The notes under the pieces are model-generated. The model was not told where the DNA came from, made no database searches, and saw only the letters and a list, made by a program, of their open reading frames with translations. The position numbers and the translations under genes are program-made. 64,000 bases of DNA from Burkholderiales bacterium (GTDB lineage Bacteria > Pseudomonadota > Gammaproteobacteria > Burkholderiales > Burkholderiaceae_C), in assembly GCA_013044035.1 (NCBI GenBank), contig JABEVE010000050.1, positions 1-64,000 on the forward strand, given 5' to 3'. Below are positions 1-64,000 of this stretch, piece by piece. Numbering within the stretch: the stretch's first letter is position 1; every line of letters starts with the position of its first letter.

Positions 1-738
1 AATCACTGTAGAAACCCGACCGCAAAACGCACCCCGGCGGCGTGCGTCAACCGCTCACGATCGTTGTCGCTGAGCGATCAAGGTAATTGTCGGCCGCCAG
101 TCGTGCGCACTACGATCAGCGATGCCAAGGCGCCGTGCCCGTTGGACCGGGTGGGCAGGGTCTTCAAGGCCGACCGACCCAATCAGCTTTGGGTGTCCGA
201 TTTCACGTACGTGTCGACCTGGCAAGGCTGGCTGTACGTGGCGTTCGTCATCGACGTCTTCGCCCGGCACATCGTCGGCTGGCGCGTGAGCAGTTCCATG
301 CGCACGGACTTCGTCCCCGACGCCCTGGAGCAGGCCCTGTATGCACGGCAGCCCGAACGCGACGACGCCTTGATTCATCACTCGGACCGCAGGTCGCAAT
401 ACGTCAGTATTCGCTACACCGAGCGGCTGGCCGAGGCCGGCATCGAGCCCTCAGTGGGCAGCGAGGGCGACAGCTACGACAACGCCCTGGCCGAGACGAT
501 CAACGGCCTGTACAAGGCAGAGCTGATCCATCGCCGCGCGCCGTGGAAGACCAAGGAATCCGTCGAGCTGGCCACTCTGGAATGGGTCGCCTGGTTCAAC
601 AACCACCGCTAGATGGAACCCCTGGGCTCTATCCCTCCCGCAGAAGCTGAGGCAAACTACGACCGGCAACACGCCAGTCAGGCCCCCAACTCGGCATGGC
701 TTAAACCAACCGGCCTCCACGGAACCCGGAGCGGTTCA
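1..738 (+). mobile_element. IS3-family insertion sequence, right part (left end outside window)
   Basis: The stretch carries an OrfB-type DDE transposase reading frame, followed by the A/C-rich tail and a terminal GGAACCCGGAGCGGTTCA (721-738) that resembles IS3-family right ends as I remember them. The left end lies outside the window, so size and target duplication cannot be judged. The transposase is damaged (see its own entry), so the copy looks inactive unless helped in trans. The right boundary is an estimate. Confidence 0.7.
1..738 (+). pseudogene. IS3-family OrfB transposase, interrupted by an amber codon
   Basis: The frame is open from the window edge to TAG at 610-612. It contains the integrase-like catalytic core: counting from the TTG at 64, Asp46 (SDFTYV), Asp108 (HHSD) and Glu144 (ALAETING), with D-35-E spacing. 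The TAG follows WFNNHR, where family members continue with Leu-hydrophobic-Glu-Pro. The same frame goes on as MEPLGSIPPAEAEANY, the usual OrfB C-terminus, so a Leu codon has become a stop. The Gly that normally follows the second Asp (HHSDRGSQY) is Arg here. The normal C-terminal stop also appears lost, because the frame runs through the element end to 813. The first about 35 codons do not look like normal OrfB. The gene is therefore decayed. Confidence 0.75.
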
Positions 739-768
739 GTCTCGTCCATTCCGAGTTCCGTCACTGCG

Positions 769-1269
769 TTATTTCTGAGAACGCGATGGCTTTTTGACCC
801 CAGACGCTCCTGACCCCGTTTCGCTTTCCGACGGATCTTCAGGCCAATACTTGGCGATAAGGCCAGCAAGGGCCGCCCCAGCCAAGGGAATGAGCAGTGG
901 TCCGGCGATGAAGCCAACTGCGCCCAAATACGGGCGCAAGGCATCAAGCATCCCGCCAGAACTGGCGCCAGCCCAATCTTTAGGTGGGACGTCACCAACG
1001 ACGATGCCCTTGGCCTTGAACTCCTCTTCAAGCTCCTCCGCCTTTCCCAGAACAAAGGCGGAGCTAACACCCAAGGCTTTCGCTGCAGCGCGCAGTTGCT
1101 CAGTCGAGAGCTGACTACTCCCCTGTTCAATTCTTGACCAGGTGGTGGCCCCCACACCGGCCGCCTTGCCAAGTTGATCCTGGGTCAGATTCTTTTCCTT
1201 ACGCAGGCGTGCAAGGACAGCACCCAGGATGGCTGCTGATGTCGTCACTACTGATGACGCGTCGCTCAT
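769..1269 (-). CDS. XRE-family helix-turn-helix protein with C-terminal hydrophobic segment
   Basis: The protein has 166 residues. Residues about 17-72 form a Cro/C1-type HTH (LARLRKEKNLTQDQLGKAAG, WSRIEQG, then LGVSSAFVLG). After a charged stretch (80-88) comes a long hydrophobic segment (about 114-139, rich in Gly, Ala, Leu and Ile), then a polar tail. This suggests a membrane-tethered regulator. The start at 1269 is preceded by AGAGGA at good spacing; an upstream ATG at 1305 has no such site. It is divergent from the small gene at 1420, and the shared gap contains repeated ATGCAWA motifs, so it probably regulates that gene and itself. DNA binding is family knowledge; membrane anchoring and target are inference. 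Confidence 0.75.
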   Translation of the reverse strand: MSDASSVVTTSAAILGAVLARLRKEKNLTQDQLGKAAGVGATTWSRIEQGSSQLSTEQLRAAAKALGVSSAFVLGKAEELEEEFKAKGIVVGDVPPKDWAGASSGGMLDALRPYLGAVGFIAGPLLIPLAGAALAGLIAKYWPEDPSESETGSGASGVKKPSRSQK

Positions 1270-1316
1270 AAAAGTCCTCTTGCATCCGCTGATCTTGGGA
1301 AGCATGTTAGCTCAAA

Positions 1317-1374
1317 ATGCATACAATCTCATGATGCAAATTTTTACTATTTGATTGTTTGCATGTGATGCATA
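1317..1374. promoter_or_regulatory. Cluster of four ATGCAWA motifs in a divergent promoter (putative operator)
   Basis: ATGCATA occurs at 1317-1323 and 1368-1374, ATGCAAA at 1334-1340 and its complement TTTGCAT at 1358-1364. The last two form an inverted pair. The cluster lies between the XRE gene start (1269) and the gene at 1420 and overlaps the promoter proposed for the latter. This is the usual location of XRE operators. The binding itself is inferred. Confidence 0.45.
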
Positions 1375-1387
1375 TTTGCTCTACACT
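1359..1387 (+). promoter_or_regulatory. Putative sigma-70 promoter for the 1420 operon
   Basis: A TTGCAT -35 (1359-1364) and a TACACT -10 (1382-1387) are separated by 17 bp. The -35 and spacer contain two of the four ATGCAWA motifs, so a bound repressor would block polymerase. The AUG at 1420 lies about 30 bases downstream. Confidence 0.4.
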
Positions 1388-1419
1388 ACACCCATTGCAA
1401 TCGACCGGAGAGCAAAGCG

Positions 1420-1698
1420 ATGAAACACACCAAGCACAGCGCACGCCGCATGCAACAGCGCGGCATCCCTCGCCTGATGATTGAGATGCTGCAACGTTTT
1501 GGCAAGCGAGCCTACGACCACCATGGTGGCGTTGTCCGCTATCTGGATAAGTCGGCGCGACGCACCATCGAGAAATACGTCGGATCTCAGGTGTATCGGC
1601 GGATGCATGAGTTTCACGACGCCTATCTGGTGGAGGCCGTGGACAACGGCACCGTCATCACATGCGGCCACCGCTTCGCCGGCCTGCATCTGCACTAA
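1420..1698 (+). CDS. Small DUF4258-like protein, unknown function
   Basis: The protein has 92 residues and is basic. It starts MKHTKHSARRMQQRGI, resembling the H-x-R-x-x-x-R-G-I opening of DUF4258-type proteins, and ends with a beta-rich stretch (YLVEAVDNGTVITCGHRF). No signal peptide or membrane segment is seen. GGAGAG lies upstream of the ATG. It is the first gene after a promoter shared with the divergent XRE regulator, and two tiny membrane-protein genes follow within 20 bp. Small proteins of this shape next to an XRE gene sometimes belong to toxin-antitoxin pairs, but no RelE or HigB active-site pattern is visible. The family link is moderate and no function is assigned. Confidence 0.6.
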   Translation: MKHTKHSARRMQQRGIPRLMIEMLQRFGKRAYDHHGGVVRYLDKSARRTIEKYVGSQVYRRMHEFHDAYLVEAVDNGTVITCGHRFAGLHLH

Positions 1699-1718
1699 GC
1701 CACACTGGGAGATCTTGC

Positions 1719-1868
1719 ATGCTTTCCTATGCTCAACATCTGACGGTTTCATGGCGCGCCATAAGGCTTGACGTACTTGAATTCATCGGTTTCATCGTGC
1801 TGTCGACGACTTTGCGGGTCACCTTCAAGCAGGCCCTCAAGTCCTTTTTGACAACTTTCGGGAAATGA
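1719..1868 (+). CDS. Tiny putative membrane protein (49 aa)
   Basis: The ATG at 1719 has a strong GGGAGA ribosome-binding site 6-7 bases upstream, and the frame is 49 codons. One hydrophobic stretch (LEFIGFIVLSTTL, about 20-32) is flanked by basic residues, as in a single-pass small membrane protein. The gene begins 20 bp after the preceding stop, and its TGA overlaps the next ATG (ATGA at 1865-1868), indicating translational coupling. I do not recognise the sequence. Support comes from the ribosome-binding site, the coupling and the hydrophobic profile. Confidence 0.5.
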   Translation: MLSYAQHLTVSWRAIRLDVLEFIGFIVLSTTLRVTFKQALKSFLTTFGK

Positions 1869-2065
1869 TCATGCTCATCCTCATCACCACCTTCATCGCC
1901 ACCTTCGTTACCTTGAGCAAGGGACTGATGGTGCTCCTCGGCGTGCTGTTCGGCGGCGTCGCCTTTGTGCTCGTGCTGTTTGCCTTGCTGGTCGCAGGGG
2001 TGAGCGCCCTGATCGAAAGCTGTTCGGGCCGGTGCGCCCACGCCCACGCCCACGCCCACGCCTGA
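1865..2065 (+). CDS. Small two-segment membrane protein with Ala-His tail
   Basis: The protein has 66 residues (64 if the ATG at 1871, better spaced from GGGAA, is used). Two hydrophobic segments (about 3-15 and 21-50) are followed by ESCSGRCAHAHAHAHA. The tail has two Cys and four His in alternation and is encoded by a (CGCCCA)n repeat. Cys and His so placed could bind a metal, but that is inference. It overlaps the previous gene by 4 bp and ends 4 bp before the DUF445 gene, so it is probably translated as part of the same operon. I do not recognise a family. Confidence 0.5.
   Translation: MIMLILITTFIATFVTLSKGLMVLLGVLFGGVAFVLVLFALLVAGVSALIESCSGRCAHAHAHAHA
2035..2062. repeat. Hexanucleotide tandem repeat (CGCCCA)
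   Basis: Four perfect CGCCCA units (2035-2058) plus a partial unit encode the alternating Ala-His C-terminus of the small membrane protein. Because the unit is 6 bp, slippage would add or remove Ala-His pairs without changing frame. Confidence 0.85.
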
Positions 2066-2069
2066 ACGG

Positions 2070-3413
2070 ATGCCCCGCATGCACTCAGCCCCATCGTCCC
2101 TGGATGTCGCCCCCGACACCGCAGATCTGCGCCTGCAACCTCTGCGGCGGATGCAGCTTGTCGCCCTCGGCTTGCTCGGCTTGGCCCTCGCGGGACTGAT
2201 CACCGCGACCGCATGGGGCGGGCAAGGGCCATGGGGCTGGGTCAAGGCCTTCTGCGAAGCGGCAGCCGTGGGCGCGCTGGCCGACTGGTTTGCCGTGGTC
2301 GCACTGTTTCGTCGGCCGCTGGGTCTTCCCATTCCCCACACCGCCATCATTCCCGCTAACAAGGACCGCATCGCCGACAACCTGGCGGTGTTCGTGCGCG
2401 ATCACTTCCTCGACCCCAAGACCCTGCTGGACAAACTCGCCGTGTTCGACCCGGCCGCACGCCTGAGCCAGTGGCTGGCCGATCCGCTGCGGGTGCAGGG
2501 CTGGGTACACGCCGCGCGCCAATGGGGTTTGCAGGCCCTGGACTGGCTGGATGACCGCCGCCTGCAGCAAGACCTCAAGGGCATCGTGCAGGATGCCCTG
2601 CAGCGCTGGGATGCGGCGCAGACCGCCGGGCAGGTGCTCACCGTGCTCACCCACGACGGCCGCCATCAGGATCTGCTCGACGGCACGCTCGACAAGATCG
2701 GCGAGTTCCTCAATCAGGACGAGGTGAAGCAGCGCGTCTCTGCCCTGCTGGTGAAACATGCCCGCAAGGAGTGGCCCACCATCATCGCCCTGGTCAACAC
2801 CGTGAAGTCCGTGGACAGCGTGGCCGGCTCCCTGGCCGACAAGCTCGCCAGCGCCCTGATGGCCGAACTGCAGGACATCCTGCGCCAACCCGACCATCCG
2901 GTGCGTGTGGCGTATGGCGAGAAAGTGGAAGACTTCATCGCCCGCCTGCGCACCGACCCGGCCCTGGCCGCACGGGTGCAGGAGATCAAGGCGCAACTGA
3001 TCGACAACCCCGCCGTGCACACCTATGTGGACGGTCTGGCGCAAGAAGCCAAGGACTGGCTGCGGCGCGATCTGGCCGATCCGAACTCCCGCCTCGGCCT
3101 GCATCTGCAGGCCGCCCTGAGCAGCATCGGCAGCAAGCTCGCCAGCGACGCCAGCTTGCGCGAGGCGATCAACAGCCACATTCTCTCGGCCGCCGCGCTG
3201 CTGGTGCAGGACCTGCGCGGTGGGGTGACCGAGCACATCGCCTCCACCGTCAAAGGCTGGGATGACCGCGCGTTGGTGCGGGAGATGGAACGCAGCGTGG
3301 GCAAGGACCTGCAGTTCATCCGGATCAACGGCACGCTGGTGGGGGGACTGATGGGCGTGGTGTTGTATGCCGGTGCGCAGTTCTTGCCGATCCTCCTGGC
3401 CCATCTGCATTGA
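2070..3413 (+). CDS. DUF445 family (YjiN-like) inner-membrane protein
   Basis: The protein has 447 residues, close to the usual family length. An N-terminal membrane segment (about 30-48) is followed by the family signature GALADWFAVVALFRRPLGLP and HTAIIPANKDRI. A long, mostly helical middle region precedes a C-terminal membrane segment (VGGLMGVVLYAGAQFLPILL). The likely topology is two membrane anchors with a large soluble domain. Function is unknown in the family. It sits 4 bp after the Ala-His protein gene and appears to be the main product of this operon. Starts at 2070 or 2079 are both possible. Confidence 0.85.
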   Translation: MPRMHSAPSSLDVAPDTADLRLQPLRRMQLVALGLLGLALAGLITATAWGGQGPWGWVKAFCEAAAVGALADWFAVVALFRRPLGLPIPHTAIIPANKDRIADNLAVFVRDHFLDPKTLLDKLAVFDPAARLSQWLADPLRVQGWVHAARQWGLQALDWLDDRRLQQDLKGIVQDALQRWDAAQTAGQVLTVLTHDGRHQDLLDGTLDKIGEFLNQDEVKQRVSALLVKHARKEWPTIIALVNTVKSVDSVAGSLADKLASALMAELQDILRQPDHPVRVAYGEKVEDFIARLRTDPALAARVQEIKAQLIDNPAVHTYVDGLAQEAKDWLRRDLADPNSRLGLHLQAALSSIGSKLASDASLREAINSHILSAAALLVQDLRGGVTEHIASTVKGWDDRALVREMERSVGKDLQFIRINGTLVGGLMGVVLYAGAQFLPILLAHLH

Positions 3414-3472
3414 GCGGCCCCACAGAACCCACTGTCGGCCCGATGGCCATCACAACCCGCGAGGCGACTCCC

Positions 3473-4480
3473 ATGTCGGATACCTTCCCCCTTCTTCCAG
3501 CCCCGGAACCCCAAGCCGAAGCCGGCGCACAGGATGGCGAGGCCGATGGTGGCCTGCGGACGTTACCCGACGGCGATCATCTCATCGGCCAGATGACGGT
3601 GGCTTATGTGTGCATCGGCTGTGAGAAATTTCTGCAACGCTTGGTGGTGGACTGGGTCTACCCGGCGGGGAAGACCATCTGCTTCGGCACCATGCCCATG
3701 GTCTATGACGTCGCAAGGCGCCGGGATCGCCCGCACCGCTTTGACCACCTTCTTGGGCCGAACCCCACGGGTGTGGAGCAATCCGTCCTGTTCGAGGAGG
3801 TGCTCTGCGAGGCCTGCTATCCCCAGCGGCAGGAGACATGTGAGGCCAATACCCGCAAGCTGGATGCATGGTGGCCGTCGTACCGGCGGGTGAGCGCGTT
3901 GGCCCGAATCGCCCAGGAGGACCTCGAGCGCAATATCGAGCCCAGCGTGCAGCGTGTGGTCGACGCCATCACCGCAGCGGATCTGCCGCAGATCCTGGGG
4001 GAGGCGCAGTGTACTGAACTGGCCTGTAAGCATCGCACGCCCGCCAGGCGTGAGCGGCAACTGCGCAACTTCTTGCATCAGCACCAACGCCGCATCGAGC
4101 GTTACATCTTCTCTCGCCTGGATCGCAAGGCGCTTTGGGATCGGGATGGTTTTCTGCAGGCGGTGGTCGCGTCGCGCCATCTGGCGAAAGAGCTCGGCCT
4201 GGAGGGGGACGTGTCCTTCGCACGACGGCTGGATCGCCCCGAGCTCGGGGCCTACGGAACGATCGGTTTCGGAAGCCAGTTGGCGCAAGTCTGCAACCCG
4301 GAGGCGCTGCAGGCGTGGCCCACCATGTGGGAGTTATTGACGCTCAATGCGCTTCAACGCATCCGGCAGACGCGCTCCGAGATCAAGTTTCCGTATTTCT
4401 TTGGCGCGGTCGAGCAGCTTCGCAAGAAGGTGACGGAGCTGGCGATAGCGACGTTCATCGCACCGGACATCATTCAATGA
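3473..4480 (+). CDS. Unrecognised Cys-containing protein
   Basis: The protein has 335 residues from the ATG at 3473, which is preceded by GAGGCG at good spacing; the frame is open upstream to a TTG at 3410. I do not recognise it. The first 35 residues are acidic and low in complexity. Two CxxC pairs (Cys47/Cys50 and Cys112/Cys115), with Cys70 and Cys123 nearby, suggest a zinc site in the N-terminal half. The C-terminal half is charged and helical. No signal peptide or membrane segment is seen. It lies about 60 bp after the DUF445 gene on the same strand and could be co-transcribed with it. Confidence 0.65.
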   Translation: MSDTFPLLPAPEPQAEAGAQDGEADGGLRTLPDGDHLIGQMTVAYVCIGCEKFLQRLVVDWVYPAGKTICFGTMPMVYDVARRRDRPHRFDHLLGPNPTGVEQSVLFEEVLCEACYPQRQETCEANTRKLDAWWPSYRRVSALARIAQEDLERNIEPSVQRVVDAITAADLPQILGEAQCTELACKHRTPARRERQLRNFLHQHQRRIERYIFSRLDRKALWDRDGFLQAVVASRHLAKELGLEGDVSFARRLDRPELGAYGTIGFGSQLAQVCNPEALQAWPTMWELLTLNALQRIRQTRSEIKFPYFFGAVEQLRKKVTELAIATFIAPDIIQ

Positions 4481-4638
4481 AATTTCTTCGAGTGACGATC
4501 AATGATGGCGCATGACGCGCGCCCGGCTTTGTGCCTTGTCAGGGCATCAATTCGTCGTCGGCGGGCTGCGCTGTAGGCTCACCATCACGTTGCCCTGGCT
4601 GCACTGAACCTGCATTCCGACGTCACAAGGACTTCACT

Positions 4639-4896
4639 GTGCTCTGGATTTTTCTGATCGGGATCTTCGTCGTGGCCATCGGACTGTTTGTGCTTGTGGC
4701 GTATATCACGATCCTGGTCGCCCTGTCGGTCGCTGGAGCGGTGTACTTCGTGTGCTTTTTGGTGTGTCTACAACTCTTCCCGGCCGATCTCCTCCCGGCA
4801 GCGCTCTTGGTCAGCGCAGTGGTCGGCACCCTGGTGAACTATGGGCTTTATCGCGCCTTTGTGCCAGAGGACAATCATCAGAAACAATCGCACTGA
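4639..4896 (+). CDS. Small membrane protein (85 aa), GTG start
   Basis: A GTG at 4639 follows AAGGA with 7-8 bp spacing and opens an 85-residue frame. It consists almost entirely of hydrophobic segments: LWIFLIGIFVVAIGLFVLVA, then a second and a third, ending in a short polar tail (YRAFVPEDNHQKQSH). The in-frame ATG at 4531 would add a polar, Cys-rich leader with no ribosome-binding site and is less likely. The stop lies five bases before the left end of the IS30 element, so the insertion spared the gene. No family is recognised. Confidence 0.55.
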   Translation: MLWIFLIGIFVVAIGLFVLVAYITILVALSVAGAVYFVCFLVCLQLFPADLLPAALLVSAVVGTLVNYGLYRAFVPEDNHQKQSH

Positions 4897-4901
4897 ATGA
4901 C

Positions 4902-4929
4902 GGCGGTTTCAAGAGCGAAGTGCAACGCC
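4902..4929. repeat. IS30 element terminal inverted repeat, left
   Basis: It reads GGCGGTTTCAAG, then GAAGTGCAACGCC, and matches the complement of 5983-6010 except for a 2-bp, a 4-bp and a single-base mismatch. Confidence 0.75.
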
Positions 4930-4935
4930 CGTTGG

Positions 4936-5958
4936 TTATTGAATTGAGGAGGGAGCTTCGTGGGTATTGGCCAGCATTTGCGCGAAGACCTCCAAGGGGG
5001 AACGGAATCCATGGGTGGCGCGTGGCCTGCCGTTGAGGCTGTCAGCGATGGCATCGAGGTCAGCCTGGGAGCACACCGACAAGTCGGTACCCTTGGGCAG
5101 ATATTGGCGCAGCAATCCGTTGGTGTTCTCGCAGGTGCCGCGCTGCCAAGGGCTGTGGGGGTCACAGAAGTAGACGCGCACGCCGGTCTTGGAAGTGAGT
5201 TCTGCATGGCGCGTCATCTCCCGACCCTGGTCATACGTCATGCTCTGGCGCAGCGGCGCGGCAATCGACCGCAGCTTGGCCGTAAAGCCAGCCAGGGCCG
5301 AGGCGGCCGTGGCATCGGGCATCTGCACGAGCAACAGCAGACGGCTGGAGCGCTCCACCAGCACGCCCACGGCGGACTTGTTGCCAGCCCCCTTGATGAG
5401 GTCGCCCTCCCAGTGTCCAGGCATCAAGCGGTCTTCCATCTCGGGCGGGCGTACATGGATGCTGATCATCTCGGGAATCTGGCCGCGGCGGTCGGTGCCA
5501 CGCAAACGCGGCAGGCGCTTCGCATGGCCATGGCGCAGACAGGCAATCAACTGTCTGCGCAACTCCCCACGGGCCTGGGCGTCGATGGCGGTGTAGATGG
5601 TCTCGTGGGAGACGTGGAGTTCGGGGCGGTCTGGGTGCACCCGACGCAGTGTGCCAGCAATCTGCTGGGGCGAATACTTCCAGGCCAGCAGCGTCGACAC
5701 GACGCCCCACAGCACCCCATCAGGCGCCAGCTTCGCCGCTGGGCGGCGGGCTACGGCACGCCGCACACACGCGGCTTGCGCAGCCATGGCGTTATAGGCA
5801 CCCTCGACCGGGAGATTGCGGGAAAGCTCGCGCGTGAGCGTCGATGGCGCGCGGTTCAGCATCCGGGCCATGGCCCGGATGCTGAACTCCTGCTGTTTCC
5901 AGATCTCGATGCGCATGCACTCTTGGGGCTGAAGTTGTCGGTACGTCGTTCTTGTCAT
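4936..5958 (-). CDS. IS30-family transposase
   Basis: The protein has 340 residues. The N-terminal HTH (about 24-50, IRAMARMLNRAPSTLTRELS) is typical of IS30 transposases. The catalytic core has Asp186 (GHWEGDLIKG), Asp243 (MTYDQG) and Glu277 (WQRGTCENTNG), giving the D-33-E spacing of the family. Full length and lack of frameshifts suggest that it is functional. It fills nearly the whole element, with the start close to the right inverted repeat. Confidence 0.95.
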   Translation of the reverse strand: MTRTTYRQLQPQECMRIEIWKQQEFSIRAMARMLNRAPSTLTRELSRNLPVEGAYNAMAAQAACVRRAVARRPAAKLAPDGVLWGVVSTLLAWKYSPQQIAGTLRRVHPDRPELHVSHETIYTAIDAQARGELRRQLIACLRHGHAKRLPRLRGTDRRGQIPEMISIHVRPPEMEDRLMPGHWEGDLIKGAGNKSAVGVLVERSSRLLLLVQMPDATAASALAGFTAKLRSIAAPLRQSMTYDQGREMTRHAELTSKTGVRVYFCDPHSPWQRGTCENTNGLLRQYLPKGTDLSVCSQADLDAIADSLNGRPRATHGFRSPLEVFAQMLANTHEAPSSIQ

Positions 5959-5982
5959 TCACTGCACCTTACCGGATGGCAA

Positions 5983-6010
5983 GGTGTTGCACTTCAGATT
6001 TGAGGCCGCC
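5983..6010. repeat. IS30 element terminal inverted repeat, right
   Basis: It is the partner of 4902-4929. Read on the minus strand it begins GGCGGCCTCAAATCTGAAG and continues GTGCAACACC. Confidence 0.75.
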
Positions 6011-6223
6011 CTGCTTTTGTCATAACCCGTTTTTCATTGCAAAAAGCTCAAGGCAACGGCTGGGGAAATTGCAGCCTGACTGCGATGCACCCCCTACGAG
6101 ATGGTGCATGTCGGTGTTGTTCGCAACAATCTCGCACCTTGGGTGCCAGAGTCGCCTCATCGAGACGAACGATCAGACGGGCAAGAGCCCATGCTTACAC
6201 CTTGTTTGCCAGGGTGCGTGACC

Positions 6224-6263
6224 GGCGGCGATGCCGCCTACAGGCCTGATCGCCCATCAGGCC
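6224..6263 (-). terminator. Two adjacent hairpins at the end of the HlyIII gene (weak terminator candidate)
   Basis: GGCCTGAT-CGCCC-ATCAGGCC (6243-6263) spans the stop codon of the HlyIII gene, and GGCGGC-GAT-GCCGCC (6224-6238) lies just beyond. Neither is followed by a T-tract on the minus strand, so intrinsic termination is uncertain. Confidence 0.3.
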
Positions 6264-6919
6264 GCGTACAGCAGCACCGCGAAGAAATGGAACACGGTGC
6301 CGGCGAGCACGAACAGATGCCAGATGAAATGCGTGTAGGGAACTTTCTCGTCGAGCAGGAAAAACACCACGCCTAATGTGTAGGACACTCCGCCTGCCAG
6401 CAGTAGCGCCAGGCCCGGCGCCGGCATATCGACCCAGAGCGGGCGTATGGCGATCAGCACCACCCAGCCCATGGCGAGGTAAAGGAAGGTGGATAGGCGG
6501 GGGAAACGTGTGCCACCCAAGGCTTTGAAAAACAGACCTGCCAGGGCAAGGGCCCAGATCAGACCGAATAGGACCCAGCCCCAGACGCCGCGCAGCACAC
6601 CCAGGGTGAAGGGGGTGTAAGTGCCGGCAATGAACAGATAAATGGCCACATGATCGACGACCTGCAACACGCCTTTGACGCGCTTCTGAGGCAGGGCGTG
6701 ATAGAGCGTGGAGACGAGGTAAAGCAGAATGGCGGTGCTGCCGAAGATGATGGCGCCGACAAGCGTTGTCGCGCTTCCCAACACAGCAAAATGAACGACG
6801 AGGATCGGAAGCGCGGCGATGGCCAGTGCCAGACCCAGGCCGTGGCTCAGGCTGTTGGCGATCTCCTCACCGGGAGTCTGAGCACGCGAGACCGCAGGAA
6901 CCGAGTGATGTTGTGCCAT
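6257..6919 (-). CDS. Hemolysin III (HlyIII/PAQR-like) membrane protein
   Basis: The protein has 220 residues from the ATG at 6919, the usual length; upstream in-frame ATGs would add an unlikely Cys-rich leader. It has about seven hydrophobic segments. HlyIII signatures include EEIANSLSHGLG near the N-terminus, STLYHAL after the second segment, VDHVAIYLFIAGTYTPF in the middle, and the C-terminal YTHFIWHLFVLAGTVFHF. The conserved His and Asp residues form the metal site of the superfamily. Despite the name, haemolysis is not the established role. It is last in a run with the ABM-fold and SDR genes. Confidence 0.85.
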   Translation of the reverse strand: MAQHHSVPAVSRAQTPGEEIANSLSHGLGLALAIAALPILVVHFAVLGSATTLVGAIIFGSTAILLYLVSTLYHALPQKRVKGVLQVVDHVAIYLFIAGTYTPFTLGVLRGVWGWVLFGLIWALALAGLFFKALGGTRFPRLSTFLYLAMGWVVLIAIRPLWVDMPAPGLALLLAGGVSYTLGVVFFLLDEKVPYTHFIWHLFVLAGTVFHFFAVLLYAA

Positions 6920-7005
6920 GCAGCAAATAATAGGTTCATTCCCGCGAAGGGCCATGAACTGCTGGGCCCGATGCCCGGACGCTTGGCGAGGTAAGGGCAT
7001 GGTGA

Positions 7006-7323
7006 TCAGTCATTCGCGGTATCAGTCGACTTGGCGAGCAGGGTGTAGTGCTCGACTTGCGGCGCTGCGGCGAAGAAAGGACCGACGATGCCGCGCCATG
7101 CGGCGAAGGCGTCCGATTGTCGAAAGCCTACCGTGTGGTCCTCCAGCGTGGCCCAGAAAATCATCAGTAGATAGCGCTCGGGGCTCTCCACGCCCTTGTT
7201 GAGCTTGTAGCCGCAAAAGCCCTTGGCATGGGCAATGACGGTTTCGACGCCGCGCACGATGGCGATGTCGAATTCGGCCTGGCGGCCAGGCTGGATGCGG
7301 ATGTCGGCAAGTTCGAGAATCAT
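7006..7323 (-). CDS. Antibiotic biosynthesis monooxygenase (ABM) domain protein
   Basis: The protein has 105 residues and is a single ABM/dimeric alpha-beta barrel domain: ILELADIRIQPGRQAEFDIAI at the start, GFCGYKLNKGVESPERYLLMIFWATLEDH in the middle and a Phe/Trp-rich C-terminus. Members act as small monooxygenases or haem- or quinone-handling proteins, but many have no known substrate. AGGAAA precedes the ATG. It follows the SDR gene by 28 bp and precedes HlyIII, suggesting co-transcription. Confidence 0.8.
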   Translation of the reverse strand: MILELADIRIQPGRQAEFDIAIVRGVETVIAHAKGFCGYKLNKGVESPERYLLMIFWATLEDHTVGFRQSDAFAAWRGIVGPFFAAAPQVEHYTLLAKSTDTAND

Positions 7324-7351
7324 GGCAGGTTTCCTGGGTTGGGGCGAGCGT

Positions 7352-8131
7352 TCAGCGCTCCTGGTCGGTCGGGCGCATCAGGATTTCGTTGATGTTCACA
7401 TGCGCCGGTTGACCGGCGCAGAACACGATGGTGCGGGCGATGTCGGCGCTTTGCAACTGGCGCATGCCATCTGCCCAGGCGTTGAGGGCGGCTTGCGTCG
7501 GGCCGTGAGCGATGTGCTCGCGCAACTCGGTTTCCACCACGCCCGGCTCGATCACCGTCACCCGGATATTGTCTTTGTAGGCTTCGCGCCGCAGCGACTC
7601 GCTGAAACCCACCACCCCCCATTTCGTCGCCGAATAGCCACCTGCGTTCGGGTTGGCCTGGCGCCCTGCGGTGGATGCGATGTTGATGATGTGTCCGTCC
7701 CTGCGCGCGCGCATCCCGGGCAGGGCTGCCTGGCAGGTTGCGATGAGGCTCAGCACGTTGAGCTGCGTCATGTGTTGCCAGCGTGCCAGATCGGCTGTGT
7801 CGATGGGCTCCAGGTACATCACTCCGGCGTTGTTCACCAGCAGGTCGAGCCGGCCGAAGTGGGCCTCGGCGTTACGCACCACCTGTTGCGCGGCCTGCAG
7901 GTCCGCGAGATCGGCGGGCAGCACCAGCACATCGGTGGCCAGTGCACGCAGCTTGGCTGCAAGTGCCTCGAGCCTGTCGGCGCGGCGGGCGCAGATGGCG
8001 ATGCGTGCACCGGCCTGTGCCAGCAGCAGGGCGGTGGCTTCGCCGATGCCGGACGAGGCACCGGTGACGAGGGCAACGCGGCCGGCAACGCCGGCCGGGG
8101 CCAGATTGAAAGAAGCGGATGGTGCAGACAT
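7352..8131 (-). CDS. Classical short-chain dehydrogenase/reductase
   Basis: The protein has 259 residues from the ATG at 8131, which has CGGAG upstream. It has a Rossmann fold with TGASSGIG (about 23-30) and LLVNNAGVMY. The catalytic set is Ser (IASTAG) with YSATK. The sequence after the catalytic site (GFSESLRREAYKDNIRVTVIEPG) is like the YdfG group of NADP-dependent 3-hydroxy acid dehydrogenases, but the substrate cannot be read from sequence. It is divergent from an atypical SDR at 8313, with a 181-bp gap. Confidence 0.85.
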   Translation of the reverse strand: MSAPSASFNLAPAGVAGRVALVTGASSGIGEATALLLAQAGARIAICARRADRLEALAAKLRALATDVLVLPADLADLQAAQQVVRNAEAHFGRLDLLVNNAGVMYLEPIDTADLARWQHMTQLNVLSLIATCQAALPGMRARRDGHIINIASTAGRQANPNAGGYSATKWGVVGFSESLRREAYKDNIRVTVIEPGVVETELREHIAHGPTQAALNAWADGMRQLQSADIARTIVFCAGQPAHVNINEILMRPTDQER

Positions 8132-8312
8132 GCTGAACTCCGAGTTGAATGAGCGTCGACCTCGATTGTCGAGCGATACGCCGTGGGCTGCAGGCAGCAT
8201 GTGCTGAACCTTGCCGTGCCGGGCATCTTTTCGCGTCTGTGTGCGGCCTGTCGGCGCATCGGCTAAAGTCAAAGCGTTTCTCGAACCAGACGCGCACCCA
8301 GTCTCTTTGACC

Positions 8313-9014
8313 ATGCAAATGAAGCCAAGTGCCCTGATCGTGGGTGCCGGTGACGGCCTGAGCGCCTCGCTCGCCCGCGTGCTCAGCCGAGAGGGCGGTT
8401 ATCGCATAGTCTTGGCGGCTCGCAACCCCGGCAAGCTCGCGCCATTGACGCAAGCATTGGATGCCGTGGGGCTGGCCTGCGATGCCAGCGACCCGGTTCA
8501 GGTCGATGCCCTGTTCGCGCAGTTGGACCAAGTCCTCCGCGCCCCGCCGGATGTCGTCATCTATAACCCTGCCGCCAGAGTCCGCGGACCGATCACCGAG
8601 GTCGATGCCCAATCGGTGGCGCAGGCGCTGGCCGTCACCGCATACGGTGGTTTCCTCGTTGCACAGCAAGCCGCGCGGCGCATGTTGCCGCGCGGGCAAG
8701 GCGCGCTACTGTTCACCGGCGCCTCGGCCAGCGTCAAGGGCTATGCCCACTCTGCTGCCTTTGCCATGGGCAAGTTCGCGCTGCGCGGCCTGGCGCAAAG
8801 CCTGGCGCGCGAGCTCGCGCCCCAAGGCATTCATGTCGCGCATATCGTCGTCGATGGTGTCATCCGTAATCCGGGACGGGAGGAGCCCGGCGGAGCGCCC
8901 GACTCCATGCTCGACCCCGATGCCATCGCGCGCAGCTACCTGCAACTGCTGCGACAAGATCGCAGCGCCTGGTCATCGGAGCTCGAACTGCGGCCCTGGG
9001 TGGAGCGGTTTTGA
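8313..9014 (+). CDS. Atypical SDR-fold protein lacking the catalytic Tyr
   Basis: The protein has 233 residues. The nucleotide-binding loop is GAGDGLS (11-17) instead of TGxxxGxG, NNAG is replaced by YNPAA, and the active-site YxxxK is FAMGK (Phe150 to Lys154). Ser138 is kept (TGASAS). The order and the segment FALRGLAQSLARELAPQGIH are otherwise SDR-like. Proteins of this subgroup occur in other proteobacteria as far as I recall, so the Phe is probably a family feature rather than damage. Start choice (8313 or 8319) is uncertain because no clear ribosome-binding site is visible. Enzyme activity is unknown. Confidence 0.75.
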   Translation: MQMKPSALIVGAGDGLSASLARVLSREGGYRIVLAARNPGKLAPLTQALDAVGLACDASDPVQVDALFAQLDQVLRAPPDVVIYNPAARVRGPITEVDAQSVAQALAVTAYGGFLVAQQAARRMLPRGQGALLFTGASASVKGYAHSAAFAMGKFALRGLAQSLARELAPQGIHVAHIVVDGVIRNPGREEPGGAPDSMLDPDAIARSYLQLLRQDRSAWSSELELRPWVERF

Positions 9015-9091
9015 GCGGCGCAATACCCCTGGGCACCGCCCCCTTGCTGTGGCTCTAAAGCCTTGGGTTGGGTAACCTCCACAAATCCACG

Positions 9092-9595
9092 ATGATCGAA
9101 ATCTGCGCTGTCGATTGGTCCAACCCCAGCCACGCAGCAGGTGTGCTGGCGATGATCCGGGCCTACGCCCTGGAGGCGACGGGGGGCAAGGGGCTGGAGC
9201 CGGAAGCGCAGGCTCGCTTGATTCCGGCGCTGCGCGAGCGCCACGACTACGTTGGCGTGATCGCTCTGGTGCCAGGGCAGGCGGTAGGTCTGGTGAACGC
9301 CTTCGAGGGCTTCTCCACCTTCATGGCACGCCCACTGCTCAACGTGCATGATGTGTATGTGGCACCAACTCGGCGTGGGTACGGCTTGGCAGCGTGCATG
9401 CTGGAGTCGTTGGAAGCACAGGCCATGGCGCGAGGGTGCGGCAAACTCACACTGGAAGTGCTGGAACACAACCTGCCGGCCATCGCCAGCTATCGCAAAT
9501 TCGGCTTCAAGCCCTATGCCCTCAATCCGGCCCAGGGCCCTGCCACATTCTGGGAAAAACGGCTACCGCTGCGCACCGGTGAAGCGGCCGTCTGA
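9092..9595 (+). CDS. GNAT-family N-acetyltransferase
   Basis: The protein has 167 residues from the ATG at 9092. The acetyl-CoA-binding region is visible: LLNVHDVYVAPTRRGYGLAACMLESLEAQA, with the R/Q-x-x-G-x-G/A loop, followed by CGKLTLEVLEHNLPAIASYRKFGFKPY, the usual GNAT C-terminal strand and helix. The substrate (amine or protein N-terminus) cannot be told. It follows the atypical SDR on the same strand with a 77-bp gap. Confidence 0.85.
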   Translation: MIEICAVDWSNPSHAAGVLAMIRAYALEATGGKGLEPEAQARLIPALRERHDYVGVIALVPGQAVGLVNAFEGFSTFMARPLLNVHDVYVAPTRRGYGLAACMLESLEAQAMARGCGKLTLEVLEHNLPAIASYRKFGFKPYALNPAQGPATFWEKRLPLRTGEAAV

Positions 9596-9660
9596 AGCGC
9601 AGGAGGTCTCGCGTCCCTTGCAAGGCTCGGTGGCGACGTCGCGGCGCACACCTTGGTGAC

Positions 9661-10368
9661 TCAGGGTTCGTTGGCGGCAGGCGCACCGTGGCACAGCTTG
9701 TACTTCTTGCCCGAGCCGCAGGGGCAAGGATCGTTGCGTCCGATCTTGGCAGCATGACGGATGGGCGGTGCTTTGGCCTGACGCCAGTAGTCGTAGATCG
9801 CGATGGCGCAGTCAGCCAGTGCGTCGGCGGCGGCACGATGGTCGTCGTCGTCGAGTTGTTGATCACCGAGCTGCGCCCAGCCTTCCTCGGTGCCGTAGAG
9901 CATGATGAGGCTGAGTTCGTCGGACGGCTCCTGCAGCATCGGCCCCCAGCCTTGCGGGTCTTGCGCCAGACCCAGCACGTAGCCGCTGCACCATTCCTCG
10001 ATGATGCTTTCCTGTTCGTCGCCTTCTCCGTTCAGATAGATGAGCGGGGCGTAATCGTCAGGATGCTCGCTCAGGGTGGTAGCCAGCATGTTCCAGTAGC
10101 GCATCAACAGGCCCAGCAGCTCCTCGGCCTGCTTCTGGTTTTCGAATCGGGGCTGGGCTTTGCCCTCCTCGCTGTCCCAGATCCACGGTAGCGCCTGGGT
10201 CGGGGGCAGAAGGCTGGGGCCTGAATGCAGGGCGGTGAAAAACCCGTCCAGCATGGAAATATCCATGGCCGTTTCGGGCAGGTCGTCGCTGTCGAGCAGT
10301 TGCTCCAGGCGGTCGAGCTCCGTGTCCGAGAGGGGTGTGTCAGATTCAGCAGTCGATGTCCGGGACAT
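9661..10368 (-). CDS. UPF0149 (YecA/YgfB) protein with SEC-C zinc motif
   Basis: The protein has 235 residues. The N-terminal two thirds are a UPF0149 domain ([20 protein letters not shown], then [17 protein letters not shown]). The C-terminus has a SEC-C motif, [19 protein letters not shown], with Cys-x-Cys and Cys-His as zinc ligands, as found at the end of SecA. Molecular function is unknown. The acidic central stretch ([10 protein letters not shown]) is typical. Confidence 0.9.
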
Positions 10369-10489
10369 GTTCAGGTCGTCAAGGCAAGAGGGCAGACGAG
10401 TGTAGAGCCTCCTCGGTGCGCGTCAGCGCCAGTCCTGATGTCGGCTGGCGCGCTCAACCGGGTGTGAACGGGCGCTCGCCGATGGACGC

Positions 10490-10999
10490 TCAGGGAAATG
10501 CCGGTATGGCAGGTTCGACGCCCTCTGGGGTGGCATCGGGGTGGTGCAGACGGATCAGGGCATGAATCTCGTCCACACGCGCCACAGGCACGTCCAGCAT
10601 CATCAGGATTTCGCCAGCCTGGATGGCTTGTTCGTACTGTTTCAAGCGCGGGCTTTCGATGCTGATGCCGATCATGCTGCTCACCCAGGCGCCGACCACG
10701 GTGCCAGCCAAGGCCAGCGCCACCACCAGGACACCGGCCGAAATCACTGCCACCCCGGGTATCGAAATGGCGATCAACCCGGCGATGGTTCCCGTGGCGC
10801 CCCCGTATCCGAGGCCACGCTCGATGGCGGGAATGAGGTCGGTTTTCTGGGCCAGACCGGCTTCAGGCAGGTTGCCAAGGGAGGTGCCGTCACGGGCGAT
10901 GATATGCATGTGTTTCTCGGCAAGACGCGCCACCAGCAACTCATCGACGATGGTGCTGGCCGTGGCGGGATCGGGGACCAGGAAATAAAGGCGTCGCAT
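10490..10999 (-). CDS. Glycine-zipper membrane-associated protein (DUF1269-like)
   Basis: The protein has 169 residues from the ATG at 10999, which is preceded by GAGGAG. A soluble N-terminal part (MRRLYFLVPDPATASTIVDE, residues 1-70) resembles the start of DUF1269-type proteins. A Gly/Ala-rich hydrophobic region follows (GYGGATGTIAGLIAISIPG to about residue 118), like a glycine zipper that could insert in a membrane. A C-terminal alpha-beta stretch ends the protein. Function is unknown. It stands alone, downstream of the aminotransferase gene on the same strand. Confidence 0.7.
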   Translation of the reverse strand: MRRLYFLVPDPATASTIVDELLVARLAEKHMHIIARDGTSLGNLPEAGLAQKTDLIPAIERGLGYGGATGTIAGLIAISIPGVAVISAGVLVVALALAGTVVGAWVSSMIGISIESPRLKQYEQAIQAGEILMMLDVPVARVDEIHALIRLHHPDATPEGVEPAIPAFP

Positions 11000-11163
11000 G
11001 GCAGGCTCCTCACAGAAACTGAAAGGACGCGGAGCCGGTTCAGCAGGCTTCCAGCTTCGCTGATGCTTCGATCTTAGGCGCTGAACATCAAAAAAACACC
11101 CCGGAAACACCCATCACGGAGTGTTTCAGCGTCGCTTCAGATTCCATCGACCGTCACGTCCCT

Positions 11164-12528
11164 TCAGGCCAGTGTGCGCAGAGCACGGCGCAAGGAGTCG
11201 ATGAGTTGATCGATCTGCCCCCGTTCGATGATGAGCGGTGGTGACAACGCGATGGTTTCGCCGGTGTAGCGAACCAGCACGCCGAGTTCGAAGCATTTGA
11301 GAAAGGTTTGAAGGGCGCGCTTGCCCGCGCCATCCGCATGGGGGTGCAACTCGATACCCGCCACCAGACCGAGGTTGCGGATGTCCTTGACATGGGGTGC
11401 GTCACGCAGATCATGCACGGCGTTTTCCCAGTACATGTCCAGCCCCTCGCGCTGCACGCGGGTGAGCAGGCCTTCGCTGGCGTAAAGCTTTTGCGCGGCC
11501 ACCGCCGCGGCGGTGGCCAGTGGATGGCCCGAGTAGGTGTAGCCGTGAAAAAACTCCACCGCCCCCTCGGCCGCACCGTTGACCACGGCGTCATAAATAC
11601 CCTCGCGCACGAACACCGCGCCTAGCGGAACGGTGGCGTTGTTCACTGCCTTGGCGCTGGTGATGATGTCTGGCGTGACGTTGAAAAACTGCGCCGCGAA
11701 CGGAGTGCCGAGGCGACCGTAACCCGTGATCACTTCGTCGAAGATCAGCAAAATGCCATGTTTGCTGCAGATAGCGCGAAGTTTTTCCAGATAGCCCTTG
11801 GGTGGCGCCAAAACCCCGGTGGAGCCAGCCAAAGGTTCGACAATCACTGCGGCAATATTGCTGGCATCGTGCAACTGCACGATGCGCTCCAGATCGTCGG
11901 CCAGGTGGGCGCCCCACGCCGGCTGGCCGCGCGAAAAGGCCTGATGCTCGGGTGCGTAGGTGTGAGGCAGATGGTCCACATTGGGCAGCAGGCCGCCGCG
12001 GAAGACCTTGCGGTTGGCCACCATGCCGCCTACCGAAATGCCGCCGAAGCCCACGCCGTGGTAGCCGCGTTCGCGGCCGATGAACAGGGTGCGCGTGCCT
12101 TCACCGCGAGCACGGTGATAGGCCAGCGCGATTTTCAGCGCGGTATCGACCGACTCCGATCCTGAGTTGGTGAAAAACACCTTGGTGAGATCAGCAGGCG
12201 CGATTTTGGCCAGCAGGTCGGCAGCCTCGAATTGCACCGGGTGGCCCATCTGGAAGGGTGGTGCGTAGTCCATCTCTGCCGCCTGTCGTGCGATGGCTGC
12301 GGTGATCTCCTCGCGTCCGTGGCCCGCGTTCACGCACCATAGTCCAGCCACGCCATCGAGGATCTCGCGTCCGTCATGGCTGCGGTAATGCATGCCGCGG
12401 GCGCCGACCAACATGCGCGGTGCCGCTTTGAATTGGCGGTTGGCGGTGAATGGCATCCACAGCGCCTCCAGATTGGGCAGTTCCATCGCACCTCGCTGCC
12501 CCGCGCGTGTCAGTTCGGTCTGGTCCAT
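11164..12528 (-). CDS. Omega-amino acid (beta-alanine):pyruvate aminotransferase
   Basis: The protein has 454 residues and is a class III PLP-dependent transaminase. It moves the terminal amino group of beta-alanine or another omega-amino acid to pyruvate, giving malonate semialdehyde and alanine. Visible features are LWMPFTANRQFK near the N-terminus (characteristic of this subgroup), NSGSESVDTALK (PLP phosphate loop), Asp264 in IFDEVITGYGR, and the Schiff-base Lys293 in TSAKAVNN. GGAGAT precedes the ATG at 12528. The substrate is inferred from the subgroup motif; other omega-transaminase substrates remain possible. Confidence 0.88.
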   Translation of the reverse strand: MDQTELTRAGQRGAMELPNLEALWMPFTANRQFKAAPRMLVGARGMHYRSHDGREILDGVAGLWCVNAGHGREEITAAIARQAAEMDYAPPFQMGHPVQFEAADLLAKIAPADLTKVFFTNSGSESVDTALKIALAYHRARGEGTRTLFIGRERGYHGVGFGGISVGGMVANRKVFRGGLLPNVDHLPHTYAPEHQAFSRGQPAWGAHLADDLERIVQLHDASNIAAVIVEPLAGSTGVLAPPKGYLEKLRAICSKHGILLIFDEVITGYGRLGTPFAAQFFNVTPDIITSAKAVNNATVPLGAVFVREGIYDAVVNGAAEGAVEFFHGYTYSGHPLATAAAVAAQKLYASEGLLTRVQREGLDMYWENAVHDLRDAPHVKDIRNLGLVAGIELHPHADGAGKRALQTFLKCFELGVLVRYTGETIALSPPLIIERGQIDQLIDSLRRALRTLA

Positions 12529-12923
12529 CGTGCATCTCCGTTGTGTTCGACTCGATGCAGGGAATTGTGCTTGCGATTGCAACGCTGTCCAAGTACCACA
12601 AGCTCTGCGCTCCATGGGGCCATGCTCGGGATATGGGGCACACGTTGCAGCGAAAGCGCGCCACGCGCGATCGGCACGACCCGGCACCGAGTTTGAACCG
12701 GTGCTCACGCGACTGACGCCGTGGCTGTATGTTCTCGGCTGTGTGTGGACCGCTTTGTGGTTCGCGCATGATGTGCTGGCTGTCGTGGCCACCCCGAACG
12801 CGAGCAACGCACGATCCCGGCTTGCTCCAGGACTCTGGTTGCAGAGCGGAGGTATCGCCTGACATGCCATGTGCCGCAGTTACTCCTGCAGTGTCCCTGT
12901 TCCACCCTACCTCTCGTTCCATC
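12529..12923. other. Divergent intergenic region, no gene recognised
   Basis: The stretch lies between the starts of the aminotransferase and the CinA-domain gene. Open frames here (for example the frame ending at 12862) lack ribosome-binding sites and are unlike known proteins. It presumably holds both promoters. I could not place convincing -35/-10 pairs. Confidence 0.5.
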
Positions 12924-13709
12924 ATGGCGATCGGCCTCTACATCATCGGCGATGAAATCCTGTCTGGCAAAAGGCGGGACAAGCATTTCACGCAAGTCCA
13001 AGACTTGCTGGCAGCCCGGGGCATGCAACTGCATTGGGCCCAGTATCTGAGTGATGACCCGGCCTTGCTGCACATGGCCTTGCGTGCAAGTTTCGCCCGG
13101 GGCGACGTGGTGTTGAGTTGCGGGGGGATTGGCGCCACGCCCGACGACCATACGCGCCAGAGCGCGGCGGCGGCCCTGGAGGTGCCGCTTGAACTCCACC
13201 CCGAGGCCAAGTGCCTCATTCAGCAACGCATCGTGGCGGCAGCGCTTGGGCCGCTCGATGCGCCAGCCAACGTCCAGCGTTTGCAGATGGGCATGTTCCC
13301 GCGAGGCAGCGCCATCATCCCCAACCCCTACAACCAGATTCCCGGGTTTTCGATCCACCAGCACTTTTTCGTGCCCGGTTTCCCGGTCATGGCCTGGCCC
13401 ATGCTGGCCTGGGTGCTCGACGGACCGCTGAAGCACCTGCACCGCATTGGCAGCTATCTCGAGCGTGCCGTCGTTCTCCAAGGCGCAATGGAATCCGACC
13501 TGACGCCGCTGATGGAGCGCATCGAACGCGAGCATGCCAGTGTCAAGGTGTTCAGCCTCCCCAGTGTTGATCACCCGGAATGGGGCCGGCATATCGAACT
13601 GGGCGTCAAGGGCGAGCCTCAGGACGTGGACTGCGCATTTGATGCACTCAAACAGGGACTCGCAGGTCTGAAAGCGCAGATCCGCACAGAAGTTGTGCGA
13701 AAACTCTAA
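12924..13709 (+). CDS. CinA N-terminal (MoCF/MogA-like) domain protein
   Basis: The protein has 261 residues. It has the molybdopterin-binding (MoCF) fold of the CinA N-terminus: IGLYIIGDEILSGKRRDKH at the start and CGGIGATPDDHT as the GGxGxTxxD motif. The C-terminal PncC (nicotinamide-nucleotide amidase) domain of full CinA is absent, so this is the stand-alone form. CinA-like N-domains are linked to pyrophosphate hydrolysis of damaged NAD-related nucleotides. The last bases of the gene overlap a putative NtrC site for glnA. Confidence 0.85.
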   Translation: MAIGLYIIGDEILSGKRRDKHFTQVQDLLAARGMQLHWAQYLSDDPALLHMALRASFARGDVVLSCGGIGATPDDHTRQSAAAALEVPLELHPEAKCLIQQRIVAAALGPLDAPANVQRLQMGMFPRGSAIIPNPYNQIPGFSIHQHFFVPGFPVMAWPMLAWVLDGPLKHLHRIGSYLERAVVLQGAMESDLTPLMERIEREHASVKVFSLPSVDHPEWGRHIELGVKGEPQDVDCAFDALKQGLAGLKAQIRTEVVRKL

Positions 13710-13727
13710 TGAGCACGCTCTTGGTGC
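13684..13727 (+). promoter_or_regulatory. Two tandem NtrC-type enhancer sites upstream of glnA
   Basis: GCACAGAAGTTGTGC (13684-13698) and GCACGCTCTTGGTGC (13713-13727) both fit the NtrC geometry GCAC-N6/7-GTGC, as I recall it from the E. coli glnA enhancer. Their centres are 29 bp apart, about three helical turns, and lie roughly 110 and 140 bases before the expected transcription start. The first site overlaps the end of the CinA-domain gene. Confidence 0.65.
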
Positions 13728-13802
13728 GAGCTGACTTTCGGGTAACCATCTCGACCTGTCGATTTTGGCGGCGGTTCCGCAGAGACGGCTGCCTGCCATT
13801 GT

Positions 13803-13818
13803 GTGGCATGGTTTCTGC
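13803..13818 (+). promoter_or_regulatory. Sigma-54 promoter of glnA
   Basis: TGGCATGGTTTCTGCT has the -24 GG (13804-13805) and the -12 GC (13816-13817) with exactly 10 bases between them. It departs from consensus TGGCAC-N5-TTGCW at two positions. With the upstream NtrC dyads it explains nitrogen control of glnA. Confidence 0.7.
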
Positions 13819-13934
13819 TAGATTTTCGGCATCGTGGACGGCACGACCGGTGTGCTCATGAACAGCCTCCAGCAGGTCCATGCCCCAGCGCCAGACCCTT
13901 TCCACTAACCCATTCCCATGACTGGAGAATTTGC

Positions 13935-15350
13935 ATGACCAAACACGTTGCTGATGTGATGAACTTGGTGAAGGAACACGATGTCAAGTTCGTGGACTTC
14001 CGCTTCACCGACACCCGTGGCAAGGAACAGCATGTGACGGTGCCGATTTCCGCTTTCAATGACGAAAAGTTCACCCAGGGCCACGCTTTCGACGGCTCGT
14101 CCATCGCCGGCTGGAAAGGTATCGAAGCGTCCGACATGTTGCTCATGCCCGACCCGAACACCGCCAATATTGATCCGTTCATGGAGGAAACCACGCTGCT
14201 GCTGAGCTGTGACGTGCTCGAGCCAGGCGACGGCAAACCCTATGACCGCGATCCCCGCTCCATCGCCAAGAAAGCCGAGGCCTATCTGAAGGCGTCGGGC
14301 GTGGGCGACACGGCCTACTTTGGCCCGGAGCCCGAATTCTTCATCTTCGATCAGGTGCGCTGGAGCGTCGACATGTCCGGCTGCTTCGTCAAGATCGACT
14401 CCGACGAAGCCTCCTGGAAGTCGGGTGAGAAGATCGAAGGTGGCAACATGGCCCATCGCCCGTCGGTCAAGGGTGGCTATTTCCCCGTACCTCCGGTGGA
14501 CAGTCTGCAGGACATCCGTTCGGAGATGTGTCTGCTGCTGGAGCAGATGGGTGTACCGGTTGAAGTCCACCACCACGAAGTGGCCGGTGCCGGTCAGTGC
14601 GAAATCGGCACCAAGTTCTCCACCCTGGTGCAGCGCGCCGACTGGACACAGATCCTGAAGTACGTGGTGCAGAACGTGGCCCACAGCTACGGCAAGACGG
14701 CCACCTTCATGCCCAAGCCCGTCGTCGGTGACAACGGCTCAGGCATGCACGTCCACCAGTCCGTGTGGAAGGACGGCAAGAATCTGTTCGCCGGCAACGG
14801 CTATGCCGGGCTGTCCGAGTTTGCGCTGTACTACATCGGCGGCATCATCAAGCACGCACGCGCGCTCAACGCCATCACCAACCCCGGTACCAATTCATAC
14901 AAGCGCCTGGTGCCGGGCTTCGAAGCTCCTGTCAAGCTGGCCTACTCGGCCCGCAACCGTTCTGCCTCCATCCGCGTGCCCTATGTGCCTAGTGACAAGG
15001 CACGTCGCATCGAAGTGCGCTTCCCCGACCCCACCTGCAACCCTTACCTGGCGTTCTCGGCCATGCTGATGGCTGGCCTGGATGGCGTTGAAAACAAGAT
15101 TCATCCGGGCGAAGCCGCCAGCAAAAACCTGTACGATCTGCCGCCGGAAGAGGACGCCAAAATCCCAACCGTGTGTTCCAGCCTCGACCAGGCGTTGGAG
15201 TATCTGCATCAGGATCGTGCCTTCCTGACCAAAGGCGGTGTGTTCAGCGAAGATTTCATCGACGCCTACATCGACTTGAAGATGGAAGAAGTGACCCGCT
15301 TCCGCATGACCACCCACCCGGTGGAGTTCGATATGTACTACTCGTTGTAA
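13935..15350 (+). CDS. glnA: Glutamine synthetase type I
   Basis: The protein has 471 residues, the standard GSI length. It makes glutamine from glutamate, ammonia and ATP in the cytoplasm as a dodecamer. Signatures include [23 protein letters not shown], the metal-site region [25 protein letters not shown], and [10 protein letters not shown]. Tyr400 in [10 protein letters not shown] is the adenylylation site, so the enzyme is probably switched by GlnE. The ATG at 13935 is preceded by GGAGA. It is transcribed from the sigma-54 promoter above and followed by a strong terminator before the downstream genes leading to ntrBC. Confidence 0.97.
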
Positions 15351-15408
15351 TCGCGGCCTGCTGGCGTGCGTTGAACATCGCAGCGCGCCAGCGTCTCAAC
15401 CACAAAGC

Positions 15409-15442
15409 AAAGGGACGGCTCGCCGTCCCTTTGTCGTTTTTT
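15409..15442 (+). terminator. Rho-independent terminator after glnA
   Basis: A 10-bp perfect stem, AAAGGGACGG with CCGTCCCTTT, closes a CTCG loop, followed by TTGTCGTTTTTT-like sequence. It separates glnA from the ntrBC group and would limit read-through. Confidence 0.85.
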
Positions 15443-15578
15443 CGTTGTGTGGCGACCCTGCACAAACATTGCGCACGGCAGTTTGCATGCACGGTCTTAC
15501 ACTGAGAAGATACTCAATCGCTGCGTCTCGCAGGCTGATTTTCACCAAGCCGGCTCAACTTTCACTGACAGGTGTTCG

Positions 15579-16121
15579 ATGTTGCGACTCCCAACTCCCC
15601 GCCGCAATCTTGCTCTTGGACTGGTGTGGCTCGGACTGGCCCTGGTGCCGCTGAGGCCTTTACCAGCGCATGCCCAGGAAACCGACCCGAACCGCGTCTA
15701 CCGCTGCCCGGATAATTCATACACCAATATGTTGAGTGTGGTGAAGTCGAAAAACTGCAAGCCGGTGGATAACGCCAATGTCAGCGTGATGTCTCCTGCC
15801 ACGCCGTCGAAAGGGCCTGCTGCCTTGCCACGCAGTGCTTCCGGCACGGCCCGTGTCAGCCCCTCAACCCAGGCTGAGCGCGACGCCGAGGCGCGGCGCA
15901 TTCTTGAGGCTGAATTGCAAAGCCAGCAACTCAAGCTGCAAGAATTGCTCAAGTCCTACGACAATGGGCACCCCAGCTATCTGGGTAACGAACACAACGT
16001 CGGCGGTGGCATCAACCAGCAGAAATATCTCGACCGTGTTGCGGCGATGAAGAATCAGATCGCGTTGACTGAGGCCAACATCCAGGCCCTGCAGCGAGAA
16101 TTGCAACGCTATGGGCAGTGA
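15579..16121 (+). CDS. Exported protein with DUF4124-like start and coiled coil
   Basis: The protein has 180 residues from the ATG at 15579. A signal peptide (basic RRNLALGLVWLGLALVPL, ending near AHA-QE) is followed by NRVYRCPDNSYTN, which resembles the opening of DUF4124 domains. A Ser/Pro/Ala linker leads to two helical, Gln/Glu/Leu-rich coiled-coil stretches. It is probably periplasmic. It lies between glnA and ntrB and overlaps ntrB by 11 bp, so its translation is tied to ntrB. A nitrogen-related role is suggested only by position. Confidence 0.7.
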   Translation: MLRLPTPRRNLALGLVWLGLALVPLRPLPAHAQETDPNRVYRCPDNSYTNMLSVVKSKNCKPVDNANVSVMSPATPSKGPAALPRSASGTARVSPSTQAERDAEARRILEAELQSQQLKLQELLKSYDNGHPSYLGNEHNVGGGINQQKYLDRVAAMKNQIALTEANIQALQRELQRYGQ

Positions 16122-17277
16122 GCCTGGGGACCCGGCCGAATTCCTGACTCGCGAGGAAGCAACGCACCCATCCCAGGATGATTGGGTTGCCTTCGCGGGA
16201 GTCGCAGAGCCACGCACTGCTCCCGCCGGCGCCCAGGCCGCGCTCGACTGGTTGGCCACAATGACCGCCCTGGTCGATCCGCAGGGGCGGATGATGCATG
16301 CCAATCCGGCAATGGAGGCTGCGCTCGGGCTGTCCCGCAGGCATCTGCTCGGTCGTGATCTGTCGCACTGGCTGACACGACAGAGCCTGTGGCACGAAGC
16401 CCTGCAGCAGGTGCAGGCCAATGAATTCAGCAGCAAACGTTTCGACTGCACGGTGATGGCACGGACTGCGGCTGATCCGCTGCAGGTCCAACTCATCGTG
16501 GCGCGCACAGACCTGCCCGATACGCTCCTGGTGGAACTTGTGGAGCTTGGTCAGCAGACTCGGCAGGAGCGCGAGGAGCAGTGGCTCAACCAGGCGCAGG
16601 CCAACAAGGATCTGATTCGCAATCTGGCTCATGAGATCAAGAATCCGCTGGGCGGTATTCGCGGCGCGGCCCAACTGCTCGACATGGATTTGGAGAGTCG
16701 CGAGTTGCAGGAGTACACCCGCATCATCATCCACGAGGTGGATCGGTTGCAGACCCTGGTCGACAGATTGTTGGCACCGCACCGTCGCCCGCATGTCGTG
16801 GGCGATCTGAATATCCACGAAGTGCTCGAGCGCGTGCGTTCGGTCATTCTGGCCGAGTTTCCGCAGGGCCTGAGCGTGGAGCGTGATTACGACGCCAGCA
16901 TTCCCGAATTTCGTGGAGACCGCGAACAACTCATCCAGGCCATTCTCAACATCGTGCACAACGCGGCCCTGGTCCTGAGCGAACGCATGCGCGCGAGCGA
17001 TGCGCGTATCGTGCTCAAGACCCGCATTGCACGGCAGGTGACTCTGGCGAAGCGGCGACATCGCCTGGCACTGCTCTTGCATATCACCGACAACGGCCCT
17101 GGCGTGCCGGCGGAGATCAAGGACCGTATGTTCTTTCCGCTGGTTTCAGGGCGGGAGGGTGGCAGTGGCCTGGGACTCACCCTGGCCCAGACCTTCATCC
17201 AACAACATCAGGGAACCATCGAGTGCGACAGCCAGCCCGGCCTGACCGACTTCCGCATCCTCATCCCGCTGCCGTGA
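16111..17277 (+). CDS. glnL: Nitrogen regulation sensor histidine kinase NtrB
   Basis: The protein has 388 residues. A PAS-like N-terminus (MTALVDPQGRMMHANPAME) is followed by the H-box NLAHEIKNPLGGIRGAAQLL with His174, and an HATPase domain with N-box (IVHNAAL), G1 (DNGPGVP) and G2 (GREGGSGLGLTLAQ). No membrane segments are seen, as expected for cytoplasmic NtrB. It phosphorylates NtrC under nitrogen limitation and is controlled by PII. It overlaps the upstream exported-protein gene and is followed 55 bp later by ntrC. Confidence 0.93.
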   Translation: MGSEPGDPAEFLTREEATHPSQDDWVAFAGVAEPRTAPAGAQAALDWLATMTALVDPQGRMMHANPAMEAALGLSRRHLLGRDLSHWLTRQSLWHEALQQVQANEFSSKRFDCTVMARTAADPLQVQLIVARTDLPDTLLVELVELGQQTRQEREEQWLNQAQANKDLIRNLAHEIKNPLGGIRGAAQLLDMDLESRELQEYTRIIIHEVDRLQTLVDRLLAPHRRPHVVGDLNIHEVLERVRSVILAEFPQGLSVERDYDASIPEFRGDREQLIQAILNIVHNAALVLSERMRASDARIVLKTRIARQVTLAKRRHRLALLLHITDNGPGVPAEIKDRMFFPLVSGREGGSGLGLTLAQTFIQQHQGTIECDSQPGLTDFRILIPLP

Positions 17278-17332
17278 GACTGACACGCCGGAACGCTCGC
17301 ACACGCTGGACTCCTGTGGAGAGATGTCCACC

Positions 17333-18934
17333 ATGAAACCCATCTGGGTCATCGACGATGATCAATCCATCCGCTTCGTCCTGGAAAAGGCGCTGGAGAA
17401 AGCCGGTTTGCCGGCACGCAGCTTCTCCAACATCCGCGAGGTACAGGCTGCGCTGAGCGACGAGTCCCCACAGGTTCTGGTCTCCGACATCCGCATGCCC
17501 GGAGGCAGCGGCATTGAGCTGCTGCAGGAGATCAAACGTTCCCAACCGCAGTTGCCGGTCATCATCATGACGGCCTATTCCGACCTGGACAGCGCGGTTT
17601 CTGCTTTTCAAAGTGGAGCCTTTGAGTACCTCAGCAAGCCCTTCGATCTGGAGAAGGCGGTTGAACTGATTCAACGCGCGGTGGATGAAAGCATGCGCGA
17701 ACAGGACATTGAGGAGGCGCGCATCGATACCCCCGAGCTGCTGGGCCAAGCTCCGGCGATGCAGGATGTGTTTCGCGCCATCGGCCGTTTGTCGCCGTCG
17801 CAGGTCACTGTGCTTATTACCGGTGAGTCGGGCAGCGGCAAGGAACTGGTGGCGCAGGCCCTGCACCGCCACAGCCCGCGTGCGAACGGCCCCTTCGTCG
17901 CCATCAACACCGCCGCCATTCCGCGCGACTTGCTGGAAAGCGAACTCTTCGGCCACGAACGCGGCGCATTCACAGGGGCGCAAACGTCGCGCCGCGGGCG
18001 CTTCGAGCAGGCGGAAGGTGGAACCCTGTTTCTCGATGAAATCGGTGACATGCCCTACGAACTGCAAACCCGGCTGCTACGGGTGCTGTCCGACGGGCAT
18101 TTCTACCGCGTGGGTGGACACAATCCCATCAAGGCCCATGTACGGGTGATCGCCGCCACGCATCAGAACCTTGAAAACCGGGTGCGCGACGGACTGTTCC
18201 GAGAAGACCTGTTTCACCGCCTCAACGTCATTCGTCTGCGTCTGCCCGCGCTGCGCGAGCGCCGCGAGGACATCGTTCTGCTGGTTCGGCATTTCCTGCT
18301 GAAAAGTGCGAAGGAGCTGGGGGTCGATGCCAAGCGCCTCTCGGACGAAGCACTGATCACGTTGCAGAACTACCCCTTTCCCGGAAATGTGCGCGAGTTG
18401 GAAAACGTGTGCCACTGGCTGACCGTCATGGCTCCCGGTCTGACGGTCGACGTGAAGGATCTGCCGCCGGAGCTGCAGCAGTCGAGCCGATTGGCGCAGT
18501 CAGGTTCCTCGATGCCAGCGCCGGCGCCGGCGCATCGGATTGCCGTGCCGGACATGCATGAGTCTGTCGGCGATGCGCGCACCGAAGACGGCATGCCGAC
18601 CATCGTGACGGGCCTCTCGGCAGGCGCGAACCTGAGCGCCAGTCATGCGACCACCGTGCCACCATCGCACGAGGCCACTTCGCCGATGACAGGGTCTTCG
18701 ACGCCTGTCGTAGCGGCGGAGGGCTGGGAGGCCATCGTCGCGCGCACCACGCGTGAACTGTTGCACAACGGCCAGCCGGAGGTCATGGATTGGCTCAATC
18801 AGCGCTTCGAGCGTGCGGTGATCCAGGCGGCACTGGAGTTCACGCATGGGCGTCGCATCGAAGCGGCAGTCAAGCTTGGCATCGGTCGCAACACCATCAC
18901 CCGCAAAATCCAGGACCTGGGCCTGGACGACTGA
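17333..18934 (+). CDS. glnG: Nitrogen regulation response regulator NtrC (sigma-54 activator)
   Basis: The protein has 533 residues from the ATG at 17333. Receiver domain with phospho-acceptor Asp52; AAA+ domain with Walker A GESGSGKE (164-171), the sigma-54 contact GAFTGA (211-216) and Walker B (TLFLDEI); C-terminal Fis-type HTH ([20 protein letters not shown]). Between AAA+ and HTH lies an unusually long Ala/Pro/Ser/Thr-rich linker of about 95 residues, making the protein longer than E. coli NtrC. The GGAGAG site suits the ATG at 17333 better than that at 17324. It likely binds the dyads upstream of glnA. Confidence 0.95.
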
Positions 18935-18979
18935 AGCCGTCCACGCCGAGCGACCTGGCCGCGCCCGAGCCGTGCGCGC

Positions 18980-19759
18980 TCAGCCGAGGTTCAACTCCAC
19001 CACCACCGGGGCGTGATCGCTGGGGCGCTCGTGTTTGCGAGGCGCTTTGTCGATGACGCAGTTGGCGACGGCCGATTGCAGCACCGTACTCACCAGAATG
19101 TGATCGATGCGCAAGCCCTGGTTGCGCCGAAACGCCAGATTGCGGTAGTCCCACCAGCTCCAGCTCTTGGGTGGCTGCTCGAACAGCCGAAACGCATCCA
19201 CCAGACCCAGGCCCAGCAGAGCGCGAAAGTGTGCGCGCTCCGCGTCGGTGCAGTGAATCTTGCCGCGCCAGGTCTCGGGGTCGTGCACATCGCGATCCTC
19301 AGGAGCGATGTTGTAGTCGCCCATCAGCACCAGTTGCGGATGGCGCAACAACTCTGCGCGCAGCCAGTCTTGCAGCGCCTGCAGCCACGTCATCTTGTAG
19401 GCGAATTTCTCGCTGCCGGGTTCCTGGCCGTTGGGGAAGTAGGCACCGACCACGCGCACACCAGCCACCGTGCCGGCGATCACCCGCGCCTGGGCATCGT
19501 CCAGGCCGGGAATATTGCGCACCGTGTCCGACGCAACTTCGAGCGACAACAGCGCAACGCCGTTGTACGTGGGCTGGCCGAAGCACTGTGCCCGCCAGCC
19601 GGCAGCCAACAATTCGGCATGCGGAAACTTGGCATCGGTCAGTTTGGTTTCCTGCAGCACCAGCACGTCAGGGCGATTTGCCTGCAGCCACTCCAGCACC
19701 TGCGGCAGGCGCACGGACAGCGAGTTAACGTTCCAGGTGGCGAGTTTCAAATGAGTCAT
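18980..19759 (-). CDS. xth: Exodeoxyribonuclease III
   Basis: The protein has 259 residues, the usual XthA length. It has the EEP-fold motifs LKLATWNVNSL, LQETKL (metal Glu), GAYFPNGQEPGSEKFAYK, LMGDYNIAP, RIDHILVS and the terminal SDHAPVV. It cleaves at AP sites and removes 3' blocks in base excision repair. The start at 19759 (MTHLKLATWN) matches the family. It is convergent with ntrC, with 45 bp between their stops. Confidence 0.95.
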   Translation of the reverse strand: MTHLKLATWNVNSLSVRLPQVLEWLQANRPDVLVLQETKLTDAKFPHAELLAAGWRAQCFGQPTYNGVALLSLEVASDTVRNIPGLDDAQARVIAGTVAGVRVVGAYFPNGQEPGSEKFAYKMTWLQALQDWLRAELLRHPQLVLMGDYNIAPEDRDVHDPETWRGKIHCTDAERAHFRALLGLGLVDAFRLFEQPPKSWSWWDYRNLAFRRNQGLRIDHILVSTVLQSAVANCVIDKAPRKHERPSDHAPVVVELNLG

Positions 19760-20076
19760 GCTGACTGTTGGAATGCGTGCATTCAATTCAAACTTGGTGA
19801 GTTCGTCCACATCGATCCCCAGAGTGTTCTGCTGTGAACGCGGTCGGCGTCGATGGGCGAGGCACTGCTGTCGTCATCCTACAAGCGGTCGCTGGCGCAT
19901 GATGGAGATGTCTGCTGCTCTTCGCATGGTGGCGCGCACCTTGTCGGTGAGCGTCTGAGATCGGTGTTGCCGCACGCTGCAGGCATGTCCTGGAAGTTCG
20001 TCCAGCTTCCGGGTTCCGGGGGCAGTTCCAACCCAAGCCGGTTCGGCTGCGCGGCGCAATCGGCGCTGAGGCGGAC
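19760..20076. other. Intergenic region without a recognised gene
   Basis: The stretch is between the xth start and the murI end, both on the minus strand. The minus frame 19874-20116 encodes an Arg-rich peptide that resembles nothing known to me and has no ribosome-binding site. I see no clear terminator. The xth promoter must lie here. Confidence 0.5.
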
Positions 20077-21222
20077 TTAGGCCAAGGTGCGCACTGCCAG
20101 ATCGGCCAGGCCGCACGCGGCGGCAATGCGCAGCAGCTGTGCAGGATCGCCATTGGTGTAGGCCGTCAGCTCGACGCCGCAGTCAGTAGTCTGTGTCGGA
20201 ATGGGTTCGGGCGCTGCATCACCGTCTCGCGGCGGCACATGCCTGCGCTGGAGCTGGGCGGTTTTGTCCATGCCCGCGAGCACGCGGCGGGTTTGCGTGG
20301 CCACGGCATCGGCTGGATCGAGCAGCAGGGCGCTTGAGCCGCCGGGCCCAAGCGCCGCGCGCAGGGCAGTTGCCACCAAAGGGTAATGGGTGCAACCCAG
20401 CACCACGACCTTGCAATGCGCCGAGCGCAGCGGCGCGCAAAACTGCGTCAGGAGTTGCAGGGTTTCACGAGCTTGCGGGCCGAGGGTTTCAATGGCTTCG
20501 GCAAGGCCGGGGCAGGGTTGCAGTACCAGTCGGTCTCGGCCGCCAAGGGATTGCAGCAAGGCCTGAAATTTGGCGCTGGCCAGGGTGCCGGGCGTGGCGA
20601 GTACGCCAATGGGTGCCAGCGAGTGGCTGACATGCATCGCGTTGTCCGCACTTCGATCTTGCACGGTGCGTGCCTGGGCTGGAGCGCTGTGCGCCAGGGC
20701 CGGTTTGATGGCGGGTTCAATCCCGATGAAAGGGGTATGCAACCACTGCTGGCGCAAGTTGGCGATGGCCAGGGCGGTGGCCGTGTTGCAGGCAACGACC
20801 ACGATGTCTGCGCCCTTGCGCAGCAAAAATCGGGTGAGATGTTGGCTGCGAGCCAGCACGTAGGCGGCGTCGCGCTCGCCGTAGGGGGCGAAGGCGGAGT
20901 CGGCCGCGTAGATGAAGCGGGCCTTGGGCAATTGGCGCCGCAATGCGGCGAGTACTGTGAGGCCGCCCACGCCTGAGTCGAACACGCCGATGCAAGGCGT
21001 TGTCTCGTCGGCGGCGGGTGTGGGTTCGATCTCGGAACAACCCGGGCAGAGGCAGGTTTTGCCATGCAGCGCGAGGGGAATGCTGGCGAATGTCGCAGCG
21101 GGGATACGGCCACTTCGGCACCAGCAGGGCGCATCGACACCGCCGCCGGCTGCCAGGGCGCAACGGTTGGGTTCGCCACAAAGGGGGCAGTGCCCAACTG
21201 CGCCAGGCGCAGGCTGTGGCAT
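20077..21222 (-). CDS. murI: Glutamate racemase fused to an N-terminal Cys_rich_CWC domain
   Basis: The protein has 381 residues, about 110 longer than ordinary MurI. Residues 11-63 form a cysteine-rich CWC-type domain (CPLCGEPNRCALA, APCWC, CLCPGC; Cys at 12, 15, 21, 33, 35, 57, 59, 62). Residues about 77-381 are glutamate racemase with GVFDSGVGGLTVL and the catalytic cysteines Cys145 (VACNTATA) and Cys277 (LGCTHYP). It supplies D-glutamate for peptidoglycan. No in-frame ATG, GTG or TTG lies between the domains, so the fusion is read as one protein. The ATG at 21222 follows the fumarase stop by 2 bases, suggesting coupled translation. Polar insertions occur near 180-200 and 325-350. Confidence 0.88.
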   Translation of the reverse strand: MPQPAPGAVGHCPLCGEPNRCALAAGGGVDAPCWCRSGRIPAATFASIPLALHGKTCLCPGCSEIEPTPAADETTPCIGVFDSGVGGLTVLAALRRQLPKARFIYAADSAFAPYGERDAAYVLARSQHLTRFLLRKGADIVVVACNTATALAIANLRQQWLHTPFIGIEPAIKPALAHSAPAQARTVQDRSADNAMHVSHSLAPIGVLATPGTLASAKFQALLQSLGGRDRLVLQPCPGLAEAIETLGPQARETLQLLTQFCAPLRSAHCKVVVLGCTHYPLVATALRAALGPGGSSALLLDPADAVATQTRRVLAGMDKTAQLQRRHVPPRDGDAAPEPIPTQTTDCGVELTAYTNGDPAQLLRIAAACGLADLAVRTLA

Positions 21223-21224
21223 GC

Positions 21225-22754
21225 TCAAGCCACGGTCACGGGAATTTTGCCGATATGCGCGCGCCACTCGGCCGGACCGGTGATGTGTACCGAGGTGCCC
21301 AGCGCGTCCACAGCCACAGTCACGGGCATATCTTGCACCGTGAACTCGTAGATGGCCTCCATGCCCAGGTCTTCGAAGGCCAGCAGGCGCGAGGCCTTGA
21401 TGGCCTTGGACACGAGGTAGGCGGCTCCGCCCACGGCCATGAGATACGCGCTCTTGTGCTTGCGAATGGCCTCGATGGCCACCGGGCCGCGCTCGGCCTT
21501 GCCGATCATGGCGATGAGGCCGGTTTGCGCCAACATCGTTTCGGTGAATTTGTCCATGCGCGTGGCCGTGGTGGGGCCGGCCGGGCCGACGACTTCACCA
21601 TGCACCGGGTCCACCGGGCCGACGTAATAGATGACACGGTTGGTGAAGTCCACTGGCAGCTTCTCGCCCTTGGCCAGCATGCCGGCGATGCGTTTGTGCG
21701 CAGCGTCGCGCCCGGTCAGCATCTTGCCCGTCAGCAGCAGGGTTTCGCCTGGTTTGAAACTGGCCACCTCGGCCGGTGTCAGGGTGTCGAGGTTGACGCG
21801 GCGGCTGCGTGCGTAATCCGGTGCCCAATGCACGTCGGGCCACAAGTCCAGGCTGGGTGGTTCGAGATAGACCGGACCCTGGCCGTCCATGACGAAGTGC
21901 GCGTGGCGGGTGGCGGCACAGTTGGGGATCATCGCGACCGGCAGGTTGGCGGCGTGGCACGGCCAATGCTTGATTTTCACATCCAGCACCGTGGTCAGTC
22001 CGCCCAGGCCCTGCGCGCCGATACCCAGGGCGTTGGCCTTTTCATAGAGTTCGATGCGAAGCGCCTCGTACTCGTCGCGAGGTCCACGCGTGAGCAGTTC
22101 AGACATGTCGATGTCGTCCATCAGGGCCTGCTTGGCTAGAAGCATGGCATGTTCTGCGGTGCCGCCGATGCCGATCCCCAGCATGCCGGGCGGGCACCAG
22201 CCGGCGCCCATGGTGGGCAGGGTTTGCAGCACCCAGTCGACCACGCTGTCGCTGGGGTTGAGCATGACGAACTTGGACTTGGCCTCCGAGCCACCTCCCT
22301 TGGCCGCCACGATCACGTCGAGCATGTTGCCGGGAACGAGTTCGACATGTAACACCGCGGGGGTGTTGTCACCGGTGTTCTTGCGCGCGAACAGCGGGTC
22401 TGCCAGGACCGAAGCGCGCAGCTTGTTGTTGGCATCCAGATAGCCACGTCGCACGCCGGCGTCCACCGCATCCTGCAGACTGCCACTGAGGCCCTCGAAG
22501 CGCACGTCCATGCCGACCTTGAGGAAGACATTGACGATGCCGGTGTCCTGGCAGATGGGACGACGTCCTTCAGCGCACATGCGGCTGTTGGTCAGGATTT
22601 GTGCGATGGCGTCCTTGGCTGCCGGGCTTTGCTCGCGGGCGTAGGCGCGCGCCAGATGCGTGATGTAGTCGGCTGGGTGGTAGTAGCTGATGAATTGCAG
22701 CGCCGCAGCGATGCTCTCGACCAGGTCGTCCTGGCTAATGCGTGTGGTGGACAA
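21225..22754 (-). CDS. Fumarate hydratase class I (iron-sulfur)
   Basis: The protein has 509 residues, the class I length. It hydrates fumarate to malate in the TCA cycle. The alpha part has NSRMCAEGRRPICQDTG with a cluster cysteine, TGDNTPAVLH, and GWCPPGMLGIGIGG. The beta part starts near PLDTLTPAEV-like sequence and has GPTTATRMD. The start is TTG at 22754, with GGAG 6 bases upstream; no ATG exists until residue about 59 and this start gives the expected N-terminus. murI follows by 2 bp. The symbol is left blank because FumA and FumB-type names are not separable by sequence. Confidence 0.93.
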   Translation of the reverse strand: MSTTRISQDDLVESIAAALQFISYYHPADYITHLARAYAREQSPAAKDAIAQILTNSRMCAEGRRPICQDTGIVNVFLKVGMDVRFEGLSGSLQDAVDAGVRRGYLDANNKLRASVLADPLFARKNTGDNTPAVLHVELVPGNMLDVIVAAKGGGSEAKSKFVMLNPSDSVVDWVLQTLPTMGAGWCPPGMLGIGIGGTAEHAMLLAKQALMDDIDMSELLTRGPRDEYEALRIELYEKANALGIGAQGLGGLTTVLDVKIKHWPCHAANLPVAMIPNCAATRHAHFVMDGQGPVYLEPPSLDLWPDVHWAPDYARSRRVNLDTLTPAEVASFKPGETLLLTGKMLTGRDAAHKRIAGMLAKGEKLPVDFTNRVIYYVGPVDPVHGEVVGPAGPTTATRMDKFTETMLAQTGLIAMIGKAERGPVAIEAIRKHKSAYLMAVGGAAYLVSKAIKASRLLAFEDLGMEAIYEFTVQDMPVTVAVDALGTSVHITGPAEWRAHIGKIPVTVA

Positions 22755-22832
22755 GGGGATCTCCGTGGGTTGCTGAACCAGTGGCCAGATTCGCCGCGCA
22801 CGATGTTAAGACCGCTCCAAGACGCTTGTTGT

Positions 22833-23492
22833 TCAGTGGCCGCTTGCAGGATCGTTGGCGGGGGCGTAATCGTGGATGGTGCGGGTCATCATGCGGTCGG
22901 TATAGGCAATGGCCATGGCCGAGAGCAGAAAGGTGAGATGGATGGCAGTCTGAGCGATCAGTGCCTTGACGCTGTAGGCGTCGGCATTGATGAAGGTGCG
23001 CAGCAGGTGGATGGACGAAATGCCGATGATGGCCAGCGCCAGCTTCACCTTGAGCACCGAGGCGTTGACATGCGACAGCCATTCGGGATGGTCCGGGTGA
23101 TCCTCGAGGTACATGCGCGACACGAAGGTTTCGTAGCCGCCGACGATGACCATGATCAGCAGATTGGCAATCATCACCACATCGATGAGGCTGAGCACCA
23201 CCAGCATGATGGTGGTTTCGGTCAGCTTCGGCAAGCCGATTTGAGCGGCGGCAGCGATTCCGCCTTCTGGCGGGATCGGGTTGCGTACGGCCACGGCCTC
23301 GAGCAGGTGCTGCAGGGACGTCTGGTTGCCCATGGCGGCACCCACCAGGTCCACCAGTTCGACCCAGAAGTGGAAGACGTAAACGCCCAGCGCGAGGATC
23401 AGTCCGACGTAGAGCGGCAGTTGCAGCCAGCGGCTGAAAAACAGCAGGCGGGGTACGAGTGGCAACTGAGCGGTGGGTTGGGGTTTGGCCAT
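22833..23492 (-). CDS. UPF0114 (YqhA-like) membrane protein
   Basis: The protein has 219 residues with four predicted hydrophobic segments: LQLPLYVGLILALGVYVF, then IMLVVLSLIDVVMIANLLIM, VKLALAIIGISSIHLL and TAIHLTFLLSAMAIAY. The motifs ETFVSRM and SSIHLLRTFIN fit the UPF0114 family. Function is unknown. It lies upstream of the fumarase on the same strand, 78 bp away, and is divergent from acs. Confidence 0.85.
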   Translation of the reverse strand: MAKPQPTAQLPLVPRLLFFSRWLQLPLYVGLILALGVYVFHFWVELVDLVGAAMGNQTSLQHLLEAVAVRNPIPPEGGIAAAAQIGLPKLTETTIMLVVLSLIDVVMIANLLIMVIVGGYETFVSRMYLEDHPDHPEWLSHVNASVLKVKLALAIIGISSIHLLRTFINADAYSVKALIAQTAIHLTFLLSAMAIAYTDRMMTRTIHDYAPANDPASGH

Positions 23493-23714
23493 GGGGGTGC
23501 GGTGGATAGCGGGAATATTGCAGGCACCGCGATTCTAAGGATGCAATGTGTTGCGATTGGAGCGGCTGCGTTTCCAGCGCGTCAGGGGGGTGTAAGAGCG
23601 GGTGGCTCACAATAAAAAGCAAACACAATACAGTCAAAGCCTTGCGGAAGCCAAATGCACCGTGCACCATAACCCGCATGCTTCGGCAGAACCGCCACCC
23701 CTCTGGAGACAACC

Positions 23715-25697
<1,983 letters not shown>

Positions 25698-25824
25698 GTA
25701 ACCGTGTTGAAAGTCAAGCAGTGAGAGGCGCCATGTGTCTGGCGATGAGCGGCGCTTGAGGGTTCGCCTGCCGGCGGCGTGAACAGACCGCTGGCCTGAG
25801 CACACGGGTTTCGATGGTCGCGTT

Positions 25825-26724
25825 TCAGGCCGGGCCAGCCATCACGGCAAGCGTCCCGCTGCGACCCGGTACTGTGCCCTGCGCCACGCCGCGCAAGGGC
25901 AGGGCGTTGAGAGCCAAGGTAGCGGCGTAGTTCGACAAACTGCCGATGTGCATGCCGGCCGCCTGCCAGCCACCCAACAGGGCATCGAAGACCGGGGACA
26001 GCTTGCCGCCTTCAAGCTCGGCGTGCAAGGTGAACACATGGTCGTGCCCGTCGAGCGAACGTTGCAGGATATGCTCGGCGACGGTATCGGGGGTGATGCC
26101 GTCGAGGCCGATGCACTCATCCAGCGTTGGCAGTGTGGTGGGTAGTTGCGGCACGGCAAGGGCTGTGCCTTGCACCACAGGACGGAAAGGGGCATCGCCG
26201 CGGCCGTCGGAGGCAAGGGTGAAGCCGAGTTCAACTTCCAGCGCATAGGCCGCATCGTTCATCTGCCAGCCGGCGGCACCATGCACCCGGGGCGGGCGAC
26301 CAAAGATCTCGGTGTAGCGCGCGACCGCCAGTTCCATCTGCTGCCGGGTCCATGCAGCGTCCTTGAGCGCCACATGGTCCTGCCACAGGATGTGGTTCCA
26401 GGTGTGCACGCCCGTTTCATGCCCGCTGCGATCGATGCTACGCATGGTTTCGGCTGCCTGTCTGCCGATATCCGGTCCCGGCAGCAGGGTGCCGTAGAGC
26501 AAGGTCTTGATGCCGTAATGTTCCACCACCGAAGTCCGCCCCACCTTGGCCAGGAAGCCGGGCCGGAAGACGCGCTTGAGCGCGCGGCCAGTATGGTCCG
26601 GTCCGAGGCTCAGCAGGAAGGTGGCGCAGACTTGGCGGCGATCGAGCAGGCGCAGCAGGGTGGGTATGCCTTCGCGTGTGCCGCGCAGGGTATCGACATC
26701 GATCTTCAGGGCGAGGAACGGCAT
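25825..26724 (-). CDS. arnD: 4-deoxy-4-formamido-L-arabinose-phosphoundecaprenol deformylase ArnD
   Basis: The protein has 299 residues. It removes the formyl group from undecaprenyl-phosphate-L-Ara4FN, the last step before transfer to lipid A. NodB-type polysaccharide deacetylase motifs are present: LKIDVDTLRGTREG (first Asp) and SGHETGVHTWNHILWQDH (metal His-x3-His). RPPRVHGAAGWQMN is typical of ArnD. It is the last gene of the arn operon, 28 bp after the decarboxylase gene. Confidence 0.93.
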   Translation of the reverse strand: MPFLALKIDVDTLRGTREGIPTLLRLLDRRQVCATFLLSLGPDHTGRALKRVFRPGFLAKVGRTSVVEHYGIKTLLYGTLLPGPDIGRQAAETMRSIDRSGHETGVHTWNHILWQDHVALKDAAWTRQQMELAVARYTEIFGRPPRVHGAAGWQMNDAAYALEVELGFTLASDGRGDAPFRPVVQGTALAVPQLPTTLPTLDECIGLDGITPDTVAEHILQRSLDGHDHVFTLHAELEGGKLSPVFDALLGGWQAAGMHIGSLSNYAATLALNALPLRGVAQGTVPGRSGTLAVMAGPA

Positions 26725-26752
26725 GGCGCGAGGGTGCAGTCTACGGAGCTGT

Positions 26753-27808
26753 TCAGTTGCCGGTCTCGTCCATCAGGGCTCTTGCCTGGGCAATATGGCT
26801 GCGGTAGGCATCAAAAATTTTGCGCAGCGCGGTGTCCATGTCGGTCGTGGGCGCCCAGTTCAGGTCGCGCATGGTGTTGGTGATCTTGGGCACGCGGTTC
26901 GGCACGTCCTGGTAGCCCTTGCCGTAGTAGTCGCCCGAACTGGTTTCCACCAGTTTCACCTGCCGGGCCGACGCGGCATATTCAGGCACGGAGGCGGCGA
27001 TGCGCAACATGTGGTCAGCCAGTTCGCGGATCGAGTGGTTGTTCGCTGGATTACCGATGTTGTAGATCTGACCGCTGGCCACGCCGTCCTTGTTGTCGAT
27101 GATGTTCATCAACGCATCAATGCCGTCGTCGATGTCGGTGAAGGCGCGTTTTTGCTGACCGCCGTCGACCAGGCTGATGGCCTCGCCGCGCACGATGTGG
27201 CCGAGGAATTGGGTCACTACGCGCGAGCTGCCTTCCTTGGCGGAGAAGATGGTGTCCAGCCCGGCGCCGATCCAGTTGAAGGGACGGAACAGGGTGTAGT
27301 TGAGCCCTTCCTGCTGGCCATAGGCGGCAATCACCCGGTCCATCAACTGCTTGGAGCAGGCGTAGATCCAGCGCGGCTTGTTGATCGGACCATAGGTCAG
27401 GGGCGAGTTCTCGGGGTCAAATTCGGCATCGGTGCTCATGCCGTAGACCTCGGAGGTGGAGGGAAACACGAGGTGCTTCTTGTGCTTCACCGCGGCGCGC
27501 ACGATGGGCAGGTTGGCTTCGAAGTCGAGCTCAAACACTCGCAGCGGGGCCTTCACATAGGTGGCTGGCGTGGCGATGGCCACCAGCGGCAGGATCACGT
27601 CGCACTTGCGCACGTGGTATTCGATCCATTCCTTGTTGATGGTGATGTCGCCCTCGAAGAACTTGAAGCGCGGGTTGCGCAGCAACTCGTCGATGCGGTC
27701 AGTGTTCATGTCCATGCCGTACACCTGCCAGTCGGTGGTGGCGAGGATGCGCTTGGACAGGTGGTGACCGATGAAGCCGTTGACACCGAGAATGAGGATT
27801 TTTTTCAT
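26753..27808 (-). CDS. arnA: UDP-glucuronate oxidative decarboxylase (ArnA C-domain as a separate protein)
   Basis: The protein has 351 residues and matches the dehydrogenase half of E. coli ArnA. It makes UDP-4-keto-arabinose from UDP-glucuronate. Visible features are the NAD loop LGVNGFIGHHL, STSEVYGM (catalytic Ser/Glu), YACSKQLMDRVI (YxxxK-type), RPFNWIGAGLD, and QQKRAFTDIDDG (conserved Arg). In E. coli this domain is fused to the formyltransferase; here it is a separate gene overlapping the formyltransferase by 4 bp (ATGA at 27805-27808). The start at 27808 gives MKKILILGVNGFIG, as expected. Confidence 0.92.
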   Translation of the reverse strand: MKKILILGVNGFIGHHLSKRILATTDWQVYGMDMNTDRIDELLRNPRFKFFEGDITINKEWIEYHVRKCDVILPLVAIATPATYVKAPLRVFELDFEANLPIVRAAVKHKKHLVFPSTSEVYGMSTDAEFDPENSPLTYGPINKPRWIYACSKQLMDRVIAAYGQQEGLNYTLFRPFNWIGAGLDTIFSAKEGSSRVVTQFLGHIVRGEAISLVDGGQQKRAFTDIDDGIDALMNIIDNKDGVASGQIYNIGNPANNHSIRELADHMLRIAASVPEYAASARQVKLVETSSGDYYGKGYQDVPNRVPKITNTMRDLNWAPTTDMDTALRKIFDAYRSHIAQARALMDETGN

Positions 27809-28734
27809 GGCTGAAGTCCTGCGAGTTCCGAAAAATGTTGTGCGCTCAAGGGCTGGCCGGGATGATCCGCCATCCACAATTCGAGGATGTGAATCACGCC
27901 GCCGTCGCCGCCTCTGGCGAGGATCAGCTCACCTGCAGCATGCAAGCTGGTGCCAGCCGAAGCCGGGAACAGCCCCGCCACTTCAGGCCTGGCCATGCGG
28001 GCACGCGCGACGATGAAGCGCCGGCCGTTGCAGTCGAAAAAAGCGCCAGGGTACGGGGGTGCGACGGCGCGCATGAGGTTGTAGATGGCTTGTGCGGGTT
28101 GCTGCCAGTCGATGCAGCCGTCTTCGGGCTTGCGCCCGCCGAAGTAGCTGCCTTGGGCCAGATCATTGTTGCGGCGCGGTACTTTGCCCTGCAGCAACTG
28201 TGGCAGCACACGCCATAAAGCGATTTCGGCGGCCACTGTGACTTTGTCGAACACGTTTTTGGCCGTATCGTCCGGCAGGATGGGCACGGCCTGCTGCGCG
28301 ACGATGTCGCCGGCGTCGGGTTTGGCCTGCATGACATGCAAGGTGGCGCCGGTTTCGCGTTCGCCGTGAAGCACCGCCCAGTTCACGGGCACGCGGCCCC
28401 GGTACTTGGGCAGCAACGAGCCGTGCATGTTCAGCGCGGCGATGTGCGCCGCAACCAGCAGTGGGGCAGGCAGCATGCGACGGAAGTAGAAGGAGAAGAT
28501 GTAGTCCGGCGCTAGTCTCGTGACGCGATCCTGCAAGGCATCGTCCACGGTTTCATCGACCAGCACCGTCGCGATGCCATGCTCGGCTGCAACGGCAGCC
28601 ACGCTGTCGAACCAGATGGTCTCGCCGGGGTCGTCCGGGTGCGTGACCACGAGATCCACCTGCACGCCGCCGGCCAACAACGTGCGCAGGCCGCGCGCAC
28701 CAACGTTGTGATAGGCGAAAACAACGACGCGCAT
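27805..28734 (-). CDS. arnA: UDP-4-amino-4-deoxy-L-arabinose formyltransferase (ArnA N-domain as a separate protein)
   Basis: The protein has 309 residues, equal to the E. coli ArnA formyltransferase half. It formylates UDP-L-Ara4N using 10-formyl-tetrahydrofolate. Catalytic Asn and His lie in LNMHGSLLPKYRGRVPVNWA and Asp in KPDAGDIVAQQ. A C-terminal OB-like domain follows (FDCNGRRFIVARARM). It precedes the decarboxylase gene in the same order as the fused E. coli domains and overlaps it by 4 bp. It starts 12 bp after arnC. Confidence 0.92.
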   Translation of the reverse strand: MRVVVFAYHNVGARGLRTLLAGGVQVDLVVTHPDDPGETIWFDSVAAVAAEHGIATVLVDETVDDALQDRVTRLAPDYIFSFYFRRMLPAPLLVAAHIAALNMHGSLLPKYRGRVPVNWAVLHGERETGATLHVMQAKPDAGDIVAQQAVPILPDDTAKNVFDKVTVAAEIALWRVLPQLLQGKVPRRNNDLAQGSYFGGRKPEDGCIDWQQPAQAIYNLMRAVAPPYPGAFFDCNGRRFIVARARMARPEVAGLFPASAGTSLHAAGELILARGGDGGVIHILELWMADHPGQPLSAQHFSELAGLQP

Positions 28735-28746
28735 GCGGTCAGTCGG

Positions 28747-29772
28747 TTAGCCGCTGGAAGCGGTCAGGCTGGGAGCTTTGTCATCGGTGCTCGCGGTCCG
28801 CAGGCCCCGCGCCGCATGAGACTGTGCGGTGTCATCGAGGACAGCCTGCACCACGAAACGTGGCCTGCCGCGCACCTGCTCGTAGATGCGGCCAACGTAC
28901 TCGCCCAGCAGGCCCATGCTGAACAGCAGCACGCCGAGCAGACAGAAGGTGATGGCGAACAGGGTGAACACCCCCTCGACCTGTGAGCCGAACAGCAGGC
29001 GCTGCAGCATGAGGTAGGCGAACAGAGCGCCCGATGCCAGCGCCAGGGCGATGCCGAGGAAGGACATGATCTGCAGCGGCATGAGCGAGAAGCCGGTGAC
29101 CAGATCGAAATTGAGCCGGACGAGCTTGAACAACGAATACTTCGACTCGCCTGCAGCACGTTCTTCGTGTGCCACCTCGATCTCAGTCGGCCGCAAGGAG
29201 AAGGTGTAGGCCAGTGCGGGCACGAAGGTGTTGACTTCGCTGCAACGGTTGATGGTGTCGACGACATCGCGGCCATAGGCCCGCAGCATGCAGCCCTGGT
29301 CGGTCATGCGGACATGGGTGATTTTTTCCCGCAGATTGTTCATCGCCACACTGGCGTTGCGGCGGAACCAGCTGTCCTGGCGCTGGCGGCGGATGGTGCC
29401 GACGTAATCGAAGCCATCGCGCATCTTGGCCACCAGCTTGCCGATTTCCTCCGGCGGGTTCTGCAGATCGGCGTCCAGCGTCACCACGATGTCGCCGCGA
29501 CTGTGCTCGAAGCCCGCGAGGATGGCCATGTGCTGGCCGTAGTTGCCGTTGAACAGAATGGCGCGGGTGACGTCGGGACGCAGGCGCTGCTGCGCTGCCA
29601 GCAGGGCTGCCGAACGGTCCCTGCTGCCGTCGTTGATGAAGATGATTTCATAGCGCTCGCCCAGGGCGTCGAGCGCTGGATAGAGCCTGGCGAACAGCGC
29701 AGCCAGCCCGGCTTCCTCGTTGTAGACAGGAACGACGACCGAAACGGCGGGCGGAAGAACGAAGGTGCTCAT
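28747..29772 (-). CDS. arnC: Undecaprenyl-phosphate 4-deoxy-4-formamido-L-arabinose transferase ArnC
   Basis: The protein has 341 residues. GT2 domain: SVVVPVYNEEAGLAALF, FINDGSRDRS, and TLDADLQNPPEEIGKL as the DxD-like site. Two C-terminal membrane segments follow (IMSFLGIALALASGALFAYL and FTLFAITFCLLGVLLFSMG). It transfers L-Ara4FN from UDP to undecaprenyl phosphate at the inner face of the inner membrane. It overlaps arnB by 4 bp (ATGA). GT2 relatives such as GtrB are similar, but the gene context fixes ArnC. Confidence 0.93.
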   Translation of the reverse strand: MSTFVLPPAVSVVVPVYNEEAGLAALFARLYPALDALGERYEIIFINDGSRDRSAALLAAQQRLRPDVTRAILFNGNYGQHMAILAGFEHSRGDIVVTLDADLQNPPEEIGKLVAKMRDGFDYVGTIRRQRQDSWFRRNASVAMNNLREKITHVRMTDQGCMLRAYGRDVVDTINRCSEVNTFVPALAYTFSLRPTEIEVAHEERAAGESKYSLFKLVRLNFDLVTGFSLMPLQIMSFLGIALALASGALFAYLMLQRLLFGSQVEGVFTLFAITFCLLGVLLFSMGLLGEYVGRIYEQVRGRPRFVVQAVLDDTAQSHAARGLRTASTDDKAPSLTASSG

Positions 29773-30905
29773 ACGCCGAATTCTCGCAGCACCGCGTTGA
29801 GAGCGCCGCAGACGCGCCCGATATCAGCGTCGCGCATGGCGGGAAACAGTGGCAGGGTGAGAATGCCCGCGCCGACGCGCTCGGCATGCGGAAAGTCACC
29901 GGGCTTGAAGCCCAGCTTGCGGTAGAGCGTGAACAAGTGGATCGGCGGGTAATGCACGCCGGTGCCGATACCGCGGTCTTTCAACGCCTGCATCACGGCG
30001 GCACGCGGAGCAGTCGATGGCAGCACGATCTGGAACATGTGCCAATTGCTGTTGGTGAAGTCGCGCACCGGCAACTGCGCGCCACGCTCGGCCAGTTTCA
30101 TCGCGTCGAGTACCGCGAAGTAGGCCTTTGCCAGCTCGGTGCGGCGGCGGTTGAAACTGCCCAGTCGCTGCATCTGTCCCCAGCCCACGCGTGCGGCCAC
30201 GTCGGTGAGGTTGGCCTTGCCGCCGACCACGTCGACGTCCATGCCGTCCAGACCGGTGCGGCGCACGCCTTGCAGGCGCAGGCGCTCGGCTAGTTGCGGG
30301 TCGGCATCGGTGGGAAGGACCAGGCAGCCGCCTTCCAGGCTGGTGGCATTCTTGTTGGGGTGGAAGCTGAATGAAGCGAAGTCGCCGAAGCTGCCCACGC
30401 GCCGGCCTTGCCAGGTGCTGCCGATGGCTTGCGCCGCATCCTCCAAAATCCGCAGTTTGTACCGTGCGGCCAAGGCACCAATGGCGTCCAGGTCGCAGGG
30501 AAGGCCGGCCAGATGCACCGGCAGGATGACCTTGGTGCGTGACGTGATGGCGGCCTCGATGCGGCTGGTGTCGAGGTTGCGGGTGACCGGGTCGATGTCG
30601 ACGAAGACCGGGCGCGCCCCCACCGCCAGCACCACATTGGCCGTGGCCACCCAGGAAAACGGCGTGGTGATGACTTCGTCGCCCGGACCCACGCCCAACA
30701 TGCGTAGCGCGACTTCCATGGTGACCGTGCCGGAGTTGAAGGCGCGCACCATGCGGCCGCCGAAGAACTCGGACAGCATCTGCTCGAACTTCGTATTCCA
30801 GGGCCCGGTGGTCAGCCAGCCCGAACGCAGCACCTCGATCACACCAGCGATGGTGGCCTCGTCGAGGTCGGGACGGGTGAACGGCAGGAAATCAGTTTCG
30901 GCCAT
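29769..30905 (-). CDS. arnB: UDP-4-amino-4-deoxy-L-arabinose--oxoglutarate aminotransferase ArnB
   Basis: The protein has 378 residues, a DegT/DnrJ/EryC1-type PLP sugar aminotransferase. It converts UDP-4-keto-arabinose to UDP-L-Ara4N with glutamate as donor. Visible features are FNSGTVTMEVALRMLGVGPGDEVI, LEDAAQAIGS (PLP-binding Asp) and the Schiff-base Lys in SFHPNKNATSLEGG. The ATG at 30905 gives MAETDFLPFTRP. It starts 10 bp after the EmrE-like gene and overlaps arnC. Confidence 0.93.
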   Translation of the reverse strand: MAETDFLPFTRPDLDEATIAGVIEVLRSGWLTTGPWNTKFEQMLSEFFGGRMVRAFNSGTVTMEVALRMLGVGPGDEVITTPFSWVATANVVLAVGARPVFVDIDPVTRNLDTSRIEAAITSRTKVILPVHLAGLPCDLDAIGALAARYKLRILEDAAQAIGSTWQGRRVGSFGDFASFSFHPNKNATSLEGGCLVLPTDADPQLAERLRLQGVRRTGLDGMDVDVVGGKANLTDVAARVGWGQMQRLGSFNRRRTELAKAYFAVLDAMKLAERGAQLPVRDFTNSNWHMFQIVLPSTAPRAAVMQALKDRGIGTGVHYPPIHLFTLYRKLGFKPGDFPHAERVGAGILTLPLFPAMRDADIGRVCGALNAVLREFGV

Positions 30906-30915
30906 GGCGGCATCC

Positions 30916-31287
30916 TCAGGAACGTGCAACCACAATCACACCGATGATGATGATGGCAATGCCGATGAGTTTCTGCGCCGTCAGAGCCTCGCCGAACAGC
31001 CACCAGGCGACGAAGGCTGTGACCACATAGCCCAGCGACAGCATAGGGTAGGCGATGGACACCTGGACCCGGGTCAGCGCCAGGATCCACACCACCACCG
31101 AGACAGCGTAGAACGCCAGTCCAAGAAGGATCTGCCACTGCAGGGCAAAGTGCAGTCCCGCATGCCAGATGTTTTCCAGGCTGAAGGAAAAACGGCCGAC
31201 CGTCTCGGCCCCAGCCTTGATCAACAGCTGCGCGGCTGCATTCAACAGCACACCCGTGAGAACCAGGGCGAAGGCGACGGCGCTCAT
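30916..31287 (-). CDS. EmrE/DMT-type small transporter, ArnE-like
   Basis: The protein has 123 residues and four hydrophobic segments: FALVLTGVLLNAAAQLLIKA, WQILLGLAFYAVSVVVWILAL, VSIAYPMLSLGYVVTAFVAW and LIGIAIIIIGVIVVA. It belongs to the small multidrug-resistance/DMT group, like ArnE and ArnF, which flip undecaprenyl-phosphate-L-Ara4N across the inner membrane as a pair. Only one such gene is present in this operon, so it may act as a homodimer or with a partner elsewhere. It overlaps arnT by 4 bp. Confidence 0.8.
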   Translation of the reverse strand: MSAVAFALVLTGVLLNAAAQLLIKAGAETVGRFSFSLENIWHAGLHFALQWQILLGLAFYAVSVVVWILALTRVQVSIAYPMLSLGYVVTAFVAWWLFGEALTAQKLIGIAIIIIGVIVVARS

Positions 31288-33080
31288 GGCTTGGCTCCGG
31301 TGGGCTGGGTCGTGGGGGGGGCATTCCAGGCGGCAGACAGGCGCGAGGCGGCAGCTTGCGCTGCGCTTCCGTAGTCCTGTCCCGGTTTTGCAACGACCAC
31401 ATAGCGTGGAGTGCGTTCGATCACTTGCAGCGGCAGATGCATGGCCCGCAGCGCGCCCAACTGCCCGGCTGGCATGAAGGCCAACGGCAGGTGATCCCGC
31501 TGCCATCGCCGAGCGAAGTCGGCCAGCGTGGGAACCCACAATTGCGGTTGCTGCGTGATGCCGAAGTGCAGCTCGCCCTGGTACTCCACCACCGTCACGG
31601 TCCGGCGCAAGTAGAACGGCAGCGTCTGGTCATAAGTCCCCACGACGTAGAACTGCTGACCGGCATGAAGCCATGGCCGGATGGCGGCGACCACATCCTT
31701 GGTCGATGCCGTGCGCCCCAGAACCTGAAAACCCTGTGACGCCACCGTGAAGCCAAGAAACATGCAGATGGCCAGCGCCAGGACGGCAGCGCTGCGGCGC
31801 CCGGCCTTCTCCCAGCGCCAGGCCAGCGCGCTGCCGACGATGCCCAGCCCCGCGGTGATTTCCAGCCACCAGCCGTATTGCTGGTAGAGCGAGCCGGGCG
31901 TGATCGCGTTGCCGGCGCGCCAAAGCTGGGTCAAACCCACGGCGGTCGCCAGCGAGATGAAGCCATAGAGCGCAAACTGCCAGCGCAAGGCGCCGCGCTT
32001 GGCATGGGCGAAATGGTTGCCGATCATCAGCGCCAGCGCCGGAAACACCGGCAGGATGTAGGACGGCAGTTTGGAGTGTGAGGCGCTGAAAAAAACGAAG
32101 ATGAACACGGTCCAGATCAGCAGCGCCCAGTTGGGTTTGAAACCGGGTCTGCCGGTAACCACTGTGTTCGCGCTCGGGGCTTCGATGCCACTGGGCTGCT
32201 TCCACGCATGCCGCAGGCCGCCAAACAAACCACCCACCCAGGGCAGCACGGCGAGCAGCAGGATGGGGAAGAAATACCACCACGGCCCAGGCCGCGCCAG
32301 TTCCGGCGTGAGAAAACGGGTGAACTGCTGGTAGATAAAGTAGTAATCGAAAAACTCGGGATTGCGCAGCTGCACCAGCACATGCCAGGGCAGGCCGATC
32401 GCCAGAAAAATCAGCAGGCCGGTGACGATGCGTAACCGCTTCCACAGGCCCCAGTCGCGCGTGACCAGGGTGTATAGCACCAGCGTCATGCCGGGAAAGG
32501 CCGGGCCGATAAGCCCCTTGGACAGCAGCGCCAGCGCCATGAAGGCCCAGCAGGACCACATCCAGTTGCGGCTCTGCGCCGGCGTTGCAGCATCGCGCTG
32601 CGCCAGCAAAAAACTCAGCAGGCTGCCGCCCAGCATGGCCGACACACCCATATCCAGGGTGTTGATGTGGCCCATCGCCACCCAGTACAGGCTACTGGCC
32701 AGAATGGCCGCTGCGTACAGCCCGGTGCGGGCGCCGAAGACGCGCCAACCCGTGTAGCCGGTGAGCAAAATGGTGAAGAAGCCGGTGAGTCCGGTCCACA
32801 GCCGGGCTTGCCATTGGCCGAGGCCGAACACCTCGTAAGCAACGGCCGTAGCCCAATATTGCAGCGGGGGCTTCTCGAAATATTTCAGGCCATCGAGATG
32901 CGGCGTGACCCAGTTGCCGCTGGCCACCATTTCACGCGGAATTTCGGCGTAGCGGCCCTCGTCCGTGGGTACCAGATCGCGGTAGCCCAACATCCCGAAC
33001 CACAGGACAGCCAGCATGATGGCCATCGAGCACAGCATGCTGCGTGAGGGAAGACGGTCTTGCTGTGAGGATAGGGTCAC
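31284..33080 (-). CDS. arnT: Lipid A 4-amino-4-deoxy-L-arabinose transferase ArnT (GT83)
   Basis: The protein has 598 residues. It is a polytopic PMT-like glycosyltransferase with about 12 hydrophobic segments and a C-terminal periplasmic domain. The catalytic loop is VPTDEGRYAEIPREM, and HLDGLKYFEKPPLQYW is typical of ArnT. It transfers L-Ara4N from undecaprenyl phosphate to lipid A phosphates, lowering negative charge and giving resistance to cationic peptides. The annotated start is GTG (33080); ATG at 33038 is an alternative and neither has a strong ribosome-binding site. It is the first gene of the arn operon, which runs arnT-arnE-arnB-arnC-arnA-arnA-arnD. Confidence 0.92.
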   Translation of the reverse strand: MTLSSQQDRLPSRSMLCSMAIMLAVLWFGMLGYRDLVPTDEGRYAEIPREMVASGNWVTPHLDGLKYFEKPPLQYWATAVAYEVFGLGQWQARLWTGLTGFFTILLTGYTGWRVFGARTGLYAAAILASSLYWVAMGHINTLDMGVSAMLGGSLLSFLLAQRDAATPAQSRNWMWSCWAFMALALLSKGLIGPAFPGMTLVLYTLVTRDWGLWKRLRIVTGLLIFLAIGLPWHVLVQLRNPEFFDYYFIYQQFTRFLTPELARPGPWWYFFPILLLAVLPWVGGLFGGLRHAWKQPSGIEAPSANTVVTGRPGFKPNWALLIWTVFIFVFFSASHSKLPSYILPVFPALALMIGNHFAHAKRGALRWQFALYGFISLATAVGLTQLWRAGNAITPGSLYQQYGWWLEITAGLGIVGSALAWRWEKAGRRSAAVLALAICMFLGFTVASQGFQVLGRTASTKDVVAAIRPWLHAGQQFYVVGTYDQTLPFYLRRTVTVVEYQGELHFGITQQPQLWVPTLADFARRWQRDHLPLAFMPAGQLGALRAMHLPLQVIERTPRYVVVAKPGQDYGSAAQAAASRLSAAWNAPPTTQPTGAKP

Positions 33081-33186
33081 GGCACTGGCGCTAGAGATAC
33101 AAGGGCCCGAGCAGTCCGCAGGCGGACTCCCCCTGGAGGGGACAACGAAACCCGGGAGTGGCTTCTCGATTCCCGCAGAGCCGTTC

Positions 33187-33262
33187 TGGTGCCGGTGAAA
33201 GGAATCGAACCCTCGACCTTCTCATTACGAATGAGCTGCTCTACCAACTGAGCTACACCGGC
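33187..33262 (-). tRNA. tRNA-Thr (anticodon CGT)
   Basis: The minus strand reads GCCGGTG (acceptor), TAGCTCAGTTGGTAGAGCA (D arm), the anticodon loop TTCGTAA with CGT at 34-36, GGGTTCGATTCC (T arm), and CACCGGC with an encoded ACCA end. It is 76 nt and resembles E. coli tRNA-Thr(CGU), including the G27-A43 mismatch. It lies upstream of the arn operon on the same strand. Confidence 0.95.
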
Positions 33263-33342
33263 GGCAAACGAGAAATCTTAACTGATCCAACGCGTGAAAC
33301 GGTCGATCAGACGTTGCCGCTCTCGCATCCGCACAGCCGTAC

Positions 33343-34356
33343 TCATGGTGCTTCCTGGTGATACGCATGCAGCAGGGCGACTTCTTCGCTGCTGCCCAGC
33401 ATGACCGCCGCACGTTGATGCAGGCTGGTCGGCTGGATGTCGAGAATGCGCTGCGTTCCGGCCATGGCCATGCCGCCCGCTTGTTCGACAAGGAGCGCCA
33501 TGGGGCTGGCCTCGTAGAGCAGGCGCAGCTTGCCGGCGCGGTCGGGCTCGCGCCGGTCCCAGGGGTAGAGAAAGACGCCGCCGCGACTGAGCACGCGGTG
33601 CACGTCGGCCACCATGCTGCCGACCCAGCGCATGTTGAAGTCTTTGCCACGCGGCCCGTTCACACCTTGCAGGCATTCGTCGATGTAGCGCCGCACGGGT
33701 GGTGCCCAGTGGCGCAGGTTGGACATGTTGATGGAGAACTCGCGGGTGGATTCGGGAATGCGCAGGCCTTCCTGCGTCAGCACGAAACTGCCCTGGTCGC
33801 TATCGAGGGTGAACATGGCCACGCCGTGGCCGAGCGTGAGCACAAGCGTGGTTTGCGGGCCGTAGGTGCAGTAGCCGGCGGCCACTTGCTGGCGTCCGGG
33901 TTGCAGAAAGTGCTCGGGGCCGACTTCGCTGACGCCATCGGCCAAGTGCAGCACCGAGAAAATGGTGCCGATGGTGACGTTGACTTCGATGTTGCTAGAG
34001 CCGTCGAGCGGGTCGAACATCAACAGGTATTCGCCACGCGGATAGCGGTGCGGAATGGTGTGGATGCGCTCCAGTTCCTCCGAGGCCATGGCGGCCAGAT
34101 GCCCGCCCCATTCGTTCGCTTCGAGCAGCACGTCGTTGGCGATGATGTCGAGCTTTTTCTGCACCTCACCCTGGATGTTCTCACTGCCGGCGCTGCCCAT
34201 GATGCCGGCGCTGGCGCCTTTGCTGACGGCGTGACTGATGCGCTTGCAGGCGCGTGCCACTTGCTCGATGAGCAGGCGCAGCGAGCCGGGAATATGGCCG
34301 TGGGTGCGTTCTTGCTCGATGAGCCAGCGCGACAGGCTGATGGTGGTCTCGGACAT
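33343..34356 (-). CDS. fbp: Fructose-1,6-bisphosphatase class I
   Basis: The protein has 337 residues, standard for class I FBPase. It hydrolyses fructose-1,6-bisphosphate in gluconeogenesis or the Calvin cycle. The metal-binding signatures are [25 protein letters not shown] and the C-terminal [25 protein letters not shown] precedes the ATG at 34356; the frame upstream is open but has no such site. It lies downstream of pepN on the same strand, separated by 62 bp. Confidence 0.96.
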
Positions 34357-34418
34357 CGGGGTTTCCTGCGTGTTGGAGTGACGGCTGCGGATGCGGTGTG
34401 AATCAGATCGGCCGTTGA

Positions 34419-37079
34419 TCAGGCCAGGGCCTTGCCCAGGATCTCGCGGGTATCGGCCGACAGGTCTGGATGGGCCGCGAGTCCGCGCATGACGGGCTCG
34501 ACCACCTGAGCGTAGGAGGGCGTGAGTTTGCGCCAACGGTCCAGCGCGCGGGCCAGACGGGCGGCAACTTGTGGGTTGATGGCGTCGAGCGTGCGCACCT
34601 GCTCGGCCCAGAACCCGTAGCCAGCGCCATCGAGGCGGTGGAAGGCGCCGGGGTTGCCCTGGCAGAACGTGGAGATGACACTGCGCGCACGATTGGGGTT
34701 GCGTATGCTGAAATCGGGGCGCTGCATCAGGGCACGAATGGCACGGATCTCGACCCCAGGCGCGCTGGCCTGCAACGCAAACCATTTGTCCATCACCAGC
34801 GGTTCGTGAGCGAACTGTGTGGCGAAGCGCTCCAACGCTGGCGCCGCGAGCGCGGCGTGGCTGCCGACCAGGGCAGCGAGGGCGTCGAAGCGGTCGGTCA
34901 TGTTGTCGGCATCCTTCACCAACTGGTAGGCACGCCCTTGCCACACCGCATCACCCGTGAGACAGAGGCAGGACAAAGCGAGATTGCGCAAACCGCGGCG
35001 GCCGGTTCCGGCGAAATCGGGGGCGTAGCCGCTGGCAGGTGCAAGTGCATGCCACGCTTGCTCCCAGTCGGCTCGCAATTGTTCTGCGAGAGCCAGGCGC
35101 ATGGCCTGGCGGGTTTGATGGATGCGTGCCGGATCGATTGGGCTGAGCTGCTCGGCGATGTAGCCTTCGCTGGGCAGCGTGAGGGCAAGTTCCTTGAATG
35201 CGGGATCGAGTGTGGTGTCATGCAGCACCGCACGCAGGGCATCGAGGTAGGCCGCGTCCAATGGGAGATTGCTGTCCTGCAGGGCGGGCAGCAAGCGGGC
35301 CAGGGCCAGGCGCTGTGCCGCCTCCCAACGGTTGAAAGGATCGGTGTCGTGGGCCAGGAGCACCTGACGGTCCGCGTCGCTCAGGCCGTCATCGAGCAGC
35401 ACGGGGGCCGAGAAGCCACGCAGCAACGAAGGGATGGGCTCAACATCGACCTCATGCAGCACGAAGCTCTGCTGCGGCTGGTTGAGCACCAGCAGGGCTT
35501 CGGTGGCGCCGCGCGCGCTGTCTTCCAAGCGGAAGCTCAGCGCCTCGCCACCACGGGCCAACAGGCCCAGGCGCACGGGGATGATCTGCGCTTGCTTGTC
35601 GGGCTGGCCGGGTGTGGCGGGGCAGGCTTGCGCCAAGCTGAGGGTGTAGCTGCGAGCGGTGGCGTCATAGCGGCCGGTGGCGCGCAAGCGGGGTGTCCCG
35701 GCCTGCGCGTACCACAGGCCGAACTGGGATCGGTGCATGTCCAGCGCCGAACCGGGGTTGGCGTCGGCCATGGCGGCGAGGAAGTCGTCGCAGGTCACGG
35801 CCTGGCCGTCGTGGCGGGCGAAGTAGAGCTTCATGCCTGCAGCGAAGCCGGCGCGGCCGACGAGCGTTTGCATCATGCGCACGACTTCGGCCCCTTTTTC
35901 GTAGACCGTGGGGGTGTAGAAGTTGTCGATGGCCACGTATCTGTCGGGGCGCACCGGGTGAGCCATGGGGCCGGCATCCTCCGGGAACTGCACTGCGCGC
36001 AGTCCACGCACGTCCTCGATGCGTTTGACCGCGCGGGCCGATTCGCCGCCAGTTTGCGCCGCCAGGTCCTGGGTGAACTCCTGATCGCGGAACACCGTGA
36101 GGCCTTCTTTCAGACTGAGCTGAAACCAGTCTCGGCAGGTGATGCGGTTGCCGGTCCAGTTGTGGAAATACTCGTGGCCGACCACCGACTCGATATTCAT
36201 GTAGTCGACATCGGTGGCGGTGGCCGGGTTGGCCAGCACGTATTTGGTGTTGAAGATGTTGAGGCCCTTGTTCTCCATCGCACCCATGTTGAAGTCGGAG
36301 ACGGCGACGATCATGAAGCGGTCGAGGTCCAGGCTCAGGCCGAAGCGCTGCTCGTCCCAGGCGACAGAATGCACCAGGGACTGCATGGCATGCTCGGTCT
36401 TGTCCAGGTCGCCTTCGCGCACATACACCTGCAGCAGGTGTTCGCGGCCATTGGCCGCCCGGATGCGCTGCTCGCGGCACACCAAACGCCCAGCCACCAG
36501 CGCGAACAGATAGCTCGGCTTGGGGAAAGGATCTTCCCACACCGCCTCCATGCGGCCGTCGTCGAGCGGGCGCTGGCTTTTGAGGTTGCCGTTGGACAGC
36601 AGCACCGGGTACTTGGCCTTGTCGGCGCGCAGCACCACGGTGAAGCGGCTCATCACGTCTGGACGGTCAGGCCAATAGGTGATGCGGCGAAAGCCCTCGG
36701 CTTCGCATTGCGTGAAAAAGGCATCGCCCGACAGGTACAAGCCCGACAGGCGCGTATTGGCACGCGGTGAGCAGGCGGTGACGATGTCGAGTTGAAAGAC
36801 GGCGGGCAACTTGTCGAGCCGGATGCCGCCGTCGGTGGTGGCGTAGACCCAGGCCTTGCCATCCACGGTGAGTGACTGCAACGTCAGGTCTTCGCCGTCC
36901 AGAAACAACGGAGCTTCACCCGGGGCGTCGGCCAGGCGACGCAGTTGCATATGGCTTTTCACCCGTGTGCGATCGGGATCGAGGTCGAACTCGAGCGTGA
37001 CCCGGTCGACGGCATAGGCCGGCTTGGCGTAGTGCAGGCGGGAGATGACGGGAGCTTGATCGGTGCGCATGGCGGTCAT
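34419..37079 (-). CDS. pepN: Aminopeptidase N (M1 family)
   Basis: The protein has 886 residues, close to E. coli PepN. The exopeptidase motif GAMEN (266-270) and the zinc motif HEYFH (302-306) with Glu325 (LKEGLTV) are all present. The C-terminal helical domain is complete. It removes N-terminal amino acids from peptides in the cytoplasm. No signal peptide is seen. Two close ATGs (37079 and 37070) could start it. Confidence 0.96.
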
Positions 37080-37132
37080 CCGGTTGATGCATCGGGCGGA
37101 AGGGGAGAGAACGTCAGAACACGGCGAGCGGC

Positions 37133-38237
37133 TTAGAGCCCTTGTTTCAGGCTGGCGGAAATGAAGTCGTCGAGGTCGCCGTCGAGCACCTTCTGGGTGT
37201 TCGACATTTCCACCCCGGTGCGCAGATCCTTGATGCGGCTCTGGTCGAGCACGTAGGAGCGGATCTGGTGCCCCCAGCCGACGTCGCTCTTGCTGTCCTC
37301 CAGCTTTTGCTGCTCGGCCTGGCGCTTGCGCAACTCATGCTCGAACAGGCGTGAGCGCAGCATGGCCCAGGCCTCGGCGCGGTTCTTGTGCTGCGAGCGG
37401 TCGTTCTGGCACTGCACGACGATACCCGTGGGAATGTGGGTGATGCGCACCGCCGAATCGGTCTTGTTGATGTGCTGACCACCCGCGCCGCTGGCGCGAA
37501 AGGTGTCGATGCGGACATCGGCCGGGTTGATGTCGATCTCGATCGAGTCATCCACCTCGGGATAGATGAACACGCTGGCGAAGCTGGTGTGCCGCCCGCC
37601 GGACGAGTCGAACGGGCTTTTGCGCACCAGCCGGTGCACGCCGGTCTCGGTGCGCAACTTGCCGTAGGCGTAGTCGCCTTCGACCTTGATGGAGGCGCTC
37701 TTCACCCCGGCAACGTCGCCGGCGGATTCTTCCAGCACGTCGACCTTGAAACCCTGGCGCTCGCTGTAGCGCAGGTATTGGCGCAGCAGCATCGAGGCCC
37801 AGTCGCAGGCTTCGGTGCCACCGGCGCCCGCCTGAATGTCGATGAAGCAGTTACCGGGGTCCATCGGGTTGGAGAACATGCGGCGGAACTCCATGTCCTC
37901 CACGCGCCGGGCTGTGGCTTGCACATCGGCCTCGATCGACAGCAGGGTCGCGTTGTCGCCCTCGTCGCGCGACATCTCGAACAACTCCTGCTCGTCCGCC
38001 AGCTCACGCTCGATGCGCTCGATCTCCAACACCACGGCTTCCAGGCCGCGGTTTTCCTTGCCCAGTTCCTGCGCGCGCTTGGGATCGTCCCAGACCTTGG
38101 GGTCTTCCAGCGCGGCGCTGACCTCTCTCAGGCGAGCCGACTTGGCATCGTAGTCAAAGATACCCCCGGAGCGAGCGCGTCCGCTCGGACAGGTCGCGCA
38201 GCTGGGCGGAGAGGGTGTTGAGTTGTTCGGCTTCCAT
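37133..38237 (-). CDS. prfB: Peptide chain release factor 2, with programmed +1 frameshift
   Basis: The span is 1105 nt, one more than a multiple of three, as expected for a +1 shift. Zero frame: 27 codons from the ATG at 38237 ([12 protein letters not shown]... RGYL) ending at TGA (38154-38156). The +1 frame continues as [12 protein letters not shown] to the stop at 37133, giving about 367 residues. Visible RF2 motifs are the stop-codon-recognition SPF (RKSPFDSSG) and the peptidyl hydrolysis loop [12 protein letters not shown]. It terminates translation at UGA and UAA. It lies 59 bp after dnaJ, same strand. A longer start at 38272 is possible. Confidence 0.95.
38154..38168 (-). promoter_or_regulatory. 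prfB +1 recoding site
   Basis: On the minus strand the site reads CGG GGG TAT CTT TGA followed by C. It has the internal Shine-Dalgarno-like GGGGG three bases before the CTT-TGA-C slippery stop. RF2 shortage lets the ribosome slip from CTT to TTT, so the gene senses its own product. Confidence 0.95.
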
Positions 38238-38296
38238 GATGGCTTGTTGGACGTTGGATGGAAAGGCGCGCATTGTCGCACCGGGACAGTACGAAC

Positions 38297-39421
38297 TTAT
38301 TTGAAAAAGTCCCGGACCTTGTCGCCCCAGGTCTTGCCCCCGGGTGAATGGCGGTCGCCTCCGCGCTTGAACGACTCGTCGAGCTGCTCCAGCATACGGC
38401 GCTGCTCCTCGCTCAGCTTGACCGGCGTTTCCACCTGAATGTGGCAGTACAGGTCGCCGGGGTGGCCGGCATGGATGCCCTTGATTCCCTTGCCGCGCAA
38501 GCGCAGGGTCTTGCCGGACTGCGTGCCTTCGGGCAGGTCGATCTCGGCCGGGCCAGACAGGGTGGGCACCTCGATGCGCGAACCCAGCGCGGCAGCGGTC
38601 ATGCTGACTGGAATCTTGCAGTGCAGGTCGTCGCTGTCGCGCTCGAAAATGCTGTGTGGCTTGATCTGGATTTCCACGTAGAGGTCGCCCGGAGGGCCGC
38701 CGTTCACGCCCGGCTCGCCATTGCCGCTGGAGCGGATGCGCATGCCGGTGTCGATGCCAGCGGGAATTTGCACCTCCAGGGTTTTTTGCCGCTGCACCCG
38801 GCCCTGACCGTGGCAGGTGGCGCAGGGCTCGGGGATGATCTTGCCAGTGCCACCGCAGGTGGAGCAGGTGTGCTGCATCGCGAACGGGCCCATGCGCTGC
38901 GTGGTGGCGCCACTGCCCTTGCAAGTCGGGCAGGCCTTGGGTTTGGTGCCGGGTTTGGCGCCACTGCCGCCACAGGTGTCACAGGAGTCCCACGAGGGGA
39001 TGCGCAACGATTTGTTCACCCCGAGAGCGGCTTCTTCCAATGACAGGCTGAGCGAGTAGCTGAGGTCAGAGCCGCGGTACACCTGCTGCCCGCCACCTCG
39101 CTGCCGACTCCCGGCACCGCCGAAAATCTCCTCGAAAATACTGCCGAAGTCGCCAAAACCGCCAGGCGCGCCACCGCCCATGCCACCGGCGGAAGGGTCC
39201 ACTCCGGCATGGCCAAAGCGGTCGTAAGCGGCGCGCTTTTGCGGATCGGTCAAGGTTTCGTAGGCTTGTTTGGCTTCCTTGAAATGTTCTTCGGCGGCCT
39301 TGTCACCCTGGTTGCGGTCCGGGTGGAATTTCATCGCCAGTTTGCGGTAGGCCTTCTTCAGGGTGTCTTCGTCCGCGTCGCGGGAGACGCCCAGAATCTC
39401 GTAGAAATCGCGCTTGGCCAT
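38297..39421 (-). CDS. dnaJ: Chaperone protein DnaJ
   Basis: The protein has 374 residues. The J-domain has [20 protein letters not shown] and HPD (FHPDRNQ); a Gly/Phe-rich region follows ([18 protein letters not shown]). Four zinc-finger repeats are [24 protein letters not shown] and CATCHGQG. The C-terminal substrate-binding domain is complete. It is the Hsp40 co-chaperone of DnaK. It lies 102 bp after dnaK, across a terminator hairpin. Confidence 0.97.
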
Positions 39422-39448
39422 GCTTGAAACGATCCTGTATGAAAAACG

Positions 39449-39476
39449 CAAAAAGGGAGGGTGCTGACACCCTCCC
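39449..39476 (-). terminator. Terminator or attenuator between dnaK and dnaJ
   Basis: On the minus strand GGGAGGGTG-TCAG-CACCCTCCC is followed by TTTTTG. This is a perfect 9-bp stem with a T-tract. It would reduce read-through from dnaK into dnaJ. Confidence 0.8.
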
Positions 39477-39523
39477 CGCAATCAGCATGCGAACCGCATG
39501 CCCGTGGCCTCCAGCACTGCGGC

Positions 39524-41461
39524 TCAGGCCTTGCCGTCCTTGACTTCCTTGAACTCGGCGTCCACGACCGTCTCATCGTCGGCGTGGCCGGAGGCGCCGC
39601 CGGCTGAGGCGGCCCCTGTCGCGGCGGCGGCCGCGGCAGGATCCTGAGCGTACATTTTCTCGCCCAATTTCTGGCTGGCGCTCATGAGGGCCTCTGTCTT
39701 GGCTTCGATCGCCGCCTTGTCGTCACCTTTGATGGCGTCGTCCACCTCTTTCAGAGCAGCTTCGATGGCAGATTTTTCACCAGCGTCGAGCTTGTCGCCA
39801 TGCTCGGTCAGCGACTTGCGCACCGTGTGCGCGGCGGCCTCGGCCTGGTTGCGCGCGTCGACCAGTTCGCGTTTCTTGTGGTCTTCGGCGGCGTTGACCT
39901 CGGCGTCGCGCACCATGCGCTGCACCTCGTCCTCGCTCAGGCCGGAGTTGGCCTTGATGGTGATCTTGTTTTCCTTGCCGGTGCCCTTGTCTTTGGCCGA
40001 GACGTGCAAGATGCCGTTGGCGTCGATGTCGAACGTCACCTCGATCTGCGGCGTGCCGCGGGCGGCCGGCGGAATGCCCTCGAGGTTGAACTCGCCCAGC
40101 AGCTTGTTGCCCGAGGCCAGTTCACGCTCGCCCTGGTAGACCTTGATGGTCACGGCCGGCTGGTTGTCGTCGGCGGTGGAGTACACCTGGGTGTGCTTGG
40201 TCGGAATGGTGGTGTTGCGCTTGATCATCGGCGTCATGACGCCGCCCAGGGTTTCGATGCCCAGGGTGAGGGGGGAAACGTCGAGCAGCAGCACGTCCTT
40301 GCGGTCGCCGGCCAGCACCGAGCCCTGGATGGCCGCGCCCACGGCCACGGCTTCGTCGGGGTTGACGTCCTTGCGCGGCTCTTTGCCGAAGAACTCCTTG
40401 ACCTTGTCCTGCACCTTGGGCATGCGCGTCATGCCGCCCACCAGGATGACATCGGAGATGTCGCCGATCTTCACACCCGCGTCCTTGATGGCTTTGCGGC
40501 AGGGTTCGATGGTGCGCTCGATCAGTTCTTCCACCAGGGCTTCGAGTTTGGCGCGCGTGAGCTTCAGACTCAGGTGCTTGGGTCCGCTGGCGTCAGCCGT
40601 GATGTAGGGCAGGTTGATTTCGGTCTGCTGGCTGCTGGACAACTCGATCTTGGCCTTCTCGGCGGCGTCTTTCAGGCGCTGTAGCGCGAGCACGTCCTTG
40701 GACAGGTCGACGCCGGACTCTTTCTTGAACTCGGCGACGATGTAATCCATGATGCGCTGGTCAAAGTCCTCGCCGCCCAGGAAGGTGTCGCCGTTGGTCG
40801 ACAGCACTTCGAACTGCTTCTCGCCGTCCACATCGGCAATTTCGATGATGGAGATGTCGAAGGTGCCTCCGCCCAGGTCATACACCGCAATCTTGCGGTC
40901 GCCCTTACCGACCTTGTCCAGGCCAAAAGCCAGCGCCGCGGCGGTCGGCTCGTTGATGATGCGCTTCACATCCAACCCGGCAATACGCCCGGCGTCCTTG
41001 GTGGCCTGGCGCTGGCTGTCGTTGAAGTAAGCCGGCACGGTGATCACGGCTTCGGTCACTTCCTCACCGAGGTAGTCCTCGGCGGTTTTTTTCATCTTGC
41101 GCAGGACTTCGGCGGAGATCTGCGGCGGCGCCAGTTTTTTGCTGCGCACGTCGACCCAGGCATCGCCGTTGTCGGCGCGCACGATGCTGTAGGGCATCAT
41201 GCCGATGTCCTTTTGCACTTCCTTTTCCTCGAACTTGCGACCGATCAGGCGCTTGACCGCGTACAGTGTGTTGCGCGGATTGGTCACCGCCTGGCGCTTG
41301 GCCGGAGCGCCGACCAGGATTTCACCGTCTTCCATGTAGGCGACGATCGACGGTGTGGTGCGCGCGCCTTCGCTGTTTTCAATGACCTTGGGTGCGCCAC
41401 CTTCCATCACTGCGACGCAGGAATTGGTGGTGCCAAGGTCGATGCCGATGATTTTTGCCAT
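39524..41461 (-). CDS. dnaK: Chaperone protein DnaK (Hsp70)
   Basis: The protein has 645 residues. Visible Hsp70 features are [20 protein letters not shown] at the N-terminus, [32 protein letters not shown], the linker [17 protein letters not shown], and the Gly/Ala-rich lid end. It folds proteins with DnaJ and GrpE. It lies between grpE (109 bp upstream) and dnaJ. Confidence 0.98.
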
Positions 41462-41570
41462 GTCGAACTCCGTGTTTGTCGTGGGTATCTTGCCGGCCGT
41501 GACGGCTCGTGGTAATGATGGGCTACCGCCCGGCGCTCATGTGGATCACATGCTGTCGATTGCCTGGGAT

Positions 41571-42149
41571 TCAAGCGCCAGGCTGGTCATTCGCGGCTGC
41601 CGCCGGACTTGCTGCCGCGGCGACGGTCACCATCGCCGGCCGCAAGGTGCGTTCGGCCAGGGCATACCCTTTCTGCAGCACGCTCACCACGGTGTTGGCG
41701 GCCTGCTGCGCCGGCACCGAAGCAATGGCCTGATGCCGGCTGGGGTCAAAGCGCTCGCCTGCGACTGGAGCCACTTCCTGGATGCGGCTGCGTTCAAAAG
41801 CACCGCGCAATTGGCTGAGGGTCAGTTCCACGCCCTTCTTCAGCGCCTCGATGCTGCCGCTGGGGTCAGCCAGCGCAGCCTCCAGGCTGTCTTTCACTGG
41901 CAGCAACTCCTGAGCCATGGCTTCCACGGCGAACTTGCGCGCTTTGGCGGTTTCCTCTTCGGCACGCCGCCTGGTGTTTTCCGCCTCGGCCTTGGCGCGC
42001 AGGAACTGATCTTTGAGTGTGTCGAGTTCGTCCTGGGCGACTTTCAGGGCGAGCTCAAGTGCATCAGGCGCTTCATCCTGAGGCGCGTCTGCAGACTGGA
42101 GGTCGACGGACTGAGGTTCGGTGGGCTGTTCGGCTGACGACATGGACAT
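41571..42149 (-). CDS. grpE: Nucleotide exchange factor GrpE
   Basis: The protein has 192 residues. An acidic N-terminus ([13 protein letters not shown]) precedes a long coiled coil ([25 protein letters not shown]). The beta domain contains [14 protein letters not shown], close to the GrpE signature, and [23 protein letters not shown]. It releases ADP from DnaK. It is the first gene of grpE-dnaK-dnaJ. ATG at 42149 or 42143 could start it; the ribosome-binding site is weak. Confidence 0.93.
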
Positions 42150-42198
42150 AGGGAAAGGTGGGTTGGGCTTGGACCGGAAAAACGCAAATCTGTGCATG

Positions 42199-42226
42199 AT
42201 GTGAGGTCAAGCAGGCCGAATTCAAG
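42199..42226 (-). promoter_or_regulatory. Putative sigma-32 promoter of grpE-dnaK
   Basis: On the minus strand CTTGAA (42221-42226), 14 bp and CCTCACAT (42199-42206) resemble the heat-shock consensus CTTGAAA-N11-16-CCCCATNT. It overlaps the end of the upstream glycosyltransferase gene and lies about 40 bases before the grpE start. The -10 match is incomplete. Confidence 0.45.
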
Positions 42227-44000
42227 GCAGAGGACTCGGATTTTCCGGCAGTGGCGCCGTGGAATGGGTCCGTCTGGGGCTGTAAAACACCACGCTGTCG
42301 CGGAAGTTCAGGCGCATGAGGCCGAAGGCCAGACCGGAGCGCAAGAAGCTGGACAGACGGCTGCGTGCCACCCACACCGCCACCGCCTGCCCCTGGGCGC
42401 GTGCCTGCACCAGCGCCTGCGGGCCCACACAGATCGAAGCCTGCGGTGCATGGCGGCAGCCGAACCACAGATCCGCGCTGGTGCTGTCGATCACCCGCAG
42501 CGGACGCCAGCCATACAGCAGCAGCGAGGCATCATGGTCCTCGAAGGTTTGCCAGGAGAACATCGCCGCGCCCCCCGGCAGCACTGCGTGCAGAGTCGCG
42601 GCCACCTGTTTTTGCGAGGTGTCGGCCGTCTTGGCGATGTCCAACTCGGTGGCGAAGCCCACCATCACCACCCCGCTCAGGCCCAAGGCCAGCAGCCCGG
42701 CCTGCAAGCGCCCGCTCGCCAGGAGGGCCCCCGCCAGCAGCCCCAGCAACGCCACCCCGCCGATGAGCGCCGGCAGCAGCGCGAATTGCGCCTGCGGCAA
42801 GCCGATCTGGCGCCAATAGGCCTGCACCGCAGGCATCAGGCTGACCCCACCCAGCACCGCGGCAAACACCCCGAACAGCGCCGCCCCTCCGCCCAGCCAG
42901 GGCAGCAGGCGAGGCAGCACCTCCTGGTCTGCGGCCAACTGCAGCTTGATCCCCAGCCACCAGGCCACCAGCGGCACCACCGGCAGCAGGTAATACGCCC
43001 CCTTGTTGCCGGCCATGGAGAAAAACACGGTGAGCACCAGGGCGGCATTGCGCGCCCAGCGCGCCGAGTCCAGGGCCAAGTCTGCGCCCGATTGGCCCTG
43101 CAGGCGTGGGCTGCGCCAGGCCAGCAGGGCCAACAGAGCGCTCCACTGGAAGAACCCGATCAGCAACCTGGGGCCGTAATACCACCAGGGGCCGGCGTGG
43201 TAGTCATCGGGGATGCGCCGCCCGAGAAAGCGCATGATGGTCTCGTTGATGAAGTAGAACCATGCGAAGCCGGGCTGCTCGTGCAGGGCGGCCAGGTGCC
43301 AGGGGGCCACCAGCAGCACGAACAGGGCGATGGCCCAGGGGTCGAGATAAAAGCGCAGCAGCGCCGCGCGTGTCCAGGCGCCCGGGGCCCACAGCAGTTG
43401 CAGCACGGCGATGAGCCCCAGCAGCAGCAAGGCCTCGGGGCCTTTGGTGAGGGTGGCCAAGGCCAGGGGCACGGCGGCCGCGCGCAGCCACCCGCGCCGA
43501 CGCTGGTGCACGCCCAGCACCGTCAGGGCCAGGGCGCTGAGCCACAACAGCAGCATGAGGGGGTCGAACAGGATGGTGCGGGCAATCAGCACCAGGCCCA
43601 GCGCGGTGCCGCTGACCAGGGCGGCGAAACGTCCGGCAACGCGGGCGCCAAGATGGCGCCCGTAGGCGATGCAACCGGCGCTGATGAGCCAGGCGGCCAG
43701 GGCGTCGGGCAGTCGTGCTTGCCAGGTGCCAACGCCAAAGGCCTTGAAGCTCAGGGCCATGAGCCAGTACAGCAGCGGGGGCTTCTCGATGTAGGGTACG
43801 CCGTCGAGATGGGGAATGATCCACGAGCCCCCGCGGGCCATGGCCCAGGCGATGTCGGCGTACAGCGCTTCGTTGTTGTCGCGAATCGGCGGCCCGCCCA
43901 AGCCCCAGAACAGGCACGCTCCGGCAACCAGCAGCACCAGTGCATCCAGTGCCACGTCGGGGACCCACTCCGGTAAACAGCGCAATCGATGTGACAACAC
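42222..44000 (-). CDS. ArnT-like (PMT/GT83) membrane glycosyltransferase
   Basis: The protein has 592 residues and is highly hydrophobic, with about 12 membrane segments. The motif DNNEALYADIAWAMARGGSW, then HLDGVPYIEKPPLLYWLMAL, is the same catalytic-loop pattern as ArnT. It probably transfers a sugar from a polyprenyl phosphate to a periplasmic acceptor. The sugar and acceptor are unknown, and it is well separated from the arn operon. It is followed by grpE. Confidence 0.82.
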   Translation of the reverse strand: MLSHRLRCLPEWVPDVALDALVLLVAGACLFWGLGGPPIRDNNEALYADIAWAMARGGSWIIPHLDGVPYIEKPPLLYWLMALSFKAFGVGTWQARLPDALAAWLISAGCIAYGRHLGARVAGRFAALVSGTALGLVLIARTILFDPLMLLLWLSALALTVLGVHQRRRGWLRAAAVPLALATLTKGPEALLLLGLIAVLQLLWAPGAWTRAALLRFYLDPWAIALFVLLVAPWHLAALHEQPGFAWFYFINETIMRFLGRRIPDDYHAGPWWYYGPRLLIGFFQWSALLALLAWRSPRLQGQSGADLALDSARWARNAALVLTVFFSMAGNKGAYYLLPVVPLVAWWLGIKLQLAADQEVLPRLLPWLGGGAALFGVFAAVLGGVSLMPAVQAYWRQIGLPQAQFALLPALIGGVALLGLLAGALLASGRLQAGLLALGLSGVVMVGFATELDIAKTADTSQKQVAATLHAVLPGGAAMFSWQTFEDHDASLLLYGWRPLRVIDSTSADLWFGCRHAPQASICVGPQALVQARAQGQAVAVWVARSRLSSFLRSGLAFGLMRLNFRDSVVFYSPRRTHSTAPLPENPSPLP

Positions 44001-44166
44001 GGGAACTTGGCGGATGTCGAGACGCCAAGCAATGTTCGGCTATCTGCGCACAATCGTTTGAATTGGAATCGCCCATTCTAGGCGGGGGCTCGGCGCCCGG
44101 GCTGCGTCAGCGCAGGCCGTCAACATGCAGACTCGACGTGCACGACCCCCGCGTGAGCGAGTTGGT

Positions 44167-45264
44167 TCAAACGTTGTCTGCACCCATGGCTTTGGCGCGG
44201 TCGCGACTGGCGTTGCGCTGGGCCGCATCAGCGATCGGGTGCGTCGGCCAGCCCTGTAGATGGGTTTCGATCAAGCCGGAGAAGGTTTCAACCCAGTCGG
44301 GATCGTCGTTGAGACAGGAGATGTAGTGGTATTCGTGTCCACCGCTCGAGAGGAAGGCCTGCTTGCCCTCCTTGGCGATTTCTTCGAGCGTCTCCAGGCA
44401 GTCGACGGCAAATCCCGGGCAGACTATATCCACGCGTTGGGTCCCGGCTTTTGCGAGTGTACGCAGCGTGGGTTCGGTATACGGTTGCAACCAGGCCTGC
44501 TTGCCGAAGCGTGACTGGAACGTGATTTTGTAGCGGCTTGCATTCAGCCCCAGGGCCTCACCCAAGAGGCGACCAGTCTTGTGGCATTCGCAGTGATAGG
44601 GGTCGCCGAGCTTGAGGGTGCGCTGCGGCATGCCGTGAAAACTCATGATCAGTTGTTCGGCTTGACCATGATCGGCCCAATGGCGCTGAATTTTTCTTGC
44701 CAGGGCTGCAATGTAGCCGGAATCGTCGGCATAGCCGCGCAGGGTGCGGAGTTCCGGCTGACGACGGACACGACGCAGCCAGGCCATGACGACATCGAGC
44801 GACGACGCCGTGGTTGCGGCGCTGTACTGCGGATATAGCGGCACGAGCAGCAGGCGTGTGGTGCCTTGCGCATGCAGTTCGTCGAGCACGGTTGCCGCAG
44901 CCGGGTTGCCGTAGCGCATGGCATGACGGACGATGACTGGGTGCCCTCGCGTGTCCAGGCTGACTTGCAGGGCTCGTGCCAGTGCTGCGGTGCCGCTGGC
45001 CAGGGGCGAACCGTCGGCCTGCCAGATGCTGGCGTATTTGGCCGCAGACTTCGGCGCGCGCAGCGGCAGGATGACGCCGTTCAACAGCGGGAGCCAGATG
45101 GCACGCGGAATTTCGACGACGCGCGGGTCGCTGAGAAATTCACGCAAATAGCGACGCAGGGCAGGGGCCGTGGGGGAGTCGGGTGTTCCCAGGTTTAGCA
45201 GGAGCACGGCCGTACTCGGGGCCGTGCCATGGATGTACTGGCGGTCTGCGACGGAACGCTGCAT
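44167..45264 (-). CDS. hemH: Ferrochelatase
   Basis: The protein has 365 residues. It inserts ferrous iron into protoporphyrin IX, the last step of haem synthesis. Visible motifs are VLLLNLGTPDSP, MRYGNP, LLLVPLYPQYSAATTAS, the conserved His in SFHGMPQRTL, and FAVDCLETLEEI with the conserved Glu. The gene starts 18 bp after the cyclase-FHA gene on the same strand. Confidence 0.96.
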   Translation of the reverse strand: MQRSVADRQYIHGTAPSTAVLLLNLGTPDSPTAPALRRYLREFLSDPRVVEIPRAIWLPLLNGVILPLRAPKSAAKYASIWQADGSPLASGTAALARALQVSLDTRGHPVIVRHAMRYGNPAAATVLDELHAQGTTRLLLVPLYPQYSAATTASSLDVVMAWLRRVRRQPELRTLRGYADDSGYIAALARKIQRHWADHGQAEQLIMSFHGMPQRTLKLGDPYHCECHKTGRLLGEALGLNASRYKITFQSRFGKQAWLQPYTEPTLRTLAKAGTQRVDIVCPGFAVDCLETLEEIAKEGKQAFLSSGGHEYHYISCLNDDPDWVETFSGLIETHLQGWPTHPIADAAQRNASRDRAKAMGADNV

Positions 45265-45282
45265 GGAAGGCGGAGCGTCGAA

Positions 45283-46197
45283 TCAGGCGTCGTGAAGCTG
45301 GAACAGCACGGTGGGCGCCGTCGGGTCGGTCGGTTTGGCGCCCAGGCAAATTTCGCCTTGCCCGTGCAGCACGCATTCGTTACGGCGCAGGGCGAGCACA
45401 TTGTCCTGGCTGCTGTAACGCACCCAGGTCCCATTACTGGACAGGTCGGTGAGCATGAAATAGCTGCCGCGCCACTCGATGCGCGCATGCTGACGGGAGA
45501 CGCGTATGTCGTTGACGGCAAACTCCGCGGCTTGCGTGCGGCCGATGTGGATGGGGCTTTGTTCGGGGCTGAAGTCCTGCGAGGTGTCGAGCCAGCACAG
45601 GTTGAGCCGCTGGGTGACGGCGGACAGGACGGTGGGTTGGTGGGGCAGGGTCTGGCTGTTTTGCCAACTGGCATCCCATTCGATCTGGTGAACCGGGACA
45701 GGCACGTCGTAGCCACGCAGGAAAATGGCCCCGAGGCTGCGAAGACGCGCCAGAAGTTCCAGCGGCAGACCCTCCATGACGGCATCACTCACCAGAATTT
45801 GCCCGCCACCGGCCGAGTCGGAAAGCCGTGCCGCGGCATTCACGGCGTCGCCGAAACAGTCGCCCGGCGTCAGGACCACAGGGCCGCGCGACAGGCCGAT
45901 TTTCAACGGAACGGCGATCGGAGTCTTGCCAGTGTGGCCCCAGTTTGCGAGGGTTCGCTGCACCTCGCTGCAGGCATGCACAGCTTCGGCGTTGTTGTCA
46001 AACACGGCGAGGACGCCATCCCCAAGAGTTTTGACGACCTGACCATGAAATTGGCTCACCGCGGTCGACATGGCGTCAGTCACACTGGCCATGAGTCTCG
46101 CCGCAACGGCATCGCCCAGTGATTTGTAGAGTCCGGTACTACCGACCACGTCGGCAAATACGACTGTGCGGACGACGGGTTTGCGCAAATTCGACAT
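45283..46197 (-). CDS. Class III nucleotide cyclase domain fused to an FHA domain
   Basis: The protein has 304 residues. Residues 1-170 are a class III adenylate/guanylate cyclase catalytic domain: metal Asp16 (FADVVGST) and Asp60 (LGDGVLAVF), substrate Lys56 and Asp117, and transition-state Asn120 and Arg124 (GDAVNAAAR). The catalytic set looks complete. Residues about 212-298 are an FHA domain with IGR, SRQHARIEW and LSSNGTWVR, which binds phosphothreonine. No membrane segment or sensor is seen. It probably makes cAMP in response to a phosphoprotein. It begins near the rpoD terminator and runs into hemH. Confidence 0.88.
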   Translation of the reverse strand: MSNLRKPVVRTVVFADVVGSTGLYKSLGDAVAARLMASVTDAMSTAVSQFHGQVVKTLGDGVLAVFDNNAEAVHACSEVQRTLANWGHTGKTPIAVPLKIGLSRGPVVLTPGDCFGDAVNAAARLSDSAGGGQILVSDAVMEGLPLELLARLRSLGAIFLRGYDVPVPVHQIEWDASWQNSQTLPHQPTVLSAVTQRLNLCWLDTSQDFSPEQSPIHIGRTQAAEFAVNDIRVSRQHARIEWRGSYFMLTDLSSNGTWVRYSSQDNVLALRRNECVLHGQGEICLGAKPTDPTAPTVLFQLHDA

Positions 46198-46275
46198 AGC
46201 CGCGAGTCTAGCTTGAAATGACCAAATTTCGCACGTCGCAGGACGGGATGAGACGGCTGATGGACCGCCGTTGGT

Positions 46276-46320
46276 CTCCCCATGAAAAAGCCCGGACGAA
46301 CCGGGCTTTTTCATGGGGAG
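46276..46320 (-). terminator. Strong terminator after rpoD
   Basis: A 20-bp perfect inverted repeat, CTCCCCATGAAAAAGCCCGG, encloses the loop ACGAA. The stem ends in A/T-rich runs that give T-tracts on either strand. It lies just after the rpoD stop (46327), before the cyclase-FHA gene start. Confidence 0.85.
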
Positions 46321-46326
46321 CGGTTG

Positions 46327-48714
<2,388 letters not shown>

Positions 48715-48720
48715 GTTCAA

Positions 48721-49083
48721 GCTCCTAGGTTGGACTTTGTGGGCATGGCGGGGTCATGGGAGGTCAACGCTTCAGTGCCGAGCGCAATAAGCGAAATCGC
48801 ACCGCGAAGACCCCACGACGCTCTCATGTTCTGCAATTTCCCGTGCAGTTCGGTCTCCGTGGCGCTCCCAAGTGCTGATGTGTGCATGATTTAGGCCGAA
48901 ATCGGCCGTAACCCACGGAACAGCATCCCCACCGACCCCTGCCTTGTAGACTTCAGGGGAAAGTCACAGAAAAACGTTTAATTATAGTCAGCGGGTCAAT
49001 ATTGCAAGACTGCACGGCATGTCGAAGCGACGGTTGCGATTCGACTGAATCGGGTGGGAATCGTTCGACTGGGACCCGTGTCT
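48721..49083 (-). other. rpoD leader region between dnaG and rpoD
   Basis: The stretch contains the proposed rpoD promoter (next entry), giving a leader of roughly 250 bases. It includes a small hairpin GGCCG-AAAT-CGGCC (about 48894-48907). No convincing gene is seen. Confidence 0.5.
48982..49009 (-). promoter_or_regulatory. Putative sigma-70 promoter of rpoD
   Basis: On the minus strand a perfect TATAAT (48982-48987) is 16 bp downstream of CTTGCA (49004-49009). An overlapping TTGACC exists but would be only 7 bp from the -10. Confidence 0.55.
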
Positions 49084-50940
49084 TCACCCTAGTTCGCGGC
49101 GGCGGCTCAAGAGACTACGAAATTCAGCCCTGGTTGCTTCGTCGATCAGCCCGTCACGGCTGAGTTCCTCCTGCCGCTGCCGGATGCGTTCCAGTTCGAC
49201 CCAACGCAATGCGCCCATCAGATCCTGATGCGCACTGGCTGGTTCGGCTTCGAGTCCATCCGCGACGCCCATCGATTGAACCTGATTGAGCAGCCCAGCC
49301 AGCCGCAGCCCCTCCCACAAGGCCGAAGCGCTCGAGTCGGGATAAGCGTCGAGTTGGGCTTCGAGCCAGCCTGCAAGCGCCTGGGTGCTGCTGCCGTCTT
49401 GCATCAGCAACTCGTGTTGAGACGGGCTCAACGTGCTCCACAGTTCGGGTTGCGCCAACAAGATGCGCATCGCCGTTTGTGCGTGATCGGTGCGCAGGCC
49501 TGCAAGGCGGTTGGCGCGCTGAGTGGTCATGCTGGGGCGGCGTTCGTGTCGGCGTTCGCTCTCCTGGCGTCTGGCCTTATCCGTGCCGGCATGGCGCTCT
49601 GGCAAGGCCAGGGCTGGACGCAGTTCTGCCAACGGCATCTCGACTCTTTTGGCGAACTCACCAAGGATCTGCGTCTTGAGTGCCGAATCCGGCAGCAGCG
49701 CGAGCAGCGGGCGGGCGCGGGCGATGGCCTGCGCGCGTCCCTCGGCCGTGCCCATGGCGAGCCCGGAACCCAGGGTGTCGAGCAAAAACACCGACAACGG
49801 TTGGGCCCGGCCCACTTCGCGCTCGAACGCATCGGCGCCGTGTTCCCGAACGAAACTGTCCGGATCGTGCTTCGGCGGCAAAAACAGGAACTTGGCTGAC
49901 CGCTCATCACTGAGCGCTGGCAGGGCAGCTTCCAGCGCGCGCACGGCGGCTTTTTGTCCTGCGGTGTCGCCATCGAAGCTGAACACGATTTGCCCGCAGT
50001 GGCGGAACAGTTTTCTGACATGCTCGGCGGTGCAGGCCGTGCCGAGCGTGGCGACGGCATTGCCCACGCCATGCTGGGCCAGGGCAATGACGTCCAGATA
50101 ACCTTCGACGACGAGGGCGTAGCCCTGGCGCTGGATGACCGCACGTGCCTCGAACAGCCCATACAGTTCCTCGCCCTTGTGAAACAGCAGGGTTTCGGGT
50201 GAATTCAGGTATTTGGGTTCACCTCGGTCGAGGATGCGCCCGCCGAAGCCAATCAGTTCGCCTTGCGTGTTGCGGATCGGGAAAGTGATGCGGTCGCGCA
50301 AGCGGTCATAACGCCGCGTGACCGCCTGGCCCTGCGACGCACCGGGTTCGATGGTCTCGCCCAGATCATCGCGCGCCACCACCAGGCCGGACTGGACCAG
50401 CGGGTCGGCTTCGTAGTTCGGAAACACCCGGGCTAGTCCTTGCCAGTCGTCCGGCGCATAGCCCAGGCCGAAATGCCCGGCGATTTGGCCGCTCAGGCCG
50501 CGTCCTTTGAGATAGGACACGGCACGCTTGGAGTCGCGCAGTTGGTCGCGGTAGAAGCGGTTGGCTTGCTCGAGCACGGTTTGCAGGTTTTGCTTCAGGC
50601 GGCGTTGCTCGCGATCCTGCTGAGCTTGCTGGGGGTCCAGCGCAGCGACGGGTAGGGTCATGCCCGCTTGCGATGCCAGTTCACGCACCGCGTCGGGGAA
50701 GGTCAGACCCAAGTGATCCATCAGGAAACCGATGGCCGTTCCGTGGGCGCCACAGCCAAAGCAGTGATAGAACTGCTTGCTGGAACTCACCGTGAACGAG
50801 GGTGATTTTTCGCTGTGAAAGGGGCATAGCCCCTTGTGGTTGGTGCCGGCTTTTTTCAGTTGCACCGAACGCCCCACCACCTCGACGATATCAGTGCGGC
50901 CGAGCAGTTCCTGGATGAATTCTTGAGGAATCAGGGACAT
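49084..50940 (-). CDS. dnaG: DNA primase
   Basis: The protein has 618 residues. The zinc finger is Cys39, His42, Cys60, Cys63 (CPFHSEKSP, FYHCFGCGAHG). The RNA polymerase domain is followed by a Toprim domain (EGYLDVIALAQHG with Glu, then FSFDGDTAGQKAA). The C-terminal DnaB-binding domain is less conserved. It makes RNA primers for replication. It precedes rpoD, as in the classic macromolecular-synthesis order, but rpsU is not upstream here; an SDR gene is. Confidence 0.96.
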   Translation of the reverse strand: MSLIPQEFIQELLGRTDIVEVVGRSVQLKKAGTNHKGLCPFHSEKSPSFTVSSSKQFYHCFGCGAHGTAIGFLMDHLGLTFPDAVRELASQAGMTLPVAALDPQQAQQDREQRRLKQNLQTVLEQANRFYRDQLRDSKRAVSYLKGRGLSGQIAGHFGLGYAPDDWQGLARVFPNYEADPLVQSGLVVARDDLGETIEPGASQGQAVTRRYDRLRDRITFPIRNTQGELIGFGGRILDRGEPKYLNSPETLLFHKGEELYGLFEARAVIQRQGYALVVEGYLDVIALAQHGVGNAVATLGTACTAEHVRKLFRHCGQIVFSFDGDTAGQKAAVRALEAALPALSDERSAKFLFLPPKHDPDSFVREHGADAFEREVGRAQPLSVFLLDTLGSGLAMGTAEGRAQAIARARPLLALLPDSALKTQILGEFAKRVEMPLAELRPALALPERHAGTDKARRQESERRHERRPSMTTQRANRLAGLRTDHAQTAMRILLAQPELWSTLSPSQHELLMQDGSSTQALAGWLEAQLDAYPDSSASALWEGLRLAGLLNQVQSMGVADGLEAEPASAHQDLMGALRWVELERIRQRQEELSRDGLIDEATRAEFRSLLSRRRELG

Positions 50941-50987
50941 GGCCGATCGCTGGGGTACAGGCCGGGGCCGGCGGACAATCTCTGCGC

Positions 50988-51746
50988 CTATTTCGGCGGC
51001 ATGCGGATGGCGCCATCCAGGCGGATGGTTTCGCCGTTGAGCATGGGGTTGGTGACGATGGCCTCGACCAGTCGGGCGAATTCATCGGGGCGACCGAGCC
51101 GGGAGGGGAACGGTACGGCTGCGCCGAGGGCCAGGCGCACGGCTTCGGGCATGCCCATCAGCATGGGGGTCTCGAAAATGCCGGGGGCGATGGTCATGAC
51201 ACGAATGCCATCGCGCGCCAGGTCGCGCGCCATCGGCAAGGTCATGCCGACGATACCGGCCTTGGAGGCCGCGTAGGCGGTTTGGCCGATCTGACCGTCG
51301 TAGGCCGCAACCGACGCGGTGTGGATGATGATGCCGCGTTCGCCATCAATCATGCTCTCCTGCTGCGCCATGGCGGCTGCGGCAAGGCGAGCCATGTTGA
51401 AACTGCCAATGAGGTTGACGTTCACCGCGCGAGCAAAAGAATCCAGTGGATGTGGGCCATCCTTGCCCAAGGTGCGCGTGGCGGGGGCGACGCCCGCGCA
51501 GTTCACGAGTCCGCGCAGGGGGCCGAGTTTCTGCGCCTCGGCGACGGCTGCTTGGGCCTCGGTGGCAAGAGTTACATCGCAGTGCGCGTAGCCGCCGCCG
51601 AGTGTTTGCGCGAGTTCCTGGCCAGCAGCATCCTGCACATCGACGATCAACACTTTGCCGCCGGCCGCAGCCAGATGACGTGCAGTGGCAGCACCCAGGC
51701 CCGAGGCGCCGCCGGTGACGATGAAAGCTTGTTGGGCAATGTGCAT
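50988..51746 (-). CDS. SDR-type 3-hydroxyacyl-CoA dehydrogenase
   Basis: The protein has 252 residues. SDR motifs: IVTGGASGLGAAT, LVNCAGVA, Ser in HTASVAAYDGQIGQ, and YAASKAGIVGMT (YxxxK). The segment AYDGQIGQTAYAASK and the ending LNGETIRLDGAIRMPPK match the type II 3-hydroxyacyl-CoA or 2-methyl-3-hydroxybutyryl-CoA dehydrogenases of fatty acid and isoleucine degradation. It sits between adk (29 bp upstream) and dnaG (47 bp downstream), where its role is not explained by context. Confidence 0.87.
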   Translation of the reverse strand: MHIAQQAFIVTGGASGLGAATARHLAAAGGKVLIVDVQDAAGQELAQTLGGGYAHCDVTLATEAQAAVAEAQKLGPLRGLVNCAGVAPATRTLGKDGPHPLDSFARAVNVNLIGSFNMARLAAAAMAQQESMIDGERGIIIHTASVAAYDGQIGQTAYAASKAGIVGMTLPMARDLARDGIRVMTIAPGIFETPMLMGMPEAVRLALGAAVPFPSRLGRPDEFARLVEAIVTNPMLNGETIRLDGAIRMPPK

Positions 51747-51775
51747 GGCTCGGGTTATCCCGTTACTGTTGGGGC

Positions 51776-52477
<702 letters not shown>

Positions 52478-52610
52478 TCAGAATAGCACGCGAGTCCGGC
52501 AAAAGGCTGACGCCCGGGCCGGGTTGGCATCGCGCGGGCGCTGCCTGATCCAGCACGATTTCAGGCCCCGGCGCCGGTCGAGCCGTTGATCTCGATGCCT
52601 CACCTGGTCC

Positions 52611-53417
52611 CTACGGCAAAACCTGCATCAACCGGCGCACCCGGGCCAGATCTTCAGGTGTATCGACGCCTGGTGCCGGTGCTGCGTCCACGCGTAGCAC
52701 GGCGATGCGTCGACCATGCCAGAGTGCGCGCAATTGTTCCAGGGCCTCGGTCTGCTCCAGTGGGCAGGGAGGCAAGGCGGCAAACTCTTGCAGGGTATGC
52801 ATGCGGTAGGCATAGAGGCCGACATGACGCAGGACGGGAAACTCGGGCGGCAGGCTGTGGAGCGCAGCCGACGTTGTCCACGGCGTGTGCGTGCCGCCGG
52901 TTGCGAAGGCCTCACGGTGCCATGGAATGGGGGCGCGTGAGAACAGCAGCGCATGATTGCGAGCGTCGAGAACGACCTTGACCACATTGGGATTGAATAC
53001 ATCGGCCGCATCGTGAATGGGATGCGCCGCCGTTGCGATGGCGGCTTGCGCATCACTGGCCAGGCATTGCGCGCAGGCGCGGATGAGGGCGGGGTCGATC
53101 AGCGGCTCGTCTCCCTGCACGTTGACGATGAGGGCGGCTGCGGGTAGGAGGAGTTGTTGCGCGACTTCGGCAATGCGGTCGGTGCCACTGGCATGGTCGG
53201 CGCGGGTGAGCAGGGCCTCGATGCCGTGGCTGGAGCAGACGGCTGCAATCTGCGCATCATCCGTGGCAACAGCTACGCGGCCTGCACCGCTGCGCTGTGC
53301 CCGCCGGGCAACATGCACCACCATGGGCAGGCCAGCGATGTCGGCAAGCGGCTTGTCGGGCAAGCGGGTTGAAGCGCGGCGTGCAGGGATGAGGACGGTG
53401 AAGTCCAGAGTGGTCAT
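52611..53417 (-). CDS. kdsB: 3-deoxy-manno-octulosonate cytidylyltransferase
   Basis: The protein has 268 residues. It activates Kdo to CMP-Kdo for lipopolysaccharide. Visible motifs are [46 protein letters not shown], and [12 protein letters not shown]. The ATG overlaps the stop of the trm112-like gene (ATGA at 53414-53417). Confidence 0.96.
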
Positions 53418-53650
53418 GTGCCGCGGTCCGGCGTCGAATTGCCAGCGGGAGAAACAGATGGGCTATCGGCTGAATTGTGAATATTGAGGCCCTGGTCGCG
53501 CGCCTGCTCAACCAGCATCACCGGGATGCCGTCACGGACCGGAAAAGCCAGCAGGTCGCGTGGGCAACTCAGTTCCTGCACAGATCGGTTGTAGTCCAGT
53601 GGACCCTTGCATACAGGGCAAACCAGGAGGTCAAGCAGGCGTGAATCCAT
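53414..53650 (-). CDS. Trm112/YcaR-family zinc-ribbon-like small protein
   Basis: The protein has 78 residues from the ATG at 53650. It begins [18 protein letters not shown] and continues [21 protein letters not shown], the UPF0434/Trm112 pattern; the first CxxC is present, and a single Cys occupies the second position. Homologues are commonly found next to kdsB and lpxK. It overlaps lpxK by 20 bp and kdsB by 4 bp, so the three are co-translated. Confidence 0.9.
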
Positions 53651-54719
53651 GGGGGTGATCCGGACGCGCGGGCAATCGCGCAAGCAGCCAGGGAAAAAAA
53701 GCAGGGTCAACTTCTAGCAACAACTCGACCGCCCAGAGTCGGTCCAGGCTAGGGAACGAAGACTTGCATTTTAGGGCGTCCTTTTCCGTGATGAGCAGGG
53801 CGGCAGCCTCGAGCTGACGGAACGGATCGACCTCGAAACTGTGGTGGTCGGGCAAGGCCAGCGTGATTGCCAAGGTGGCGCCCGCCATGCGCAGCATGCC
53901 GAAAAATTGTTCGGGGTGGCCGATGCCAGCCGCTGCCGCCAGGGCTTGCCCGGTATGGCGCAGGAGGAAGGCGTCCAGACTGAGTCGCTCGCCCGTCGCA
54001 AGCTGGCGCACCAATCCGAGTTTGCGATGCAAAACAAAGCCGGGCGCGGCCAGTGACAGACTCGCCGGGCTGGTGACGCGTAAAACTGGACCAAGCGTGG
54101 CGTCACGCGGGCGATTCCAGGGTTCGCGCAAGGGGCCGGCTGGCAACAGCCAACCGTTGCCGGGGCCGCGCAGATCGGTCACCACCAGTTCGACGTCACG
54201 CGCCAGCGCCAGATGCTGAAGACCGTCGTCACTGAGCAGGACGTCCACCTCGGGGTGGGCGCGCAGCAGGGCTTGTGCTGCAGCGACCCGACGGCGTCCA
54301 ACCCAGACCGGACAGGCCGCGAACCGGCGCAGCAGCAAGGGCTCGTCACCGGTTGTGGCCGGGTCGGCATCCGGCTCGACCTGGAGCGGATCCGGCCCCA
54401 TGTCCTTGCGGCCGTGGCCGCGCGAGACAATGCCGGGCTTCCAGCCCGAGCGGCTCAGGTGCTGCGCGATGGCCAGCACCAGCGGCGTCTTGCCGGTTCC
54501 GCCGACGGTCACGTTACCCACCACGATGACGGGCAGCGGGGCGCGCCAGGCTCGCCTCCAGCCGTGTCGATAAGCCAGCCGCCGCAGCGCGGCCAAGGCG
54601 CCAAACAACCCGGAAAGGGGGAGCAGTAGCCAGGCTTGCCAGCGGCGCCGCAGCCACCAGGCCGGCCAGCCCGAGGCAGATTGCCCCGCGGTGCAGGTAG
54701 AAGGCTGCGGAGGAATCAC
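53631..54719 (-). CDS. lpxK: Tetraacyldisaccharide 4'-kinase
   Basis: The protein has 362 residues. It phosphorylates the lipid A precursor at the 4' position. An N-terminal membrane anchor ([20 protein letters not shown]) precedes the P-loop [19 protein letters not shown], then [24 protein letters not shown] and [10 protein letters not shown]. The start is GTG at 54719, overlapping the exbD stop (GTGA); no ATG is available near it. It is in an operon with exbB, exbD, the trm112-like gene and kdsB. Confidence 0.95.
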
Positions 54720-55135
54720 GAGCCTGGCGAACGTTGGGTGGCGAACGTGAGCTGGCTCAGGCCGGCCACGCGTGCGGCTTCCATGACGTTGATGACGGAC
54801 TGCTGGGTGCTTTGCGCGTCGGCACTGATCACGACCATGGCGTTGGCATTGCCCTTGGCCGCCTGCGTCAGCGAGTTGGCCAGATCCGCCACGCTGCGGC
54901 TTGGGAGGACATGACGGTTGACGGCATAGGTGCCGTCACTGCTGACGGCAACCACGATCTCATGCGGGTAGTGTTCGGCTTTGGGTGCATTCGCCGTGGG
55001 CAGGTTGATCTTGAGCTCGGTGTACTTCGAGTAGGTGGTGGTGATCATCAGAAAAATCAGGATCACCAGCAACACGTCGATCAACGGAATCAGGTTGATT
55101 TCCGGCTCTTCAGGCCGCGGGCGCTGGAAATTCAT
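54716..55135 (-). CDS. exbD: ExbD/TolR-family biopolymer transport protein
   Basis: The protein has 139 residues. One membrane segment (INLIPLIDVLLVILIFLMITTTY) contains the conserved membrane Asp. The periplasmic C-terminus ends with VVISADAQSTQQSVINVMEAARVAGLSQLTFAT. With ExbB it uses the proton gradient to power outer-membrane processes. It lies 18 bp after exbB and overlaps lpxK. TolR is the alternative name; the neighbourhood (no tolA or pal) favours ExbD. Confidence 0.9.
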   Translation of the reverse strand: MNFQRPRPEEPEINLIPLIDVLLVILIFLMITTTYSKYTELKINLPTANAPKAEHYPHEIVVAVSSDGTYAVNRHVLPSRSVADLANSLTQAAKGNANAMVVISADAQSTQQSVINVMEAARVAGLSQLTFATQRSPGS

Positions 55136-55153
55136 GAAGGCTCCTGCCCGGCA

Positions 55154-55789
55154 TCAGGGCGATATCCGCGTCGCGGCTTCGAGTTGGGGCTGCAGATGCG
55201 TGGCCAACCTGCGCGCGGCCTGCTCCAGTTCGATGCCGAAGTCGTCCACCCGGCCACGAAAGTAGCGATAGAACATGAGGGATGGCACGGCAATGATGAG
55301 CCCGAAGGCCGTGTTGTATAGCGCCACAGAGATGCCGTGCGCCAGCAGTGTCGGGTTGGTGCTGCCGCTGGTTTGCGAGCCGAAAATCTCGATCAGGCCG
55401 ACCACGGTTCCGAGCAAGCCCAGCAATGGCGCGGACGAGGCCACGGTGCCCAAGGCGTTAAGGTAGCGCTGCAGACCGTGCATCACGGAGCGGCCGCTGT
55501 TTTCCAGATCTTCGCGCAAGCTTTCCGCCGTGGCATGCGGCCTGCGCACGGCACGAAAACCCGCAGCCAGAACCACGCCCAACGGCGAATTGCGCTCGAG
55601 TTTGTCGATGGTGTCAGGGGAAGGAATGGAGCTTACCGATACCGCCATGGCCTCTTCCAGCAAGCGTGGCGGGATCACTTTGGCGTTTCGCAACGAAGAC
55701 AAACGCTCAAGGATGATGGCAAGGGCAGCGATGGAGCAGGCAATCAGCGGCCAGATAGGCCAGCCTGCGGCTTCAACAATACTGAGCAA
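55154..55789 (-). CDS. exbB: ExbB/TolQ-family (MotA-type) proton channel protein
   Basis: The protein has 211 residues from a TTG at 55789 (MLSIVEAAGWPIWPL), which has GAGG 8 bases upstream; a longer frame from an ATG at 55858 would add 23 residues without a ribosome-binding site. Three membrane segments: WPIWPLIACSIAALAIIL, then the ALGTVASSAPLLGLLGTVVGLIEIF region and VALYNTAFGLIIAVPSLM. It partners with ExbD. Confidence 0.88.
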   Translation of the reverse strand: MLSIVEAAGWPIWPLIACSIAALAIILERLSSLRNAKVIPPRLLEEAMAVSVSSIPSPDTIDKLERNSPLGVVLAAGFRAVRRPHATAESLREDLENSGRSVMHGLQRYLNALGTVASSAPLLGLLGTVVGLIEIFGSQTSGSTNPTLLAHGISVALYNTAFGLIIAVPSLMFYRYFRGRVDDFGIELEQAARRLATHLQPQLEAATRISP

Positions 55790-56263
55790 GATGGAAACCT
55801 CGGTGTTGGAAGGGGTTCGGGGGGCTGGCAACGACCAGCATGGTAAACGGTGGAACAACGCCTACCAGGGGCCGAGCCATGGAAGTTGGGCGGGGTGTGG
55901 GCGCACTCTCGCAAGGCAAGCGCAGAGCGGCGTGAAATGTGCCCAACACCGGTTCCACCAAAACCGGATGGCGCGTTGCCTCTGGGTTCTCAACCCCAAG
56001 GCGCAAGCGACTCCGGCAGGTGCGGGGTTATCCCAAAGAATTGTGGATAACAATGTGGGCAGCTGCGACTTTGCTGGCGTAGGCGACTGAATTCCAAGGC
56101 TCGGATTTAATGTGACTGTTTTTTGAACACAGAAAATTGATTATGAATCAACGAGATAGATCAGATCTTCGCGTTCCTGGCGTTCGTTCGCAGGCAACAG
56201 GGCTATTCCTCGGCGTTTGTGGACAGCTTGCGTTGCCGGAACGGGCTCGCCGGAGTCGGCAGC
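55790..56263. other. Divergent exbB-xseA intergenic region with DnaA-box-like sites
   Basis: The stretch holds a perfect TGTGGATAA (56042-56050) and a near match TTATCCCAA (56028-56036) in inverted orientation. A palindrome TTGATT-ATG-AATCAA lies at 56137-56151. No gene is recognised in it; a frame from ATG 56143 overlaps the xseA start and looks like noise. Confidence 0.5.
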
Positions 56264-57637
56264 ATGCCCGTTGAGCGCGGGAGCGAGCGGCAGGCGACGC
56301 AAGCCTGGAGCGTCGGCCGTCTGGCGCGGGCCTTGACCGACACCTTGTCGGCACGCTTCGGTGTGGTCACAGTCGTGGGTGAGGTCAGCAGTTTCACGCG
56401 CGCGGCAAGCGGGCATTGCTACTTTGCCCTGCGCGACGCTTCGGCGCAACTGCGCTGTGTCATGTTCCGCCAGCGCGCGTACCTGCTGGACTTCGATCCG
56501 CGCGATGGCCAGCAGGTCGAAATCCGCGCGGTGGTTGGCCTTTATGAACCTCGCGGGGACTTGCAACTCACCGTGGAATCCATGAGCCCGGTCGGACAGG
56601 GGGCGCTGCTGGAGCAATTTCTCCGGCTCAAGGAGCGCCTGCAAGCCGAGGGCCTGTTTGACCCTGATCAGAAACAGCCCCTGCCCGCGTACCCACGCGC
56701 GGTCGGTATCGTCACGTCGCGACAAGCGGCTGCATTGCAGGATGTTCTTGCCACGCTCAAGCGCCGCAGCCCACAGGTTCGCGTCGTGATTTACCCCGCC
56801 AGTGTGCAGGGGGTCGGGGCTGCACAGGAACTCGTGCAAGCCCTGAAACTGGCAGAACAACGCGCCGAGGTGGATGTGCTGCTGCTGGTGCGTGGTGGAG
56901 GGGCCATGGAAGATCTCTGGCCCTTCAATGACGAGGTCCTGGCACGCGCGCTGCACGCTTGCCGTCTGCCTGTGGTGTCGGGAGTGGGCCACGAAACAGA
57001 TTTCACCATTGCCGATTTCGCCGCTGATGTTCGCGCCACCACCCCCACAGCCGCTGCAGAATTGTGCGCTCCAGCCTTGGCCGACTTGCGCTTGCAAGCA
57101 CTGCAACTGGCGCGCGACCTGCAGCAAGCGGTGGCGCATTGGCAAGGGCGCGAACAGCAACGCCTGGACCGGTTGCATCTGCGCATGCCCAAGCCGGGAC
57201 GCACGCTGCAGGGGGCTGCGGTCCAGCTGCGCGGCTTGCAAGCGCGTCTGCAAGATGGCTCGCGGCGCCTGCTTCTGGAGCAGATGCATGCCTGGGTGCA
57301 GCAAGAACGTCGGTTGAAGCTGCTGCCCGCGCGATACCGGGCTGAGCGTCGGGCGCGGCTTGAGGCCCTGGGCGTTCGCCACGACCAGGCGCTACGCCAG
57401 AACTGGAAGCTGGTGCGCAGCAAACTCGCCGGCCAGGAGCAGCGTCTCGCTTTGCTCGACCCTGCCGCCACCCTGGAGCGGGGGTATTGCCTGGCCTGGT
57501 ATGAAGATGGAAGCCTGTTGCACGATGCGCGGCAGATTCGCGGTGGGCAAAGCCTGTTGTTGGCTACGGCCGAGGCCGCTGTGACCATCGACATCGTCAC
57601 GGTCGCGCCGGTCAAGCACCCCCTGCCAGCCCCTTGA
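56264..57637 (+). CDS. xseA: Exodeoxyribonuclease VII large subunit
   Basis: The protein has 457 residues from the ATG at 56264, preceded by CGGAG. An OB-fold N-terminus (VGEVSSFTRAASGHCYFALRD) precedes the catalytic region with VGIVTSRQAAALQDVL, LLVRGGGAMEDLWPFND and SGVGHETDFTIADFAADVRA(T)TP. The C-terminal helical region and GYCLAW end match the family. It degrades single-stranded DNA with XseB, which is not in this window. It is divergent from exbB. Confidence 0.95.
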   Translation: MPVERGSERQATQAWSVGRLARALTDTLSARFGVVTVVGEVSSFTRAASGHCYFALRDASAQLRCVMFRQRAYLLDFDPRDGQQVEIRAVVGLYEPRGDLQLTVESMSPVGQGALLEQFLRLKERLQAEGLFDPDQKQPLPAYPRAVGIVTSRQAAALQDVLATLKRRSPQVRVVIYPASVQGVGAAQELVQALKLAEQRAEVDVLLLVRGGGAMEDLWPFNDEVLARALHACRLPVVSGVGHETDFTIADFAADVRATTPTAAAELCAPALADLRLQALQLARDLQQAVAHWQGREQQRLDRLHLRMPKPGRTLQGAAVQLRGLQARLQDGSRRLLLEQMHAWVQQERRLKLLPARYRAERRARLEALGVRHDQALRQNWKLVRSKLAGQEQRLALLDPAATLERGYCLAWYEDGSLLHDARQIRGGQSLLLATAEAAVTIDIVTVAPVKHPLPAP

Positions 57638-57817
57638 GGGGGTGCGTCAAACGACTTGCTGAAGCGGCAGGAAGTGCCGCATGAAGCCAAGGCTCAGCGC
57701 GACTTCGCCCTTGACCTCCTCGGTGGTGTGGCGTCAGCTCCTGCTGGGCGTCTTCATTCCGGCAGACTCCTAAAATGATTCACTGTTCTTCGCAGTCCAA
57801 TTTCGAAAGGCTATCCC

Positions 57818-58402
57818 ATGGAACACCAACTTCCCGCACTGCCATTTGCCCTGGATGCGCTTGCGCCTCATATGTCGCGTGAAACCCTGGAGTACCACCA
57901 CGGCAAACATCACCAAGCCTATGTCACGAACCTGAACAATCTGATCAAGGGCACCGAGTTCGAGGCCATGCATCTCGACGACATCATCCACAAAGCACCA
58001 TCTGGCGGCATCTTCAACAACGCGGCCCAGATCTGGAACCACACATTTTTCTGGCATTCCCTCAGTCCCAAGGGCGGTGGCGAACCGGGGGGGGCGTTGC
58101 AGAACGCCATCAACAAGAAATGGGGGAGCTTTGCCGCCTTCAAGGAGGCTTTCCACAAGTCGGCCGTGGGCAACTTCGGATCCGGCTGGACATGGTTGGT
58201 GAAAAAAGCCGATGGCTCGGTTGACATCGTCAACACCAGCAATGCGGCTACGCCACTGACTTCAGCCGACAAACCGCTGTTGACCGTGGACGTGTGGGAG
58301 CACGCCTACTACGTGGACTTCCGCAACCGCAGGCCTGATTTCGTCAAGACCTTCCTGGATCACCTCGCCAATTGGAGTTTTGCCGAGCGCAACTTCGGTT
58401 GA
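57818..58402 (+). CDS. sodB: Superoxide dismutase (Fe/Mn family, Fe-type)
   Basis: The protein has 194 residues. It dismutates superoxide. Metal ligands: a His in [12 protein letters not shown], His in [10 protein letters not shown], and Asp plus His in [27 protein letters not shown] and [10 protein letters not shown] are typical of the Fe type. GAAAGG lies 6 bases before the ATG. It is convergent with the DUF192 gene, with 117 bp between. Confidence 0.95.
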
Positions 58403-58519
58403 GGTCAGGATCAAGCTGCCGCTCTTGTCCAGGAGGGCCATGTTCGGCACGGGCTAGATGTGGCGGCTTGAGGGCGTTGGTGTGGCTGCTCGGAGCAGAG
58501 TGACCGATCGCCCATGGCG

Positions 58520-59008
58520 TCAGCGAGCAGCGGTCGTCCCGAAGGGTTCGCCACGAAGCTGGAAGCCGGGTTGGAGGCCGCGCTGTGCAAACCAGCCCAG
58601 CGGCATTTCAAGCGCGAAACGCACGTTTTGAACCGCGCAGTGACTATCCAGCGTCTGCGGCTTCATATCGGCGATGTTGGTGATTCGCCCTTGGTCGTCG
58701 AGGAACGCCACGGACAGCGGTATGAGGGTGTTCTTCATCCACATGCACACCGGTTGATCGGTGGAGAAGATGAACAGCATGCCGTGGTTGCCGCTGAGTT
58801 CGCGCCGATACATCAAACCGGTTTCACGCTGATCTGGTGTCGTGGCGAGCTCGGCGTGAATCAATTGCATGCCCGCCTGCAGAGTGGTTTCCGGGAGGGC
58901 GGTCCATTGCGCACGCGCCGCAGGCGCGAGACTTAGAAGCCCGAAGCACACCAGGATGCCAAAGAGGCGGCCCCGCATCCTTGGGCTTGGGTTGGTGGTC
59001 AGTTTCAT
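58520..59008 (-). CDS. Exported DUF192 protein
   Basis: The protein has 162 residues from the ATG at 59008, with AAGGAA upstream. A signal peptide (RGRLFGILVCFGLLSLAPAARAQ) precedes a DUF192 domain: QLIHAELATTPDQRETGLMYRREL, GMLFIFSTDQPVCMWMKNTLIPLSVAFLDDQG, and DSHCAVQNVRFALEMPLGWF. Function is unknown; it is probably periplasmic. It follows the small His-rich gene, after a terminator. Confidence 0.88.
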   Translation of the reverse strand: MKLTTNPSPRMRGRLFGILVCFGLLSLAPAARAQWTALPETTLQAGMQLIHAELATTPDQRETGLMYRRELSGNHGMLFIFSTDQPVCMWMKNTLIPLSVAFLDDQGRITNIADMKPQTLDSHCAVQNVRFALEMPLGWFAQRGLQPGFQLRGEPFGTTAAR

Positions 59009-59103
59009 CCGGGGGTTCCTTGTACCGAATTTGTGCCCGGGTATTGTGCCCCAGCCCTTCGGACCGAGCACCAAGCGCGCCGGCCGTTGCAAACACGGGA
59101 TGC

Positions 59104-59126
59104 AAAAAAGCGCCCGAAGGCGCTTT
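59104..59126 (-). terminator. Terminator after the His/Lys/Met-rich exported peptide gene
   Basis: On the minus strand AAAGCGCC-TTCG-GGCGCTTT is a perfect 8-bp stem with a UUCG tetraloop that runs into a six-T tract. Confidence 0.85.
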
Positions 59127-59174
59127 GGGTGGGCCGAACGAAACCGGCCCTGTGCGGTATGGAGCGACCGGGGA

Positions 59175-59381
59175 TTACTTGGCGGCAGAGGCGGCAGGGG
59201 CCTTCTTTTCCATGGCCTTCTTGTGCATCGCCTTCTTGTGCATGACCTTCTTGTGATGCTTCATGGGCTTGTGCGCTTCGGCCTTGGCGGCTGCAGCGGG
59301 CTTGGCGGCTTCAGGGGCGGCCTGTGCCATCACGGCAGACGCGAGGAACATGGCGAACACGGCGGCAAGAATCTTTTTCAT
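59175..59381 (-). CDS. Small exported His/Lys/Met-rich protein (acid-shock-like)
   Basis: The protein has 68 residues from the ATG at 59381, which has AAAGG upstream. A signal peptide (MKKILAAVFAMFLASAVMAQA) precedes an Ala/Pro/Lys linker and a repeated HKKxM-type stretch (KPMKHHKKVMHKKAMHKKAM) ending in Lys/Ala. The composition resembles acid-shock proteins of the Asr type and also exported metal-binding peptides; neither can be proven here. It has its own terminator. Confidence 0.7.
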   Translation of the reverse strand: MKKILAAVFAMFLASAVMAQAAPEAAKPAAAAKAEAHKPMKHHKKVMHKKAMHKKAMEKKAPAASAAK

Positions 59382-59566
59382 GACTGACCTTTCAAAGAGT
59401 TTTGGATGTTGATCCAAGGGGATCGCATCCATAACGCGACGCTGCAAAATTCGGTTGACATGTTCGACGAGCGGGAAACTTCCAGGCGTGTATGGTTTGC
59501 GTCAATCGCCCTCTTGATCAGGCCGGTGCTTCGGCCCTCCGCTACGAGGCGCCGGACATCAGACTT

Positions 59567-59584
59567 ATGTCTTATAAAAGACAT
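59567..59584. promoter_or_regulatory. Palindrome upstream of icd (putative operator)
   Basis: ATGTCTTATAAAAGACAT is an inverted repeat of 7 bp arms around ATAA, about 56 bases before the icd start. It contains TATAAA, so it may overlap the -10. The regulator is not known to me. Confidence 0.4.
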
Positions 59585-59640
59585 GACTCCGCGCTCGCGC
59601 CCTGACTAGAATGTGTCACACACACGATCCGGAGTCTCCC

Positions 59641-60891
59641 ATGTATCAACACATTCGTATCCCCGAGGCGCAGCGCATCACCGTGGGCGCAGACCATGCC
59701 TTGCAAGTTCCTGACCATCCCATCGTGCCCTTCATCGAGGGCGATGGCACTGGGGCCGACATTACGCCCGTGATGATCAAAGTCGTGGATGCGGCTGTGG
59801 CGAAAGCTTACGGAGGGCAGCGCAAGATCGCCTGGATGGAAATCTATGCGGGCGAGAAGGCAACCCGCGTCTACGGCCCGGATGTCTGGCTGCCCGAGGA
59901 AACGCTGGATGCGCTGAAGGAATTTGTCGTCTCGATCAAGGGCCCGCTGACCACGCCCGTTGGCGGCGGCATTCGCTCGCTCAATGTCGCGCTGCGTCAG
60001 CAACTCGACTTGTATGTGTGTTTGCGGCCAGTGCGTTACTTCACCGGGGTGCCCTCACCCGTGAAGGCGCCGGAGAAAGTCGATATGGTGATCTTCCGCG
60101 AAAACTCGGAAGATATTTATGCCGGCATCGAATGGGCGGCGGAGTCTGATGGAGCGAAAAAAATCATCGATTTCATGATCCGTGAGATGGGCGTGAAAAA
60201 AATCCGCTTCCCTGCAACCTCCGGTATCGGCATCAAGCCCGTGTCGCGTGAAGGCACGGAGCGACTCGTGCGCAAGGCGATCCAGTACGCTATCGACAAC
60301 AACCGTGCTTCGCTAACCCTTGTGCACAAGGGCAACATCATGAAATACACCGAAGGCGGGTTCCGCGACTGGGGCTACGCTTTGGCGCAGCAGGAGTTCG
60401 GTGCCAAACTCATCGACGGCGGTCCGTGGTGCAGCTTCAAGAACCCGAAGACAGGGCGAGACATTGTCGTCAAGGACTCCATAGCCGATGCGTTCTTGCA
60501 GCAGATCATTCTCCGCCCGGCGGAGTATGACGTCATCGCCACACTGAACTTGAACGGTGACTACATTTCCGACGCGCTGGCGGCTCAGGTCGGAGGCATT
60601 GGGATTGCGCCCGGTGCCAATTTGTCCGACACGGTGGCGATGTTCGAAGCCACGCATGGCACCGCGCCCAAGTACGCCGGCAAGGATTACGTCAATCCAG
60701 GCTCGGAAATCCTGTCCGCCGAAATGATGTTGCGTCATATGGGTTGGGTCGAAGCGGCTGACCTGGTGATTGCCAGCATGGAAAAGTCGATTCAGTCCAA
60801 GCACGTGACCTACGACTTTGCCCGCCTCATGCCAGGCGCCACGCAGGTGTCATGCTCGGGTTTTGGGCAGGTGATGATCGACCACATGTGA
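59641..60891 (+). CDS. icd: NADP-dependent isocitrate dehydrogenase
   Basis: The protein has 416 residues, the same as E. coli Icd. It oxidatively decarboxylates isocitrate to 2-oxoglutarate. Visible motifs are [30 protein letters not shown] (substrate-binding, with the phosphorylatable Ser), [30 protein letters not shown], and [23 protein letters not shown] precedes the ATG at 59641, 7 bases away. Confidence 0.96.
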
Positions 60892-60945
60892 GCCTGAGTC
60901 CGGCTTGGCCGGTAGCTCAATGCATCACCGACCTGGTCTTGCATG

Positions 60946-60982
60946 CCAAGAAAAAGCCGCACGCTGTGCGGCTTTTTCTTGG
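60946..60982 (+). terminator. Strong terminator after icd
   Basis: A 17-bp perfect stem, CCAAGAAAAAGCCGCAC, closes the loop GCT. The 3' arm contains the T-run CTTTTTCTT. It ends the icd transcript. Confidence 0.85.
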
Positions 60983-61155
60983 CTGGTACGTTATGTGAAC
61001 GATCAAAAGCGTGCGCGCGTTGCAAACGCAGCGCTGCGCACGCGCAACACATCGTCCCGTGTGCTGCAATCAGATCCATGAGGGCAGCAACTTGGTGAAC
61101 AATGGGGCGTAGCCTTCGGCGAGCAGACGCATCCTGGTAAATCTAAAATCGGTGC

Positions 61156-61485
61156 ATGTCCAAACCACGCAAAATTTCCGGTTCCGACCCTGGTTCTGCG
61201 CTTGTCGTCGAGCGCCAGGAGCAGCAACTCAAACCCCCGCCGCTCTACCAGGTGGTGATGTTGAACGACGATTTCACACCGATGGAATTCGTGGTGTTTG
61301 TGATTCAGCAGTTTTTCAGCAAGGACCGTGAAACGGCGACGCAAATCATGCTTAAAGTGCATCAGCATGGTCGAGCTGTATGCGGGGTCTTTGCCAAGGA
61401 TGTGGCGGCGACCAAGGTTGAGCAAGTGATGGCGGCGGCGCGTCAGGCAGGGCATCCCCTGCAGTGTGTGATGGAGGCCATTTAG
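61156..61485 (+). CDS. clpS: ATP-dependent Clp protease adaptor ClpS
   Basis: The protein has 109 residues. Visible features are [21 protein letters not shown] (the N-degron-binding pocket) and [20 protein letters not shown]. It delivers N-end-rule substrates to ClpAP. It is followed by clpA after 9 bp. Confidence 0.95.
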
Positions 61486-61494
61486 GAGAGTGTC

Positions 61495-63792
61495 ATGATT
61501 GCCCAGGAACTGGAAGTCAGTTTGCATATGGCCTTTGTCGAGGCGCGCCAGCAGCGGCACGAGTTCATCACCGTGGAGCACTTGTTGTTGGCGCTGTTGG
61601 ACAACCCGTCGGCCGCGGAAGTGCTGCGCGCCTGCTCGGCCAATCTCGATGATCTGCGCAAGAGCCTGGCAGCCTTCGTCAAGGAAAATACCCCCGTGGT
61701 GCCGGGTTCGGACGATGTGGACACCCAGCCCACGCTGGGATTCCAGCGCGTGATCCAGCGCGCCATCATGCATGTGCAGTCGTCCAGCAACGGCAAGAAG
61801 GAGGTCACTGGCGCGAATGTGCTGGTAGCCATCTTCAGCGAGAAGGATTCGCACGCGGTGTACTACCTGCACCAGCAGGGCGTGACGCGGCTGGACGTGG
61901 TGAACTTTCTCTCGCACGGGATTCGCAAGACTGACCCGGTGGAGCCTGCCAAGCCTTCCAGCGGTGGCGCAGCTGATGATGACGAGAAGGAGGCCAAGGA
62001 AACGCCGCTCGATCAGTTCACCCAGAACCTCAACCAGTTGGCCCGCGAAGGGCGGATCGACCCCCTGATCGGTCGCGAGGCCGAGGTGGAGCGGGTCATT
62101 CAGGTGTTGTGCCGTCGACGCAAGAACAACCCCTTGCTCGTGGGTGAAGCGGGTGTTGGGAAAACCGCCATCGCCGAGGGTCTGGCCTGGCGCATCGTGC
62201 AGGGACAGGTGCCCACCGTGCTGGAGCAGGGGGTGGTGTATTCCCTGGACATGGGCGCACTGCTGGCTGGCACCAAATACCGCGGTGATTTCGAACAGCG
62301 GATCAAGGCGGTGATCAAGCAGATCAAGGAATTGCCGCACTCGATTCTGTTCATCGACGAGATCCACACCTTGATCGGTGCCGGGGCTGCTTCGGGCGGA
62401 ACACTGGACGCTTCGAATCTGCTCAAGCCGGCGCTGACATCCGGCCAGTTGCGCTGCATTGGTGCAACGACGTTCAATGAATATCGCGGTATTTTCGAGA
62501 AAGATGCGGCGTTGTCGCGGCGTTTCCAGAAAATCGACGTCGTCGAGCCCAGCATCGAGCAAACCGTGGAAATCCTCAAGGGGCTGAAGTCGCGCTTCGA
62601 GGAGCACCACGGCGTGAAGTACGGCGCCGGTGCGCTGGCGGCCGCTGCCGAGCTGTCGGCCAAGTACATCAACGACCGGCATCTGCCCGACAAGGCCATC
62701 GACGTGATCGACGAAGCCGGTGCGGCACAGCGCATTCTGCCCAAGAGCAAGCAGAAGAAGACCATCGGCAAAACCGAGATCGAGGACATCGTTTCCAAAA
62801 TTGCTCGTGTGCCGGTGCACAGCGTCACCATGGACGATCGTTCCAAACTGCGCAATCTGGAACGCGACTTGAAAAACGTGGTCTTCGGTCAGGACGAGTC
62901 CATCAATGCCCTCGCCGCCGCCATCAAAATGGCACGGTCGGGTCTGGGCCGGCCGGAGAAACCCATTGGCGCCTTCCTGTTCAGCGGGCCGACGGGGGTG
63001 GGCAAGACCGAGGTGGCGAAACAACTGGCTTTCGTGCTCGGCATCGAGTTGGTGCGCTTCGACATGTCCGAGTACATGGAGCGGCACACCGTGTCGCGCC
63101 TGATTGGCGCGCCTCCGGGCTATGTCGGCTTCGACCAGGGAGGTTTGCTGACCGAGGCCATTTCCAAGAGACCCCACGCGGTGCTGCTGCTCGATGAGAT
63201 CGAGAAGGCACATCCGGATGTCTACAACGTGCTGCTGCAGGTGATGGACAACGGCACCCTGACCGACAACAACGGGCGCAAGGCGGATTTCCGCAACGTC
63301 ATTGTGATCATGACCACCAATGCGGGCGCCGAAGCCATGCAGAAGAGCACCATGGGCTTCACCTCCAAGCGCGAGCGTGGTGACGAGATGGTCGACATCA
63401 AGCGCATGTTCTCGCCCGAGTTCCGCAACCGGCTCGACGCCATCATCAACTTCCGTGCGCTCGACGAAACCATCATCCTGCGCGTGGTCGACAAGTTCCT
63501 GCTGCAACTCGAGACGCAACTCACCGAGAAGCGCGTCGAAGCCACCTTCACCGATGCCTTGCGCAAACATCTTGCCGCCGATGGGTTTGACCCGCTGATG
63601 GGCGCCCGCCCGATGCAGCGCCTGATCCAGGACACCATCCGCCGCGCCCTCGCCGACGAATTACTCTTCGGCAGACTGGTCGACGGAGGCCGGGTGACGG
63701 TGGATATCGACGAACACGGCAAGGTCACGCTCGACATTTCCGAGCCGGATCCCAAGCCGCGCAAGCGCGAGGCGGAAGATGCGCAGGTCTGA
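61495..63792 (+). CDS. clpA: ATP-dependent Clp protease ATP-binding subunit ClpA
   Basis: The protein has 765 residues. N-terminal double Clp domain, then AAA+ 1 with GEAGVGKT and LFIDEIHTLIGAGA, and AAA+ 2 with GPTGVGKTEVAKQLA, RFDMSEYMERHTVSRLIGAP and LLLDEIEKAHPDV. No long middle domain, so ClpA rather than ClpB. It unfolds proteins for ClpP. GGAGA lies before the ATG. It is coupled to clpS. Confidence 0.96.
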   Translation: MIAQELEVSLHMAFVEARQQRHEFITVEHLLLALLDNPSAAEVLRACSANLDDLRKSLAAFVKENTPVVPGSDDVDTQPTLGFQRVIQRAIMHVQSSSNGKKEVTGANVLVAIFSEKDSHAVYYLHQQGVTRLDVVNFLSHGIRKTDPVEPAKPSSGGAADDDEKEAKETPLDQFTQNLNQLAREGRIDPLIGREAEVERVIQVLCRRRKNNPLLVGEAGVGKTAIAEGLAWRIVQGQVPTVLEQGVVYSLDMGALLAGTKYRGDFEQRIKAVIKQIKELPHSILFIDEIHTLIGAGAASGGTLDASNLLKPALTSGQLRCIGATTFNEYRGIFEKDAALSRRFQKIDVVEPSIEQTVEILKGLKSRFEEHHGVKYGAGALAAAAELSAKYINDRHLPDKAIDVIDEAGAAQRILPKSKQKKTIGKTEIEDIVSKIARVPVHSVTMDDRSKLRNLERDLKNVVFGQDESINALAAAIKMARSGLGRPEKPIGAFLFSGPTGVGKTEVAKQLAFVLGIELVRFDMSEYMERHTVSRLIGAPPGYVGFDQGGLLTEAISKRPHAVLLLDEIEKAHPDVYNVLLQVMDNGTLTDNNGRKADFRNVIVIMTTNAGAEAMQKSTMGFTSKRERGDEMVDIKRMFSPEFRNRLDAIINFRALDETIILRVVDKFLLQLETQLTEKRVEATFTDALRKHLAADGFDPLMGARPMQRLIQDTIRRALADELLFGRLVDGGRVTVDIDEHGKVTLDISEPDPKPRKREAEDAQV

Positions 63793-63808
63793 GTCTTGAT
63801 GCGGACCG

Positions 63809-63842
63809 GTGGAATGCAGCGGCCCCCCGCGCTGCATTCCAC
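63809..63842. terminator. Hairpin between convergent clpA and the carrier-protein gene
   Basis: A 13-bp perfect stem, GTGGAATGCAGCG, encloses an 8-base loop. No T-tract follows on either strand, so intrinsic termination is plausible but unproven. Confidence 0.5.
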
Positions 63843-63849
63843 GTGGCGT

Positions 63850-64000
63850 TCAGCGCTTCAGTTCCAAGCCGTTGGCAAGCTGGCCGAGGGTTTCGAGCAC
63901 CATGCGGCGCGGCTGGATGCGCACCCCGTGGCGCTGTTCCAGCGTGGTGACCGCGCGCATGGCCAGCAGGGAATGACCGCCGAGGTCGAAGAAATTGTCG
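63850..64000 (-). CDS. C-terminal phosphopantetheine carrier domain of an NRPS-like or related protein (partial)
   Basis: The minus strand from the window edge reads DNFFDLGGHSLLAMRAV, then TLEQRHGVRIQPRRMVL and ends ETLGQLANGLELKR-stop at 63850. DNFFDLGGHSLLAM is the phosphopantetheine attachment motif of peptidyl-carrier (T) domains, with the modified Ser at the GGHS. A complete carrier-domain tail ends the protein. The N-terminal part lies outside the window, so it could be an NRPS, an adenylation-carrier protein or an isolated carrier protein. It is convergent with clpA. Confidence 0.85.
   Translation of the reverse strand, partial: DNFFDLGGHSLLAMRAVTTLEQRHGVRIQPRRMVLETLGQLANGLELKR

Follow-up and report, generated by a model that had tools for sequence, protein, structure and literature searches.

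Juk (jumbo-phage killer) systems, in which JukA is the sensor and the effectors are diverse, are marked by protection against nucleus-forming jumbo phages. DUF445 is a family found across bacteria, and for DUF445/YjiN proteins we know of no tested function that could serve for comparison. A 2026 review (PMC13282480) ranks JukA among the most frequent immune proteins that Gram-negative bacteria possess and notes that its effectors vary. In a 2025 mBio survey (PMC11980606), DUF4258 appears among the toxin families of the RelE/ParE superfamily, with an unknown target. In the window, which is the whole 64,000-nt stretch of Burkholderiales DNA analyzed here, a cassette bounded by two insertion sequences carries the following features:

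1 to 738, plus strand: C-terminal part of an IS3-family transposase, left boundary of the cassette (NCBIfam IS3, 8.5e-59, model positions 190 to 355 of 369)
769 to 1269, minus strand: XRE regulator, 166 aa, with HTH at about 15 to 71 and a hydrophobic segment at 120 to 138
1420 to 1698, plus strand: D4258, a 92-aa DUF4258-like protein with a marginal Pfam match, in a clade with three others, two of them next to jukA
1719 to 1868, plus strand: s49, a weakly hydrophobic 49-aa ORF, after a 20-bp gap
1865 to 2065, plus strand: s66, a 66-aa membrane ORF overlapping s49 by 4 bp
2070 to 3413, plus strand: DUF445 (YjiN-like) membrane protein, 447 aa, after a 4-bp gap
3473 to 4480, plus strand: Cys335, a Cys-rich, family-orphan protein of 335 aa with two CxxC pairs
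4639 to 4896, plus strand: m85, an 85-aa membrane protein with start GTG and three hydrophobic segments
4902 to 6010, minus strand: IS30-family element (IS1086-like), right boundary, starting 5 bases past the m85 stop

We lean toward the reading that this cassette is related to the Juk-type anti-phage gene sets, has been rearranged and probably moved horizontally, and has had its jukA lost or replaced. The gene positions and the three tight spacings are as the first-pass annotation gave them. Its decayed IS3 end is indeed only a transposase C-terminus, which has a stop preceding the model end and is truncated where the contig begins (base 1 of contig C91 being window base 1), and its intact IS30 element was borne out by a 340-aa ORF and 28-nt end repeats (4902 to 4929 and 5983 to 6010, 75% alike); both flanking elements are ordinary. 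Hydropathy analysis gave one segment in XRE, two in s66, three each in DUF445 and m85 and a borderline one in s49 (1.60), so that the count of four membrane proteins among six holds for the rightward genes if s49 is included. One promoter-like site (0.9 in shuffles) and one terminator-like site (3.1 in shuffles) were found in positions 600 to 5000, and a single transcript is plausible.

Two loci connect the cassette genes to jukA. L090, a MAG contig, contains the same divergent pair (XRE 75% and D4258 85% identical) with jukA next to it, the order running from XRE/D4258 through a 93-aa ORF at the s49 position to jukA (PADLOC, 3e-61) and an ORF with an s66-like start; this jukA had no match in viral contigs. 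L155, whose host belongs to the same order as that of the window but to a different family, carries a run of D4258 (69%), a 29-aa ORF, an HTH gene, jukA (PADLOC, 8e-63), an m85 homologue and DUF445 (59%), the named genes lying within 3.6 kb, and an HTH gene adjoins jukA in L155, G040 and G806 alike. These gene runs indicate that D4258, m85 and DUF445 recur with jukA, and thereby tie the set to a known kind, Juk, where the first-pass annotation had matched no known system. Its check of whether the gene order recurs elsewhere came out in part: XRE, D4258 and the s66 start accompany jukA in L090, and D4258, an m85-like gene and DUF445 do so in L155, but no other locus showed the order found in the window, and none had Cys335 together with other cassette genes. 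Linkage and homology of the cassette families to jukA loci are shown, and the set, in our reading, is not a chance assembly; for the cassette itself we infer a probable defense function.

A truncated jukA fragment lies 25 bp from an open DUF445 in G077, a locus spotted by eye ahead of any test of a jukA-DUF445 link. DUF445 was present in 3/17 jukA loci (2/16 without L142, which was chosen since both jukA and DUF445 matched its record, separated by about 5 kb that holds other genes) against 0/66 other D4258 stretches (at least four places being doubled, namely L016/L104, L017/L123, L018/L127 and apparently L073/L119, and two matches, L024 and L025, being weak). The 17 loci are G040, G077, G341, G366, G561, G569, G653, G708, G804, G806, G824, L090, L134-L137 and L142, the last five being five of 63 plasmid records. 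The remaining 14 showed no DUF445, some of them ending at contig ends, and fresh jukA searches gave DUF445 in 1/9 loci. A dynamin-like GTPase next to the L090 pair was not counted as part of the system; in three looked at among its twelve plasmid records it forms a short unit of its own, without any annotated jukA-type neighbor, and a search of 149 relatives returned none, an empty answer there being no proof of absence.

The Juk sensor gene (jukA, YaaW/DUF3944-type) is missing from the window, which qualifies the earlier suspicion of a system, perhaps for phage defense, even as parts of the cassette recur in jukA loci. A tblastn search of positions 1 to 6300 with two JukA proteins gave a best E of 1.1, the host genome (95% complete, with the contig beginning inside the IS3) had no match, and no jukA was found in G018, where D4258 stands at a contig end. 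Instead, s66 and Cys335 occupy the place of jukA in the window. jukA was much rarer in our searches (2/149, 2/369 and 7/399); either they miss many jukA genes or the order has few, so doubt attaches to every jukA absence result.

The XRE protein matches Pfam HTH_31 (2.5e-15), and its hydrophobic C-terminus, already remarked on from the translation as a putative membrane sensor, is one segment at residues 120 to 138 with a hydropathy of 2.10. Nineteen residues of a 20-residue stretch there are unchanged in L090, which, on two sequences compared, does no more than suggest constraint on the C-terminus; the HTH part is equally well conserved. XRE had no match in plasmids (1e-4), two HTH-only matches in phages, none in viral contigs (pattern scan) and none in 149 genomes (1e-8) besides the window itself, and we rejected a known phage or plasmid regulator on these results. 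D4258 had no match in phages or viral contigs. In its tree, the window forms a four-row subclade with L090, L155 and G018 (support 100/100), and two of these three co-members, L090 and L155, adjoin jukA.

DUF445 at 2070 to 3413 was correctly identified, with a full-length PF04286 match (1e-108, 365 bits against a cut-off of 33.8, profile positions 1 to 367 of 368). In the DUF445 tree, which leaves out L044 (from G115, with an internal stop) and L046 (a C-terminal fragment of G020, represented in the tree by its N-terminal fragment), the window and G020 group with L155 (support 97/94), apart from the same-genus G012, G022 and G024; rejection of a single same-genus clade fell short of formal significance (p 0.069). 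L102, near-identical to L101, was left out of A7. No second cassette gene was found near the other DUF445 loci of 18 genomes searched over short flanks, eight having longer stretches and some being cut by contig ends. By blastp (E 0.05), nine DUF445 stretches from eight relatives, some of which stop close to DUF445, held no other cassette gene bar a 29-aa s66 match (E 0.015) within a 957-aa ORF, and conservation of the whole cassette was rejected on this ground. G020, nearest by DUF445, had no D4258, XRE, m85 or jukA match. The window DUF445 had no match in viral contigs, and matches in the plasmid collection include E. coli yjiN.

Pfam gave nothing credible for s49, s66, Cys335 or m85. The ORF at the s49 position in L090 has no significant match to s49 (745/2000 shuffles reach the score); in L155 that position is taken by the 29-aa ORF. 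The first residues of s66 match the L090 ORF after jukA over 18 residues (0/2000 shuffles), with 79% nucleotide identity over 68 bases. m85 had no match in plasmids and is homologous to the 78-aa L155 protein between jukA and DUF445 (34% identity, E 2e-12; score 124 against 39 +/- 6.3 in shuffles, 0/5000). Cys335 remains as unrecognized as it first appeared, with nothing credible in Pfam, NCBIfam, PADLOC or PHROGs, no match in plasmids, phages or viral contigs and no profile similarity to JukA.

The cassette might instead owe its only function to a type II toxin-antitoxin pair, XRE being the antitoxin and D4258 a RelE/ParE-fold toxin, with the rest as cargo. We regard this as possible, at somewhat less than even chance. 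The mBio survey (PMC11980606) places DUF4258 among such toxins, and one D4258 relative is annotated DUF4258; however, the match behind the "DUF4258-like" label exists (8e-4) but falls under the Pfam cut-off (20.1 against 25 bits), only 2/40 members match Pfam DUF4258 at E 0.01, and the D4258 profile found no credible match in the PDB. D4258-like genes lie directly behind a same-strand gene in 25/40 loci, with an HTH match in 3/9 upstream proteins scanned (one above the Pfam cut-off), whereas in the window and L090 the DNA-binding neighbor is a divergent XRE, so the two genes belong to separate operons.

A pure relic, a deletion having removed jukA from between s49 and s66 with the remaining genes now decaying, seems rather unlikely to us. 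The L090 jukA does sit between the s49-position ORF and the s66-like ORF, s66 ends in a CCCACG repeat tail (HAHAHAHA), G077 has a DUF445 with an open frame next to a truncated jukA, and IS elements stand on either side; yet every frame is open and tightly spaced, DUF445 is full-length, and XRE is 75% conserved in L090. Chance neighbors, in which an XRE/D4258 head of foreign origin came to lie next to a DUF445 native to the host and Cys335 and m85 simply ride along between the IS elements, would agree with GC3 (0.58 for XRE and 0.85 for DUF445, the latter inside the 0.71 to 0.87 of 25 large ORFs listed), with the lack of other cassette genes around DUF445 in the remaining genomes looked at, with the failure of any window sequence left of 6252 to match 20 kb from the near relative G013, and with the sole Cys335 relative in 149 genomes (G021), which adjoins an integrase-like gene. 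This explanation is improbable, because D4258, an m85-like gene and DUF445 stand together with jukA in L155, and DUF445 groups with L155 and not with the three other same-genus copies, albeit at the p value above.

The cassette is best read as a jukA-less or sensor-swapped Juk-type variant, in which DUF445 and the small membrane proteins would form the effector side, and XRE and D4258 a pair that is regulatory or resembles a toxin-antitoxin system. The module order would be (XRE), D4258, small hydrophobic ORF, (HTH), jukA, small membrane protein and DUF445. XRE may control the divergent promoter, and D4258 may be its partner, either in co-regulation or in a toxin-antitoxin-like manner. Where the set is complete, JukA would detect an early step of infection at a membrane and then engage DUF445 and the m85-like protein, and these would harm the phage compartment or the membrane. 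The window has an open effector side and lacks the known sensor, so the locus may be a relic or use another sensor, for which Cys335 would be the only candidate in place. That DUF445 is a JukA-type membrane effector and that the window swapped JukA for Cys335 while keeping D4258, the small membrane proteins and DUF445 is a speculative combination, and we doubt it. A link of DUF445 and a family of small membrane proteins to JukA would offer a direct, testable hypothesis for a large family that has no known function, and the jukA-less form raises the question of whether a sensor can be exchanged when the effectors are retained.

Compared with HipB/MqsA-type XRE antitoxins, the window XRE shares the HTH domain, with all NCBIfam matches below cut-off, and differs by its additional hydrophobic C-terminus. 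D4258 shares with DUF4258 and RelE/ParE-superfamily type II toxins a marginal Pfam match and an adjoining DNA-binding gene, but its score is below cut-off, its XRE is divergent, and its toxicity and toxin fold are putative. The window differs from Juk systems in lacking jukA, its PADLOC matches being only generic HTH (XRE). In the literature consulted, partly as abstracts, DUF445 is not named among Juk effectors, and no title or abstract ties the two (few subscription papers and no bioRxiv preprints being covered). The likeness lies in the partner genes: jukA with m85-like and DUF445 genes in L155, where D4258 belongs to the same run, a jukA fragment with DUF445 in G077, and the XRE/D4258 pair and s66-like start flanking JukA in L090. 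The window DUF445 has the full-length PF04286 match of DUF445/YjiN membrane proteins but, unlike these in general, sits in a gene set common to jukA loci.

The cassette lies at the left end of the window, between IS3 and IS30 elements, on a 120-kb contig (C91; the genome has 108 contigs and is 95% complete) whose start falls inside the IS3; the window covers its bases 1-64000. The genes named in the first-pass annotation are all open frames at the following coordinates, with the spacing described there:

769-1269, minus strand: XRE regulator
1420-1698, plus strand: DUF4258-like protein (D4258)
1719-1868, plus strand: 49-aa protein (s49)
1865-2065, plus strand: 66-aa protein (s66)
2070-3413, plus strand: DUF445 protein
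3473-4480, plus strand: Cys-rich protein (Cys335)
4639-4896, plus strand: 85-aa membrane protein (m85)

The hydrophobic C terminus ascribed to XRE was also found, as one hydrophobic segment. Family searches identified just XRE, DUF445, and two transposases; the DUF4258 match was marginal, and s49, s66, Cys335, and m85 gave no credible family match. The GC3 is 0.58 for XRE, 0.72 to 0.77 for D4258, Cys335, and m85, and 0.85 for DUF445. The cassette head and DUF445 differ in how long they have resided in this host or in the donor they came from, which counts against a single recent transfer of the entire cassette. At 2036-2062, four CCCACG repeats encode a His-Ala tail of s66 immediately before DUF445; this may be the scar of a junction or a tail that varies in length.

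Among the relatives, with the genome of the window itself counted in, D4258-like genes occur at E 0.01 in 12 of 149 genomes, a few of these matches being weak, DUF445 in 19 of 100, Cys335 in 2 of 149, and m85 in 2 of 149, its non-window match being weak (E 0.005); XRE was found at 1e-8 in the window's own genome only (1/149). The DUF445 stretches of eight relatives held no further cassette gene, bar one short s66-like match within a long ORF. The near relative G013 aligns with the window from 6252 rightwards at 86%; left of 6252 there is no match in the 20-kb G013 stretch compared, and genome searches of G013 found no D4258, Cys335, DUF445, XRE, or m85. The window's left part is therefore variable DNA.

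Scanning genome contigs with the D4258 alignment yielded 40 loci, the closest being L090, on a contig labelled as an Acidobacteriota MAG, where transfer or mis-binning is possible. It shares the divergent layout, with XRE 75% and D4258 85% identical, and a stretch of about 900 bases that takes in the intergenic region is 75% identical at the DNA level. Past D4258 follow a 93-aa ORF, a 273-aa JukA (PADLOC 3e-61), and an ORF start that matches 18 residues of s66 with a score reached in none of 2000 shuffles. JukA, the sensor of Juk anti-phage systems, recognises proteins made early by the phage at the infection vesicle, according to the available text of a review (PMC13282480). At L090:549-2525, a dynamin-like GTPase relative adjoins the XRE/D4258 pair; dynamin-like GTPases also lie on Klebsiella, Pseudomonas luteola, and Gluconobacter plasmids (L143-L145), with a gene annotated as 'sugar kinase' just upstream.

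More of the gene set recurs in L155, a 3.9-kb contig of genome G653, which carries D4258 (69%), a 29-aa ORF overlapping the next start by 4 bp like s49, an HTH protein, a JukA (66% to that of L090), a 78-aa membrane protein homologous to m85, and DUF445 (59%). Composition does not account for the homology, as the 78-aa protein scores 124 against m85, versus 39 ± 6.3 in 5000 shuffles. The D4258 tree places the window, L090, L155, and G018 in one clade (support 100/100). In both other members with downstream sequence, L090 and L155, jukA is the adjacent gene or the one after it; the G018 copy is cut off by the end of its contig, and searches of that genome found no jukA. The proposal that the cassette is a system is supported for the gene set but not for the window's exact order.

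The link between DUF445 and jukA was assessed by counts. DUF445 is present in the compared stretch of 3 of 17 jukA loci, or 2 of 16 without L142, which was a selected locus. None of the 66 other D4258 stretches has it; they total 533 kb, and some of them repeat one place. About 0.01 would be expected in 200 kb around jukA (from 19/100 genomes of ~4 Mb), a rough figure, as defence genes cluster and G077 was noticed before the link was tested. Among jukA loci from the fresh searches of class and order, 1 of 9 had DUF445, namely G653. The DUF445 tree joins the window and G020 to L155 (support 97/94) and separates them from the same-genus G012, G022, and G024; constraining the genus together was not formally rejected (p 0.069). 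jukA itself was found in 2 of 149 relatives (G040 and G077), 2 of 369 genomes of the class, 7 of 399 of the order (nine-row profile), and, in G653's family, only in G653 (1/32). This is rarer than the available text of the review indicates (PMC13282480), so our searches may miss many jukA. On the Paraburkholderia plasmid locus L142 (3777-11710), jukA and a possible effector gene lie within about 8 kb, where an AAA ATPase, a MotA/ZorA-looking gene, and DUF445 were also seen by eye.

D4258 is a putative member of DUF4258, which the accessible part of a 2025 mBio survey places among the toxin families of the RelE/ParE superfamily, with target unknown (PMC11980606). H6, R10, R14, G28, Y69, and T81 are invariant in a 22-row alignment; in the 40-row alignment, QQRGIP is invariant by construction, since this motif was the pattern used for the scan. 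D4258 lies directly behind a same-strand gene of at least 90 aa in 25 of 40 loci. By eye, the upstream proteins comprise an HTH-type family ('LLANMDERSVRNAANPK'), a ribbon-helix-helix-like family, XRE proteins, and large P-loop proteins; 3 of 9 scanned had Pfam HTH matches, one above the cut-off. Four loci have ECF-sigma-type genes nearby, of which one was identified by a Pfam scan and three were assigned via similarity to it or each other. Across L090-L129 and L073-L089, D4258 forms recurrent tight pairs with several families, by eye mostly DNA-binding and sometimes large P-loop. Such pairs are candidates for an unnamed toxin-antitoxin-like or regulatory pair.

Searches of the window and its genome found no JukA, which leaves two readings: the locus is a relic, or it uses another sensor. 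In G077, only a C-terminal fragment of jukA (L133:6894-7187) is present, 25 bp from a DUF445 gene; this truncated jukA beside an open DUF445 is a second case of DUF445 being retained where the sensor has been damaged or lost. Cys335 as the other sensor is only a guess, because it shows no similarity to JukA; it has two CxxC pairs in common with its one relative. Juk effectors are diverse, and one of them, JukB, forms pores, as the available text of the review has it (PMC13282480); by analogy, we infer that the part acting on the membrane would consist of DUF445 and the small membrane proteins.
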